Shown in pieces: positions 1 through 53,690 of a stretch of 53,690 nt of DNA; the stretch's first letter is position 1; each line of letters starts with the position of its first letter. Under the pieces are notes generated by a model. The model searched no databases. It had not been told where the DNA came from and saw only the letters and a list, made by a program, of their open reading frames with translations. The position numbers and the translations under genes were made by a program. Source of the DNA: Candidatus Mediterraneibacter quadrami (GTDB lineage Bacteria > Bacillota > Clostridia > Lachnospirales > Lachnospiraceae); assembly GCA_019120575.1 (NCBI GenBank), contig DWUU01000021.1, positions 1-53,690 on the forward strand, read 5' to 3'.

Positions 1-980
1 GTCGTGTCCATGCCGTCCAGCGTCCCGCGAAGCTGCGCGTATTCGAAGACCATGGCCTCCAGCGGCGTATTGCCGGTCCGCTCGCCGATGCCAAACAGCG
101 AGCAGTTGACCCCTGACGCACCGTACAGCCAGGCCGTCGAGGAGTTATTAACCGCCTTGTAGAAATCATTGTGGCCGTGGAATTCGATCAGCTCGCTTGG
201 GACGCCCGCATGCACCATCAGGCCGTAGATAATGCCCGGGATCGACCGCGGGATCACCGCCCCGGGATAGTTCACACCATATCCCATCGTATCGCACACC
301 CGGATCTTGACCGGGATCCCGTATTCGTCCATCAGCTTCATCAGTTCCAGACAGAACGGGATCACGAATCCGTAAATATCAGACCGGGTGATGTCCTCCA
401 GATGACATCTCGGGCGCACGCCCGTCTCCATGCATTCCCGAACAACGGACAGATAGTGCTCCATGGCCTGCCGGCGGGTCATTTTCAGTTTATAGAATAT
501 ATGGTAATCCGAACAGCTCACCAGAATGCCGGTCTCTTTGAGGCCGATCTCCCGGACCAGTTCGAAGTCTTTCTTACTGGCACGGATCCAGCTCGTCACC
601 TCCGGGAATTCATACCCTTTTTCCAGGCAGCGGTACACAGCATCCCGGTCCTTCTTACTGTACAGGAAGAACTCACTCTGGCGGATCTTGCCCTTCGGGC
701 CGCCCAGCCGGTGCAGATAATCATAGATCGTCACGATCTGCTCCGTGGTGTACGGCGCTCTGGACTGCTGCCCGTCCCGGAATGTAGTGTCCGTAATCCA
801 GATCTCATCCGGCATATGGTGGGGCACGATCCTGTCGTTGAACGCGATCTTCGGCACCTCTTCATACCGGAACAAATTCCGGAAGATATTCGGCGTCTCC
901 ACATCGACAAGCGGATACATATGCTCTTCCAGTTCCAGCAGATTCGTATGATTATTTAAAAACACTTTTCTGTCTTCCAT
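1..980 (-). CDS. 2-isopropylmalate/homocitrate synthase family protein (HMGL-like TIM barrel), 3' end beyond window
   Basis: The first 326 codons are present and the reading frame is open to the window edge, so the C-terminus is missing. The start is ATG at 978-980, preceded on the minus strand by GGGAGGAATC. Near residue 65 the protein has a TDTTFRDGQQ motif, the metal and substrate signature of the alpha-isopropylmalate/homocitrate/citramalate synthase family. Near residue 277 it has FHGHND, the conserved HxH metal-binding motif, followed by GIGERTGNTPLE. These enzymes condense acetyl-CoA with a 2-oxo acid. Its place beside leuB and ilv genes suggests leucine synthesis, but sequence alone does not separate leucine-type, homocitrate-type and citramalate-type enzymes. 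It has its own promoter and is separated from serA by a terminator, so it is a separate transcription unit. Confidence 0.72.
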   Translation of the reverse strand, partial: MEDRKVFLNNHTNLLELEEHMYPLVDVETPNIFRNLFRYEEVPKIAFNDRIVPHHMPDEIWITDTTFRDGQQSRAPYTTEQIVTIYDYLHRLGGPKGKIRQSEFFLYSKKDRDAVYRCLEKGYEFPEVTSWIRASKKDFELVREIGLKETGILVSCSDYHIFYKLKMTRRQAMEHYLSVVRECMETGVRPRCHLEDITRSDIYGFVIPFCLELMKLMDEYGIPVKIRVCDTMGYGVNYPGAVIPRSIPGIIYGLMVHAGVPSELIEFHGHNDFYKAVNNSSTAWLYGASGVNCSLFGIGERTGNTPLEAMVFEYAQLRGTLDGMDT

Positions 981-1032
981 TTTCCAGATTCCTCCCATAT
1001 CAGCCTTTTTTTGTCATATCTTTTCAAATCCT

Positions 1033-1066
1033 GTATAATTGTATACGATTATACAAAATATGTCAA
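1033..1066 (-). promoter_or_regulatory. Promoter with overlapping palindromic operator for the LeuA-like gene
   Basis: On the minus strand, TTGACA (1061-1066) and TACAAT (1038-1043) are separated by 17 bases, a near-consensus sigma-A promoter. The -10 box lies inside a 22-bp inverted repeat (1033-1054): GTATAAT and ATTATAC arms around a central GTATAC. A repressor bound here would block the promoter. The regulator is not identified; the dyad resembles GntR-type sites (inference). Confidence 0.75.
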
Positions 1067-1093
1067 CTTTTACAGGCCGTGTCTGTAAAAATA

Positions 1094-1140
1094 TGAAAAA
1101 AAGACGCCGGGAAACAGTCTTCTCCTGTCCCCCGGCGTCT
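1094..1140 (-). terminator. Intrinsic terminator of the leuB-ilvD-ilvB-serC-serA operon
   Basis: AGACGCCGGG (1102-1111) and CCCGGCGTCT (1131-1140) form a perfect 10-bp stem. On the minus strand it is followed by a run of seven T and further T-rich sequence. It lies 25 bases past the serA stop. Confidence 0.9.
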
Positions 1141-1165
1141 CTGCCGGTCAAAATAAATATTATAT

Positions 1166-2329
1166 TTAACGGATCACACGCACTTTCAGTACGCCGTCGA
1201 TCCCCGCCAGCTTCTCTTCAAGTCCGGCCGGAACGTCCCCGTCAACATCCATCATCGTATAGGCATAAGCCTTGCGGCTCTTATTCGTCATAAGCGCGAT
1301 GTTCACGTTCTCGCCCGCCAGGATGGACGTCAGCTGTCCCAGCATGTTCGGGATATTTTTGTGAAGGATCGTGATCCTGGATCCTTCGCCTTTTTCACCC
1401 ATGCTGCAGTCCGGATAATTCACGGAATGGCTGATATTGCCGTTCTCCAGGAAATCCCGGAGCTCCCTGGCCGCCATCCGCGCGCAGTTGTCTTCCGACT
1501 CCTCGGTCGAAGCGCCCAGATGGGGGATCACGATCGCGCCTTTGACGCCCACGATCTCCCTGGTCGGGAAATCAGTCACATAGCAGCGCACCTTGCCTGC
1601 CACAAGCGCATCTACGATATCCTCCTGATTCACCAGCACATCCCTGGCCAGGTTCAGGATCACCACGCCGTCTTTCATCAGGCTGATGGCATGCCTGTCG
1701 ATCATGCCCTTCGTATCGTCCAGCGCCGGCACATGGATCGTTATATAATCACACTCATTGTAAAGCTCATCTACCGTCTCCGCATGATGGATGCTTCGGG
1801 ACAGATTCCAGGCAGAAGCCACAGACACATACGGGTCATAGCCGTACACTTCCATGCCCAGGTTCACTGCTGCGTTGGCAACCTGCACGCCGATGGCACC
1901 AAGTCCGATCACGCCAAGCTTCTTGCCCTGGATCTCCGTCCCGGCAAATACCTTCTTTTTCTTCTCCGTAATTTTGGCAATATCGCCGTCTTCCTCATAT
2001 TCCTGCACCCAGTTGATGCCGCCGATGATATCGCGGGCCGCCAGGAGCATTCCGGCAATGGCCAGCTCCTTCACGCCATTGGCATTGGCGCCCGGTGTGT
2101 TGAATACGACGATCCCTTCATCCGCGCAGCGCTCCAGCGGGATGTTGTTCACTCCGGCTCCGGCGCGGGCAACCGCTTTTAAGCTCTTTCCGAACTCCAT
2201 CTCATGCATCTTGGCGCTGCGCACGAAGATGGCGTCCGCCTCGTCCGGATTCTCCGTAACCACATAGTTCTCATCCAGTTCTCCCAGTCCCACCTCTGAA
2301 ATGGGATTCAGGCAATGATATTTATACAT
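1166..2329 (-). CDS. serA: D-3-phosphoglycerate dehydrogenase
   Basis: Catalyses the NAD-dependent first step of serine synthesis from 3-phosphoglycerate. The 387-residue protein has a GLGAIGVQVANAA Rossmann NAD-binding motif near residue 144 and conserved D-2-hydroxyacid dehydrogenase segments (NLARDVLVN, PHLGASTEESEDN with the catalytic His). A C-terminal ACT domain starts near residue 310 (ITILHKNIPNMLGQLTSIL), the usual place for serine feedback or oligomerisation. The start at 2329 is chosen because it lies one base after the serC stop and has GAGGAG about 10 bases upstream; an in-frame start seven codons earlier lies inside serC. Last gene of the operon. Confidence 0.95.
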   Translation of the reverse strand: MYKYHCLNPISEVGLGELDENYVVTENPDEADAIFVRSAKMHEMEFGKSLKAVARAGAGVNNIPLERCADEGIVVFNTPGANANGVKELAIAGMLLAARDIIGGINWVQEYEEDGDIAKITEKKKKVFAGTEIQGKKLGVIGLGAIGVQVANAAVNLGMEVYGYDPYVSVASAWNLSRSIHHAETVDELYNECDYITIHVPALDDTKGMIDRHAISLMKDGVVILNLARDVLVNQEDIVDALVAGKVRCYVTDFPTREIVGVKGAIVIPHLGASTEESEDNCARMAARELRDFLENGNISHSVNYPDCSMGEKGEGSRITILHKNIPNMLGQLTSILAGENVNIALMTNKSRKAYAYTMMDVDGDVPAGLEEKLAGIDGVLKVRVIR

Positions 2330-2330
2330 C

Positions 2331-3413
2331 CTACCGATTCTCCTCTTCAAATTTCTTCATAAACGCCACCAGCGCCTCGACTCCTTCATACGGCATGGCA
2401 TTGTAGATGCTTGCGCGCATGCCGCCGACGGAACGGTGTCCTTTCAGGTTCACAAGCCCTGCCTCCTCCGCTTCTTTTACGAATTTCGCATCCAGGTCCG
2501 CATCGCCTGTTACGAACGGCACATTCATGAGCGAACGGTCTTCCGGAACAACGGTTCCTTTAAACAGACTGCTCTGGTCGAGGAAATCATAGAGAAGCTT
2601 CGCTTTCTTCTCATTTCTCTCTTTCATGACAGCCAGACCGCCCTGGGCTTTCAGCCATTTGAATACCTTGCCGCAGATATAAATGCCGTATGCCGGCGGC
2701 GTATTGTACAGGGACTTTGCGTCCGCATGGGTTTTGTACGTCAGCATGGTCGGCGTTCCCGGAAGCACATCTTCCGTGATCAGGTCCTCGCGGATGATCA
2801 CAATAACCACGCCGGCCGGTCCGATATTTTTCTGGACGCCGCCGTAGATCACGCCGTATTTCTCCACATCCACCGGCTCGGAAAGGAAACAGGAAGATAC
2901 GTCCGCCACAAGTGTTTTTCCTTTCGTGTCCGGAAGTTTCTTAAACTTCGTGCCGTAGATCGTGTTGTTCTCGCAGATATAGACATAGTCCGCATCCTCG
3001 GATACGGGCAGATCGGAACAGTCCGGAATGTAGGAAAAAGTCTTGTCTTCCGATGATGCGATCCGGTTGACTTTTCCGTATTTTTCCGCTTCCTTCGCGG
3101 CTTTCTTCGCCCACTGCCCGGTCACGATATAATCCGCCACCCGGTTCTTCATCAGGTTCATGGGGATCATGGCAAACTGCTGGGACGCCCCGCCCTGAAG
3201 GAACAGCACTTTGTAATTGTCCGGGATCCCCATCAGATCCCGGAGATCCTGCTCCGCCTCTGTGATGATCTGCTCAAACGGCTTTGAACGGTGACTCATC
3301 TCCATCACGGACATGCCGGTTCCCCGGTAATCCATCATCTCATCCGCCGCTTCTCTCAGCACTTCCTCCGGCAGAACCGCCGGTCCTGCTGAAAAGTTAT
3401 ATACTCTGCTCAT
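2331..3413 (-). CDS. serC: Phosphoserine aminotransferase
   Basis: PLP-dependent class V aminotransferase that converts 3-phosphohydroxypyruvate plus glutamate to O-phosphoserine. The 360-residue length is normal for SerC. It begins with RVYNFSAGPAVLPEEVL, typical of the family, and contains GGVQKNIGPAG, where the Lys is the expected Schiff-base residue. LFLQGGASQQFAMIPMN near residue 69 is the phosphate-binding region. The start has AGGAGGTTGAAAA upstream. It lies 25 bases after ilvB and one base before serA, so serine and branched-chain amino acid genes share one transcript. Confidence 0.96.
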   Translation of the reverse strand: MSRVYNFSAGPAVLPEEVLREAADEMMDYRGTGMSVMEMSHRSKPFEQIITEAEQDLRDLMGIPDNYKVLFLQGGASQQFAMIPMNLMKNRVADYIVTGQWAKKAAKEAEKYGKVNRIASSEDKTFSYIPDCSDLPVSEDADYVYICENNTIYGTKFKKLPDTKGKTLVADVSSCFLSEPVDVEKYGVIYGGVQKNIGPAGVVIVIIREDLITEDVLPGTPTMLTYKTHADAKSLYNTPPAYGIYICGKVFKWLKAQGGLAVMKERNEKKAKLLYDFLDQSSLFKGTVVPEDRSLMNVPFVTGDADLDAKFVKEAEEAGLVNLKGHRSVGGMRASIYNAMPYEGVEALVAFMKKFEEENR

Positions 3414-3438
3414 TTTTCAACCTCCTGTTTTCCCCGTC

Positions 3439-5115
3439 TCATTTCTTCATGTCATCTTCATCAAAAGCTTCCCGGATATCCGCCCCCGGCGCAACCATCG
3501 GCCACACCTTGTCGTCGGAACCGATCTGACAGTCGATCACAATCGGCCGGTTCCATTTCAGCGCGTCCTCGAAAGCTTTCTTAAACTCTTCCTGCGTCTC
3601 CACATGGATCCCGACTGCGCCCATGGCTTCCGCCAGTTTTGCGAAATCCACGGCATCCCGGAGTACCGTCGCGGAATAGCGCTCATCATAGAACAGATCC
3701 TGCCACTGACGCACCATGCCGAGCACATGGTTGTTTACCACAACTTCGATCACCGGAATATTGTGGCGAACCGCCGTTGCGATCTCATTCATGTTCATCC
3801 GGAAACAGCCGTCTCCGGCAATATTAACCACCGTCTTCTCCGGGCATCCGGTCTTCGCGCCCATGGCGGCCCCCAGGCCGTAGCCCATGGTTCCGAGCCC
3901 GCCGGACGTCAGAAGCGTGCGCGGCTGCGTATATTTATAATACTGGGCCGCCCACATCTGGTGCTGCCCCACTTCCGTCACAACCAGGGCATCCCCGTCT
4001 GTCTGCCGGTAAATCTCTTCAACGATGAAAGGACCGGTAAGCACATCATGATGATATTTAAGCGGGTATTTCTCCTTGTAGGATTCAACCTTCTCAATCC
4101 ATTCATGATGATCCTGTGGTTTCAGGTTCCGGTTTAATATATGCAGCACTTCCTTAAGATCGCCAATGATCTCCGCGGATACGATAATATTTTTATTAAT
4201 CTCCGCCGGATCGATGTCAATCTGAAGGATCTTTGCATTCTTTGCGAACGTCTCCGTATTGCCGGTTACGCGGTCGCTGAAGCGGGCGCCCAGCACGACC
4301 AGCAGGTCGCACTCGCTGACGCCGTAGTTGGACGCCTTTGTCCCGTGCATTCCGAGCATGCCGGTGTAGCGCGGGTCGGTTCCAGGGAACGCCCCTTTGC
4401 CCATCAGGGAATCGGTCACCGGCGCATCCAGCTTATCTACAAACTCCCGGAGTTCCCTGCTGGCGCCGGACAGCACCGCGCCGCCGCCCACAAACACGAA
4501 AGGGCGCTCCGCCGCTTCCATCATGGCAATGGCGTCCGCAATCTCCCTCTCGCCGATATGGGGATGTTCGGGCACATATTTACCCAGTTCCTGGCGCTCG
4601 TACTCTGTCACCGCCGCCGTCACATCTTTCGGAATATCAATGAGGACCGGTCCCGGACGGCCGGTGCGGGCGATCCGGAACGCCTTGCGGATCGTGTCAG
4701 CAAGCCTGGTCACGTCTTTTACGATAAAACTGTATTTTGTGATCGGCATGGTGATACCGGTGATGTCAATCTCCTGGAAACTGTCCTTGCCGAGAAGGGA
4801 CACCCCCACGTTGCAGGTAATGGCTACGATCGGGATTGAATCCATATACGCCGTGGCGATCCCGGTCACCAGGTTCGTCGCGCCCGGGCCGCTTGTAGCC
4901 AGGCACACGCCGACTTTTCCGGTGGCCCTGGCGTAGCCGTCCGCCGCGTGGGCCGCGCCCTGCTCATGGGACGTAAGGATATGGCGGATCTCATCCCGGT
5001 GCTTATACAGCTCGTCATAGACGTTCAGTATGGCGCCGCCCGGATATCCGAACACCGTATCCACGCCCTGTTCTTTCAGACATTCTATCACTATTTCTGA
5101 TCCGTTTAACTGCAT
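3439..5115 (-). CDS. ilvB: Acetolactate synthase, catalytic (large) subunit
   Basis: Thiamine-diphosphate and FAD enzyme making 2-acetolactate or 2-aceto-2-hydroxybutyrate for valine, leucine and isoleucine synthesis. The 558 residues show the N-terminal TPP pyrimidine domain (FGYPGGAILNVYDEL, with the catalytic Glu in TSHEQGAAHAADGYAR), a central domain, and a C-terminal TPP-binding motif beginning GDGCFRMN and ending near NNHVLGMVRQW. It starts 9 bases after the ilvD stop. No small regulatory subunit (ilvN/ilvH) follows; serC is next. The regulatory subunit, if any, must be encoded elsewhere. Confidence 0.95.
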   Translation of the reverse strand: MQLNGSEIVIECLKEQGVDTVFGYPGGAILNVYDELYKHRDEIRHILTSHEQGAAHAADGYARATGKVGVCLATSGPGATNLVTGIATAYMDSIPIVAITCNVGVSLLGKDSFQEIDITGITMPITKYSFIVKDVTRLADTIRKAFRIARTGRPGPVLIDIPKDVTAAVTEYERQELGKYVPEHPHIGEREIADAIAMMEAAERPFVFVGGGAVLSGASRELREFVDKLDAPVTDSLMGKGAFPGTDPRYTGMLGMHGTKASNYGVSECDLLVVLGARFSDRVTGNTETFAKNAKILQIDIDPAEINKNIIVSAEIIGDLKEVLHILNRNLKPQDHHEWIEKVESYKEKYPLKYHHDVLTGPFIVEEIYRQTDGDALVVTEVGQHQMWAAQYYKYTQPRTLLTSGGLGTMGYGLGAAMGAKTGCPEKTVVNIAGDGCFRMNMNEIATAVRHNIPVIEVVVNNHVLGMVRQWQDLFYDERYSATVLRDAVDFAKLAEAMGAVGIHVETQEEFKKAFEDALKWNRPIVIDCQIGSDDKVWPMVAPGADIREAFDEDDMKK

Positions 5116-5124
5116 GTTCCTGAA

Positions 5125-6798
5125 TTACTCCTTTCCCGGCACCTGAAGGATCGCTCCCCGGTTTCCGGATGTAACCATGGCCGCATATCTTGCAAGATAT
5201 CCGGTCTTCACCTTCGGTTCGCGAGGCTGCCATTTTGCACGTCTTGCAGCCAGCTCCTCCTCGGAGACATCCAGCTCCAGCTTCAGTTCCGGAATATTGA
5301 TCTTAATAATATCCCCCTCTTCCACAAGGGCGATCGGTCCGCCGACCGCGGCTTCCGGAGATACATGCCCGATGGATGCGCCTCTTGAAGCGCCGCTGAA
5401 ACGGCCGTCTGTAATAAGGGCTACGGTGGAGCCGAGGCCGTACCCGGCAATGGCTGACGTCGGATTGAGCATCTCCCGCATGCCCGGACCGCCTTTCGGC
5501 CCCTCATAGCGGATCACGATCACATCGCCAGGATGGATCTTCCCGCTCTTTATAGCCTCGGTCGCTTCTTCATCGCTTTCGAAAATCCTTGCCGGTCCTT
5601 CGTGTACGAGCATCTCGTCACATACCGCGGAGCGCTTTACAACACTTCCGTCCGGCGCCAGATTTCCTTTCAGAACGGCAAGTCCGCCGGTCTCGCTGTA
5701 CGGATTGTCGATCGGCCGGATGACCTCCGGATTCAGGTTTTCGCATCCTTTAATATTCTCGCCAACCGTTTTCCCTGTAACCGTCATGCAGTTCAGGTTG
5801 AGCAGGTTCTTTTTGCTCAGTTCGTTCATAACGGCGTATACGCCGCCCGCCTCATTCAGATCCTCGATATATGTATGGCCGGCCGGCGCCAGATGGCACA
5901 GGTTCGGCGTCTTCTCGCTGATGCCGTTGGCGAAATCAATCTCAAAGTCCATGCCGATCTCATGGGCAATGGCCGGCAGATGGAGCATACTGTTCGTGGA
6001 GCATCCAAGCGCCATATCCACCGTAAGTGCATTCAGAATGGCCTCTTCCGTCATAATGTCCCGGGGACGGATGTTTTTGCGCACCAGTTCCATAACCTGC
6101 ATGCCCGCATGTTTTGCAAGCTGCAGCCTTGCCGAATAAACCGCCGGAATGGTGCCGTTTCCGCGCAGACCCATGCCGAGGGCCTCTGTCAGACAGTTCA
6201 TGCTGTTCGCCGTATACATGCCGGAACAGGAGCCGCAGGTCGGGCAGGCTTTATTCTCGAATTCACAGAGCTCTTCATCATTGATCTTCCCCGCCGCATG
6301 GGCGCCCACCGCCTCAAACATGCTGGACAGGCTGGTCCGTCCGCCTTTCACATGACCGGCCAGCATGGGGCCGCCGCTGACAAAGATCGTCGGGATGTTG
6401 ACGCGGGCCGCCGCCATCAGAAGCCCGGGTACGTTCTTATCGCAGTTCGGGATCATAACCAGGCCGTCAAACTGATGGGCCATGGCCAGCGCCTCTGTGG
6501 AATCTGCGATCAGATCTCTTGTCACCAGGGAATATTTCATGCCGATATGTCCCATGGCAATGCCGTCGCATACAGCGATGGCCGGAACCATGATCGGGGT
6601 TCCGCCCGCCATGGCAACGCCCATCTTCACGGCTTCCGTGATCTTATCAAGGTTCATGTGTCCCGGCACGATCTCATTGTAGGAGCTGACCACGCCGATC
6701 AGCGGACGGTTCAGTTCCTCCTGTGTCATGCCCAGCGCGTTAAACAGCGAGCGGTGGGGCGCCTGCTGCACGCCTTTTGTTACGGTATCACTTCTCAT
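5125..6798 (-). CDS. ilvD: Dihydroxy-acid dehydratase
   Basis: Iron-sulfur enzyme that dehydrates 2,3-dihydroxy-3-methylbutanoate and its homologue to 2-oxo acids in branched-chain amino acid synthesis. The 557-residue length is normal. Conserved cysteines for the cluster are seen in [13 protein letters not shown] near residue 120 and [17 protein letters not shown] near residue 190. The C-terminus has the [22 protein letters not shown] signature. The gene lies 35 bases after leuB and 9 bases before ilvB. Confidence 0.97.
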
Positions 6799-6833
6799 CT
6801 CTCATTACCTCTCTTTCCTGGCTCTATGATCTT

Positions 6834-7919
6834 CTATCTGATATGGGAAGAGATCAGATCTCCCATTTCCTTCGTCCCGATCTGCTTCATGCCTTCGGAC
6901 ATGATGTCAATCGTCCGGTATCCCTCTTTCAGCACTTCCGAAACCGCCGCTTCCACTGCGTCCGCCTCCCGGTCAAGATCAAAGGAGAACCGGAGCATCA
7001 TCGCCGCTGAGAGGATCGTCGCAATCGGATTGGCAATGCCTTTACCCGCGATATCCGGAGCCGAACCGCCGCTCGGCTCATAGAGGCCGAACTTCGTCTC
7101 GTTCAGGCTGGCGCTCGGCAGCATGCCGATAGAACCGGTGACCATGCTGGCCTCATCCGAAAGGATGTCGCCGAACATATTCTCCGTCAGGATCACATCG
7201 AACTGTGCCGGATCTTTTACAAGCTGCATCGCACAGTTATCGACCAGCATATTCTCCAGCTGCACTTCCGGGTAGTCCGCCGCCACCTCTTCCGTAACCT
7301 TTCTCCAGAGACGTGAGGAATCCAGCACATTCGCCTTATCCACGCTGGTCACTTTCTTCCGGCGCTTCATGGCGATGTCAAAGCCCCGCTTCGCGATGCG
7401 GCGGATCTCCTCCTCACTGTATGTAAGCTCATCTCTTGCCACAGTTACGCCGTTCTCCGTGTGTGTGCTCCGTTTTCCGAAATAAAGCCCTCCGGTCAGT
7501 TCCCGCATGATCATCATGTCAAACCCCCGGTCGGCAATCTCCTCTTTCAGCGGGCAGGCCCCCTTAAGTTCCGGATAGAGCATAGCCGGGCGGAGATTGG
7601 CAAACAGGTTCAGCCCCTTTCTGAGGGCCAGAAGCCCTGCCTCCGGACGTTTTGACGGCTCAAGCTGATACCAGGGGGACGTCTTCGCATCCCCGCCGAT
7701 GGATCCCATAAGCACGGCATCGCATCCTTTCGCCGTTTCCAGCGTCTCATCCGTCAGCGGCACGCCGTTCACATCAATGGAAGCGCCGCCCATCAGAAGC
7801 TGTGTATAAGAAATGGAATGGCCGTAAACCTCGGCGATCCGGTCAAGAACCTTCATTGCCTCATCCACGATCTCCGGGCCGATGCCATCCCCTTTTATCA
7901 CGCCGATTTTCATTTCCAT
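6834..7919 (-). CDS. leuB: 3-isopropylmalate dehydrogenase
   Basis: NAD-dependent oxidative decarboxylation of 3-isopropylmalate in leucine synthesis. The 361 residues begin with [20 protein letters not shown], typical of the isocitrate/isopropylmalate dehydrogenase family. [35 protein letters not shown] and [14 protein letters not shown] match the metal-, substrate- and NAD-binding segments of LeuB. First gene of the five-gene operon, with a short leader of about 30 bases, so there is no room for a T-box before it. Confidence 0.97.
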
Positions 7920-7957
7920 AGCTGTTCATCCTTCCAAATTATGAAATATTACTGTTT

Positions 7958-7986
7958 ATCATACCGCATTTTCCGAAGTGTTTCAA
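7958..7986 (-). promoter_or_regulatory. Promoter of leuB operon
   Basis: On the minus strand, TTGAAA (7981-7986), a 17-base spacer, then TATGAT (7958-7963). It sits about 40 bases before the leuB start, with GGAAGG as ribosome binding site. Confidence 0.75.
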
Positions 7987-8081
7987 GACTTACACCGAAA
8001 AAATAGAGGGCGCTCTGTATTTTTTGCCCGGCAGAATCGCAACCGCAGTCCCGGTTCCGGGCTTCTGCCCGCCGGCGCTTC

Positions 8082-8130
8082 AAAAAAAACCCGGAGAAAA
8101 ACTGGTCAGATGATCCAGTCTCTCCGGGTT
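8082..8130 (-). terminator. Intrinsic terminator after yajC
   Basis: AACCCGGAGA (8088-8097) pairs with TCTCCGGGTT (8121-8130), with an inner ACTGG/CCAGT extension. The minus strand then runs into eight T. It closes the L,D-transpeptidase-tgt-yajC unit. Confidence 0.9.
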
Positions 8131-8151
8131 TAATTCTTTAAACCGTCCGGT

Positions 8152-8433
8152 TTACTCCGCGCTCGGTTTCTCGATCTGAGCGATTGCTGACTTCTGCATC
8201 GGAATACGGCAGTTCTTGTTGTTTCCGAACTCCACGATCACATCATCGTCTGTGATGTCAATGATCACGCCGTAGAATCCGCTTGTTGTCAGTGCAGTGT
8301 CGCCCACTTCCATGGACGCCAGCATCGCCTGTACTCTCTTCTGCTCCTTTTTCTGCGGACGCATGAGCAGGAACCACATCAGTGCGATCACAACAACCCA
8401 CAAAATCAACATACTTGCCATTTCACCCATCAT
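8152..8433 (-). CDS. yajC: Preprotein translocase subunit YajC
   Basis: Small single-pass membrane protein associated with the SecDF-YajC translocase complex. The start at 8433 gives 93 residues and is supported by AGGAGG nine bases upstream; longer in-frame extensions run into tgt and lack a ribosome site. Residues about 5-22 form a hydrophobic helix (MLILWVVVIALMWFLLM), followed by RPQKKEQKR and the conserved TTSGFYGVIIDITDD beta-rich domain. The gene follows tgt, a common arrangement (tgt-yajC-secDF), although secDF is not present here. Confidence 0.95.
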   Translation of the reverse strand: MMGEMASMLILWVVVIALMWFLLMRPQKKEQKRVQAMLASMEVGDTALTTSGFYGVIIDITDDDVIVEFGNNKNCRIPMQKSAIAQIEKPSAE

Positions 8434-8516
8434 AATATATATCCTCCTGATTTTCTCTTTGACAATAAAACTACTATACACAAAAAACGCCGGCACTTCA
8501 AGTACCTTTTCGAAAA

Positions 8517-9650
8517 TTATGGCTGTCCCGCAGCCATTCCCTCCAGTTTGCGCTTCTTGTATTCCCTGTATGCTCCGGCCTCGATCGCTTCCCGGATCTC
8601 CGACATCATCGTATTGTAGAAATAAAGATTGTGGAGTACGCACAGGCGCATGCCCAGCATCTCTTTGCTCTTTAACAGATGCCGGATGTACGCACGGCTG
8701 TAGCTCCTGCACGCAGGACATCCGCACCCCTCTTCGATGGGTCGCTCATCAAGCTCGTATTTCGCATTGAAGAGGTTCATCTTGCCGTGATTGGTATACA
8801 CATGTCCATGCCGGCCGTTTCGGCTCGGATATACACAGTCAAAGAAATCCACGCCCCGGTCCACCGCCTCCAGGATATTCGCCGGCGTCCCCACACCCAT
8901 CAGATAGGTCGGCTTATCCTCCGGGAGATGCGGCACCACCGCATCCAGGATCCGGTACATCTCCTCATGACTCTCTCCTACTGCCAGTCCGCCGATGGCG
9001 TATCCGTCAAGGTCCAGTTCCCGGATCTGCTGCGCATGGGCGATCCGGATATCCTCATAAATGCCCCCCTGGTTGATCCCGAACAGCATCTGTTTCGGAT
9101 TGATCGTATCCGGCAGGCTGTTCAGTCTTGCCATCTCATCCTTACAGCGCTTCAGCCAGCGGGTCGTCCGCGCCACTGAATTCTCCATATATTTCCGGTC
9201 CGCCGTGCTGGGCGGGCACTCGTCAAAAGCCATGGCGATCGTGGAAGCCAGATTGGACTGGATCTGCATGCTCTCCTCCGGTCCCATGAAGATCTTCCGA
9301 CCGTCGATATGGGAGTGGAAATGCACGCCCTCTTCTTTGATCTTCCGGAGAGACGCCAGGGAAAACACCTGAAACCCCCCGGAATCTGTAAGGATCGGCC
9401 TGTCCCAGTTCATGAACCGGTGCAGGCCGCCCAGTTTCTTTACGATCTCATCCCCGGGTCTTACATGGAGATGATATGTGTTGGACAACTCTACCTGGGT
9501 TCCGATCCCACGGAGATCATCCGTAGAGACCGCGCCCTTGATGGCTGCGGCCGTTCCGACATTCATAAAAACCGGCGTCTCGATCGTCCCGTGGACCGTA
9601 TGGAAGCGTCCCCGTTTCGCCATGCCGTCCTTTTTCAGCAATTCATACAT
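8517..9650 (-). CDS. tgt: tRNA-guanine transglycosylase (queuine tRNA-ribosyltransferase)
   Basis: Exchanges G34 for preQ1 in tRNAs with GUN anticodons, the first tRNA-bound step of queuosine synthesis. The 377-residue length is normal. Visible motifs: LTDSGGFQVFSLAS with the catalytic Asp region near residue 90, GGLAVGE near residue 220, FDCVYPSRNGRHG carrying the nucleophilic Asp (most homologues have PTR rather than PSR), and a C-terminal zinc site CGCPACRSYSR followed by LHNLYF. The ATG at 9650 is the only near start; its ribosome binding site is weak, so translation may depend on the upstream gene 42 bases away. Confidence 0.96.
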   Translation of the reverse strand: MYELLKKDGMAKRGRFHTVHGTIETPVFMNVGTAAAIKGAVSTDDLRGIGTQVELSNTYHLHVRPGDEIVKKLGGLHRFMNWDRPILTDSGGFQVFSLASLRKIKEEGVHFHSHIDGRKIFMGPEESMQIQSNLASTIAMAFDECPPSTADRKYMENSVARTTRWLKRCKDEMARLNSLPDTINPKQMLFGINQGGIYEDIRIAHAQQIRELDLDGYAIGGLAVGESHEEMYRILDAVVPHLPEDKPTYLMGVGTPANILEAVDRGVDFFDCVYPSRNGRHGHVYTNHGKMNLFNAKYELDERPIEEGCGCPACRSYSRAYIRHLLKSKEMLGMRLCVLHNLYFYNTMMSEIREAIEAGAYREYKKRKLEGMAAGQP

Positions 9651-9692
9651 CTTGTCAAATACCTTATCCGTTATTGTTCTTACTCTGCCGGA

Positions 9693-11321
9693 TCATTTAT
9701 GCACGATCGCAGGTGTTCCCATCTTCAGCATACCGTAGAGGCTCTTTGCCTTCTCAAGCGGCATGTTGATGCATCCGTGGGATCCGTGTCCCTGATACCA
9801 GGATCCTCCGAATGAAGCCTGCCAGGTCGCGTCATGGAATCCGATGCCTGTCCAGGTGATCCGCATCCAGTAGGAAACCGGCGTCTCATAACTCGGCTTG
9901 CCGGTGCTCGGATTAATGGAACCTTTAAGTACCTTATTTCTCATCATTTCGATGACCGAGTATACGCCGGTCGGCGTATCCCGCTCTCCGTTTGGCAGAC
10001 CGGTAACCACATCCGACTCAAGAGCAACAGAACCGTCAACAATATACCACATGTGCTGGGCGGAGATATCCACTTCAAGATATGTATCTCCCCAGTCCTG
10101 CGCCCCGCGTGACGCGGCCTTCTGCTTGTAGGCCGGCTCCCGGGTCACAACTTCGCCTTTTTTAATACTGTCGATCAGATTCTTGGTCTCTGTATCTTCA
10201 TCCACGATCCACCCGTACGTACCGCCGGATACTTCCGTCGTTTTTCCCGTAGGAGTCGTGATGGATCTCGTTTTGCCTTTTGTGTCGTATTTCGAGCCGA
10301 AATCGCGCATCCACTCCCGCACGGCGTCTTCATCAAAGGATGCCTGCATATTCTCATCATAGCTGAGCCATTCGGAGATCAGCTCCTTATCCACGACCAC
10401 GTCCTCATCCATCGAATAAGTAATGCTCGCTTTCAGATACTGATTCATCGTATCGCACGCCTTCTGAACCTCCGGGGATTCAGAGGTGTATTTCGGCATA
10501 TTGTAGCATCCCTCGTCCAGAAGATTGAGCTTCGGCTCAAAATTCGTAATATACTCTTTGATCTTCGATGTCAGCGTTTCCTGATTCACCGCCGTGCCGA
10601 GCGTCTCTGCAGCAACAACGAAGGAATTCCCGTCATATTCCGGATGTGCGGAAACCGGTTCCGTCTGCTCGCCCGTAACCGCCTTGATTGTCTGAATCTT
10701 CTCTTCGAGCGCCGCCTCATCATACTCTACATCGACTGTTACATCCGTATCTGACTTCGAGAAGAAAGAAGTGATCCAGAGAAGCTGTCTCTGGTCTTCC
10801 AGCGCTTTCTCCACATCTTTATTTTTCTTATACTCAAGCGAAATCTCCGAACCGCTGATCGTATCCGTGATATTATTCTGTTCAACCAGCGTCAGCTGAT
10901 ACCCGTCCACCTGTTCTTTGAGGTAAGCCTCCACGTCCGCCACGGTTTTGCCGGAGAAATCCTTCCCGTTGATGGTTGTATTTACAAGAAAATGGCTCAT
11001 AAAGAAGGCCGCAACTCCCAGATAAATCAAAACAAGACCGCCGACAATACTGCCCGCGATTATAAACGGCTTTTTCCCGAGAGGTTTTCTCTCTCTCAGC
11101 TTCCTCTCTCTCTTGCGGGCATTGTGTCTGCCCCTTCTCCACTTGCCAGAACGTTTTCTCCGGACCCGCGCATCCTGAGCGGGCATCTCATCTTCCGGCA
11201 TGTCATCCATGTCAGATGTCTCGTCCTCCGGACGGTCATCTGTCTCAATGCTTTCGATGATCCCGGTCGCGTCCATATTGTTTCGATTCCTGTCAGAGCC
11301 CCGTCTGTTAAATATGCTCAT
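9693..11321 (-). CDS. Membrane-anchored L,D-transpeptidase with VanW-type peptidoglycan-binding region
   Basis: Likely makes 3-3 cross-links in peptidoglycan or attaches proteins to it, outside the membrane. The start at 11321 follows AAGGAGAG; an upstream in-frame start is less likely. The 542-residue protein has an acidic then very basic cytoplasmic N-terminus, a single membrane helix near residues 84-108 (FIIAGSIVGGLVLIYLGVAA), an extracellular region resembling the PG_binding_4 domain found with VanW-like proteins, and a C-terminal YkuD domain with HGSHGCINMP containing the catalytic Cys. First gene of a unit with tgt and yajC. Confidence 0.9.
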   Translation of the reverse strand: MSIFNRRGSDRNRNNMDATGIIESIETDDRPEDETSDMDDMPEDEMPAQDARVRRKRSGKWRRGRHNARKRERKLRERKPLGKKPFIIAGSIVGGLVLIYLGVAAFFMSHFLVNTTINGKDFSGKTVADVEAYLKEQVDGYQLTLVEQNNITDTISGSEISLEYKKNKDVEKALEDQRQLLWITSFFSKSDTDVTVDVEYDEAALEEKIQTIKAVTGEQTEPVSAHPEYDGNSFVVAAETLGTAVNQETLTSKIKEYITNFEPKLNLLDEGCYNMPKYTSESPEVQKACDTMNQYLKASITYSMDEDVVVDKELISEWLSYDENMQASFDEDAVREWMRDFGSKYDTKGKTRSITTPTGKTTEVSGGTYGWIVDEDTETKNLIDSIKKGEVVTREPAYKQKAASRGAQDWGDTYLEVDISAQHMWYIVDGSVALESDVVTGLPNGERDTPTGVYSVIEMMRNKVLKGSINPSTGKPSYETPVSYWMRITWTGIGFHDATWQASFGGSWYQGHGSHGCINMPLEKAKSLYGMLKMGTPAIVHK

Positions 11322-11358
11322 CAGCCAATCTACTCTCCTTTTATACAATCTCTGCAAT

Positions 11359-11387
11359 ATTATAATGGTATGAAAGACACTTGTCAA
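11359..11387 (-). promoter_or_regulatory. Consensus promoter for the L,D-transpeptidase gene
   Basis: Minus-strand TTGACA (11382-11387), a 17-base spacer and TATAAT (11359-11364): both boxes match consensus exactly. The -35 box overlaps the -35 box of the divergent aroC promoter. Confidence 0.85.
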
Positions 11388-11410
11388 GAAACCCTTTCTT
11401 CCTATATAAT
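11381..11410 (+). promoter_or_regulatory. Promoter for aroC
   Basis: TTGTCA (11381-11386), an 18-base spacer and TATAAT (11405-11410). It overlaps the divergent promoter on the other strand, so RNA polymerase should occupy only one at a time (inference). Confidence 0.75.
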
Positions 11411-11474
11411 ATATCCCGTAACAGTTCAGCCAGCCTGCGTTGCACAGGGTGGATCTTTGAAAGGAGCTACCAAT

Positions 11475-12578
11475 ATGAGCGGTTCATCATTTGGCAAATT
11501 ATTTCGTATTACAACATGGGGAGAATCTCACGGACCGGGAATCGGCGTTGTCATAGACGGCTGCCCCGCAGGACTTGCGCTCAGCGCAGACAACATCCAG
11601 GCATTTCTCGACCGCAGGAGGCCCGGACAAAGTAAATATGCCACAAAACGGAACGAATCTGATACTGTTGAAATCCTTTCCGGCGTATTCGAAGGACGCA
11701 CCACCGGCACCCCGGTCTCTCTTCTGATCCGGAATCAGGATCAGCGTTCCAGAGACTACGGGAATATTGCTTCCGTATTCCGCCCCGGGCATGCCGATTA
11801 TCCCTTTACGGAAAAGTTCGGTTTCCGGGATTACCGCGGCGGCGGCCGGTCCTCAGGACGCGAAACCATCGGCCGGGTCGCGGCAGGCGCTGTCGCCTCG
11901 CTTCTCCTGAAAGAACTCGGCATCACGGTCATGGCCTATACGAAAGCCATCGGCCCCATCCACATTGCGGCTGAAGATTATAAATACAACGAGATCAGAG
12001 AGAATCCTCTCTATATGCCGGATAACGCGGCCGCCGAACAGGCCGGCGCATATATCGCCGCGCTCATGGCTGAAAAGGATTCCTGCGGCGGCATCATCGA
12101 ATGTATCGCCGACGGTCTTCCGGCCGGTCTTGGCGAGCCGGTCTTTGATAAGCTCGACGCTCTCCTCGGCCAGGCGATCCTGTCTGTGGGCGCCGTAAAA
12201 GGCGTAGAGATCGGCGACGGTTTCGCTGCAGCCGGATCAACCGGAAGCCGGAACAATGATCCGTTCTGCGCGGCCGAAGGCAGGATCCTGAAAAACAGCA
12301 ACCACTCCGGCGGAACGCTGGGCGGATTAAGCGACGGCTCCCGCCTGGTCCTGCGGGTAGCGGTAAAGCCGACCCCTTCGATCGCACAGACACAGAACAC
12401 GGTAAATGAAAACGGGGAAAATACCGAAATCAACATCCATGGACGACATGATCCCGTTATTGTTCCCCGCGCGGTTGTCGTTATCGAATCCATGACCGCC
12501 GTCACACTGGCAGATCTCCTGCTTCAGAATATGGCTTCAACCATGGATCATCTGAAAAAGGTCTATCAGGACCGCTAG
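11475..12578 (+). CDS. aroC: Chorismate synthase
   Basis: Reduced-FMN-dependent elimination of phosphate from EPSP, the last step of the shikimate pathway. The start at 11475 follows GAAAGGAGC and gives 367 residues, normal for the family. Signatures: TTWGESHGPGIGVVIDGCP near the N-terminus, FRDYRGGGRSSGRET near residue 118 (Ser and Arg-rich phosphate-binding loop), and GRHDPVIVPRAVVVIESM near the C-terminus. The gene stands alone on the plus strand. Its TAG stop shares the CTAG tetranucleotide with the stop of the convergent kinase gene. Confidence 0.97.
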   Translation: MSGSSFGKLFRITTWGESHGPGIGVVIDGCPAGLALSADNIQAFLDRRRPGQSKYATKRNESDTVEILSGVFEGRTTGTPVSLLIRNQDQRSRDYGNIASVFRPGHADYPFTEKFGFRDYRGGGRSSGRETIGRVAAGAVASLLLKELGITVMAYTKAIGPIHIAAEDYKYNEIRENPLYMPDNAAAEQAGAYIAALMAEKDSCGGIIECIADGLPAGLGEPVFDKLDALLGQAILSVGAVKGVEIGDGFAAAGSTGSRNNDPFCAAEGRILKNSNHSGGTLGGLSDGSRLVLRVAVKPTPSIAQTQNTVNENGENTEINIHGRHDPVIVPRAVVVIESMTAVTLADLLLQNMASTMDHLKKVYQDR

Positions 12579-14236
12579 AAGCATCCCCCGCCGATGAACT
12601 CCCGCAGCAGGGAGTTCGTCGGCACATATTCGCTTCCGATTCCCACAAAATAATCAAAAAATTTCAGAAGACGCTTCGCCTCCGGATATTCCTCCGAGTC
12701 CTTATCCACATTAAAGAGAAGGGGCTCCACATATTGTTTCAGTACCGCAAGTTCATAGAGCAGCGAAGAATTAAACATAACATCCGCCTGCTCCTGGTAC
12801 GGGAAAATATTCTCCTCTTCCCCTCTTCTTACAGACGGCCACATGGCAATGGTCCTCGAAGCCGATGACCCGCGCGTCCTGGCGTCGCGCACCAGCCGCC
12901 GGATCAGCCTTCCGTCCGTGGACGGAATCCGGTTGTGCTCGTCAACATTCAGCTGGGTAAGAGCGCTGATATAAATCTTAAATTTGCTCTCATCCGGCAT
13001 CGCCTCCGTCAGTTTCGGATTCAGACAGTGAATTCCCTCTATGATCAGGATGTCATCCGGTCCGAATTTCTGAGGTTTTGACTCGTATTTCCGCTTGCCC
13101 GTCAGGAAATCGAATACCGGGAGGCGGACTTCCTTCCCCGCCGTCAGATCCTGCATATCTGTGTTGAATTTCTCAATATCGATGGCTTCCAGGCACTCAA
13201 AATTATAATTTCCGTCTTTATCGCGCGGCGTATGCTCCCGGTCCACAAAATAGTTATCCACAGCGATCGGATGCGGGATCAGGCCGTTCACACGCAGCTG
13301 GATGGCCAGCCGGTGCGAGAATGTCGTCTTGCCGGATGAAGAGGGCCCGGCGATCAGGACATATTTTACATTTCCCCGCTCTGAGATCTCCTTGGCGATC
13401 TCCCCGATCTGACGCTCCTGATGCGCTTCCTGCACCAGGACCACCTCGCGCATATCCCCCCGTGTAACCATATCGTTGAGCGCTCCGACTGTATCAATAT
13501 TCTGACAGTCGCCCCAGCGCACCGATTCCTTCAGCACATGAAAAAGCTTCGGGCTCGGATGAAACTCCGGCACAGTCTCCGGCGCTTCCCTGACCGGCAT
13601 CTGGATCACAAATCCTTCATCGTAGAGATGAAGCGAGAAATACCGGAGGCACCCGGCATCCGGAACCATATAGCCGTAATAGTAATCTTCAAACTCATTC
13701 ATGCTGTAAATATTTACTTTTGACACCCGGCGGTACTCGAACAGCCGCTCCTTGTCAAACATCCCATGCCGGTGGAACAGAGCGACCGCCTCGTCCGTAT
13801 GAACGGAACGCTTATTGATCGGGATCTTCTGATCCGACAACTCCCGCATCCGTACCGAAACCCGCTCAAGAAATGTTTCATCAACCTGAACCTCTCCCTC
13901 TACCGTACAATAATACCCTTTATCGAGGGAGAAATGGATCCGGACCCGCTCAATCCGCTCATGGCCGGCCACGTCATGCACCGCCTTGATCAGAAGGAAG
14001 CACATGCTCCTCTTATACGTACTGTGTCCGATCTCATCCCCGGTTGTGACAAACCGAAGTTCACAGTCATCCTCCAGCGGTTTCCGCAGTTCCCGCAGCC
14101 GCCCGTCCTCATAGGCAAGTACGATCCGGTGTTCATAGCGGGGCTGAAAATCCTCCGCAATCTGCTGGTATGTGGTGCCCGTTTTGTATTCTCTCGTTTC
14201 GCCGTCCACACGGACCCGGCACATCTTCTCTGTCAA
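12575..14236 (-). CDS. Nucleoside (uridine) kinase family protein with N-terminal TGS and tRNA-synthetase-like domain
   Basis: About 553 residues. The N-terminus (about 1-60) is TGS-like, then a region about 65-230 resembles the second additional domain of threonyl/alanyl-tRNA synthetases. The C-terminal half is a uridine kinase/phosphoribulokinase domain with a clear P-loop, GPSSSGKTTFSHRLA, and IIEGIHCLNP. It probably phosphorylates a nucleoside; the role of the N-terminal part is unknown. Start choice matters: AGGAGG is only one base from the ATG at 14242 but seven bases from the in-frame TTG at 14236, so TTG is preferred. It follows the Nif3-like gene by about 20 bases. Confidence 0.85.
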   Translation of the reverse strand: MTEKMCRVRVDGETREYKTGTTYQQIAEDFQPRYEHRIVLAYEDGRLRELRKPLEDDCELRFVTTGDEIGHSTYKRSMCFLLIKAVHDVAGHERIERVRIHFSLDKGYYCTVEGEVQVDETFLERVSVRMRELSDQKIPINKRSVHTDEAVALFHRHGMFDKERLFEYRRVSKVNIYSMNEFEDYYYGYMVPDAGCLRYFSLHLYDEGFVIQMPVREAPETVPEFHPSPKLFHVLKESVRWGDCQNIDTVGALNDMVTRGDMREVVLVQEAHQERQIGEIAKEISERGNVKYVLIAGPSSSGKTTFSHRLAIQLRVNGLIPHPIAVDNYFVDREHTPRDKDGNYNFECLEAIDIEKFNTDMQDLTAGKEVRLPVFDFLTGKRKYESKPQKFGPDDILIIEGIHCLNPKLTEAMPDESKFKIYISALTQLNVDEHNRIPSTDGRLIRRLVRDARTRGSSASRTIAMWPSVRRGEEENIFPYQEQADVMFNSSLLYELAVLKQYVEPLLFNVDKDSEEYPEAKRLLKFFDYFVGIGSEYVPTNSLLREFIGGGCF

Positions 14237-14255
14237 ATCCATACCTCCTGAAAAA

Positions 14256-15038
14256 TCAGATCACCTGAAACGGGTGAATGACCGGCTCGACGACCGTCCC
14301 GATCCCCGGCAGCCTGCTGCCGAAAAACTGTTTCATATCGTCCAGAAATATATATTCCGTACCATAGTGTCCGGCATCAATCACAGAAAGCCCCCGGGCA
14401 ACGGCATCCAGTCCTTCATGATGACCGATATCGCCTGTGACAAGCACATCCGCGCCTGCGGCGACTGCAGGATCCACCGCCGATTTCCCGGATCCGGGCG
14501 AAACCGCAAGGCGGCTCACTTTCCGTTCCATATCCCCGAATACTTTCAGCGTTCCCAGATTCAGTTTATGCTTTACATAAACGCAGCATTCCTCCAGCGA
14601 CATCTCTTTCTTCAGACTGCCCACCCGGCCGATTCCTTCCGGTTCTCCGTCTTTCTCCATGGTTACATCCAGCACCTGCGCATTCTCCAGTTCCAGAATC
14701 TGACCCGCCAGACGTCCCATTCTCAGCACGTCATAATTCGTGTGCATAGCATAGCAGGAAATATCATTGCGGACCAGCTCCATGATCCGGCGCCCCACAA
14801 AATCATCCCCGGTAATGCGTTTCACCGGAGAAAAAATAAGGGGATGATGGGTAACCAGCATACCGGCACCCGAAGCGATGGCATGATCAATCACCGCATC
14901 CGTTGCATCCACCGCCAGATAGACTTTATCCGTTTCCTTATCCGCCCTTCCCACAAGCAGTCCCACATTGTCAAATCCGAGCGCCGCGTCTCCCGGATAA
15001 GCGGCTTCTATTACCTGTATAATCTCACTGCAAAGCAT
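14256..15038 (-). CDS. Nif3-like dinuclear metal centre protein
   Basis: 260 residues from the ATG at 15038, which has AAAGGA upstream and overlaps the end of trmK by 14 bases, showing translational coupling. Family features: LGFDNVGLLVGR near the N-terminus, MLVTHHPLIF near residue 65 and GDIGHHEGLDAVARG near the C-terminus, which supply the His and Asp ligands of a two-metal centre. The family (NIF3/YqfO, sometimes annotated as GTP cyclohydrolase I type 2-like) has no settled biochemical role. Placement after trmK is conserved in many Gram-positive bacteria. Confidence 0.92.
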   Translation of the reverse strand: MLCSEIIQVIEAAYPGDAALGFDNVGLLVGRADKETDKVYLAVDATDAVIDHAIASGAGMLVTHHPLIFSPVKRITGDDFVGRRIMELVRNDISCYAMHTNYDVLRMGRLAGQILELENAQVLDVTMEKDGEPEGIGRVGSLKKEMSLEECCVYVKHKLNLGTLKVFGDMERKVSRLAVSPGSGKSAVDPAVAAGADVLVTGDIGHHEGLDAVARGLSVIDAGHYGTEYIFLDDMKQFFGSRLPGIGTVVEPVIHPFQVI

Positions 15039-15744
15039 AATAGCCCAGTCCTTTCTCTGCCTGTTCCAGTTCATTTTTCAGTTCTCTGATGCGCTGTGCC
15101 GCCCGTCCGGTTTCATTTCCTTCCAGGCTTCTGATGATCCCGGACTTAATGCGGATCTCCCGTTCCAGATATTCCCGGAGCACCGGATGACGTTCTGTCA
15201 GCAGCAGCCGCCCGTAGAGAAGTTCCGTGTCCGTCCATTTTTCCGGTCCTGACGCGTTTCCCGGATACACGGGCGGGCGGACCTTCATCATGGGATAGTA
15301 TTTTCCGTCTTCCTCAACCAGATCTTCCCTGATAAAGGAAAAACCTTCCTCCAGAAGAAAGGTTCTCACTTTATCAATTTCCGACTGCGGCTGAAGGATA
15401 CATTCGCTCAGCCGGCGGACAACGTCCATGCCTTCGCTCAGAAGCCGGATCGTCAGGCCGCCTCCCATGCCGGCGATCACAGCCGCGTCAGCTTCCCCCG
15501 GCACAAGGGCTGCAAATCCGTCGGACCGTCTTGTCTCAATTTTTTCCTCCAGACCGTTCTGCCGGATATTTTCCTGCGCCCGCTTAAGCGGGCCTTCATT
15601 TACATCCATCGCGACCGCCCGGGGAACGAGCCCGCGGCTCACAAGCCAGATCGGAATATAGGCGTGGTCCGTCCCGATATCCGCCAGGACAGCCCCCGTT
15701 TCAACCATGTCTGCGACAGCTTTCAGTCTTTTCGATAATTCCAT
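15025..15744 (-). CDS. trmK: tRNA (adenine(22)-N1)-methyltransferase
   Basis: SAM-dependent methyltransferase that modifies A22 in the D-loop of bacterial tRNAs. The 239 residues start with LSKRLKAVADMVETGAVLADIGTDH, containing the SAM-binding ADIGTDHAYIPI motif, and have AVIAGMGGGLTIRLL (motif IV region) near residue 88. The C-terminal part is helical and charged. It starts one base after rpoD and overlaps the Nif3-like gene, matching the usual rpoD-trmK-nif3 order. Confidence 0.93.
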   Translation of the reverse strand: MELSKRLKAVADMVETGAVLADIGTDHAYIPIWLVSRGLVPRAVAMDVNEGPLKRAQENIRQNGLEEKIETRRSDGFAALVPGEADAAVIAGMGGGLTIRLLSEGMDVVRRLSECILQPQSEIDKVRTFLLEEGFSFIREDLVEEDGKYYPMMKVRPPVYPGNASGPEKWTDTELLYGRLLLTERHPVLREYLEREIRIKSGIIRSLEGNETGRAAQRIRELKNELEQAEKGLGYYALQ

Positions 15745-15745
15745 A

Positions 15746-16864
15746 TTAATCCAGATAGTCCCTCAGCTTACGGCTTCTGCTCGGATGGCGGAGCTTGCGC
15801 AGCGCCTTCGCCTCGATCTGACGGATACGCTCTCTCGTTACGTCGAATTCCTTGCCTACCTCTTCAAGTGTACGGGCGCGCCCGTCATTCATGCCGAACC
15901 GGAGACGGAGCACTTTCTGCTCTCTCTCGGTCAGTGTGTCCAGTACCTCGTCCAGCTGCTCCTTTAAGAGTGTCTGCGCAGCCGCCTCCGCAGGCACCGG
16001 CACATTGTCGTCCTGGATAAAGTCACCCAGATGGCTATCCTCCTCTTCGCCGATGGGCGTCTCCAGGGACACCGGCTCCTGGGAGATCTTCAGGATCTCG
16101 CGCACGCGCTCTACCGGCATGTCCAGTTCTTTTGCGATCTCCTCCGGAAGCGGTTCTCTTCCCAGTTCCTGAAGCAGCTGTCTGGACACACGGATCAGCT
16201 TGTTAATCGTCTCCACCATATGCACCGGGATGCGGATCGTCCTCGCCTGGTCGGCGATGGCTCTTGTGATGGCCTGACGGATCCACCAGGTCGCATAAGT
16301 ACTGAATTTATAGCCCTTGTGATAGTCAAACTTCTCAACTGCCTTGATAAGGCCCAGATTGCCCTCCTGGATCAGATCAAGGAAAAGCATGCCTCTGCCC
16401 ACATATCTTTTGGCAATGCTGACCACCAGACGGAGATTCGCCTCGGCGAGTTCTTTCTTCGCCTCTTCGTCTCCCTCTTCCATCCGCTGTGCAAGCTCGA
16501 TCTCACGCTCGGCGCTCAGAAGGGGCACTTTGCCGATCTCTTTCAGGTACATGCGGACCGGATCTTCAATGCTCACGCCTTCCGGTACGGACAGATCGAT
16601 ATTTTCCATATCAACCTCTTCCTCCTCGGCGATCACATCATCCAGTTCCACTTCCACATCAGCATCCACATCTCCGCTGATCCGGAGAACATCGATATTA
16701 TTTGCTTCCAGATAGTCGTAAACTTTCTCCATCTGCTCCGCGGTCAGTTCCATATCTGCAAAGAAATCATTGATCTCCTGCACATCGAGTATGCTCTTTT
16801 TCTTCTTCCCGAGCGCTGCCAGTTCACTCATTCTTTCCAGAAATTTCTGTGCGTTCTCTTCCAT
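15746..16864 (-). CDS. rpoD: RNA polymerase primary sigma factor (sigma-70/sigma-A)
   Basis: Directs RNA polymerase to the TTGACA/TATAAT promoters seen across this window. The start at 16864 follows GGAAGGA and gives 372 residues, the usual length for Gram-positive sigma-A. Region 1.2 begins near [17 protein letters not shown], region 2 has [17 protein letters not shown] and [17 protein letters not shown], and region 4 ends with [20 protein letters not shown]. An acidic stretch precedes region 1.2. It follows dnaG by 56 bases, as in the macromolecular synthesis operon. Confidence 0.98.
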
Positions 16865-16920
16865 GTGTCCATCCTTCCTCAGCCGGCGCAAATCGCGGCT
16901 TATCTTGTTTTATTTTATCC

Positions 16921-18702
16921 TTAATCAATAGAAATATGCAGTGTCCGCAGGCTCTCCAGGCTGCGTTTTTCCTCCATCAGCCGCTGAAGTCCGGCCATGT
17001 CTGACGGATCCAGATTCATCGTACGTTCATTGATACTGTGGCTCTTGACCCGCAGGATCGTATCCTTCAGCGCCTGCTCTTCTTCCTCTTTCGTCCGGAG
17101 CTCCCGGAACTTTGTATTAAACAGCGATGCCGCCGTCCTGTGCTCCTCTTCTTCGGTAAAATGATTCAGGATCTGCGCCGGATTAACCCGGCCGTTCTCA
17201 TGCTGCTCATACAGAAGCCGGGCGACTTCCCTGTAGATCTCTCCCGTAAAATCCTCCGGGTGTATGTACCGGCTGATCTTCTCAAACAGACCGTCATTTT
17301 CAATCATCCAGGTCAGAAGCGCCTTCTGGGAGGTCAGGATTCCCCCTTCTTCCTGTCGTCCTTTCTCCCGGTCTCCGGAACTTCGCGGCCGGGATACCGG
17401 TCTGGCCATCCCTGCGCTTACCGCCGACTTCGCGACCAGCTTCTCCAGGCTTTCCCGGCTGACCCGGTGGGCTGAGGCCACCGCCTCAATGTAATTGCCC
17501 CGCTCCAGCTCATCCTCGAATTCAAGCAGCCGTCGCGCCGCCTCTTTAAAAAACTCGGTCTTCCCTTCCGGCGAATTCATGTCATAATCCTTCTCCAGCA
17601 TCTCCAGGCTGAACATAAAGCCGTTCCGGGCGTCCCGGATCCGTCTTTCATATTCTTCCGCCCCGAGATTCTTGATAAACTCATCCGGATCTTTGTACGG
17701 ATCCATCCGCACGACCTTCGCGGATATGCCCGCATCCCGGAGGATCGGGACCGCTCGGAGCGCGGCTCTTGTGCCCGCTTCGTCGCTGTCATAGGTCAGG
17801 TATACTTCCTTTACATACCGCCGGATCAGCGAGGCATGCCCCGGTGTCAGCGCCGTGCCAAGGGAAGCCACCGCATTGGTAAATCCGGCCTGGTGGAGGG
17901 AGATCACATCCATGTACCCCTCGCACAGCAGGAAATACGGCTTCCGCGACGTCCGCGCCCGGTTCAGGCCGTACAGATTCCGGCTTTTGTCAAACACTTC
18001 AGTCTCCGGAGAATTCAGATATTTCGGTTTCGCATCCCCCATCACCCGGCCGCCGAAGCCGATCACCCGGCTGTTCACATCCATGATCGGAAAGATCACC
18101 CGGTTCCAGAACTTATCATATACCCCTTTCTTCTCGTCCGTATTGATAAGTCCGGCCTGGCGGATCATGTCTTCGCTGTATCCCCCGTTCCGGAGATACC
18201 TGTACAGATCATCACTGTAAATGCTGGAATACCCCAGGCCGAACGCCTTGATCGTATCGTCCGTAAGCCCCCGGCCGGTCAGATATGTATACGCCTTTTC
18301 CCCCCGCGGAGATTTCAGCTGCGCATAATAGTACATTGCGGCTTTTTTGTTGATCTCGAGTATCACGGCCTTCCGCCCTGCTTTTTCCCTCGCCTCCCTG
18401 GAATATTCCGGCTCCGGCAGCTTAACGCCCGCGCGGTCCGCCAGATATTTCAGCGCCTCCTGAAACGTAAAATTCTCATATTCCATCAGGAAAGTATATA
18501 CGTTTCCTCCGGCGCCGCAGCCGAAACAGTAATACATCTGCTTCTCCCTGCTGACAGAAAACGACGGGGACTTTTCATTATGAAAAGGGCAGAGTCCAAA
18601 GTAAGAACTGCCCTTTTTCTGCAGCCGAACATACCCGGATATCACATCTACTATGTCGTTTCTTGACCTTACCTCTTCTATCAGTTCGTCTGGATAGTAC
18701 AT
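16921..18702 (-). CDS. dnaG: DNA primase
   Basis: Makes RNA primers at the replication fork. The 593 residues show an N-terminal CHC2 zinc finger (CPFHNEKSPSFSVSREK then YYCFGCGAGG), a Toprim catalytic core (LCEGYMDVISLHQAGF, YLTYDSDEAG) near residues 255-320 and a C-terminal DnaB-binding helical region. The ATG has GGGAGAAAGC upstream. A 92-base gap separates it from dgt, and a short hairpin lies just before the ribosome binding site. Confidence 0.98.
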   Translation of the reverse strand: MYYPDELIEEVRSRNDIVDVISGYVRLQKKGSSYFGLCPFHNEKSPSFSVSREKQMYYCFGCGAGGNVYTFLMEYENFTFQEALKYLADRAGVKLPEPEYSREAREKAGRKAVILEINKKAAMYYYAQLKSPRGEKAYTYLTGRGLTDDTIKAFGLGYSSIYSDDLYRYLRNGGYSEDMIRQAGLINTDEKKGVYDKFWNRVIFPIMDVNSRVIGFGGRVMGDAKPKYLNSPETEVFDKSRNLYGLNRARTSRKPYFLLCEGYMDVISLHQAGFTNAVASLGTALTPGHASLIRRYVKEVYLTYDSDEAGTRAALRAVPILRDAGISAKVVRMDPYKDPDEFIKNLGAEEYERRIRDARNGFMFSLEMLEKDYDMNSPEGKTEFFKEAARRLLEFEDELERGNYIEAVASAHRVSRESLEKLVAKSAVSAGMARPVSRPRSSGDREKGRQEEGGILTSQKALLTWMIENDGLFEKISRYIHPEDFTGEIYREVARLLYEQHENGRVNPAQILNHFTEEEEHRTAASLFNTKFRELRTKEEEEQALKDTILRVKSHSINERTMNLDPSDMAGLQRLMEEKRSLESLRTLHISID

Positions 18703-18717
18703 GCTTTCTCCCTTCAG

Positions 18718-18736
18718 GACAGTTTCACAAACTGTC
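18718..18736 (-). promoter_or_regulatory. Small hairpin in the dnaG 5' leader
   Basis: GACAGTTT, a three-base loop, and AAACTGTC form a perfect 8-bp stem immediately before the dnaG ribosome binding site. There is no T tract, so it is not a classical terminator; it could influence dnaG translation or RNA processing (inference). Confidence 0.4.
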
Positions 18737-18794
18737 TGTTAAAAGATACCCTATATTATATATTCGACAAAACTTTATTCTTTCCTTTATTTTT

Positions 18795-19796
18795 TTAAAT
18801 CTTCCACGACTCCGGCACAAAGTAATCCTTAAACTTCTCTACCGCGTAGGAATCCGTCATTCCGGCGATATAGTCGCACACCACCTGCTCCCGGCTGATG
18901 TCCGTATGTTCCAGTGCATACAGGAACTGTTCCGGCAGCAGCTCCGGATGCTTCATATAATACTCATACAGCTGGATGACCATATGTACCGCTTTATTTT
19001 CCTCTCCCTTTGCTTTTGGATTCAGATACACATTTTCAAACATAAACGCACGCAGATCCGCCATCGCCTTTTCCACCACGGAAGACATCCGGATCCCGGG
19101 CCGGTCCATGCTGTTCGTGATCACATCATGGATCAGCTTATTCAGCCGCTCCTTACAGGAATTGCCCAGAATCTTTCTGAGATTCTGCGGGATATCATCC
19201 TCTGTGAGGATCCCGCCGCGGATGGCGTCATCCATGTCATGATAGATGTAGGCCAGCTTGTCCGAGATCCGGACCACCTGTCCCTCCAGCGTATGCGGAT
19301 GCCCGGCCGTCTGATGATTCAGGATCCCGTCCCGTACTTCCCAGGTCAGATTCAGCCCTCTGCCCTGTTTCTCAATGCAGTCCACCACCCGCAGGCTCTG
19401 CTGGTTGTGTGAAAAATGATATACCGTATTGAGCGCCCGTTCGCCCGCATGTCCGAACGGCGTATGCCCCAGGTCATGCCCCAGCGCGATGGCCTCGGCC
19501 AGATCCTCATTGAGGCGCAGAGCCTTGGCGATGGTCCTCGCATTCTGCGACACCTCCAGCGTGTGCGTCAGCCGCGTGCGGTAATGATCGCCGCTGGGGA
19601 GCAGAAAGACCTGGGTCTTCTGCTTCAGGCGGCGGAAGGCCTTGCAGTGGAGGATCCGGTCCCGGTCTCTCTGAAAGACCGGCCGGATATCGCACTGGGC
19701 CTCATCCCGCATCCTCCCCTTAGACTCCCGACTGCGCGCCGCATAAGGGCTCAGATACTGTTCTTCTCGTTCCTCCAGCTGTTCCCGGATCGTCAT
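18795..19796 (-). CDS. dgt: Deoxyguanosinetriphosphate triphosphohydrolase-like HD protein
   Basis: Probable dNTP triphosphohydrolase (dNTP to deoxynucleoside plus triphosphate). The 333 residues contain the HD-superfamily metal ligands: the His in RTRLTHTLEVSQNART near residue 77, and HD in ALGHDLGHTPFGHAGE near residue 108, plus a downstream Asp in ISDKLAYIYHDMDDA. Length fits the shorter Gram-positive dGTPase-like group. It starts 7 bases after the PPK2-type gene, so the two are cotranscribed, and dnaG follows. Confidence 0.92.
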   Translation of the reverse strand: MTIREQLEEREEQYLSPYAARSRESKGRMRDEAQCDIRPVFQRDRDRILHCKAFRRLKQKTQVFLLPSGDHYRTRLTHTLEVSQNARTIAKALRLNEDLAEAIALGHDLGHTPFGHAGERALNTVYHFSHNQQSLRVVDCIEKQGRGLNLTWEVRDGILNHQTAGHPHTLEGQVVRISDKLAYIYHDMDDAIRGGILTEDDIPQNLRKILGNSCKERLNKLIHDVITNSMDRPGIRMSSVVEKAMADLRAFMFENVYLNPKAKGEENKAVHMVIQLYEYYMKHPELLPEQFLYALEHTDISREQVVCDYIAGMTDSYAVEKFKDYFVPESWKI

Positions 19797-19803
19797 ACCG
19801 TCG

Positions 19804-21360
19804 TCACTCCTCTTTTTTCAGCCGCGCTTCAATGGCGTCAACCACCGTCTTAAGCACTTTTACACGGGCGTAATACTTGCTGTTTCCTTCCACAACAACC
19901 CACGGTGCATAATCCGTGGATGTCCGCATCAGCATCTCATTGACAGCGTCCTCATACTGATCCCATTTCTCGCGGTTTCTCCAGTCTTCGTCCGTGATCT
20001 TCCACTGTTTCTCCGGATTCTCCTGGCGCTCTTTAAAACGGCGCTCCTGCTCATCTTTGTCAATGTGCATCCAGAACTTGATCACGATCGCGCCGGCGTC
20101 CGTCAGATCCCGCTCCATATCATTGATCTCTTTATAGGCCCGCTTCCACTCGGCCTCGGTGCAGAATCCTTCCAGCCGCTCCACCATCACCCGTCCGTAC
20201 CAGGTCCGGTCAAAGATCGCCACATGGCCGTCCTTTGGCATGGCGCGCCAGAATCTCCACAGATAGTGGTGGGCTTTCTCGATATCATTGGGCGATGCGG
20301 TCGGATTCACCACATAACCTCTTGGATCCATCTTTGCGGTCAGACGTTTGATCGCGCCGCCCTTTCCGCCGGCATCCCATCCTTCGAAGCCGAGTACGAC
20401 CGGGATCCTCCTGCGGTACAGTTCCCCATGGAGCTTCTCCATTCTGGCCTGCAGCTTGTCCAGCTTCTCTTTATATTCCTCCCGGGTATAGGCAAGAGAC
20501 AGATCCGCTTTTGACAGGATGGAAACCTGCAGTTCCTTCATCTCCGCGTCCGCTTCCTTCGCGATCTCATCGATCACATCCGCCGGCGCCGCGTTCTCAG
20601 GAGCTGCTGCAGCCGCTTTTTCAGCCGCCTTCTTTTCATTCTGCCGTTTCACCTTCTCAATCTGATCCGCCATCGCCTTGATCACGGTCGTATAAATCTT
20701 TACCGTCGCAAACCTGCGGTCCATGGATTCAATGATCGTCCACGGCGCATAATCCGTATCCGTCTTGAACAGCATCTCTTCCATCATCGCCGCGTACTCG
20801 TCGTAATGCGCGTTCCGCTCCCGGTCGCCCTGGCTGACGCGCCACGCCGTCTCTTTATTCTTCTCCAGCTTATCGAACCGTTTCTTCTGTTCCTTTTTAT
20901 CAATATCCAGAAACAGCTTAATGATCAGGTTCCCGTCTTCCACAAGCTGTTCTTCAAATGAATTTATGGAATGGAACGCCGCCGGAAGCTCTTTGTTCTT
21001 CGTCCGCTTCTCAAACCGGTCGATCAGCACCCTGCGGTACCAGCTGCCGTCGTAGATTGCGATCCTTCCCCTGGCCGGCGTCTTCGTCCAGAACCGCCAC
21101 ATGAAGGGATGCATTTTCTCCTCTTCCGTTTCATTCTTGATCGGATGAACTTCAAATCCGCGGGGGTCCATGCTCTGGATCAGATGACCGATCTGCACGC
21201 CTTTTCCCGCTGCCCCGAAACCTTCAAAAACGATCATAATCGGTATATTCAGCGCCTTGCATTCACGCTGGAGCCGCCCGATCTTCGCCTCGAGCACCGG
21301 CATCTTCTCCCTGTATTCTTCTTTGGAAATTTCCTTCGTCAGATCAACTTTTTCTAACAT
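19804..21360 (-). CDS. pap: Two-domain PPK2 polyphosphate phosphotransferase (polyphosphate:AMP phosphotransferase type)
   Basis: 518 residues made of two homologous PPK2 domains joined by an Ala/Glu-rich linker near residues 235-270. The N-terminal domain has a Walker A-like GFGAAGKGVQ and YDGSWYRRVLIDR; the C-terminal one has GWDAGGKGGAIKR and FDRTWYGRVMVERLEG. In characterised tandem PPK2 proteins of this length only the C-terminal domain is catalytic and AMP is phosphorylated to ADP; that specificity is inferred here from architecture. It sits directly before dgt and close to dnaG, a nucleotide-metabolism context. Confidence 0.9.
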   Translation of the reverse strand: MLEKVDLTKEISKEEYREKMPVLEAKIGRLQRECKALNIPIMIVFEGFGAAGKGVQIGHLIQSMDPRGFEVHPIKNETEEEKMHPFMWRFWTKTPARGRIAIYDGSWYRRVLIDRFEKRTKNKELPAAFHSINSFEEQLVEDGNLIIKLFLDIDKKEQKKRFDKLEKNKETAWRVSQGDRERNAHYDEYAAMMEEMLFKTDTDYAPWTIIESMDRRFATVKIYTTVIKAMADQIEKVKRQNEKKAAEKAAAAAPENAAPADVIDEIAKEADAEMKELQVSILSKADLSLAYTREEYKEKLDKLQARMEKLHGELYRRRIPVVLGFEGWDAGGKGGAIKRLTAKMDPRGYVVNPTASPNDIEKAHHYLWRFWRAMPKDGHVAIFDRTWYGRVMVERLEGFCTEAEWKRAYKEINDMERDLTDAGAIVIKFWMHIDKDEQERRFKERQENPEKQWKITDEDWRNREKWDQYEDAVNEMLMRTSTDYAPWVVVEGNSKYYARVKVLKTVVDAIEARLKKEE

Positions 21361-21440
21361 ACCTCTTCCTCCTTTTTATTTTTTCTGATATTTCGGACAT
21401 TTTACTTATAAATTATTGTAATTATAGCATAGAATGTACA

Positions 21441-21477
21441 AAAAAAGAGAAAATCTGTATAAGATTCTCTCTTTTTT
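21441..21477. terminator. AT-rich bidirectional terminator-like hairpin between divergent genes
   Basis: A 16-base arm (21441-21456) pairs with 21462-21477 with one mismatch around a 5-base loop. The arms end in A6/T6, so either strand would give a hairpin with a U tract. It lies between the divergent pap and XRE genes, where no terminator is expected. Confidence 0.55.
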
Positions 21478-21480
21478 ATT

Positions 21481-21499
21481 ATGCAATGCATTGTTGCAT
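21481..21499 (+). promoter_or_regulatory. Candidate operator upstream of XRE gene
   Basis: ATGCAA and TTGCAT form an interrupted inverted repeat spanning 21481-21499. It lies about 80 bases before the small HTH gene and could be its autoregulatory site; this is inference from position and symmetry only. Confidence 0.3.
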
Positions 21500-21575
21500 A
21501 TTATTTACAGTTATTTATATACACAGAATGAATAAATGATGATAGAATAGAAAAAATTGCTCTGCGGAGATACAG

Positions 21576-21800
21576 ATGAAACGAATCACGGGAAATACTA
21601 TCGGAGAGAACATCCGGAATCTCCGAATGCAAAATGAATTGAAACAATATATTCTCGCCGACAGGCTGCACATGTGCCGGCAGACGATATCCGCCTATGA
21701 ACGGGGCGTCACGCTTCCTGATATCTACAGTCTGATCGACATTGCCGATTACTTCAACATCACGCTTGATGAACTGACCGGCAGGACCGGAAAAAAATAA
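21576..21800 (+). CDS. Small XRE-family helix-turn-helix transcriptional regulator
   Basis: 74 residues and essentially only a Cro/C1-type HTH_3 domain: IGENIRNLRMQNELKQYILADRL forms helices 1-2 and MCRQTISAYERG the recognition region, with the LPDIYSLIDIADYFNITLDEL tail typical of the family. The ATG has GGAG 8 to 9 bases upstream. It is a lone plus-strand gene among minus-strand neighbours. Target genes are unknown; a palindrome and a hairpin lie in its upstream region. Confidence 0.88.
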   Translation: MKRITGNTIGENIRNLRMQNELKQYILADRLHMCRQTISAYERGVTLPDIYSLIDIADYFNITLDELTGRTGKK

Positions 21801-21829
21801 AGGAGATCCAGTCCATACTGAAATCTCCT
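21801..21829. terminator. Bidirectional terminator between XRE and lipoprotein genes
   Basis: AGGAGAT (21801-21807) and ATCTCCT (21823-21829) form a 7-bp stem between convergent genes. The minus strand continues into TTTATTTTTTT; the plus strand is followed by a weaker T-rich stretch. Confidence 0.6.
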
Positions 21830-21842
21830 GTTCCTTTTCATA

Positions 21843-22565
21843 CTATTTCTTTGTCCAGGTGTGGATCACATCTGTTCCCGGACTGGCAAGCTTCATCTCT
21901 GTTCCGTCTTCACTCAGTTCAAACCCATACTCCAGTGAACCGCCCTCCACGACGATCCTGAAGAACAGTCCGCCCTTTGCATCCGACACGGCGCTGAATG
22001 TACCGCTCGTCTCACTGTCCGCCGAACGGATCGCCATGCTTCCGTCTTTATCAAATTCATACTCATTGCCGCTCTCATCCGTCCAGGTGCCGGTCAGCCC
22101 GGAAATACGCCCGTCGTCTGTACTCAGGAACTCCAGATCCTCCGGCAGGAATTTGAGATCTTCCCCGCCGTCCAGCGCGGCAAGATCGATCCCGTATCCC
22201 GTGCTGTCCGTGGAGATCGCGTACAGATTCTCGGCGCTCCCGTCGTCCATGGTGATCTTCAGCGTAATGTTGTTCTCATCGTCAAACCCGCACTCAAACG
22301 TAAACGGATCGCCGTCCCGGTTTCCCGTGCCGTCAGCCTGAAGCACATAGACTTCGTCCGTATCCGGGACAACCCATGTATCGGAGACCGCCCTGGTCAC
22401 CGACTCGCTGGGCAGTTCAATGCCGTCCATGGATTCCTGAGCCTGGCTTGCCATCTCATCTACTTTTTCAGTTGCAGACTCTCCCGCTTTCTTCTCATCC
22501 CCGCCGCATGCCGAAAGGCAGATCACAGCGGCCGCAGTCATTAAAACTAATCTCTTTCTCTTCAT
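21843..22565 (-). CDS. Predicted lipoprotein of unknown function
   Basis: 240 residues from the ATG at 22565. The N-terminus is a lipoprotein signal peptide: MKRKRLVLMTAAAVICLSACGG, where LSAC is the lipobox, so the mature protein should be attached to the outer face of the membrane by the Cys. A low-complexity acidic linker follows. The rest alternates short beta-strand-like segments rich in Asp, Gly and Glu (for example LTGTWTDESGNEYEFDKDG), suggesting one or two small beta-barrel repeats. No catalytic motif was recognised. An in-frame TTG three codons upstream is an alternative start but sits directly on the GGGG stretch. Confidence 0.8.
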   Translation of the reverse strand: MKRKRLVLMTAAAVICLSACGGDEKKAGESATEKVDEMASQAQESMDGIELPSESVTRAVSDTWVVPDTDEVYVLQADGTGNRDGDPFTFECGFDDENNITLKITMDDGSAENLYAISTDSTGYGIDLAALDGGEDLKFLPEDLEFLSTDDGRISGLTGTWTDESGNEYEFDKDGSMAIRSADSETSGTFSAVSDAKGGLFFRIVVEGGSLEYGFELSEDGTEMKLASPGTDVIHTWTKK

Positions 22566-22585
22566 ATTATTCAACCCCGGATTAT

Positions 22586-22618
22586 TTAAAAACCCGGGAA
22601 GGATATCCTCACCGGGTT
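22586..22618 (-). terminator. Terminator of tRNA-Leu(AAG)
   Basis: AACCCGG (22591-22597) and CCGGGTT (22612-22618) form the stem, followed on the minus strand by TTTTTAAAT. It lies just past the tRNA 3' end and before the lipoprotein gene. Confidence 0.8.
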
Positions 22619-22629
22619 TTCTTTTTTAA

Positions 22630-22713
22630 TGCGGAAGATGGGACTTGAACCCACACGACACGAATGTCACAAGATCCTTAGTCTTGCTCGTCTGCCAGTT
22701 CCGACACTTCCGC
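22630..22713 (-). tRNA. tRNA-Leu, anticodon AAG
   Basis: Class II tRNA of 84 bases. Acceptor arms GCGGAAG and CTTCCGC pair and A is the discriminator; CCA is not encoded. The anticodon stem CAAGA/TCTTG encloses loop CTAAGGA, giving anticodon A34-A35-G36 for CUU/CUC codons. The long variable arm is TGACA-TTCG-TGTCG, and the T-arm contains GGTTCAAGTCC. A34 is unusual in bacteria, where it is normally confined to tRNA-Arg(ACG); it would probably be converted to inosine by TadA (inference). Confidence 0.93.
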
Positions 22714-22763
22714 ATCCCATATTTCTGTGATCCGTTCACCTTTCGGTGCTGACCACAAGTGAT

Positions 22764-22792
22764 ATAATACTATCCGGGAGCGGAAATGTCAA
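22764..22792 (-). promoter_or_regulatory. Promoter of tRNA-Leu(AAG)
   Basis: Minus-strand TTGACA (22787-22792), a 17-base spacer and TATTAT (22764-22769), about 50 bases before the tRNA. Confidence 0.8.
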
Positions 22793-22855
22793 TGTTTATT
22801 TCAAAAAAATCTAAAGTTTGAAAATTGATTATATTTTTTGAAAATTACCGAAAAC

Positions 22856-24238
22856 TTAAATGTTTTCCGGAACAACCGGAAGTCCCTGTAATCCCGCTTT
22901 CAGATCTTCATCTGTCGGGATGTAGTCTGTCATCTTTCCGTCATTGAACGCTTCATATGCATACATGTCAAAGTATCCTGTTCCGGTGAGTCCGAAGAGG
23001 ATGGTCTTCTCTTCTCCCGTCTCCCTGCACTTCATCGCCTCGTCTATGGCCACTTTGATTGCATGGCTGCTCTCCGGCGCCGGAAGGATGCCTTCTACTC
23101 TTGCAAACTGTTCAGCCGCCTCAAAGACCGCCGTCTGCTCTACTGAACGTGCCTCCATATAGCCGTCCGCATAAAGCTGTGACAGTGTGGAGCTCATGCC
23201 GTGATATCTCAGGCCGCCCGCATGGTTTGCAGACGGGATGAATCCGCTTCCGAGAGTGTACATCTTCGCCAGCGGGCATACCATACCGGTATCGCAATAG
23301 TCGTATGCATATACGCCTCTTGTCAGGCTCGGGCAGGACGCCGGCTCAACGGCGATGAACTGATAATCCGCCTCGCCGCGCAGCTTCTCGCCCATAAACG
23401 GGGAGATCAGGCCGCCCAGGTTGGATCCGCCGCCCGCACATCCGATGATGATATCCGGTTTGATCCCGTATTTATCCATGGCGATCTTCGTCTCAACGCC
23501 GATCACTGACTGATGGAGGAGCACCTGGTTGAGCACGCTTCCGAGTACATATCTGTACCCTTCCGTGTGGGTTGCCACTTCAACGGCTTCCGAGATCGCG
23601 CATCCGAGGCTTCCGGATGTGCCCGGATGATCCGCCAGAATCTTCCGGCCCACTTCTGTCGTCTCTGACGGAGACGGCGTCACGCTGGCACCGTATGTCC
23701 GCATCACTTCGCGGCGGAACGGCTTCTGCTCATAGGAGCATTTTACCATGTACACTTTGCAGTCCAGATCCAGATATGCGCACGCCATGGAAAGGGCTGT
23801 TCCCCACTGACCTGCACCGGTCTCTGTCGTCACGCCTTTAAGCCCCTGCTCCTTCGCGTAATACGCCTGCGCGATCGCGGAGTTCAGCTTGTGGCTTCCG
23901 GACGTATTGTTTCCTTCGAATTTATAGTAAATCTTCGCCGGCGTCTGAAGCTTCTCCTCCAGACAGTACGCTCTTACAAGCGGCGCCGGACGGTACATCT
24001 TGTAGAAATCCTGTATCTTTTTCGGAATCTCGATGTAGCGGTTGTCATTGTCCAGTTCCTGTTTCACCAGTTCCTCGCAGAATACCACGCCCAGCTCTTC
24101 CGCCGTCATCGGCTTGAATGTGGCCGGATTCAGAAGCGGCGCCGGCTTATTCTTCATATCTGCGCGGACATTATACCATTCTTTCGGCATTTCACTTTCT
24201 TCCAGGTAGATTTTGTAAGGGATTGTCTTGTCGCTCAT
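22856..24238 (-). CDS. trpB: TrpB-like PLP-dependent enzyme (TrpB2-type tryptophan synthase beta chain)
   Basis: 460 residues from the ATG at 24238, which has AAAGGAG upstream. GNNTSGSHKLNSAIAQAYY carries the Lys that binds PLP, ETGAGQWGTALS is the substrate loop with the catalytic Glu, and GCAGGGSNLGG binds the cofactor phosphate. The N-terminal extension (LLNPATFKPMTAEEL) and the length mark the TrpB2-like group rather than classical TrpB. No trpA or other trp gene is adjacent. A T-box leader with a UGG specifier lies directly upstream, linking expression to uncharged tRNA-Trp and supporting a role in making tryptophan from indole or serine. Confidence 0.9.
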   Translation of the reverse strand: MSDKTIPYKIYLEESEMPKEWYNVRADMKNKPAPLLNPATFKPMTAEELGVVFCEELVKQELDNDNRYIEIPKKIQDFYKMYRPAPLVRAYCLEEKLQTPAKIYYKFEGNNTSGSHKLNSAIAQAYYAKEQGLKGVTTETGAGQWGTALSMACAYLDLDCKVYMVKCSYEQKPFRREVMRTYGASVTPSPSETTEVGRKILADHPGTSGSLGCAISEAVEVATHTEGYRYVLGSVLNQVLLHQSVIGVETKIAMDKYGIKPDIIIGCAGGGSNLGGLISPFMGEKLRGEADYQFIAVEPASCPSLTRGVYAYDYCDTGMVCPLAKMYTLGSGFIPSANHAGGLRYHGMSSTLSQLYADGYMEARSVEQTAVFEAAEQFARVEGILPAPESSHAIKVAIDEAMKCRETGEEKTILFGLTGTGYFDMYAYEAFNDGKMTDYIPTDEDLKAGLQGLPVVPENI

Positions 24239-24289
24239 GTTTTGTCTCCTTTCTTTACTCCGGGACCGGAGATTGCTGCCGTCTATGGC

Positions 24290-24616
24290 AAATAAAAAAC
24301 TCCTGTCCCAACAACTAGTTATTGCAGGGACAAGAGTTATCGTACATTTCAACTCCTGCGGTGCCACCCGGCTTGATGCTCATGCATCCACTCATCGCAT
24401 ACTGACATATGCTTCTTTTGGTAACGAAGTTCCCTCTCCGTCTCGCCTACCAGCCGCTTTCCGCACATCCCGGAATCTGTCTCCCGTCTGCGTTCCGCCG
24501 GCATTCAGTTCGCCCTCGGAAGCCCATTCACCTCACCACTTGCCTGCCGCGATCCCACCATCCGCAGCTCTCTGTGAAGCAGTACCTTGAAGTTACTTGC
24601 TCTCCCTCACCGGTTT
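24290..24616 (-). promoter_or_regulatory. T-box riboswitch (tryptophan-specific) controlling the TrpB-like gene
   Basis: On the minus strand the leader contains the conserved T-box core GGGTGGCACCGCAGG (around 24353-24369), which pairs with the tRNA acceptor end. It is followed by a terminator hairpin: CTTGTCCC and GGGACAGG arms with a T6 tract at about 24296-24338. The likely specifier codon is TGG (24524-24526) within GAATGGGC of stem I, meaning tRNA-Trp. This explains the roughly 400-base gap upstream of the TrpB-like gene. The specifier is assigned by eye; the T-box itself is clear. Confidence 0.9.
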
Positions 24617-24622
24617 ACAGAG

Positions 24623-24651
24623 ACTTTATCACGTTACAGTAAGAATGTCAA
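24623..24651 (-). promoter_or_regulatory. Promoter of the T-box leader
   Basis: Minus-strand TTGACA (24646-24651), 17-base spacer, TAAAGT (24623-24628). The -35 box overlaps the stop codon of the upstream DUF2804 gene. Confidence 0.75.
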
Positions 24652-25667
24652 TATCTGTTATGAACTTTTTCTGCAAAACACAAAAAATCTTTCAGTTCGA
24701 TGAACCGGCCGTCATCCAGCACAGCCCGGCCGCTCATCCGGCCGAACACCTGATGCTGGTCCGTGGATACCGGTCCTGCCGACATGGCCGCCGCCCGGTC
24801 AAGGACCGGCGTAAACTCCATCTCAAACCGTCCGTCGCCGGAAGTGAAAAGCCACTTTTTCATATAGTCGTCTTCCGGGATATGGAATGTCACATCATCC
24901 AGCTTATGTCCTTTCCCGTCGTAGAAAAGAATATTTTCCGTCGCCGCCGATGTATCCCCGAACCCATACCCGATATTGAATCCGAAAGGTCTTCCGCCGA
25001 CCGTCCCGTTTCCGGACCCCCAGTACCAGGTATTGTCATAAGTCCACACGCCCCGGCCCCAGTCCAGCGTTCCATAATCCTTTTCCGGACTGAACCAGTA
25101 AGTCACTCCGTCAAATGACATATATCCCTCCGCCGGCATGCAGTTGATCTTCTGATTGTAATAAAAAGCCTTCCTCCTGCTCCAGGGCGTGGCAATGACC
25201 ATCGTATCCATCTGGGGCTGATCCAGCGCAATCTCACAGTAGAACGGCTTTCCGTCATAAAAATCCTTAAAATCACAGGAAATAAGACGCCTGCCGGATT
25301 CGATCCGGAACTCCATGCGAAGCCGCTTATCACGGTAAACCACATCTCCGGACGAGGAGGAGGAAGGCATCTTCATCCTCCCGAGCGGAAACGCCGTCAG
25401 GATCGTCTCCGTATGCTCCCACCGGTCCTTAAAATTCAGAAGCGACACCGACTGCAGTCCGATATACCCGTTGTCAGACAGCGTAAAAGCCGCCCCGTAA
25501 TCCTCATTCATCACGAGATAATAATCCCATTCCTTAATGCGAAGCGCAGACGCTTTTACCATGCTTCTGTCATACGTCCACACCTGCCGACGGGCCCAGC
25601 CGGGCTCCGCAACCCTGCCCGAACCGTCAAGAAGAGGCTGTTCTTTCGTCACTTCATGATTTCTCAT
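24648..25667 (-). CDS. DUF2804 domain-containing protein
   Basis: 339 residues from the ATG at 25667, preceded by AGGGAGTG. The whole protein matches the DUF2804 pattern as I recall it: an N-terminal EVTKEQPLLDGSGRVAEPGWARR segment, then beta-rich sequence with many Trp and Tyr (IKEWDYYLVMN, TPWSRRKAFYYNQKINCMP, WGRGVWTYDNTWYWGSGNG, FGFNIGYGFGD). The fold appears related to lipocalin or AttH-like hydroxyneurosporene-synthase barrels (inference). No signal peptide. Function unknown. It stands alone between the rplT terminator and the T-box promoter. Confidence 0.8.
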   Translation of the reverse strand: MRNHEVTKEQPLLDGSGRVAEPGWARRQVWTYDRSMVKASALRIKEWDYYLVMNEDYGAAFTLSDNGYIGLQSVSLLNFKDRWEHTETILTAFPLGRMKMPSSSSSGDVVYRDKRLRMEFRIESGRRLISCDFKDFYDGKPFYCEIALDQPQMDTMVIATPWSRRKAFYYNQKINCMPAEGYMSFDGVTYWFSPEKDYGTLDWGRGVWTYDNTWYWGSGNGTVGGRPFGFNIGYGFGDTSAATENILFYDGKGHKLDDVTFHIPEDDYMKKWLFTSGDGRFEMEFTPVLDRAAAMSAGPVSTDQHQVFGRMSGRAVLDDGRFIELKDFLCFAEKVHNRY

Positions 25668-25693
25668 CACTGTCACTCCCTGTTTCTTTTCTG

Positions 25694-25732
25694 AAAAAAA
25701 CGAAAGCCCGAATCCCAAAAGGGACCGGGCTT
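25694..25732 (-). terminator. Terminator of the infC-rpmI-rplT operon
   Basis: AAGCCCG (25704-25710) and CGGGCTT (25726-25732) with an inner TCCC/GGGA pairing form a stem followed on the minus strand by T7. It lies just after the rplT stop. Confidence 0.9.
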
Positions 25733-25746
25733 CTGTAATTATTTTA

Positions 25747-26103
25747 CTACGCGATCTTCTCTTTTGCAAGAGCTGCAAGCGCCGCGAAACCTTCTCTGTC
25801 ATTTACAGCGAGATCTGCCAGCATTTTTCTGTTGATATCAACGTTCGCCACTTTCAGACCGTGCATGAACTTGCTGTAGGACAGGCCGTTCATTCTTGCC
25901 GCAGCGTTGATACGTGCGATCCAGAGCTGTCTCATCTGACGTTTACGCTGCTTTCTTCCTGCATATGCGGAAGTAAGAGCTCTCATGACAGACTGTTTAG
26001 CCACTCTGTACTGTTTGGAACGTGCTCCCCTGTATCCTTTTGCGAGTTTCAGTGTTCTGTTATGTTTCTTCTTAGCGTTCATTCCGCCTTTGATTCTTGC
26101 CAT
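25747..26103 (-). CDS. rplT: 50S ribosomal protein L20
   Basis: 118 residues, the normal length. It begins [25 protein letters not shown], strongly basic for 23S rRNA binding, and has the conserved [23 protein letters not shown]. In Bacillus and relatives L20 also represses its own operon by acting on the infC leader; the leader seen upstream of infC here fits that. Third gene of the operon, 87 bases after rpmI. Confidence 0.98.
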
Positions 26104-26190
26104 TTCTTAATCCTCCTAAATTATCGAAAACAATGTACCGTCTGTACCTTCATCACGCTGCGCCGCACGTCCGCGCGGACAAACTGCAGC

Positions 26191-26388
26191 TTACAGATAC
26201 GGCAGAACCTTCTTCATGTTCTTTACGTTAGTTGCATCAGTAATCGTAGACTGTCTGAGATTTCTTTTTCTCTTTGTAGACTTCTTTGTTAAGATATGGC
26301 TCTTATAAGCTTTATTTCTTTTCAGTTTCCCTGTACCTGTCACTTTGAAGCGCTTTGCTGCTGCTCTGTTTGTTTTGATTTTTGGCAT
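26191..26388 (-). CDS. rpmI: 50S ribosomal protein L35
   Basis: 65 residues, beginning [26 protein letters not shown], the typical L35 N-terminus, and rich in Lys and Arg. It lies between infC and rplT, 57 bases after infC. Confidence 0.97.
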
Positions 26389-26445
26389 GATAATTTCCTC
26401 CTTTATTGTGCTGCCTGCCGGATCTTCATCCCGGACATATCCATT

Positions 26446-26952
26446 TTAACGTTTTTCAGTTAAAACCATGCTCATTGCTCTTCCTTCCATCTTGGCCGGT
26501 TTCTCAACCGACGCGATATCCGAAAGAGTCTCTGCGAAATCGTCGAGAATATGTTTGCTCTGCTGAACATGCGCCATCTCTCTTCCGCGGAAACGAAGTG
26601 TGACTTTCACCTTATTCCCTTTTGAGATAAACTTCTTCGCATTGTTGATCTTTGTGTTCAGATCGTTGGTGTCGATGTTCGGCGAAAGACGGACTTCTTT
26701 GATCTCAACCGTCTTCTGCTTCTTTCTCGCCTCTTTTTCCTTCCTTGTCTGCTCATATTTGTACTTGCCGTAGTCAATGATCTTGCAGACAGGCGGCTTT
26801 GCCATGGGCGCGATCTTTACCAGATCAAGTTCTGCTTCCTGTGCGATTTTCAAAGCCTCACGGGCTGACATGATACCTAACTGCTCTCCATTCTCGCTGA
26901 TCAGACGGATCTCTCTGTCTCTGATCTGCTCGTTAATCATTAAATCGCTAAT
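26446..26952 (-). CDS. infC: Translation initiation factor IF-3, probable AUU start
   Basis: Binds the 30S subunit and polices start-codon choice. Two-domain architecture: N-domain INEQIRDREIRLISENGEQLGIMS, the DYGKYKYEQTRKEKEARKK linker, and the C-domain from about residue 86 (VRLSPNIDTNDLN, KVTLRFRGREMAH). The first ATG in frame (26940) has no ribosome site at a workable distance. Four codons upstream an ATT (26950-26952) lies 8 bases after GGAGGT. AUU starts are known in infC genes and let IF-3 regulate its own synthesis, so ATT is chosen; this gives 168 residues. Confidence 0.92.
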   Translation of the reverse strand: MSDLMINEQIRDREIRLISENGEQLGIMSAREALKIAQEAELDLVKIAPMAKPPVCKIIDYGKYKYEQTRKEKEARKKQKTVEIKEVRLSPNIDTNDLNTKINNAKKFISKGNKVKVTLRFRGREMAHVQQSKHILDDFAETLSDIASVEKPAKMEGRAMSMVLTEKR

Positions 26953-26966
26953 TGCTGTATACCTCC

Positions 26967-27146
26967 GTCACATGAATTCCTTCAGGTTTCCCATGCATAA
27001 CACAAAAAAACGAGTGAATATCATATCCACCCGACAATCAGTAAAACGTCCCGGACTCCGGAACCGCTGCATCATTATCAGACCAATAGTCACCCGATCG
27101 TGCTATGGTGAGAGTGGATACTCTACTTTGTTTTTTGCTTTACGCA
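26967..27146 (-). promoter_or_regulatory. infC leader with attenuator (L20-leader type)
   Basis: About 190 bases of untranslated leader. An 11-bp hairpin (27011-27033, with two GU pairs) is followed by T7 on the minus strand, giving a premature terminator. An upstream segment complementary to its 5' arm (plus-strand GTGGATA at 27114-27120) could form a competing antiterminator. The arrangement matches L20-controlled attenuation known for infC-rpmI-rplT in Bacillus; control by L20 here is inference. Confidence 0.75.
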
Positions 27147-27152
27147 TCGTCT

Positions 27153-27181
27153 AATTTATCACACCGCCTTCCCTTTGTCAA
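27153..27181 (-). promoter_or_regulatory. Promoter of infC operon
   Basis: Minus-strand TTGACA (27176-27181), a 17-base spacer and TAAATT (27153-27158). Confidence 0.8.
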
Positions 27182-27235
27182 CTGTTTTTCAAAAACATTT
27201 CAGGATCGCTTTAACTGGTATAACCGCTTCGTCCG

Positions 27236-27244
27236 TGGTATAAT
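27236..27244 (+). promoter_or_regulatory. Extended -10 promoter of the SNF-type transporter
   Basis: TGG followed by TATAAT (27239-27244) forms an extended -10 element. No good -35 box is visible at 16-18 bases. The transporter start is 75 bases downstream. Confidence 0.5.
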
Positions 27245-27318
27245 AACAGCATTGTGCACACAGCCTGCATTCACGGGTTCTGCAGTGCGCAGATTCAAAA
27301 GGAAAGAGAGACACATTT

Positions 27319-28683
27319 ATGGCTGCAAAGAGAAATATATCAGAAGACAAATTCAATAACAAATGGGGCTTCATCATCTCCTGCATCGGAAGCGCCGTCG
27401 GCATGGCGAACATCTGGATGTTCCCCTATCGGATCGGCGAGTTCGGCGGGGCCGCATTCCTCATCCCCTATCTGATCTTCGTTGTCCTGATCGGATTTTC
27501 CGGGGTTATCGGCGAAATGGCATTCGGACGCGCCATGCACTCCGGTCCTCTCGGCGCCTTCCGCAAGGCATTCGAGATGCGCTTTTCAGATAAATCCGGT
27601 TCAGACGCCGGCAGCCGGAAAGGTTCCGCGGCCGGAACTGTAACCGGTCTGATCCCGGTCATCGGATCCCTCGGCATCGCCATCGGATACAGCGTGATCA
27701 TCGGCTGGATCCTGAAGTTTCTTGCCGACGCGGTTACAGGCTCCATTGTGAATGATGAGGATCCGTCGCAGGTGTTCACTGTCCTTTCTCAGAACTTCGG
27801 CAGCATTCCCTGGCATCTTCTGGGACTCATCCTCGTATTGATCTGCATGTCTTTCGGCATTGCCCGCGGCATCGAGAAAGTCAACAAGATCATGATGCCT
27901 GCATTTTATGTGCTTTTCCTGTTCCTCGCCATCCGGGTGGCATTCCTGGACGGCGCAGCCGAAGGATACGCCTACCTGTTCAAACCGGACTGGTCCGCCA
28001 TGTCCAATCCGAAGACCTGGGTGTACGCCATGGGACAGGCGTTCTTCTCCCTGTCCGTTGCAGGAAGCGGGACCGTCGTATACGGAAGCTACCTGAAATC
28101 CGACGTAGATATTGTAAGCAGCGCCAAATATGTGGCCATCTTTGACACATTTGCCGCGCTCCTCTCCGGCCTGGTGATCATCCCCGCGGTATTTGCCTAC
28201 GGAATGGAACCGAATTCCGGTCCGGGGCTTCTGTTCATCACCATCCCGACCGTCATCCGCAGCATTCCGTTCGGACAGGTCTTTGCCCTCCTCTTCTTCC
28301 TGGCCGTCCTGTTCGCCGGTGCGACGTCCCTTATCAATCTGCTGGAAAGCCCCGCTGAAGCGCTCCAGTCCCGGTTCGGCTGGTCCAGGAAAGCTTCCCT
28401 TGCCCTGGTCGGAACGGTAACGGCCGCCGTCGGGATCTTCGTTGAAGGCGACATCCTGAGTCCCTGGATGGACACCATTTCCATCTATGTCATCCCGCTG
28501 GGCGCCCTGCTGGCCGGCATCACCATGTTCTGGATCTGCGGAAAGACATTTGCACGAAATGCGGTGCAGCTCGGCCGGAACCGCACCCTCGGGCGCTGGT
28601 TCGAACCCATGACCAAATACGTCTTCTGCGGCGTGGCGCTGGTCGTCTATGTACTCGGGATCTTCTTCGGGGGAATCGGATAA
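27319..28683 (+). CDS. Sodium-dependent transporter, neurotransmitter:sodium symporter (SNF/LeuT) family
   Basis: 454-residue multi-pass membrane protein of LeuT type. The N-terminal WGFIISCIGSAVGMANIWMFPY matches the unwound TM1 motif (GxAVGxxNxWRFPY; here Met replaces the usual Arg) that binds Na+ and substrate. AGSGTVVYGSYLKSD near residue 260 corresponds to TM6, and AGATSLINLLESPAEAL to TM8. These transporters usually import amino acids with Na+; the substrate here is not predictable. Length fits prokaryotic members with 11-12 helices. Single-gene plus-strand unit. Confidence 0.92.
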   Translation: MAAKRNISEDKFNNKWGFIISCIGSAVGMANIWMFPYRIGEFGGAAFLIPYLIFVVLIGFSGVIGEMAFGRAMHSGPLGAFRKAFEMRFSDKSGSDAGSRKGSAAGTVTGLIPVIGSLGIAIGYSVIIGWILKFLADAVTGSIVNDEDPSQVFTVLSQNFGSIPWHLLGLILVLICMSFGIARGIEKVNKIMMPAFYVLFLFLAIRVAFLDGAAEGYAYLFKPDWSAMSNPKTWVYAMGQAFFSLSVAGSGTVVYGSYLKSDVDIVSSAKYVAIFDTFAALLSGLVIIPAVFAYGMEPNSGPGLLFITIPTVIRSIPFGQVFALLFFLAVLFAGATSLINLLESPAEALQSRFGWSRKASLALVGTVTAAVGIFVEGDILSPWMDTISIYVIPLGALLAGITMFWICGKTFARNAVQLGRNRTLGRWFEPMTKYVFCGVALVVYVLGIFFGGIG

Positions 28684-28709
28684 TCGGATAACCGGATAAA
28701 AAGATTGAA

Positions 28710-28733
28710 CCGGGGAACCCTGTCGTTCCCCGG
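28710..28733. terminator. Stem-loop between convergent transporter and degV genes
   Basis: CCGGGGAAC (28710-28718) and GTTCCCCGG (28725-28733) form a perfect 9-bp stem. The T tract is poor on the plus strand; on the minus strand TTCAATCTTTTT follows. Likely serves the degV side better. Confidence 0.6.
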
Positions 28734-28779
28734 CCCATCCTTAGATAACACGTTTTTAAATGATCTTAGAAATTAATAC

Positions 28780-29637
28780 TCAGGCCCTCTTCATACAGGT
28801 GATCGCCATAGCCCCCGGACCGATATGGCACGCCACGCTCAGGGACAGCGGCGCTTCCAGCATTTCATAGCCCGGGAACCGTTCCTGAATCTCACGCTTC
28901 CACTCTGCCGCCTCTTCCTTTGTGCAGGTATAGGCGAGCCCCAGAAGCATCTGGTCTTTCACATCTGCAAACCGTTCATTCAGGTCTTTCTCCATTGCGT
29001 TCAGCATGGTCTTTTTCGCCGCCTTCCAGCCGCGCACTTTCGCGTACGCGTCCAGCTTCTCACCCTGGATCTGGAGCACCGGCTTCAGGTTGAGCACCGT
29101 GCCGATGGCCGCCGCCGCAGGGGTGATCCTGCCGCCTTTTTTCAGGTATTTCAATGTATCAACCGTGATATAGATGCTGGAGAGCATCTTCTCGCGTTCC
29201 AGCACTTCTCTGATCTCACGGGCGTCCATCCCCTGATCGCGGAGATGCATGGCGTCATAGACGGACTGTTCCAGCGTGACAGAGATCCGCTGGTTATTAA
29301 CCACCTGGACACGGCCCTTGTATTCTTCAGCGATGGACATGGCTGTAAAGCAGGTGCTGCTCAGCCCGCTGGACATGGGGATGCATACGATCTGATCGTA
29401 TTCTTTAAGCAGCTTCTCCCAGAGTTCCATCACGCTTCCCGGTGACGGCTGGGAGGTGGAAATATCCGAATCCGCCCCCAGTTTTTCATAAAACTGTTCC
29501 TGCGTCAGCGTGATATCTTCATAGTAGATCTTCCCGTCGATAAAAAACGGCATGGGCTGCACATAGACGCCCAGTTCTTTTCCTTTTGCCTGTGTGATCC
29601 CGCTGTTACTGTCTGTAACGATCGCAACTCTGTTCAT
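28780..29637 (-). CDS. DegV family fatty-acid-binding protein
   Basis: 285 residues. Begins VAIVTDSNSGITQAKGKELGVYVQPMPFFIDG, the DegV signature, with STSQPSPGSVMELWEKLL and IPMSSGLSSTCFTA, which in characterised members bind a fatty-acid carboxylate. Such proteins (FakB) present fatty acids to the kinase FakA; no fakA-like gene is in this window. Start has AGGAG five to eight bases upstream. It lies 60 bases after the DUF711 gene. Confidence 0.93.
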   Translation of the reverse strand: MNRVAIVTDSNSGITQAKGKELGVYVQPMPFFIDGKIYYEDITLTQEQFYEKLGADSDISTSQPSPGSVMELWEKLLKEYDQIVCIPMSSGLSSTCFTAMSIAEEYKGRVQVVNNQRISVTLEQSVYDAMHLRDQGMDAREIREVLEREKMLSSIYITVDTLKYLKKGGRITPAAAAIGTVLNLKPVLQIQGEKLDAYAKVRGWKAAKKTMLNAMEKDLNERFADVKDQMLLGLAYTCTKEEAAEWKREIQERFPGYEMLEAPLSLSVACHIGPGAMAITCMKRA

Positions 29638-29697
29638 ATATGATCTCCTGTCATAATCCGTATTCTGTATGTCACTGCGTCTGTAAGCTGTACAATA

Positions 29698-31062
29698 TCA
29701 GTTTTTGAAACTGTGGATCGGCGCCGGGATCCGGCCCTTTCTGCTGATAAATGTCTCGCAGCCGAATTCGTTGACCGGCATAATCGGCGCGTAACCGAGC
29801 AACCCGCCGAACTCCGCCATATCGCCCACATCTTTTCCGATGACCGGAATGAGGCGCACGGCCGTCGTCTTCTGATTCACCATTCCGATGGCCATCTCAT
29901 CCGCGATGATGCCGGCGATGGTGCCGGCTGAAGTCCTGCCCGGGATGGCGATCATATCAAGTCCCACAGAGCAGACACAGGTCATGGCCTCCAGTTTCTC
30001 CAGAGTCAGGGAACCCGCATGAACAGCGTCGATCATCCCCTGGTCCTCGCTCACCGGAATGAACGCGCCGCTTAAGCCCCCTACATAGGATGAAGCCATC
30101 ACACCGCCCTTCTTCACCTGATCATTGAGCAGGGCAAGGGCCGCCGTTGTCCCCGGGGCGCCCACGCGCTCCAGGCCGATTTCCTCCAGGATCTCCGCCA
30201 CGCTGTCTCCGACCGCCGGCGTCGGCGCCAGGGAAAGATCCACGATGCCGAACGGCACGCCGAGGCGCTTCGATGCCTCGCCGGCCACCAGCTGTCCCAC
30301 ACGGGTCACCTTAAAAGCTGTTTTCTTGATCGTCTCGCAGAGTTCCTCGAATCCTTTTCCGCGCACTTTCTCAAGCGCTTTCTTTACCACGCCCGGGCCG
30401 CTGACGCCTACATTAATCACAGCGTCCGCTTCCGTAACCCCGAGAAACGCTCCCGCCATAAACGGATTGTCGTCCGGCGCATTGCAGAATACAACCAGCT
30501 TCGCACAGCCGAGAGAATCCCTCTCTTTCGTGGCTTCCGCCGTCGCTTTCACGATCTCGCCGCACAGACGCACCGCATCCATGTTAATGCCGGTCCGGGT
30601 AGAACCTACATTTACGGAGCTACAGATCCGCTCTGTCACTGCAAGGGCCTGCGGGATCGAACAGATCAGGTTCTCATCGCTCTTCGTCATTCCTTTGGAT
30701 ACAAGGGCGGAATACCCGCCGATAAAGTTCACCCCTACGGTCTGCGCCGCACGGTCCAGCGTCTTCGCGATCTCCACAAAATCCTCCGGCGTCCTGCAGG
30801 CTGCCGCACCCACAAGGGCGATGGGGGTGATGGAAATCCGCTTATTGACGATCGGGATCCCGAATTCTTTTTCAATATCCGAACCGACCGCAACCAGGTC
30901 TTTTGCCGTATTTGTGATCTTCTCATAGATCTTCCGGTTCAGTTCATCCAGGTCAGAATCAATGCAGTCCAGAAGGCTGATCCCCAGAGTAATCGTACGC
31001 ACGTCCAGATTTTCGTGCTCGATCATCTCATTTGTTTCTGACACTTCATACATATTTATCAT
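29698..31062 (-). CDS. DUF711/UPF0210 family protein (PFL family)
   Basis: 454 residues, the normal length of the UPF0210 family. It contains [23 protein letters not shown] near the N-terminus and Gly-rich conserved segments such as [15 protein letters not shown] and [20 protein letters not shown]. The fold is related to glycyl-radical (pyruvate formate-lyase) proteins, but the radical Gly motif is absent and function is unsettled. It starts 17 bases after the ACT-domain gene; the pair is conserved across Firmicutes. Confidence 0.92.
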
Positions 31063-31079
31063 AATATCCGTCCTCGCTT

Positions 31080-31352
31080 CTACAGTCTGTGCATCTTCTC
31101 AAAAATGTCTTCCCGCTGGCAGTGAATGCGCACGCCGATCTCATCTCCCAGCTTCGCCATCTCGTCGCAGACCACCGTGAAATCCTTCTCAATGCCGGAG
31201 ATGTCCGCGATCACCATCATGTTGAAATATCCCTGGACGATCGTCTGGGAAATATCTAAGATATTGATCTTATTCTCCGCAAGATAGGTGCACACCTTTG
31301 CAACGATGCCCACGGTATCCTTTCCAAGTACAGTAACGATACATTTCTTCAT
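31080..31352 (-). CDS. ACT domain-containing protein (UPF0237 family)
   Basis: 90 residues forming one ACT domain ([26 protein letters not shown]) and a second, less obvious half. ACT domains bind amino acids and related ligands as regulatory modules. GAGGAGGAAG precedes the ATG. The gene is paired with the DUF711 gene, which suggests it senses a ligand for that partner (inference). Confidence 0.94.
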
Positions 31353-31370
31353 CTTAATCTTCCTCCTCGG

Positions 31371-32168
31371 TCAGACCATAATAATATCTGAAACAGTATC
31401 ACGACTGGCGACAAACATATCCAGATCTTCTCCCCGGTACTCATTGTCGGCAAGTGTGACTTCCAGTTTCACCGTCTCATATGCGAGTTTCGCATAATTG
31501 TTTTCTTTGCTCAGATGCCCAAGGACGATATGCTTCAGATTATCATGTAGTATATCACAAAGCAGGCGCCCTGACAATTCATTTGACAGATGCCCCCTGT
31601 CCCCCAGGATGCGCTGTTTCAGGTAATAGGGATAGCCCCCGACCTCCAGCATGTGAATGTCATGATTGGCCTCCAGGAGCACCGCATCCAGTCCTTTCAG
31701 ATGCTCCACCGTATAGTCGTCGTATTTCCCCAGATCCGTTGCCACTGCCACCGATCTGCCGCCGCACTCCAGACGGTATCCGGAGGGTTCATTGGCGTCA
31801 TGGGAAATGGCAAAGGGATTCACCGTCATGTCCCCCAGTACAAAAGGCTCGTCCGTATGTATGGGATGGAGCAGCCCCTCCGGCATGCGCCCCAGCCCCG
31901 AATAACTCCGGATCCCCTCAATCGTGCCCGGCGTTGCGTAAATGGGGATCTCATATTTCCGGCTGAATACGCCCAGTCCCTGAATATGGTCGGAATGTTC
32001 ATGGGTGATCAGGATCCCGCTCAGTTCCTCCCCTTTGATCTCCAGTTTATTAAGCCCTTCCTCAATCCTTTTTTTACTGATGCCCGTATCAATGAGAAGA
32101 TGCGTGTCGTCGCTCCCCACATAGATACAGTTGCCGCTGCTTCCGCTGGCAATACTGCACATTCTCAT
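31371..32168 (-). CDS. MBL-fold metallohydrolase, WalJ/YycJ type
   Basis: 265 residues. The metallo-beta-lactamase metal motif is ITHEHSDHIQGLGVF near residue 55, with further ligands in AISHDANEPSG, ATDLGKYDD and LEANHD, and a C-terminal LGHLSKENN. The start (MRMCSIASGSSGNCIYV) is typical of the WalJ/YycJ group, implicated in cell-division and DNA-repair coordination in Bacillus and relatives. The usual walRK neighbours are absent; here it overlaps coaE by four bases (ATGA). Confidence 0.88.
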   Translation of the reverse strand: MRMCSIASGSSGNCIYVGSDDTHLLIDTGISKKRIEEGLNKLEIKGEELSGILITHEHSDHIQGLGVFSRKYEIPIYATPGTIEGIRSYSGLGRMPEGLLHPIHTDEPFVLGDMTVNPFAISHDANEPSGYRLECGGRSVAVATDLGKYDDYTVEHLKGLDAVLLEANHDIHMLEVGGYPYYLKQRILGDRGHLSNELSGRLLCDILHDNLKHIVLGHLSKENNYAKLAYETVKLEVTLADNEYRGEDLDMFVASRDTVSDIIMV

Positions 32169-32749
32169 CGTTTCAAATGCTCTCCTGTCTGTCTCATTGT
32201 ATCTTCAAAATCTCCGCTGTTGTCGATCACCACAGCGCACGCTGCCCGGAACCGTTCTTCCCCGGGCTGGGAGGCGATCATCTGCGTGATCTTCTCATCC
32301 GTATATCCGCGGGATGCCCTGAGCCGCTGCCTTCGTACCTCTTCATCCGCGTAAATGTACCACAGCTCATCGCAGAGCTCCCGGCCCACATCCGGCAGAA
32401 GCGCCGACTCCACCACAAAAAGGGGACAGCCGCGCTCTTCGCATTCCCGGATCCTCTGCCGGACTTCCCGGATCACTTCCGGATGGACGATGGCGTTTAG
32501 CTCCCTCAGTTTCTTGTCATCAGAAAACGCCAGCGCCCCCAGCGCCGTCCGGTCAAGCTCCCCGTCCGCACTGAGGATCCCGGATCCGAACTTCTCCACG
32601 ATCCGCTCAAAACAGCGGGTGCCTTTCTGCTGCAGTTCCCGGGCGGTATCATCCATCCGGCAGATGACCGCGCCGTACGCTTCTTCAAGATAATCCAGGA
32701 CCCGGCTCTTTCCCGAGCCGACCCCGCCGGTAATACCAAGAACTTTCAT
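32165..32749 (-). CDS. coaE: Dephospho-CoA kinase
   Basis: Final step of coenzyme A synthesis, phosphorylating the ribose 3' hydroxyl of dephospho-CoA. From the ATG at 32749 the protein has 194 residues and begins MKVLGITGGVGSGKS, the family P-loop. DALMPDVG-like segment VVESALLPDVG and RASRGYTDEKI fit the substrate lid. An in-frame ATG at 32797 overlaps the polA stop (ATGA) and could start a longer form, but the shorter one matches family starts. Confidence 0.95.
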   Translation of the reverse strand: MKVLGITGGVGSGKSRVLDYLEEAYGAVICRMDDTARELQQKGTRCFERIVEKFGSGILSADGELDRTALGALAFSDDKKLRELNAIVHPEVIREVRQRIRECEERGCPLFVVESALLPDVGRELCDELWYIYADEEVRRQRLRASRGYTDEKITQMIASQPGEERFRAACAVVIDNSGDFEDTMRQTGEHLKR

Positions 32750-32793
32750 ATTATAGTACTTCCCTTCATCCGCATCCTGCCGCCGCAGCCGGA

Positions 32794-35418
32794 TCATTTC
32801 GCCTCATACCAGTTCTGCCCCGTGTGCATGTCCGCGATCAGCGGGACAAGAAGATCCGCCGCATGCTCCATTTTATCCTTCAGGATCGTTTTCACCTCTT
32901 CGACTTCCTCTTCCGCCGTCTCGATCAAGAGTTCATCGTGGACCTGGAGGATCAGCCGGGATCTGAGCCCCCGCTTCCTCAGTTCCTCGTCCACACCGGT
33001 CATGGCAATCTTGATGATATCCGCCGCGGTTCCCTGAATGGGCGCGTTCATGGCCACACGCTCCCCGAAGCTGCGCTGCATGAAATTGCTGGATTTCAGT
33101 TCCGGGACCGGCCTCCTGCGGCCGAACAGGGTGACGGCATAGCCCTTCTCTTTCGCATGGGCCACCGAATCGTCCAGGAATTTCTTAATCCCCGGATAAG
33201 TCTCAAAATAATGCTCGATATACTGGGCCGCCTCTTTTCTCGTGATGCTCAAGTCCTGACTCAGCCCGAAGGAGCTGATCCCGTACACGATCCCGAAGTT
33301 GACCGCCTTGGCGTTGCGCCGCTGCAGGGGCGTCACTTCATCAAAGGGCGTATGGAATACCTGGGAAGCGGTCATGCGGTGGATATCCCTCGCCTCCCGG
33401 TAGGCCCGGATCAGCTGCTCGTCCCCGGAACAATGGGCCAGGATGCGCAGTTCGATCTGGGAATAATCCGCATCCACAAATACATACCCGGCCTCCGGCA
33501 CGAAGACCTTGCGGATCAGGCGCCCGAGCTCCATCCGCACCGGGATATTCTGCAGGTTCGGTTCCGTGCTGCTCAGCCGCCCGGTGGCTGTCACGGTCTG
33601 ATTGAATTTCCCGTGGATCCGTCCGTCCGGCCCGATGAACGCGGCAAGCCCGTCCGCATAGGTGGACTTCAGCTTCGTCAGCTGCCGGTACTCCAGGATC
33701 TTCGATACGACCGGATAGTCCGGCGCCAGCTTCTCCAGCACATCCGCCGCCGTTGAATAGCCGGTTTTCGTCTTCTTCGCATGGGGCATCTGAAGCTTCT
33801 CAAAGAGGATCACGCCCAGCTGTTTCGGCGAATTAATATTAAAGGTCTCGCCGGCCAGCTCATAGATTTCCTTTTCCAGCTCCACGATCCGGGTTCCCAG
33901 CTGATCCCCGTAGGCTTTCAGCGCGTCCGCCTCCACTTTCACGCCGGCCTCTTCCATATGATAAAGGGTAAACACGAGCGGCATCTCGATCTCCCGGAAC
34001 AGGAGCTCCATGCCTGCCTCTTCCAGTTTCTTCGTGAGCACCGGCGCCGAGGCGAAAGCGGTATATGCCTCATAGCAGGATTTCGCCGCCTCGTCCGCCT
34101 TCTCGTCGATCAGAATCCCGAGATGCTCCCGGGCAATGTCGTCACACTGATAATCGCTCTTCAGCGGGTTCAGAAGATACGCCCCCACAATATTGTCAAA
34201 ACATCTGACGCTGTCCGCCGGCGTCAGGTCCGGCAGGAACTTAAGCGCGTCCTTCAGCCCGCACATGGCAAAGCATGGCACCTTCGCCGCCAGCTCCGAT
34301 ACCCGTGCGGAGAGTTCATCGAAATTCAGTTCCATATCGCAGGGGATGGACACGATCTGTTCCGGTCCCCACGCAAGTGCGATCCTGCCGTATCCGGACG
34401 GATGGGCAAAGAGCGGCAGTACATTTCCCGGATCCCTGGAAAATGCAGCGCCCACGCACGGCGCCTGGGCCGCTTCCGAAAAGATCCGGTCGATCTCCTG
34501 CCGGTCCGTCACCTCCCGGAAAGCAGACTCCACGTCATTGGTCACCCGCTCCACATCAAACCGGCTGAGCATATTTTTAAACTCCAGCTTCTGGAAGAGC
34601 TCGTGGGCCGCGCCTGTATAAGGATTCCCGTGACGGGCCGATTCCAGGTCAAACTCAATGTCCGCGTGGATGTCAATGGTCGCCAGTACTTTGCTGAGCT
34701 TCGCCTGCTCCCAGTACTCCTGCAGGTTTTTGCTGGCGCGGGGCGGTTTTATCTCGGCCGCATGTTCGTATGCATTTTCAATGCAGCCATAATCCTGTAT
34801 GATCTTCGTGGCCGTCTTCTCGCCCACCCCCGGCACGCCGGGAATATTGTCAGAGGCATCGCCCATCAGCGCCTTCACATCGATGAATTCTTTCGGCGTG
34901 ACGCCGTAACGCTCTTTCACGTCCGCCGCATTATAATCCTCCACCTCGGTCCGGCCCTGCTTCGTTTTCGGGATGCGGATTTTCACATGTTCCGTGGCAA
35001 GCTGCAGTGTATCCCGGTCGCCGGAGATGATGGAGACATCCATCCCCTTCTCCTCGCAAAAGTGCGAGATCGTCCCCAGAAGATCGTCCGCCTCCAGGCC
35101 TTCTTTCTCGATGATCTCGATATCCATGGCTCTCAGGACTTCCTTGATCACCGGCACCTGCTGCCGCAGTTCCTCGGCCATCGGTTTTCTCGTCCCTTTG
35201 TAATCCGCAAACATCTTATGCCGGAACGTGGGCGCATGCACGTCAAACGTCACCGTCAGATATTCCGGCTGTTCTTCATCCAGGATCTTAAACATAATAT
35301 TCAGGAATCCGTATACCGCATTCGTGTGAAGGCCTTCCGAATTCGTCAGATCCGGCACGCCGTAAAACGCGCGGTTCAGGATACTGTGTCCGTCTATCAG
35401 TACGATTTTCTCTCTCAT
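32794..35418 (-). CDS. polA: DNA polymerase I, probably without 3'-5' proofreading
   Basis: 874 residues from the ATG at 35418, which has GGAGG eight bases upstream. N-terminal 5'-3' exonuclease domain (LIDGHSILNRAFYG, SGDRDTLQLATEHV, PGVPGVGEKTATKII). C-terminal polymerase domain with motif A VDADYSQIELRILAH, motif B RRNAKAVNFGIVYG and motif C LQVHDELLIE. The middle domain lacks the acidic DxE motif of proofreading exonucleases (CVGAAF stands where it is expected), as in the Bacillus and Thermus enzymes. Gene order polA-coaE is common in Clostridia. Confidence 0.97.
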   Translation of the reverse strand: MREKIVLIDGHSILNRAFYGVPDLTNSEGLHTNAVYGFLNIMFKILDEEQPEYLTVTFDVHAPTFRHKMFADYKGTRKPMAEELRQQVPVIKEVLRAMDIEIIEKEGLEADDLLGTISHFCEEKGMDVSIISGDRDTLQLATEHVKIRIPKTKQGRTEVEDYNAADVKERYGVTPKEFIDVKALMGDASDNIPGVPGVGEKTATKIIQDYGCIENAYEHAAEIKPPRASKNLQEYWEQAKLSKVLATIDIHADIEFDLESARHGNPYTGAAHELFQKLEFKNMLSRFDVERVTNDVESAFREVTDRQEIDRIFSEAAQAPCVGAAFSRDPGNVLPLFAHPSGYGRIALAWGPEQIVSIPCDMELNFDELSARVSELAAKVPCFAMCGLKDALKFLPDLTPADSVRCFDNIVGAYLLNPLKSDYQCDDIAREHLGILIDEKADEAAKSCYEAYTAFASAPVLTKKLEEAGMELLFREIEMPLVFTLYHMEEAGVKVEADALKAYGDQLGTRIVELEKEIYELAGETFNINSPKQLGVILFEKLQMPHAKKTKTGYSTAADVLEKLAPDYPVVSKILEYRQLTKLKSTYADGLAAFIGPDGRIHGKFNQTVTATGRLSSTEPNLQNIPVRMELGRLIRKVFVPEAGYVFVDADYSQIELRILAHCSGDEQLIRAYREARDIHRMTASQVFHTPFDEVTPLQRRNAKAVNFGIVYGISSFGLSQDLSITRKEAAQYIEHYFETYPGIKKFLDDSVAHAKEKGYAVTLFGRRRPVPELKSSNFMQRSFGERVAMNAPIQGTAADIIKIAMTGVDEELRKRGLRSRLILQVHDELLIETAEEEVEEVKTILKDKMEHAADLLVPLIADMHTGQNWYEAK

Positions 35419-35541
35419 CAGATCATCCTCCAACCTTAACCATTACACAAGTATACACTAAAAAGTTCCTTTTTAAAAGGCTCTTTTTGTGGTAGGATAA
35501 GAAAAGAAACACAACTTATAGATCAGATGAAGGAGAACAAA

Positions 35542-36156
35542 ATGGACAGTATCATATTTGACGTAGACGGCACGATCTGGGACTCCACACAGTCTGTGGC
35601 AGATTCCTGGAATATCGCGATAAAAAAGCATTCCGGCCTTGACCTCACCCTGGATCCGGTTTCCTTAAGCCGGGTGTTCGGCAAGACCATGACCGAGATC
35701 GCGGACGCCGTCTTCCCCGGTCTGGACCCGGCAGAACGGATGAAACTGCTGGATTTCTGTTTTGAGGAAGAAAACCGGTATCTTGAGACTCATCCCGGCA
35801 TCGTCTACGAAGGCGTCGCCGAAACGATCCGGGAACTGGCAGGGCGCTATCCGCTCTTTATCGTCAGCAACTGCCAGTGCGGCTACATTGAAGTCATGCT
35901 GAAGACAACCGGGCTTGCCCCGTACATAAAAGACCACCTCTGCTTCGGCGAGACACAGACCCCGAAAGGAGACACTATCCGCACGCTCGTCGCGCGCAAC
36001 GGCCTGAAGACGCCGGTCTATGTGGGAGACACCCGGGGCGACGCCGATGCATGTAAGGCCGCAGGCGTCCCGTTTATCTTCGCCGAATACGGGTTCGGCG
36101 ATGTGCCGGACGCCAAAATGCGGATCCGGACATTTTCAGATCTGAAATCATTATAA
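35542..36156 (+). CDS. HAD-superfamily hydrolase (phosphatase)
   Basis: 204 residues from the ATG at 35542, with AAGGAG seven bases upstream. Motif I FDVDGTIWDST holds the two catalytic Asp, motif II is FIVSNCQCGYIE, the Lys is in FGETQTPKGDTI, and motif III is YVGDTRGDADACKAAG. The helical cap between motifs I and II marks subfamily I, like phosphoglycolate phosphatases and PPi-hydrolysing relatives. Substrate not predictable. Divergent from polA. Confidence 0.9.
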   Translation: MDSIIFDVDGTIWDSTQSVADSWNIAIKKHSGLDLTLDPVSLSRVFGKTMTEIADAVFPGLDPAERMKLLDFCFEEENRYLETHPGIVYEGVAETIRELAGRYPLFIVSNCQCGYIEVMLKTTGLAPYIKDHLCFGETQTPKGDTIRTLVARNGLKTPVYVGDTRGDADACKAAGVPFIFAEYGFGDVPDAKMRIRTFSDLKSL

Positions 36157-36157
36157 A

Positions 36158-36196
36158 AGGACCGGTACTGTGGCATCAAACCACGGTACCGGTCCT
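36158..36196. terminator. Long stem-loop between convergent HAD and glucosaminidase genes
   Basis: A continuous stem of about 16 bp (AGGACCGGTAC and GTACCGGTCCT, extended inward by GTGG/CCAC) with a 7-base loop. On the minus strand it is followed by TTTTATAATG; the plus strand has only a weak T-rich tail. Confidence 0.75.
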
Positions 36197-36239
36197 CTCT
36201 GTATCTTCTGTATCAATAATCTATCCCGTTGACATTGTT

Positions 36240-38588
36240 CTATCTGTATGATCTTCTCTTCAGCAGCGCTGTTACGCCCAGTGCCGCCGCAAATACCATG
36301 ATCACAGCCAGACTTCCCGGATCAGCGGTAACACCGGTCGTCGGAACCGTACCGTCGCCCGCGTCATCAAGCGCAATCACAAACGGGGAGAAACTGTCCA
36401 CATTGATCGTTACCTGTCCGTCTTTTACTGTCGCGGCAAACGTCTCGCAGCTTCCGTCATCCCTGTAATGCAGGATGATGACGTTTTTGCCGTTGTATTC
36501 TGTGCCGACTGTAAACGTAAGCTGAGCTTTGCCGTCTACTGTTCCGTCTACTTTAATGTCAAACACGCCGAGAACCGTTTTTCCTTTAACCGCTTCAGCG
36601 GAAACATATTCCGTATACTTGTCTGTATTCGGTTCGATCGTCTCTGCGCTGACCGTTCCGTCGACGCCTGCAACGGTGATTCCGTATTCAAGAATCACCT
36701 GCGGTTTATCCGTAGACGGCTCTGTCTTTTCATTCGAAGATTCCTTTACCGGTTCGTTTGCCGGTTCCTCTGCCGGTTTGTTTGCCGGTTGCTTCACCGG
36801 TTCCTTATCAGCATCATCGGAAGGTTCTTCCGTCTCGTCTGCTTCCTGGCCGGTTTCCGGTTTTGTCTCCGGTGCAGTTTCCGGTTTGCTCTCCGGCTTA
36901 TCTGCCTCTTCGTCAGATGTATCAACCGCATCATTTGATGCCGGCGGCGTCACCGGTTTGTTCTCAGCCGGTCTGTCTGCCGCATCGTCAGACGGCTTAT
37001 CCGCCGTGTCATCGGACGGCTTCTGCTCTTCCTCATCAGAAGGCTTCTGCTGTACCTCATCGGACGGCTTCTGCTGCTCCTCGTCAGACGGCTTCTGCTC
37101 TTCCTCGTCGGACGGCTTCTGCTGCTCCTCATCGGACGGCTTCTGCTGCTCCTCGTCAGACGGCTTATCTGTTGCCGGCTTATCTGCTGCCGGCGGATCC
37201 GTTACTTCCGGCTCCTCCGTTTCCGGCTTGTCCTCAGAAGGTCCGAGTCCCAGATAATCCCGGCTGCCGCCCAGTGTATCCAGATTCCATGCATGTGCCG
37301 CCGCTTTCTCGCCCCAGTACGGGTCCGAAGCATATTTTACGTTAATGCCCTCGTCTTTGTTGCCGAGAAACTCTCCGTAATTCTTCCAGCTGCCGTCTTT
37401 CAGATATCCGCGTGCCATCCACTTGTCCATGAATTCACGGATGCAGTCGTCCACAGTTTCAAAATAGTTCGCGCTCTCTCCGGGTGATGAATCAACCGCA
37501 TTCAGGCCGAACAGATTGTTCTTCTTATTTGCGATTCCGCTTGTCCCCCAGCCACTCTCATTGATTGCGATTCCCAGTGAAAGAAGCGCGTTAACACCGT
37601 ATTTTTCCTGATATTTGATAAAGATCCCGGCGGTGCCCGTCAGTTTGGAACTGGACGGATCAATCCCCGCATTCTTCATCGCCTTATTCAGGATGCTCTC
37701 CAGCTCATCTGCCGAGTAGGCCGTACTCTTGTTCATATCAAGGAACTGGAAATAATTGGTGAACTTCTCGCCTGCATTTACAGCCGAGTCATGGGACCCG
37801 TTCTGGTAATCCGCGGACATCACACTGTAATCATCATAGAAGTAATGTCCGTCGTAGCTGTAATACTTTGTTCCTGATTTCAGATAAGACGGAGCCGGCC
37901 CGTTATTGATCGTTGAGGCCGTCTTCTTATTCAGGTTCTGTGATATGTAATGGTACAGCTTTCCGTTCGACACTTTGTAATAACTTACATGGTCAGCCAC
38001 ATCGCTGTACTCAACCAGCTCCACCAGATCCTTGTCAACCGTCGCCTTCACGCCGGCCAGCATAAACCTGATGTCACCGTTCTTATCCGTTCCGAGATAA
38101 GCCGCGTCCGCTCCGTATGAACCGCTTGTATACCCATCTCCGCTGTACTTTGTCGTTCCGCCCTTCCCGGTATTGAAATTCACTACCAGTACGGATGCAG
38201 AACGCTCTTCCGGATCCATGGATAACGTTGCGATCCCATTGCGTGCATTTTCATTTACAATTTCTTCTGATTCTTCCTCTGATGCTTCTTCTGAGGCCTC
38301 CTCAGACTGTTCTTCTGAAACTTCTTCCTGATCATCTGTGATGATCTCGCCGGATTCATCCACCTCAACCGCTTCATCAAGTGAACCGTCACTCTCGCCG
38401 ATCTCATAGATGCTTCCGTCTTTATCCATTGCCGTAATCTCTTCAAGACGCTGTTGATTCTCGTCCTGAAGTCCAGATGCTGCGGCGCTCTCCCCTGAAT
38501 CTCCTGCCGCAAAGCTTTCCGTGCCGGGCAATGCGCTGACGAACAGCGACACGAAAAGCGCACATATCAGTAATTTTCTTTTCTTCAT
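36240..38588 (-). CDS. Secreted cell-wall glucosaminidase-domain protein with Pro/Asp/Glu repeats and sortase-like tail
   Basis: 782 residues. Signal peptide KKRKLLICALFVSLFVSALP at the N-terminus, then an acidic low-complexity stretch. A central region near residues 295-450 is an endo-beta-N-acetylglucosaminidase/lysozyme-type domain (AGIFIKYQEKYGVNALLSLGIAINESGWGTSG; the Glu of INESGWG is the likely acid). Residues about 474-535 are repeats of KPSDEEQQ, a cell-wall-spanning linker, followed by more P/D/E-rich sequence. A C-terminal globular segment is followed by VPTTG, a hydrophobic helix and RRSYR, a variant sortase sorting signal. Likely a wall-anchored peptidoglycan hydrolase; the PTTG motif is non-canonical. 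Confidence 0.9.
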   Translation of the reverse strand: MKKRKLLICALFVSLFVSALPGTESFAAGDSGESAAASGLQDENQQRLEEITAMDKDGSIYEIGESDGSLDEAVEVDESGEIITDDQEEVSEEQSEEASEEASEEESEEIVNENARNGIATLSMDPEERSASVLVVNFNTGKGGTTKYSGDGYTSGSYGADAAYLGTDKNGDIRFMLAGVKATVDKDLVELVEYSDVADHVSYYKVSNGKLYHYISQNLNKKTASTINNGPAPSYLKSGTKYYSYDGHYFYDDYSVMSADYQNGSHDSAVNAGEKFTNYFQFLDMNKSTAYSADELESILNKAMKNAGIDPSSSKLTGTAGIFIKYQEKYGVNALLSLGIAINESGWGTSGIANKKNNLFGLNAVDSSPGESANYFETVDDCIREFMDKWMARGYLKDGSWKNYGEFLGNKDEGINVKYASDPYWGEKAAAHAWNLDTLGGSRDYLGLGPSEDKPETEEPEVTDPPAADKPATDKPSDEEQQKPSDEEQQKPSDEEEQKPSDEEQQKPSDEVQQKPSDEEEQKPSDDTADKPSDDAADRPAENKPVTPPASNDAVDTSDEEADKPESKPETAPETKPETGQEADETEEPSDDADKEPVKQPANKPAEEPANEPVKESSNEKTEPSTDKPQVILEYGITVAGVDGTVSAETIEPNTDKYTEYVSAEAVKGKTVLGVFDIKVDGTVDGKAQLTFTVGTEYNGKNVIILHYRDDGSCETFAATVKDGQVTINVDSFSPFVIALDDAGDGTVPTTGVTADPGSLAVIMVFAAALGVTALLKRRSYR
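36985..37166 (-). repeat. 24-bp tandem repeats encoding KPSDEEQQ units
   Basis: About seven to eight copies of a 24-base unit inside the glucosaminidase gene, encoding KPSDEEQQ and variants (KPSDEEEQ, KPSDEVQQ, KPSDDTAD). Near-identical DNA units suggest length variation by slippage. Confidence 0.9.
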
Positions 38589-38689
38589 CTCTGCGTATAC
38601 TTCCCTCCTTAACCTTATTAACTACTTATGGATATAGATACTGATACAAGTCTAGCTTACCATTAAGTCAAAAAAGATGCAACACAAAA

Positions 38690-38727
38690 ATTTCCAGTAT
38701 TGTATACAAGTATACAATACTGGAAAT
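38690..38727 (-). terminator. Perfect palindromic terminator containing a GTATAC dyad
   Basis: 18-bp arms (38690-38707 and 38710-38727) pair perfectly around two bases. On the minus strand ATTTTTG follows, so it can end the upstream 288-residue gene. Its centre, TGTATACAAGTATACA (38701-38716), is identical to the dyad before lysA, so it may also be a protein-binding site. Confidence 0.7.
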
Positions 38728-38784
38728 AAGCAAAAATACCATTTCACTATGCAGCAAATACTCCGGATACGCACCGGATCGTGC

Positions 38785-39651
38785 TCAATCATCCGGCCAT
38801 TCATCTACAACCCGGAATGTGCCGTCATCCTCAAGATGCAGCTTTTCCCCTGTTCTGGCATCTCTGATCTTCATCCCTGCTTCATTCTGTGCCATACCGT
38901 AGATTGACAGCAAGCTCTCATGAAGTTCCCGTAATCTTTCCTGATTCTGTTGCTGCGCTTTTGCGACTTCTCGCAACGCAGCTTCCGCCGCTTTCTTTGT
39001 TTCTGCAGCATCCTTTCCTTTTGCAGTTCCCATTTTCTTCAGAGCATCCATCGCATCTTCATCCCGTCTGTCTTTGTGACGTCTGCCCAGTTGTTCATAC
39101 ATCCATGCATCATATCCCGTATGCTCTATGTAACCATGACGGTTTTCCACTTCCGTAAGGTTCGTCCTTCCCGTGATCACTGTTGCATACAGCTGCGCCT
39201 CCTCACCAACCGTTTTACATACTTTGTCAATCATATCGTGGCACAGAGCATAGTAAGCCGTGTCCGGATCCCTGTGCTCAAATATCGATTCCCGGAGATA
39301 TTTCAGGCGTTCCTCCTCCGTTTCAGCAGCAACCGCCAGTGTAAAACGATACATCCGTATTGCACGCCAATATTTATCTGGCGCCTTTGCCGCTTTTTCC
39401 AGTCCGTACCGGCACCATTCTGCCGCATTGGCGTCACTGCGGAACTCGCTCATGTCATAATATTTTCCCCTTGCATACGCGCCTGATTCACAGATATAAC
39501 ACTGACCGGTCAGCGAATACTCCAGAATCTTTCTGATATAAGAATGAGGCTCTTTCCTGGCAGCCTTTTCAAATTTCTCTGCCGCTTTTTTCTGATTCCC
39601 TTTCTTAACAAAAAGTTCCGCCGCTTCGATCGTCGTGTGAAATAATCCCAT
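38785..39651 (-). CDS. Helical (TPR-like) protein of unknown function
   Basis: 288 residues. The N-terminus (TTIEAAELFVKKGNQKKAAEKFEKAARKEPHSYIRKILEY) looks like a tetratricopeptide-type helical pair. The middle is helical with many Tyr, and a Lys/Ala/Glu-rich coiled coil lies near residues 195-240 (AAETKKAAEAALREVAKAQ). The C-terminus is a short beta-like segment (GMKIRDARTGEKLHLEDDG). No signal peptide or membrane helix. No function is assigned. Own promoter, own terminator. Confidence 0.75.
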   Translation of the reverse strand: MGLFHTTIEAAELFVKKGNQKKAAEKFEKAARKEPHSYIRKILEYSLTGQCYICESGAYARGKYYDMSEFRSDANAAEWCRYGLEKAAKAPDKYWRAIRMYRFTLAVAAETEEERLKYLRESIFEHRDPDTAYYALCHDMIDKVCKTVGEEAQLYATVITGRTNLTEVENRHGYIEHTGYDAWMYEQLGRRHKDRRDEDAMDALKKMGTAKGKDAAETKKAAEAALREVAKAQQQNQERLRELHESLLSIYGMAQNEAGMKIRDARTGEKLHLEDDGTFRVVDEWPDD

Positions 39652-39701
39652 ACTGATCCCTCCTCTTCTACATTTTCAGATCCAATCGTCCTGATGATCT
39701 C

Positions 39702-39730
39702 AGTATACCTTTTTTTCTGAAAACATACAA
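39702..39730 (-). promoter_or_regulatory. Promoter of the TPR-like gene
   Basis: Minus-strand TTGTAT (39725-39730), a 17-base spacer and TATACT (39702-39707). Confidence 0.6.
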
Positions 39731-39763
39731 TAAAAAGACCCCGAACGATGTCATTCAGGGTCT
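39731..39763 (-). terminator. Terminator of tRNA-Leu(CAA)
   Basis: AGACCCCGAA (39736-39745) pairs with the ATTCAGGGTCT side (to 39763), followed on the minus strand by TTTTTA. Its T tract overlaps the -35 region of the next gene's promoter. Confidence 0.8.
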
Positions 39764-39771
39764 CATCCTAC

Positions 39772-39851
39772 TGCCGCTGGCCGGACTCGAACCGGCACGG
39801 TTTCCCGCTTGATTTTGAGTCAAGTGCGTCTGCCAATTCCGCCACAGCGGC
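39772..39851 (-). tRNA. tRNA-Leu, anticodon CAA
   Basis: 80 bases, class II. Acceptor arms GCCGCTG and CAGCGGC, discriminator A, no encoded CCA. Anticodon stem CTTGA/TCAAG encloses CTCAAAA, anticodon CAA for UUG codons. D-arm GCGGAATTGGCAGACGC, T-arm with GGTTCGAGTCC. The variable arm (CGGGAAACCG) is short for tRNA-Leu. Confidence 0.95.
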
Positions 39852-39856
39852 CTGTA

Positions 39857-39882
39857 TTCCGGCTTCCTTTGCGAAGCCGGAA
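39857..39882 (-). promoter_or_regulatory. Hairpin in the 5' leader of tRNA-Leu(CAA)
   Basis: TTCCGGCTTC and GAAGCCGGAA form a perfect 10-bp stem with a 6-base loop, ending six bases before the tRNA. No T tract. It could be an RNase P-processed leader structure or end readthrough from lysA. Confidence 0.5.
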
Positions 39883-39885
39883 ATG

Positions 39886-39914
39886 ATTATATCATTTTTT
39901 TACTTATTTTACAA
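39886..39914 (-). promoter_or_regulatory. Promoter of tRNA-Leu(CAA)
   Basis: Minus-strand TTGTAA (39909-39914), a 17-base spacer and TATAAT (39886-39891). The -35 box lies inside the 3' end of lysA. Confidence 0.7.
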
Positions 39915-41175
39915 GTTTTTTCCCGATGTCAAAACAGTCGAATGTGGCGAAATAATCCGCCGGCGTCTCCGCTCTTCTGATCATCTGCACGCTTCCGTCC
40001 TCTTTCAGGAGCAGCTCCGCGGATTTCAGCTTCCCGTTATAATTATAGCCCATCGCAAAACCGTGCGCGCCTGCATCGTGGATCACCAGATAATCCCCCG
40101 GTTCGATCTCCGGCAGCATTCGGTCAATGGCAAACTTGTCGTTGTTCTCGCAGAGCGAACCGGTCACATCATACTTGTGATCACAGGGCGCGTCTTCTTT
40201 TCCAAGAACCGTGATATGGTGATATGCCCCGTACATGGCCGGGCGCATCAGGTTTACCGCACAGGCGTCCACACCGATGTATTCTTTGTAGGTATGCTTC
40301 TCGTGGATGGCTTTTGTCACCAGACATCCGTACGGTCCCATCATATAACGGCCGAGCTCCGTGTAGATCTCCACATCGCCCATGCCCGCCGGAACAAGGA
40401 CTTCTTCGTATACTCTGCGGACGCCCTCGCCGATGGCATGAATGTCATTCGGCTCCTGGTCCGGGCGGTACGGGATGCCGATCCCGCCGGAAAGATTGAT
40501 GAACTTAATGTGCACATCCGCTTCTTTTGCCAGTCTTACCGCCTGTTCAAAGAGGATCTTCGCCAGCATCGGATAGTAGTCGTTGGTCACCGTATTGCTT
40601 GCCAGGAAAGCGTGGAGTCCGAACTCTTTCGCGCCTTTTGCCTTCAGGATCTTATAGGCTTCCAGGATCTGGTCCGCCGTCATGCCGTATTTTGCGTCTC
40701 CCGGATTGTCCATAATATCATTGCTGATCTTAAAGAGCCCGCCCGGGTTGAAACGGCAGCTGATCGTCTCCGGAATGTGGCCGATGGCTTTCTCCAGGAA
40801 TTCGATATGGGTAATATCATCCAGGTTGATGATCGCCCCCAGCTCGTCCGCATACCGGAAATCTTCCGCCGGTGTGTCATTGGATGAGAACATGATGTCT
40901 TTGCCCCGGATATCAAGCGCGTCCGAGAGCATCAGCTCGGTATAGGAAGAACAGTCGCAGCCGCAGCCGTATTCCTTCAGGATATTAATGAGGAACGGAT
41001 TCGGCGTTGCCTTTACCGCAAAGTACTCTTTATATCCCGGATTCCAGGAAAACGCCTCTTTCAGCGCTTTGGCATTCTCACGGATCCCCTTCTCATCATA
41101 GAGATGGAACGGCGTCGGATACGTCTTTACGATCTCTTCCACCTGTTCTTTCGTCACAAAAGGTTTCTTTATCAT
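39904..41175 (-). CDS. lysA: Diaminopimelate decarboxylase
   Basis: PLP enzyme that makes lysine from meso-diaminopimelate. From the ATG at 41175 (AAAGGAG upstream) the protein has 423 residues. EYFAVKATPNPFLI near residue 50 carries the PLP Lys, INLSGGIGIPYRP is the phosphate-binding Gly-rich loop, YTELGRYMMGPYG binds substrate, and TGSLCENNDKFA with HDAGAHGFAMGYNYN matches the active-site Cys and Tyr regions. CENND differs slightly from the usual CESGD. The gene lies 36 bases after pyk, with a perfect dyad in the gap. Confidence 0.9.
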   Translation of the reverse strand: MIKKPFVTKEQVEEIVKTYPTPFHLYDEKGIRENAKALKEAFSWNPGYKEYFAVKATPNPFLINILKEYGCGCDCSSYTELMLSDALDIRGKDIMFSSNDTPAEDFRYADELGAIINLDDITHIEFLEKAIGHIPETISCRFNPGGLFKISNDIMDNPGDAKYGMTADQILEAYKILKAKGAKEFGLHAFLASNTVTNDYYPMLAKILFEQAVRLAKEADVHIKFINLSGGIGIPYRPDQEPNDIHAIGEGVRRVYEEVLVPAGMGDVEIYTELGRYMMGPYGCLVTKAIHEKHTYKEYIGVDACAVNLMRPAMYGAYHHITVLGKEDAPCDHKYDVTGSLCENNDKFAIDRMLPEIEPGDYLVIHDAGAHGFAMGYNYNGKLKSAELLLKEDGSVQMIRRAETPADYFATFDCFDIGKKLVK

Positions 41176-41193
41176 CTGGTACATCTCCTTTAT

Positions 41194-41209
41194 TGTATAC
41201 AAGTATACA
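41194..41209 (-). promoter_or_regulatory. Palindromic operator candidate before lysA
   Basis: TGTATAC-AA-GTATACA is a perfect dyad between the pyk stop and the lysA ribosome binding site. It matches exactly the centre of the palindrome at 38690-38727 and 13 of 16 bases of the dyad over the LeuA-like promoter (1040-1055). A promoter-like TTGAAT/TACAAT pair with a 16-base spacer overlaps it on the minus strand. Confidence 0.5.
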
Positions 41210-41211
41210 GT

Positions 41212-42648
41212 TTATTCAACTGTCGCGATACGCATCATATTGCTGGTCGTTGTGTGCTCCTGGCTGATATTCTGGGACGGGATTCCCGCGGTCAGGACAA
41301 CCACATCCCCCGGCTCGATATACTGTTTCACCGTTGCCAGCTCGATGGCGCCGTTGCAGATATCGTCCGTTGTCTTGAACTGAATCGTCTTAAGCGGACG
41401 TACGCCCCAGTAAATGGACATCCTCCGGAGCGCCCGCTCATTCGGCGTCACACCCAGAATCTCCTGTTTCGGGCGGAGGTTGGATACAACCCTCGTGGTC
41501 GCCCCGCTGACAGACGGTGTGATAATGCACTTCGCATTCAGGTTGGCCGCCGCCAGGACGGATGAATAGCCGATGGCGCTGGAGAGGCCGCTCTTCAACT
41601 GCTCTCCCGCTTTATTCAGCATCATATCATAATCCAGATGCTGTTCTGTATTCTCGATAATGTGAACCATCATCTGCAGCGCTTCCAGCGGATACTTGCC
41701 CTGGGCTGTCTCGCCGGAGAGCATCACCGCATCTGTTCCATCGTAAACGGCATTTGCCACATCCGTCACTTCCGCACGAGTCGGGCGCGGGTTGCGGATC
41801 ATGGAATCCAGCATCTGGGTTGCCGTAATGACCGTCTTGAAGTTTGCGTTGCATTTCTGGATCATCATCTTCTGCAGGTAGGGAACCTCCTCGGCCGGGA
41901 TCTCTACGCCCAGGTCGCCTCTGGCCACCATGATGCCATCCGCCGCGCGGATGATCTCGTCGATGTTGTGAATTCCTTCCGCATTCTCGATCTTCGCAAT
42001 GATCGGCGTATAGGGCGCGCCCAGTTCCTTCAGGAAGGCCTTGATCTCCAGGACGCACTCCGCATTTCTCACGAAGGAAGCCGCGATAAAATCAATGCCC
42101 TGCTCCACGCCGAAACGGATATCATCCTTGTCTTTTTCTGTGATGGCCGGCAGGCGCACCGCCACATTCGGCACATTGACGCCCTTCTTCTCGCCGAGCT
42201 CCCCGCCGTTTACCACTTCACAGCGGATCTCCTTATCCGTTCTGGATACGACTTTCAGACCGATCAGTCCGTCGTCGATAAGGATCGTGCTTCCCCGGTC
42301 CACATCCTCCGGAAGGCCCTTATAGGTGATGGAAACTTTTGAAGCATCCCCCTCGATCTCCTCCGTTGTCAGGGTAAATGAAGCGCCGGCTTCCAGCGTC
42401 ACTTTTTTGCCGCCTTTGAGTTTCCCGGTACGGATCTCCGGACCTTTCGTGTCCAGAAGCATGGCCGTGTTCGTGTGAAGCTCTTCCCGGAGCTGCTTGA
42501 GCAGGTCCATCCTGCCCTTCTGCTCCTCGTGGTCGCCGTGGGAGAAGTTGAATCTCGCCACGTCCATGCCGTTCAGCATGAGCTGCTTCATCAGTTCTCT
42601 GTCATTTGTATTCGGTCCCATCGTACATACGACTTTGGTTTTCTTCAT
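41212..42648 (-). CDS. pyk: Pyruvate kinase
   Basis: Last ATP-yielding step of glycolysis. From the ATG at 42648 the protein has 478 residues, beginning KKTKVVCTMGPNTNDRELMKQL. MDVARFNFSHG and LLDTKGPEIRTG are substrate and K+/Mg2+ segments, PIIAKIENAEGIHNIDEI and VARGDLGVEIPAEEVP the catalytic lysine and ADP regions. It lacks the extra C-terminal PEP-utiliser-like domain found in many Bacillus and Clostridium enzymes. AGGAGG is 11 bases from this ATG and 5 from an in-frame TTG at 42654. Confidence 0.97.
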   Translation of the reverse strand: MKKTKVVCTMGPNTNDRELMKQLMLNGMDVARFNFSHGDHEEQKGRMDLLKQLREELHTNTAMLLDTKGPEIRTGKLKGGKKVTLEAGASFTLTTEEIEGDASKVSITYKGLPEDVDRGSTILIDDGLIGLKVVSRTDKEIRCEVVNGGELGEKKGVNVPNVAVRLPAITEKDKDDIRFGVEQGIDFIAASFVRNAECVLEIKAFLKELGAPYTPIIAKIENAEGIHNIDEIIRAADGIMVARGDLGVEIPAEEVPYLQKMMIQKCNANFKTVITATQMLDSMIRNPRPTRAEVTDVANAVYDGTDAVMLSGETAQGKYPLEALQMMVHIIENTEQHLDYDMMLNKAGEQLKSGLSSAIGYSSVLAAANLNAKCIITPSVSGATTRVVSNLRPKQEILGVTPNERALRRMSIYWGVRPLKTIQFKTTDDICNGAIELATVKQYIEPGDVVVLTAGIPSQNISQEHTTTSNMMRIATVE

Positions 42649-42680
42649 ATTCAAATCATCCTCCTGTCAATCTGTTCTGT

Positions 42681-43532
42681 CTATTTCACATGTTCATGTG
42701 TAAAAAGATGGTCCTGGCAGTACTCATAATTGCCGTTGCATTTGGAGCAGAAACGAAACTCCAGACACGGGTCGTCAAGCTCCGTCCGCCCGCATACCGC
42801 ACAGCGGTGCTTCGCCCCGTTGGTATAGCGCATGTTCACATGCGGATCTGACTGCCGCCTGAACTTCGCCTTTCTCGCCCGCTCCCGCGGTCCGAACCGC
42901 TTTGCGTTCCGGCTTGAGAGGAAAAAGATCACAAAATTCAGAAGGGACGCCCCGATGGCCACCCGGGTCATCAGTCCGCCGCGGACGAAATAGTACGCCG
43001 CCATAACGACATAGACGAGCGCCATCCATTTCATCTTGATCGGCAGGATAAAATAAAGCATCACTTCCATATCCGGATAAATGGCTGCAAACGCCAGGAA
43101 AATGGACATGGTAATGTAGTTCGTGCTGACCATGCCGATCATGGACAGCTGCATCTCCACGCCGTAGCGGATCAGGAAGAACACATACAGTCCGAACTCC
43201 GCCAGAACCGTAAAGATCAGTCCGGAGAAAATGTACACATTATACCGGAAGCTTCCCCACGTATGCTCAAGGGCCGTTCCAAGCGAATAATAGAGCAGCA
43301 CCAGGAACAGAAGCGATACCAGGTTCGTCGTCGGCGGCACCAGGATCCATGTGATCAGCCGCCACACCTGTCCCCGCAGGATGAGGGCCGGCTCCAGGGT
43401 GATATATCCGACCAGATCAGGCATTATCCACACGATGCCGAAGCCGATCACATAGGCGACCAGCAGATAAACGGTCAGATTTGGGATTGCATAGCGTCCG
43501 AATTTTCTCTCTAATTTATCGAGCCAGTTCAA
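42681..43532 (-). CDS. Rhomboid-like membrane protein with C-terminal zinc ribbon, TTG start
   Basis: 283 residues. Five to six hydrophobic helices in the first 200 residues; YSLGTALEHTWGSFRYNVYI resembles the rhomboid/derlin helix with the WG motif. The catalytic GxSG and His of active rhomboid proteases are not seen, so it is probably a non-proteolytic rhomboid-fold protein. The C-terminus has a zinc-ribbon-like CAVCG and CSKCNGNYEYCQDH, probably cytoplasmic. No in-frame ATG lies near; TTG at 43532 has AAGGAG nine bases upstream. It leads the rhomboid-pyk-lysA run. Confidence 0.85.
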   Translation of the reverse strand: MNWLDKLERKFGRYAIPNLTVYLLVAYVIGFGIVWIMPDLVGYITLEPALILRGQVWRLITWILVPPTTNLVSLLFLVLLYYSLGTALEHTWGSFRYNVYIFSGLIFTVLAEFGLYVFFLIRYGVEMQLSMIGMVSTNYITMSIFLAFAAIYPDMEVMLYFILPIKMKWMALVYVVMAAYYFVRGGLMTRVAIGASLLNFVIFFLSSRNAKRFGPRERARKAKFRRQSDPHVNMRYTNGAKHRCAVCGRTELDDPCLEFRFCSKCNGNYEYCQDHLFTHEHVK

Positions 43533-43551
43533 GAATCATTACTCCTTCTTA

Positions 43552-43698
43552 TTATTTGTGCTTATTTCTGCGATAATCCTTTTCAATTTTACCTTCCGCA
43601 TTACCGTTTGTCAAACGGTACTTCGCCCGGTCCTGCGGTTTTACATAATCTTTATATAATTTATCCATAAGCGGCGGAATTATTTTCAAATCCCTCAT
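43552..43698 (-). CDS. Possible small basic protein, uncertain
   Basis: A 48-codon frame from an ATG at 43698 encodes a Lys/Arg-rich peptide (MRDLKIIPPLMDKLYKDYVK...). It lies 19 bases before the rhomboid-like gene. No ribosome binding site is seen, so it may be chance. Amino acid composition is plausible for a real small protein. Confidence 0.25.
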   Translation of the reverse strand: MRDLKIIPPLMDKLYKDYVKPQDRAKYRLTNGNAEGKIEKDYRRNKHK

Positions 43699-43709
43699 AA
43701 TAATTACAA

Positions 43710-43738
43710 TTGTCTTTTTAAAAAATGTGTCGTATAAT
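43710..43738 (+). promoter_or_regulatory. Promoter of the giant dehydratase/activator gene
   Basis: TTGTCT (43710-43715), a 17-base spacer and TATAAT (43733-43738). Confidence 0.75.
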
Positions 43739-43752
43739 GTAGTGTGCTGTAA

Positions 43753-43768
43753 AATGCGTGAACGCATT
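43753..43768 (+). promoter_or_regulatory. Perfect operator-like dyad downstream of the promoter
   Basis: AATGCGT-GA-ACGCATT is a perfect 7-bp inverted repeat about 10 bases past the predicted transcription start. Its location fits a roadblock repressor site; the regulator is unknown. Confidence 0.5.
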
Positions 43769-43817
43769 ATAATAAGAAATAACCCATATAAATGATATAA
43801 GAATGGAGAATCTATTC

Positions 43818-46800
43818 ATGAATCCGAAAGAATTACATACTTTAGGAATCGACATCGGTTCCACAACCGTTAAGATTGCGATTCTGGACGAAGAAAACGA
43901 GGTGCTCTTCTCCGACTACGAACGGCATTACGCCAATATCCAGGAGACCCTGTCAGACCTTCTCGGACGCGCCCTCTACAAACTGGGCCCGATCCACGTC
44001 TCCCCGGTCATCACGGGAAGCGGCGGCCTCACCCTGGCAAAGAACCTTGACGTGCCTTTCGTCCAGGAGGTGATCGCCGTGTCCACGGCGCTGCAGGACT
44101 ACGCGCCGCAGACGGACGTGGCCATCGAGCTGGGCGGCGAGGACGCCAAGATCATCTATTTCGAAGGCGGCAACGTGGAGCAGCGTATGAACGGCGTCTG
44201 CGCCGGAGGAACCGGCTCCTTCATCGACCAGATGGCGTCCCTTCTGCAGACGGACGCGTCCGGTCTGAACGAATATGCGAAAAATTATAACGCGCTCTAC
44301 TCCATCGCGGCGCGCTGCGGTGTATTTGCCAAGTCCGACATCCAGCCGCTGATCAACGACGGCGCGGCCAAAGAAGACCTGGCGGCGTCCATCTTCCAGG
44401 CGGTGGTCAACCAGACCATCAGCGGTCTTGCCTGCGGCAAGCCGATCCGCGGACACGTGGCGTTCCTGGGCGGACCGCTCCATTTCCTCTCGGAACTGCG
44501 GGCGGCCTTCATCCGCACCCTGAAGCTGGACGACGAGCACATCATCGCGCCGAACCACTCCCATCTGTTCGCAGCCATCGGTTCCGCGCTGAACTCGAAA
44601 AAAGACACGGTTGTGGCCCTTCGCGAGCTGCAGAACCGTCTGGAAAAGAAAGTGAAAATGGAGATCGAGGTGGAACGTCTCGATCCGCTCTTCGCGACCA
44701 ATGCGGAATACGAGGAATTCATCGCCCGCCACGCGAAACACCAGGTGCCGGTGAAGGATCTGGCCAGCTACCGGGGAAAAGCCTTCCTCGGCATCGACGC
44801 CGGTTCCACAACTACCAAGGCGGCCCTGGTCGGCGAGGACGGAACTCTTCTCTATTCCTTCTACCATAATAACGACGGCGACCCGCTGGGCACGACAATC
44901 AGCGCCATCAAAGAGATCTACGAACAGCTCCCGGAGGACGTGGAGATCGTACACTCCTGCTCCACCGGCTACGGCGAGGCGCTCATCAAGGCCGCGCTCA
45001 TGCTGGACGAAGGCGAGGTGGAGACCATCGCCCACTACTATGCGGCCGCATTTTTCGAGCCGGATGTGGACTGCATCCTGGACATCGGCGGCCAGGATAT
45101 GAAATGCATCAAGATTAAGAACCAGACCGTGGACAGCGTACAGCTCAACGAGGCCTGCTCCTCGGGATGCGGTTCTTTCATCGAGACATTTGCAAAATCC
45201 CTGAACTACAGCGTGGAAGACTTCGCCCACGAGGCGCTCTACGCCCAGAACCCCATCGATCTGGGAACCCGCTGTACCGTGTTCATGAATTCAAAAGTAA
45301 AACAGGCGCAGAAGGAAGGCGCATCCGTTGCGGACATTTCCGCCGGGCTGGCCTACTCCGTCATCAAAAACGCGCTCTTTAAGGTTATAAAGGTGTCAAG
45401 CGCTTCCGAACTCGGAAACCACATTGTCGTACAGGGCGGTACCTTCTACAATAACGCAGTCCTCCGGAGTTTCGAGAAGATCGCGGACTGCGAAGCCATC
45501 CGTCCGGACATCGCCGGCATCATGGGCGCCTTCGGCGCGGCCCTCATCGCCCGCGAGCGGTACACGGAATGTGAAGGCACAACCATGCTCTCCATCGACG
45601 AGATCAGAGACATGGAGTACTCCACGACCATGACCAAATGCCGCGGATGTACGAACACCTGCCGTCTGACCATCAACCATTTCAGCGGCGGCCGCAAGTT
45701 CATCACCGGAAACCGCTGCGAACGGGGGCTGGGCAAAGAGAAGGCAAAGAACACCATGCCGAACCTCTTCGACTATAAGCTGCACCGCTACTTTGATTAC
45801 GAACCGCTCTCCGAAGAGGCGGCATCACGCGGCGAGATCGGAATCCCCCGCGTGCTGAACATGTACGAAAACTACCCGTTCTGGTTTACATTTTTCACAA
45901 AACTCGGCTTCCGGGTGGTGCTCTCCCCGGCTTCCACAAGGAAGATCTACGAGCTGGGCATCGAGTCCATCCCAAGCGAATCCGAGTGTTATCCGGCGAA
46001 GCTGGCCCACGGTCATGTGCAGTGGCTGATCAACAAGGGTATGAAACACATCTTCTACCCGTCCGTTCCCTACGAGCGGAATGAGTTTGAGGAGGCCAAC
46101 AACCACTACAACTGCCCGATCGTCACCTCCTACCCGGAGAACATCAAGAACAACATGGACGCCATCGTAAACGGCGAGGTGGACTTCATCCACCCTTTCC
46201 TCAGCCTGCAGAGCGAGGAGACCATCTCCTACCGCCTGATCGACGAGCTGAGCAAAAAGTTCAGCCTCTCCGACAGTGAGATTCGCTCCGCCGTCCACGC
46301 CGCATGGAACGAGCTGGCAGCCTGCCGCGAAGACATGCGTAAAAAGGGCGAGGAGACGATCCGGTTCCTGAATGAGACCGGCAACCGGGGCATCGTCCTG
46401 GCCGGACGTCCGTATCATATCGACCCGGAAGTCAACCACGGCCTGCCGGAAATGATCACATCCTACAATATCGCCGTGCTGACCGAGGATTCCGTTTCCC
46501 ACCTGCACCAGGTGGAGCGCCCGCTCAACGTCATGGACCAGTGGATGTACCACTCCAGACTGTACGCGGCGGCAAACTATGTCAAGACAACCGAGAACCT
46601 GGATCTCATCCAGCTCAACTCCTTCGGCTGCGGCCTGGACGCCGTGACCACGGACGAGGTGGCGGATATCCTGACCGGTTCCGATAAGATCTACACCACG
46701 CTGAAGATCGACGAAGTCAACAACCTGGGTGCCGCCCGCATCCGCGTGCGCTCCCTGCTGGCCGCGATCCGCGTGCGCGAGCAGAAGAAAGAGGCCCGCA

Positions 46801-48059
46801 CCATCCGTCCGGCATCCATCGAGAAAGTGCCGTTCACAAAAGAGATGCGAAAGACCCACACCATCCTCTGCCCGCAGATGTCGCCCATCCATTTCGAACT
46901 GCTGGAGCCCGCTTTCAAGGCTGCCGGCTACAAGATCGAAGTGCTGCCAAACGACAACCGTCAGGCTGTGGACATGGGCCTCAAATACGTAAACAACGAC
47001 GCCTGCTATCCGTCCCTCATCGTCGTCGGACAGATCATGGACGCCATCCTTTCCGGACAGTACGACACCGACCACCTGGCCGTGATCATCAGCCAGACCG
47101 GCGGCGGCTGCCGTGCGTCCAACTACATTGGCTTCATCCGCCGCGCACTGAAGAAGGCCGGATACGAACATATCCCGGTCATCTCCATCAACTTAAGCGG
47201 CCTGGAGGCCAACCCGGGATTCAAGATCACTCTCCCGCTGGCGGTGCGCATCGCATACGCCGCGGTATTCGGCGACATCTTCATGAAATGCGTGTACCGG
47301 ATGCGCCCCTACGAGGCGGTTCCCGGCACGACCAACGCCGTACACCGCAAATGGGTCAGCGTCGTTCAGAAGTTCGTATCCGAGGGCTATCCGTCCCGCC
47401 GGAAATTCAGACAGCTCTGCCGCGACATCATCTCGGATTTCGACAACATCGAGATCCTGGATATCAAAAAACCGCGCGTGGGTGTGGTCGGCGAGATCCT
47501 GGTCAAATTCCTGCCGGCTGCCAACAACCACCTGGTAGACCTGCTGGAGGCGGAGGGAGCCGAAGCGGTCGTTCCAGACCTCATCGACTTCATGCAGTAC
47601 TGCTTCTACAACCAGAACTTCAAAGTATCCCACCTGGGATTCAGGAAGTCCAAGGCGCTGCTCGGCAACCTGGGCATCAAAGCCGTAGAATGGCTGCGCG
47701 GACCGGCAAGCAGAGCATTTGCCGAAAGTAAACACTTCACCCCGCCTACACATATCGAAGACCTGGCAAAGATGGCGTCCGAGATCGTATCCATCGGAAA
47801 CCAGACAGGCGAAGGATGGTTCCTGACCGGCGAAATGCTGGAGCTCATCCACAGCGGCGCAGGCAACATCGTGTGTACACAGCCGTTCGCCTGCCTGCCG
47901 AACCATGTGGTAGGAAAGGGAGTTATCAAAGAACTTCGAAGAAGACATCCCGAGTCCAACATCGTCGCCATCGACTTCGACCCGGGCGCAAGCGAAGTAA
48001 ACCAGCTGAACAGGATCAAACTGATGCTGTCGACGGCCTTTAAGAATTTGGAGAAATAA
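43818..48059 (+). CDS. Giant 2-hydroxyacyl-CoA dehydratase-type protein: two activator ATPase domains fused to a dehydratase-like (double-cubane type) module
   Basis: 1413 residues from the ATG at 43818 (GGAG nine bases upstream). Domain order: ASKHA activator ATPase 1 (residues about 9-260; [30 protein letters not shown]); ATPase 2 (about 322-590; [32 protein letters not shown]). Each has the two Cys positions that in HgdC hold a shared [4Fe-4S] cluster. A Cys cluster follows near 606 (CRGCTNTCR), then DUF2229/HgdB-like sequence to the end ([32 protein letters not shown]). Related to the E. coli YjiL/YjiM and double-cubane cluster protein families, where ATP hydrolysis drives low-potential electron transfer. 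Substrate unknown. Confidence 0.9.
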
Positions 48060-48074
48060 TAGTCCATCATAGAG

Positions 48075-48107
48075 AATCCTCTGCCGGAATACTGGCAGGG
48101 GATTTTT
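48075..48107 (+). terminator. Terminator of the giant dehydratase-like gene
   Basis: AATCCTCTGCC (48076-48086) pairs with GGCAGGGGATT (one GU), followed by TTTTATAT. It lies about 15 bases past the stop. Confidence 0.9.
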
Positions 48108-48124
48108 ATATCAGATAATCATAC

Positions 48125-48307
48125 GAAAACCGGGGAGGGCTGCATCGCATCGCCCGCTCCACTCTACCTCATCCCCTGGAATCCCTGTAACGCAAAATAA
48201 AATGCCTGTCCATTGGAACAGACATTTTATTTTACTAACAGGGAGAACCAGGTGTATTCGGAACGTTCCGCTTGCATGCACTGCTCACGCAGCCCTCCCC
48301 GGTTTTC
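48125..48307. repeat. Palindromic element A (183 bp, nested inverted repeats)
   Basis: Ends in a perfect 19-bp inverted repeat: GAAAACCGGGGAGGGCTGC (48125-48143) and its complement (48289-48307). Inside are CCTGG...CCAGG, TCCCTGT...ACAGGGA and, at the centre, AAAATAAAATG...CATTTTATTTT around CTGTCCATTGGAACAG. The whole would fold as one long branched hairpin on either strand. No coding frame. It shares its length and centre with element B, so it is probably a small mobile repeat or a structured RNA. Confidence 0.7.
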
Positions 48308-48416
48308 TTATATCTTCCCAATTTAAACATTCTCTCTGCCCGCATTTCCGGAAGATCACTCTGTTTTAGAGATAGTGTACCGATGTGGTACTTTACCGCA
48401 ATGAGGGATAAACGCA

Positions 48417-48600
48417 GTTCCGGCGCAGCGTACCATATTACAAAACTTCAAGTGGGAGCGTTCCGAAAAGCATTTGTTCTGGATGTTAGCTGTCAGCAAA
48501 TGGAGTCCCATTGGACGAACATTTGGTGTCAGCGTTACATCCATTCAAATCTTTGAGGTAAAGCGGAACGGTTTTGTAATAAGGTATGCTGCGCCGGAAC
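48417..48600. repeat. Palindromic element B (184 bp, nested inverted repeats)
   Basis: 30-base terminal arms at 48417-48446 and 48571-48600 match at 28 of 30 positions (begins GTTCCGGCGCAGC). Nested inside are CGTTCCG/CGGAACG, GGATGT/ACATCC and a central CAAATG...CATTTG around GTCCCATTGGAC. The centre resembles that of element A. 109 bp with no visible gene separates the two. Confidence 0.7.
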
Positions 48601-48625
48601 GGCCCTTTATCTCTCTGACAAATCT

Positions 48626-48871
48626 TTATTCTTCAATCCGGTACAGGAACAGGCACCCGCCGAACAGCCCCAGGATCAGCCCGGCATATCCGCCCGCGCA
48701 GATCAGGTCTGCAAGGGCTGAGACAAGGCTGGTTCCCGTGATGGTGCACACGAGCATTCCCGCAAGGACGCCTGCAACGGTCCATCCGACGATCATGATC
48801 GGAAGGAACAGCGCCACCGCATGGCTTCCGTCTGTATATTTTCTGATGAAATTCCATAATCCTCTGTACAT
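48626..48871 (-). CDS. Small two-helix membrane protein
   Basis: 81 residues from the ATG at 48871, with GGGGG upstream. After a short basic start (YRGLWNFIRKYTDG) come two hydrophobic helices, about residues 18-45 (ALFLPIMIVGWTVAGVLAGML) and 53-76 (GGYAGLILGLFGGCLFLY), ending RIEE. No known family recognised. A longer in-frame version to 48946 lacks a ribosome site. Confidence 0.65.
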   Translation of the reverse strand: MYRGLWNFIRKYTDGSHAVALFLPIMIVGWTVAGVLAGMLVCTITGTSLVSALADLICAGGYAGLILGLFGGCLFLYRIEE

Positions 48872-48997
48872 TTTACATGCCCCCGTCTGTTGTAAATCTT
48901 CACTTACTACAGGTTTATTGTATACAGAGGATGTAAAAAATATCACAGGATATATGTAAAATCTAAGTAAAATCGAGAGTTAAAGACATGCTATCCC

Positions 48998-49663
48998 TTA
49001 CACGGACCCCAGGATCATATCCGCTGCCGCACCCGGTGTATCCGCAATTCTTTCCGCCCCGGACGCTTCCAGTTCTTCCCGGCTCCCGTATCCGTAGAGC
49101 ACGCCGATGCTGTGAAGTCCGCACTTTTTCGCGCCGGTGATATCGTGGCTGCGGTCGCCGACCATGACCGTATATTTCCGCTCTTCCTTCGGGATCCCGC
49201 ATGTTTCAAGCACATATTCGATGACTTCTTCTTTGACCGTGCGTGTACCGTCCATGCAGGCGCCGCCGATCAAATCGAAATATTTTGCAAAATCAAAATG
49301 ATCCGCTATAAGCTTTGCATACTGCTCCGGCTTGGACGTGGCCATCAGGATCCGGATACCGGCTTTTTGCAACGTATCGAGCATCTCCGGCACACCGTCA
49401 TAGACCCGGTTTTCAAAAATCCCTTTTTCGCCGTAATACTCCCGGTACAGCGACACCATCCGGCGCCCCTCCTCTTCGGAGAGGCTGAAGACTTTCCGGA
49501 ACTGCTCTTTCAGCGGCGGTCCGATAAAAGAGCGCAGCACCGCCTCTTCCGGTTCGGCAAGACCGTATTTTTTCACCGCGTAGCGGATCGCATTCATGAT
49601 ACCTGCGCCGGAATCTGTGATCGTTCCGTCCAGGTCAAAGAGAACTGTCTTATATCTGATCAT
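48998..49663 (-). CDS. HAD hydrolase, phosphoglycolate phosphatase-like
   Basis: 221 residues. Motif I TVLFDLDGTITDSGAGI, motif II ILMATSKPEQYAKLI, Lys in VKEEVIEYVLE and motif III YTVMVGDRSHDITGAKKCG. The helical cap and FIGPPLKEQFRK segment match the Gph/PgmB-like group. Probably a sugar- or nucleotide-phosphate phosphatase. It starts 9 bases after greA, so the two are cotranscribed. Confidence 0.92.
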   Translation of the reverse strand: MIRYKTVLFDLDGTITDSGAGIMNAIRYAVKKYGLAEPEEAVLRSFIGPPLKEQFRKVFSLSEEEGRRMVSLYREYYGEKGIFENRVYDGVPEMLDTLQKAGIRILMATSKPEQYAKLIADHFDFAKYFDLIGGACMDGTRTVKEEVIEYVLETCGIPKEERKYTVMVGDRSHDITGAKKCGLHSIGVLYGYGSREELEASGAERIADTPGAAADMILGSV

Positions 49664-49672
49664 CCTGCCACC

Positions 49673-50176
49673 TCAGAAACTCCGGATATGGTCTTCCGCT
49701 TCGCTCTCGGTCTTGATCACTTTGCGGATCACCAGATAGTATCCATAGTCGTCGTTTACCTTCACATACACCCGGTCGCCCTCTCTGTGCCCGAGAAGCG
49801 CCTTGCCGACGGGTGATTCGATGCTGATCAGGCCCTTCAGGGAATTGCCGCGCACGGAAGTGACAATGCGGTACGTCTCCACTTCATCGTCATCTTCAAC
49901 ATAAACCTCTACGGTATTATTCAGCCCCACCTCATCCGCCTTCGAATGATCCTCCACAATCACCGCCGTCTTGAGCATCCGCTCCAGATACCGGATCCGG
50001 CTCTCATTCCGGTTCTTTTCTTTCTTGGCCGCGTGGTATTCAAAATTTTCGCTCAGATCGCCATGGGAGCGCGCTTCCTTTACCGCTTCAATCAGCTCCT
50101 TCCGCTCCACCAGCTTCCGGTGCTCGATCTCCGCCCGGATCTTCTCCACATCGCCCTTTGTCAGTTTTTCACGCAT
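49673..50176 (-). CDS. greA: Transcription elongation factor GreA/GreB family
   Basis: Rescues backtracked RNA polymerase by stimulating transcript cleavage. 167 residues: N-terminal coiled coil (about 1-80) with the acidic tip EARSHGDLSENFEYHAAK, and a C-terminal FKBP-like domain (VGKALLGHREGDRVYV, SPVGKALLG). GreA rather than GreB assignment is by overall resemblance. AAGGAG lies 11 bases before the ATG. Confidence 0.92.
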   Translation of the reverse strand: MREKLTKGDVEKIRAEIEHRKLVERKELIEAVKEARSHGDLSENFEYHAAKKEKNRNESRIRYLERMLKTAVIVEDHSKADEVGLNNTVEVYVEDDDEVETYRIVTSVRGNSLKGLISIESPVGKALLGHREGDRVYVKVNDDYGYYLVIRKVIKTESEAEDHIRSF

Positions 50177-50212
50177 GATAAATAAAACTCCTTTTTCCGC
50201 TGACAGAGAAAG

Positions 50213-50248
50213 ACAGAGGCGCGGTCAGATGTCATTCCGTGCCTCTGT
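50213..50248 (-). terminator. Stem-loop after gpmI
   Basis: ACAGAGGC (50213-50220) and GCCTCTGT (50241-50248) form an 8-bp stem between gpmI and greA. On the minus strand it is followed by CTTTCTC, a weak T tract, so termination may be partial. Confidence 0.45.
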
Positions 50249-50282
50249 ACTGTCCTGTAGCCTTTATAATCAGACGTTTCGA

Positions 50283-51821
50283 TTATTTCTCAATCAGTGA
50301 CTTTCCGCTCATCTCTTTCGGCTGCTCCATGCCCATCATCTCGATCAGGGTCGGCGCAATGTCCGCCAGACAGCCGCCCTCTCTCAGTCTGTAGGACGGA
50401 TCTGCATTTACAAGGATGAACGGCACCTGATTGGTCGTGTGGGCCGTGAACGGCTCGCCGGTCTCCTCGTCGATGAGCTGCTCTGCATTTCCGTGGTCCG
50501 CGCAGATGAACATCTGGCCGTCCACTTCTTTGATCGCGTCAACCGCTCTGCCGACACACTCGTCAACCGCCTCGATGGCCTTGACCGCTGCAGCCTCGAC
50601 ACCGGTATGTCCGACCATATCCGGGTTGGCGAAGTTGATGATGATCACATCGTACTTGCCGGACTTGATAGTCTCGACCAGCTTGTCGCATACTTCATAA
50701 GCGCTCATCTCCGGTTTCAGGTCATATGTGGCAACCTTCGGTGATTTCACAAGGATACGGTCCTCACCCGGGTTCGGCTCCTCAACGCCGCCGTTGAAGA
50801 AGAACGTTACATGCGCGTACTTCTCGGTCTCGGCGATGCGGGCCTGCTTCAGGCCGTTTGCCGCAAGGAACTCGCCGAATGTATTGGTGATCTCTTCTTT
50901 TACAAATGCGACCTGCTTGTTCGGGATCGTCACGTCGTACTCTGTGAAGCATACATAAGTCGTCTTCACGCGCTCGCCCCGGTCGAATCCTGTGAAATCG
51001 TCGTCACAGAATGTTCTCGTAATCTCTCTTGCGCGGTCCGGGCGGAAGTTAAAGAAGATAATGGAATCTCCGCTCTTAACGGTTGCCGTCGGAGCGCCGT
51101 CCTTCATAACGACCGTCGGTACAACGAACTCATCGGTCACTTCTTTATCATAGGAAGCCTGGATCCCTTCTGTCGCGGAAGCCGCCTCGTCGCCCTCGCC
51201 GAAAACGAGCGCCCGGTAAGCCTTCTCCACACGGTCCCAGCGGTTGTCACGGTCCATCGCATAGTAGCGGCCCGCTACGCTTGCGACTTCGCCGACGCCG
51301 ATCTCTTTCATCTTCGCTTCCAGCTCTTCCACATATTCTTTTCCGGATGCCGGCGGTGTGTCACGGCCGTCCAGGAAGCAGTGAACGTATACTTTCTCGA
51401 TGCCCTGTCTCTTCGCCAGCTCGAGCAGTCCGTAAATATGCGTATTGTGGCTGTGAACGCCGCCGTCGGAAACAAGTCCCATCAGGTGCAGCGCGGAATC
51501 ATTTTTCTTCACATTCTCACATGCCGCCACAAGCGCTTTATTTTCAAAGAAATCCCCGTCCTGGATGGATTTCGTGATCTTCGTCAGATCCTGGTACACG
51601 ATGCGGCCTGCGCCCATGTTCAGATGTCCCACCTCAGAATTTCCCATCTGTCCGTCCGGAAGCCCTACCGCCATGCCGCTGGCATTTCCTCTCACGAACG
51701 GGCACTCAGCCATCAGCTTATCCATGACCGGCGTCGCCGCCTCAGCGACTGCATTGCCGTGCGCGTCGTCTCTTAAGCCGTAGCCGTCTAATATCATCAA
51801 TACGGTTGGTTTCTTGCTCAT
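50283..51821 (-). CDS. gpmI: Phosphoglycerate mutase, cofactor-independent (2,3-bisphosphoglycerate-independent)
   Basis: Interconverts 3- and 2-phosphoglycerate in glycolysis using two Mn2+ ions. From the ATG at 51821 (GGAG eight bases upstream) it has 512 residues, the family length. [13 protein letters not shown] holds a metal Asp; [21 protein letters not shown] contains the catalytic Ser; [12 protein letters not shown] and [13 protein letters not shown] plus [11 protein letters not shown] supply further metal ligands. Longer in-frame starts lie in the upstream promoter region. Confidence 0.97.
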
Positions 51822-51870
51822 ATCCATATCTCCTTTATACTGTACATTTGGACACCTTGTCCCGTTACCT

Positions 51871-51899
51871 ATTGTAACCGTTTTGCACAGAATTTTCAA
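51871..51899 (-). promoter_or_regulatory. Promoter of gpmI
   Basis: Minus-strand TTGAAA (51894-51899), 17-base spacer, TACAAT (51871-51876). Confidence 0.75.
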
Positions 51900-51915
51900 T
51901 ATGTTCGTGTTCTTC

Positions 51916-52755
51916 TTATTCCTTCTGCTCTCCCGCCACATCCGCGGCAATCTCCCGGATCCGCTCTTCCGTCTCTTCCAGAGCCTCCGCGATATCGGCA
52001 ATATTCATTCCTTTAGCCAGTTTCTTCTGCACCTGCTTATGCAGCAACTGTTCTTCGCCGAATTTTCTGCCGCGTTCCATAATTCTATCCGATACTTCAC
52101 ACATGATATCCATGCCTCCTTCTTCTTTCTTCAGATAACGCACCCGTTTTGATAATTCGCCTTCGCTGTCATCGTCCGGATCCGCTGTCTTGAAGTAATT
52201 CATCAGCTTCGCGATCCGCGATCCGTCGTCTACCGCCGCATTTACGAAAAAGATATATTCTCCGTCATCGTACGTAATCCCGGTGTCACCCAGCGTCTTG
52301 CCCACCGGGTAGATAGCTTTCCCGCAATGCCAGATGTCATTCTCGCTGATATAAAAGTGGATTCTGTCCGGCAGGTCCTTATAGTCCATCCCCTTTGCCA
52401 GGAACTCCGCATCCATCAGTGAGCCGTTGTACCGGATCCTTTTCGGCGGATCGATTTCGTCTTTTCGCTGGATCTCGATATGATACAGCTTTCCGTTTCC
52501 TGTCTCCGCCAGCACGTCAAGCCGCACCGAGTGGGTCTTGATCTGAGAAATCGCATACTGCGTCCGCACATCCTTCACCTTCAGATCATTGAATCCGGTC
52601 AGGATCCGAAGAATATGCTGACACGCCGGAACATCCCGCAGCGCCACGGACATGAATACATCACTCAGGAGATTGAATGACTGGATCTCCCGGATCCTCT
52701 CCTCTCTGGAAAGTATATAATCACTTCCCGGTTTTGTTTTGTCTGCATTTACCAT
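51916..52755 (-). CDS. Rpn family recombination-promoting nuclease (PD-(D/E)XK transposase-like)
   Basis: 279 residues from the ATG at 52755, with GGAGG eight bases upstream. [23 protein letters not shown] near residue 78 has the D...ExQ/K pattern of PD-(D/E)XK nucleases. [26 protein letters not shown] is typical of Rpn/PDDEXK_2 family proteins. The C-terminus ([24 protein letters not shown]) looks like an HTH-like tail and is shared with the two short genes at 53046 and 53361. Such proteins are linked to horizontally mobile DNA. Confidence 0.88.
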
Positions 52756-52991
52756 AAGCACAGCCTCCTTTTGAAAATGTGATGCAAAGAGACTGCTCTG
52801 GCCGCTTTCTTAATAAAACCGCATCCGCTAATCTCTCTGCCGTTAATAGGGAATTAAAAGCATTGAGATTTTCCTGAATGTAACAGAATAATGGATGCGG
52901 CTGACGCCGCCTTAGAATCAGACATGCCGGAAATATAATGCTTTTACATATGATAGCACATGCGTGAAGAAAAAGCCAGATAAAAAAGAAA

Positions 52992-53027
52992 AGGCCACTG
53001 TATTCCGATTAAGAAATACAATGACCT
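52992..53027 (-). terminator. Terminator downstream of the Rpn-tail genes
   Basis: AGGCCACTGTATT (52992-53004) and AATACAATGACCT (53015-53027) pair with one or two wobbles; the minus strand then reads TTTTCTTTTTT. Confidence 0.8.
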
Positions 53028-53045
53028 GTGATTAATAGTACTTTC

Positions 53046-53345
53046 TTATTCTTTCTGTTCTCCAGCCACTTCCGCAGCGATCTCCCGGATCCGCTCTTCC
53101 GTCTCATCCAGAACTTCCGCAATCTCGGCAAAACTCATTCCTCTGGACAGATTCTTCTGCACCAGTCTGCGTAGAAGCTGCCGTTCGCCCTTCTCGATCC
53201 CGGCTTCGCGCTCCTGCTGCATATGCCGCTCCTGATCATATTCAAATATACTCATCGCTCTCGCCTCCGCTTTATGCTCCATCAGGAAGTCCCTCAATAC
53301 ATCTTCCTCTATACACTCATTGATCGCGCGGTCCACTGTCGCCAT
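53046..53345 (-). CDS. Rpn-family C-terminal remnant protein, tandem copy 1
   Basis: 99 residues. No nuclease core: it starts with VDRAINECIEEDVLRDFLMEHKAEA and ends with [20 protein letters not shown], which matches the last part of Rpn-type proteins, including the one at 51916-52755. It has its own ribosome site (AGGAAAA before ATG). Its neighbour at 53361 is a close duplicate. Possibly a standalone partner or an alternative tail of the nuclease. Confidence 0.75.
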   Translation of the reverse strand: MATVDRAINECIEEDVLRDFLMEHKAEARAMSIFEYDQERHMQQEREAGIEKGERQLLRRLVQKNLSRGMSFAEIAEVLDETEERIREIAAEVAGEQKE

Positions 53346-53360
53346 TTTTCCTGGTTGTTC

Positions 53361-53672
53361 CTATTCCTTCTGTTCTCCAGCTACTTCCGCAGCAATCTCC
53401 CGGATCCGCTCTTCCGCCTCATCCAGGACTTCCGCAATCTCGGCAAAACTCATCCCTCTGGACAGATTCTTCTGCACCTGTCTGCGCAGCAGCTGCTCTT
53501 CGCCCTGGTGCCTTCCCTTCTCGATCCCGGCTTCGCGCTCCTGCTGCATATGCCTCTCCTGATCATATTCAAATATACTCATCGCTCTCGCCTCCGCTTT
53601 GTACTCCATCAGGAAGTTCCTCAATATGTCTTCCTCTATACAATCATTGATCGCGCGGTCCGCTGTCTCCAT
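53361..53672 (-). CDS. Rpn-family C-terminal remnant protein, tandem copy 2
   Basis: 103 residues, about 90 percent identical to the copy at 53046-53345, with four extra residues near the middle (GRHQGEEQ). Start context and the 15-base spacer to the next copy are also conserved. A TAG at 53688-53690, with the same 15-base spacing upstream, suggests that another copy ends just beyond the window edge (inference). Confidence 0.75.
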   Translation of the reverse strand: METADRAINDCIEEDILRNFLMEYKAEARAMSIFEYDQERHMQQEREAGIEKGRHQGEEQLLRRQVQKNLSRGMSFAEIAEVLDEAEERIREIAAEVAGEQKE

Positions 53673-53690
53673 TTTTCCTGGTTATTCCTA

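Follow-up and report, generated by a model that had tools for sequence, protein, structure and literature searches.

Within the window, as the whole analysed stretch of 53,690 nucleotides from Candidatus Mediterraneibacter quadrami (contig DWUU01000021.1) is termed here, two long palindromes lie between two convergent open reading frames (ORFs). The left ORF, of 1418 aa (43803..48059), we take to be 2-hydroxyacyl-CoA dehydratase activase-like; the right one encodes 106 aa. An earlier note on this DNA had described palindromes of 183 and 184 bp separated by 109 bp, and these positions, lengths and gap agree with the window sequence, as do the 19-bp perfect terminal arms of the left hairpin (A). 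The terminal inverted arms of the right hairpin (B) are equally real, being 91% complementary across 33 nt. The locus is made up as follows, R1 denoting a covariance model built from the five cores of this genome.

43803..48059, plus strand: left convergent neighbour, 1418-aa ORF (from the ORF list)
about 48068..48616, unstranded: whole two-hairpin unit, ends approximate; inverted between the same flanks in genomes G212 and G252
about 48073 and about 48613: unit breakpoints near AGAGA and TCTCT, respectively, read by eye from inverted relatives
48079..48107, unstranded: terminator-like stem-loop adjoining A, by eye from sequence
48122..48310, minus strand: hairpin A, an A-type monomer (folding; arm covariation between orthologues)
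48125-48307, minus strand, and 48417-48600, plus strand: palindromes A and B as first noted
48146..48277, minus strand: conserved core of A, A-type clade (R1, 125 bits, high by construction because A is among the five training sequences of R1)
48311..48394, unstranded: spacer across which the 5' ends of A and B face each other; in some relatives other genes lie between the hairpins near here
48395..48620, plus strand: hairpin B, a B-type monomer (folding; 83% match to the copy on contig C4 of the same genome)
48447..48579, plus strand: conserved core of B, B-type clade (R1, 137 bits, likewise high by construction, as B is also a training sequence)
48626..48946, minus strand: right convergent neighbour, 106-aa ORF, hydrophobic by eye (ORF list; flank common to relatives)

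Each palindrome folds as one long hairpin, as had been proposed, and none of 200 shuffles equalled either fold. Folded alone, A (48122-48310, plus strand) reaches -86.5 kcal/mol (z -9.4) and B (48395-48620) -111.1 kcal/mol (z -11.0). The minus strand of A folds better still (-105.6 for 48121-48311), and in all five copies of the genome the core folds better on its assigned strand than on the complement. The ORFs that cross the hairpins (94 and 161 aa) have TTG starts, and a coding role for them seems unlikely. A promoter scan of the unit stayed at chance level, and no terminator was called in it; the stem-loop at 48079..48107 was likewise not called by a consensus terminator scan. This stem-loop has flipped along with the unit in G212 (inverted copy in locus L195), and palindromes resembling it are present at the element-less loci L199, L206 and L208.

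The two hairpins are homologous, so the idea of two related elements holds, and A and B are halves of one unit and not separate insertions. The central motifs that they were said to share are present, and the cause is this homology read in opposite orientation, A on the minus and B on the plus strand. Motif order is common to the five copies of the genome and spacing is nearly fixed, with 26 nt from CGTTCCG to GTTAG and 23 nt from GCGTTACA to GAGGT in five of five.

The supposition that the palindromes belong to a multi-copy, MITE-like family was borne out as to copy number, and presence and orientation vary among relatives. Sequence and covariance-model searches recovered copies both in this genome and in its relatives; R1 finds exactly five in the genome itself, namely A, B and copies on contigs C4, C51 and C60, and a match elsewhere in the genome has an E value of 1e-42. 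In Lachnospiraceae, R1 detected copies in at least 3 of 200 genomes including this one (5 in this genome, 4 in G155 and 9 in G034), the 13 copies in two other genera having E values of 1e-9 to 0.003, and a search of the genus found the element in at least 43 of 58 genomes; both searches used stricter filters, and these counts are lower bounds. A rerun of three genomes with a looser filter gave 66, 56 and 21 copies, the 66 belonging to the complete genome G217, where many copies have equal scores. A pattern scan of public genomes, which favours pattern-like sequences, returned at least 119 stretches, and 46 of the 80 matches listed were named Mediterraneibacter. At twelve loci found by pattern, the model had no match (L041, L047, L066, L071, L078, L088, L096, L119, L132, L142, L158 and L159); these, some of them outside Lachnospiraceae and including both viral contigs, are treated as chance matches or as too diverged. 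The element belongs to Lachnospiraceae and chiefly to Mediterraneibacter. The outcomes that the earlier note had named as speaking against a family, namely no copies elsewhere together with no covariation, or arms matching only a known gene family, did not occur.

Identity with a known RNA family was considered and dropped: for window positions 47500-49500, Rfam gave no family at gathering score and only two sub-threshold miRNA matches (mir-934, 23.7 of 80 bits; MIR2934, 21.8 of 100). No published description was found in literature searches or in the available text of PMC11109978 and PMC8632094. In the distant genus represented by G034, a further minus-then-plus pair lies near a contig end (L023; G034:C122, 67-173 and 321-433), and three loci (L035, L037 and L038) have one more hairpin, within the core or adjoining it, with a common sequence of its own (GGTGTCCACTGGACACC and similar); this is perhaps another small element.

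An intact monomer is about 300 bp long and forms an end-to-end hairpin. Its terminal inverted repeats are short (GTGTTTGTT...AACAAACAC and variants, also AAATTTGTAKTTGTT), and its ends are asymmetric, with ATGAGT.. at the 5' end and ..CACGAATTT at the 3' end. Fast-evolving paired arms lie outside a conserved core of about 130 nt, which is made up of stems, a capped tip and, where GGAGCGTTCCGA faces GAGGTARAGCGG, a large internal loop. At least two genomes contain units of about 671 bp with the ends GTGTTTGTT/AACAAACAC. An alignment of nine units shows each hairpin to be a monomer bounded by ends of its own, the two being joined head to head, 5' to 5'. Single monomers of about 300 bp are found at L058, L067 and L100 and, by eye, on contig C51 of the genome studied here. 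Rare end variants differ in their distribution: the G252 copies C38, C27, C37 and C56 have the same rare variant at both outer ends (for example AATTCGGGTTTGTT in C38), as though one end had been matched to the other, and the outer ends of C41, C60 and many G217 copies lack a matching rare variant.

The close pairs examined are head to head. In G217, 62 of 66 cores fall into 31 minus-then-plus pairs and four are unpaired; four close neighbours that belong to different units stand in other arrangements. Among the model-searched loci, all 28 close pairs are minus-then-plus and 68 cores are single, and single copies make up 21 of 21 in G237 and three of five in the genome studied here. A-type and B-type cores form separate clades in Mediterraneibacter (95/95 with 20 rows, 100/99 with 24 rows). 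The two core types of G217 group together, and three pairs are B/B-like instead of A/B (L097, L126 and L127).

The compensatory change that had been suggested for a structured RNA is strong. It was measured in an alignment of 125 matches (120 distinct) from 97 sources searched, with a 30-pair structure; cells changed on both sides numbered 708, compared with 220±19 in shuffles that ignore the relatedness of copies, and all six slides gave far lower counts. Paired cells made up 86.2%, compared with 65.3% in the shuffles and 37-52% in the six slides, though the alignment was fitted to a model already holding a structure and its pair counts lean towards that structure. When the set is reduced to 37 representatives that are less than 85% identical, two or more Watson-Crick types are seen in 25 of 30 pairs. 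A mismatch prevails at one pair of helix 1 (82 of 119).

Pairing is also biased towards one strand. The ratio of G·U to A·C is 12:1, 42:9 and 54:5 in helices 1-2, 3 and 5, respectively, and 185:69 in the outer arms of 114 copies. Helix 4, which is 48.7% paired, lacks an excess of G·U (40:55), probably owing to its poor alignment; in the 37 representatives helix 4 stands at 16:20 and the pairs outside it at 25:3. Because G·U outnumbers A·C in the arms and in the well-aligned core helices, pairing seems to be selected on one strand, that is, in a folded single strand of defined polarity, RNA or ssDNA alike. Part of the G·U excess could come from a strand-biased mutation process.

The arms of hairpin A can be followed at the same locus in five genomes. 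There, 90 of 95 cells are Watson-Crick pairs, with 3 G·U, 1 A·C and 1 other; two or more Watson-Crick types occur in 9 of 19 pairs, and one pair is found as GC, AT, TA and CG. Between the window and G205, the core of A is identical at 144 of 145 positions and the arms at 33 of 38, with pairing kept. From these figures the arms would appear to evolve fast but jointly, through either pairing selection or copying between arms. The idea that the arms were copied from the host flank wherever the element lies was abandoned, because different copies within G155 have arms in common, as do copies within the 671-bp family, and old arms diverge in step.

Orthologous sites differ in whether the element is present and in its orientation. 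Window positions 47700-49300 were partly matched in 57 of 58 genus genomes, among the rows listed mostly at the activase-gene end, and 20 orthologous loci were compared, 16 of them inspected as sequence, five of these without the middle. G205, G208 and G228 have the same arrangement as the window, and the A-spacer-B unit is inverted between the same flanks in G212 and G252. In G233, long inverted ends surround about 700 bp. In G224, a B copy adjoins the activase gene and is followed by about 5.8 kb of other genes and then by A and B; in G223, a B copy is accompanied by about 7 kb of other genes, with a hairpin on one side and a second not found on the other. The model had no match at twelve of the 20 loci. 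One of the loci compared (L197, in G237) holds a degenerate B fragment and then other genes; L199, L206, L207 and L208 are short, and inspection by eye showed no more than a palindrome in them; other unmatched loci hold other DNA. A further locus is represented by two records in opposite orientation (L053 and L101).

Genes lie between or beside hairpins at several loci. About 700 bp separate two B-type hairpins at L209 (the same as L039), where the cargo ORF lacks a Pfam match but has, by eye, a tail of the sortase type. At L190, the cargo is flanked by A and an additional B copy, next to the A-B pair instead of within it, and comprises an ABC transporter, a DUF5626 protein, an HTH_3 regulator and a secreted-looking ORF that has no Pfam match and presumably resembles lactococcin-972. 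At L191, a response regulator, a histidine kinase and an ABC transporter stand beside a single hairpin. The records L097, L127 and L306 are one locus with three cargo sets between the same hairpins: Rce1-like and DUF2000 proteins in L127, an Rce1-like match below the cut-off in L097, and DUF2000 with ParE and RelB in L306. In G217, two pairs enclose DDE_3 transposases, which we take to be IS630-type, and one a Transposase_31 protein. Two different DDE_3 genes sit at the same CTAG site in the spacers of two copies of one unit (L282 and L283); they look like nested insertions, since the same unit without them reads through CTAG (L284) and the two proteins differ.

Units are enriched between convergent ORFs, with 38 of 72 units in such gaps compared with 43 of 436 other gaps; the count covers the model-searched loci plus 21 typed loci, rests on ORF calls in place of annotation, is partly redundant and omits 44 units without a flanking ORF in reach. 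By eye, many units start directly 3' of a stop codon. Position and structure together suggest that the hairpins may act as terminators. At L296 in G217, a 12-bp palindrome (ATGTCAAGAGGG...CCCTCTTGACAT) carries a unit in its tip, which hints that units insert into terminator hairpins. The check for target-site duplications proposed with the MITE-like label found no clear direct duplication by eye at 13 G217 loci (L283 has AAATT on both sides, in AT-rich sequence). The 14 possible empty-site alignments comprise L210, which carries one terminal repeat, and otherwise diverged intergenic DNA; a search for duplications across joined flanks returned only diverged or solo-end sites, too diverged for base-exact reading. 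Membership of MITEs in the strict sense is thus not established, as neither a clear target-site duplication nor a cognate transposase was found in these searches.

Two candidates for a mobilising enzyme were rejected. The first is the DDE_3 transposase, as an enzyme belonging to the element: it occupies a CTAG site of the spacer, and the same unit lacks it elsewhere. The second, a Y1 protein of about 280 aa regarded as an obligatory RAYT-type partner, shows no association with the element. Y1 proteins of similar length occur in 38 of 58 genus genomes; the element is present in 28 of these 38 and in 15 of the 20 without one (p=1), and none of 26 stretches around Y1 genes contains it. The single Y1_Tnp protein of the genome studied here (G000:C47:7402-7728; L237:1601-2419) is encoded between what we take to be aminopeptidase-like and glycyl-tRNA synthetase-like ORFs, and no repeat partner was found. 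Terminal-repeat searches of three genomes found no coding element bounded by two family ends. There are two stray exact terminal repeats in G217; at L302 (G217:C1:2440300-2444300), a stray end lies near an IS110-type transposase and ORFs with HTH_21 and PIN7 domains, with no partner end seen.

On balance, A and B are probably two monomers of one non-autonomous, REPIN-like mobile palindromic element whose structured core is unusually large and which is moved in trans. The enzyme acting on it would recognise the folded single strand and would move or copy the element into terminator-type palindromes 3' of genes. The inserted hairpin may then be retained because it ends or protects convergent transcripts. 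Cargo was probably captured by recombination around neighbouring genes, involving either two copies or a single unit that had opened at its spacer. It is possible, though doubtful, that the family represents a new class of mobile element, in which a large folded single strand, of RNA or ssDNA, takes the place of a duplex end in mobility, and in which the hairpins are brackets that can be flipped and exchanged around gene cassettes. If so, these brackets would serve cassettes (peptide/ABC, ParE-RelB, Rce1-like, DUF2000) between convergent genes; the whole would be a cassette system of integron-like kind that has no visible recombinase itself and is driven by another enzyme.

Several alternative readings account for part of these data. 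Terminal inverted repeats, near-identical dispersed copies, the DDE_3 transposases enclosed by two G217 units and the frequent sharing of a variant between both ends of G252 copies would all suit an ordinary DDE-type MITE, whose hairpins are terminal repeats around a lost internal transposase and whose covariation stems from symmetry or gene conversion between arms. We regard this as unlikely: the DDE_3 genes look nested, no target-site duplication is clear, and symmetry alone gives no one-strand bias of G·U over A·C. That same bias, together with the asymmetric monomer ends and the lack of a clear target-site duplication, would also fit a bacterial counterpart of SINEs, in which the monomer is transcribed, folded and reverse-transcribed into DNA; the unit has no promoter signal, however, and head-to-head dimers are unexpected as retro-products, which makes this reading very improbable.

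A host-serving structured RNA or bidirectional terminator family that spreads by recombination between copies, without being mobile itself, would explain the position between convergent genes, the strand-biased pairing with its conserved internal loops and the in-place retention with compensation. It is nevertheless improbable, as presence and absence at orthologous sites, the expansion to 66 copies, the common terminal repeats and the flips fit mobility better; moreover, 15 of 58 genus genomes have no match, which disfavours an essential role. Chance, or independent palindromes at one locus, has a negligible probability given the match within the genome at an E value of 1e-42 and the 13 copies in two other genera. 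The two-monomer element offers a compact, well-bounded case in which orthologous loci reveal selection on one-strand structure, compensation in place, inversion and gene capture together. It raises the question of which enzyme moves long folded palindromes that lack a gene of their own, and it would be a little-noticed source of gene-content differences among common gut bacteria.

Among known systems, the attC sites of integrons are single-strand hairpins next to movable genes, a likeness to the hairpins described here. However, attC sites form same-orientation arrays and the present hairpins inverted pairs, and inspection by eye did not reveal the boxes of attC in their usual arrangement. MITEs of bacteria, Correia, ERIC and RUP among them, are described in the available text of one source as small, non-coding, intergenic elements with terminal inverted repeats and stem-loop transcripts (PMC10969869). 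The family shares the small non-coding intergenic format and the terminal inverted repeats, but differs from that description in that no clear target-site duplication or parent transposon was found, the core covaries and genes lie between paired copies. A catalogue of mobile/repeat sequence candidates (MRSC) counts 250 multi-copy structured motifs that possibly act as DNA or RNA; its main text, which is what this comparison covered, does not contain "ruminococcus", "lachnospir" or "faecalicatena" (PMC11109978), and the present family may match one of the 250. MRSC-65-2, a UYCCGG repeat of diverse phyla, differs from the present family by its description in that main text only (PMC11109978).

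In its workings the family comes nearest to REPINs. As outlined in the available part of their description, these are REP doublets that form hairpins and are associated with RAYT transposases (PMC3116915), and REP units are given as 20-40 bp in the part available of another source (PMC3733652). Relative to these, the monomers here are much longer (about 300 bp), have a large conserved internal-loop core, are frequently single and show no RAYT association; REP size and a RAYT link are thus absent, and the inverted doublet is present. In both systems, as far as that description goes, the inverted doublet is the dispersed unit, is extragenic and non-autonomous, and has hairpins predicted in single-stranded DNA or mRNA (PMC3116915). 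By this analogy, the joined form of A and B resembles the REP doublets of REPINs.
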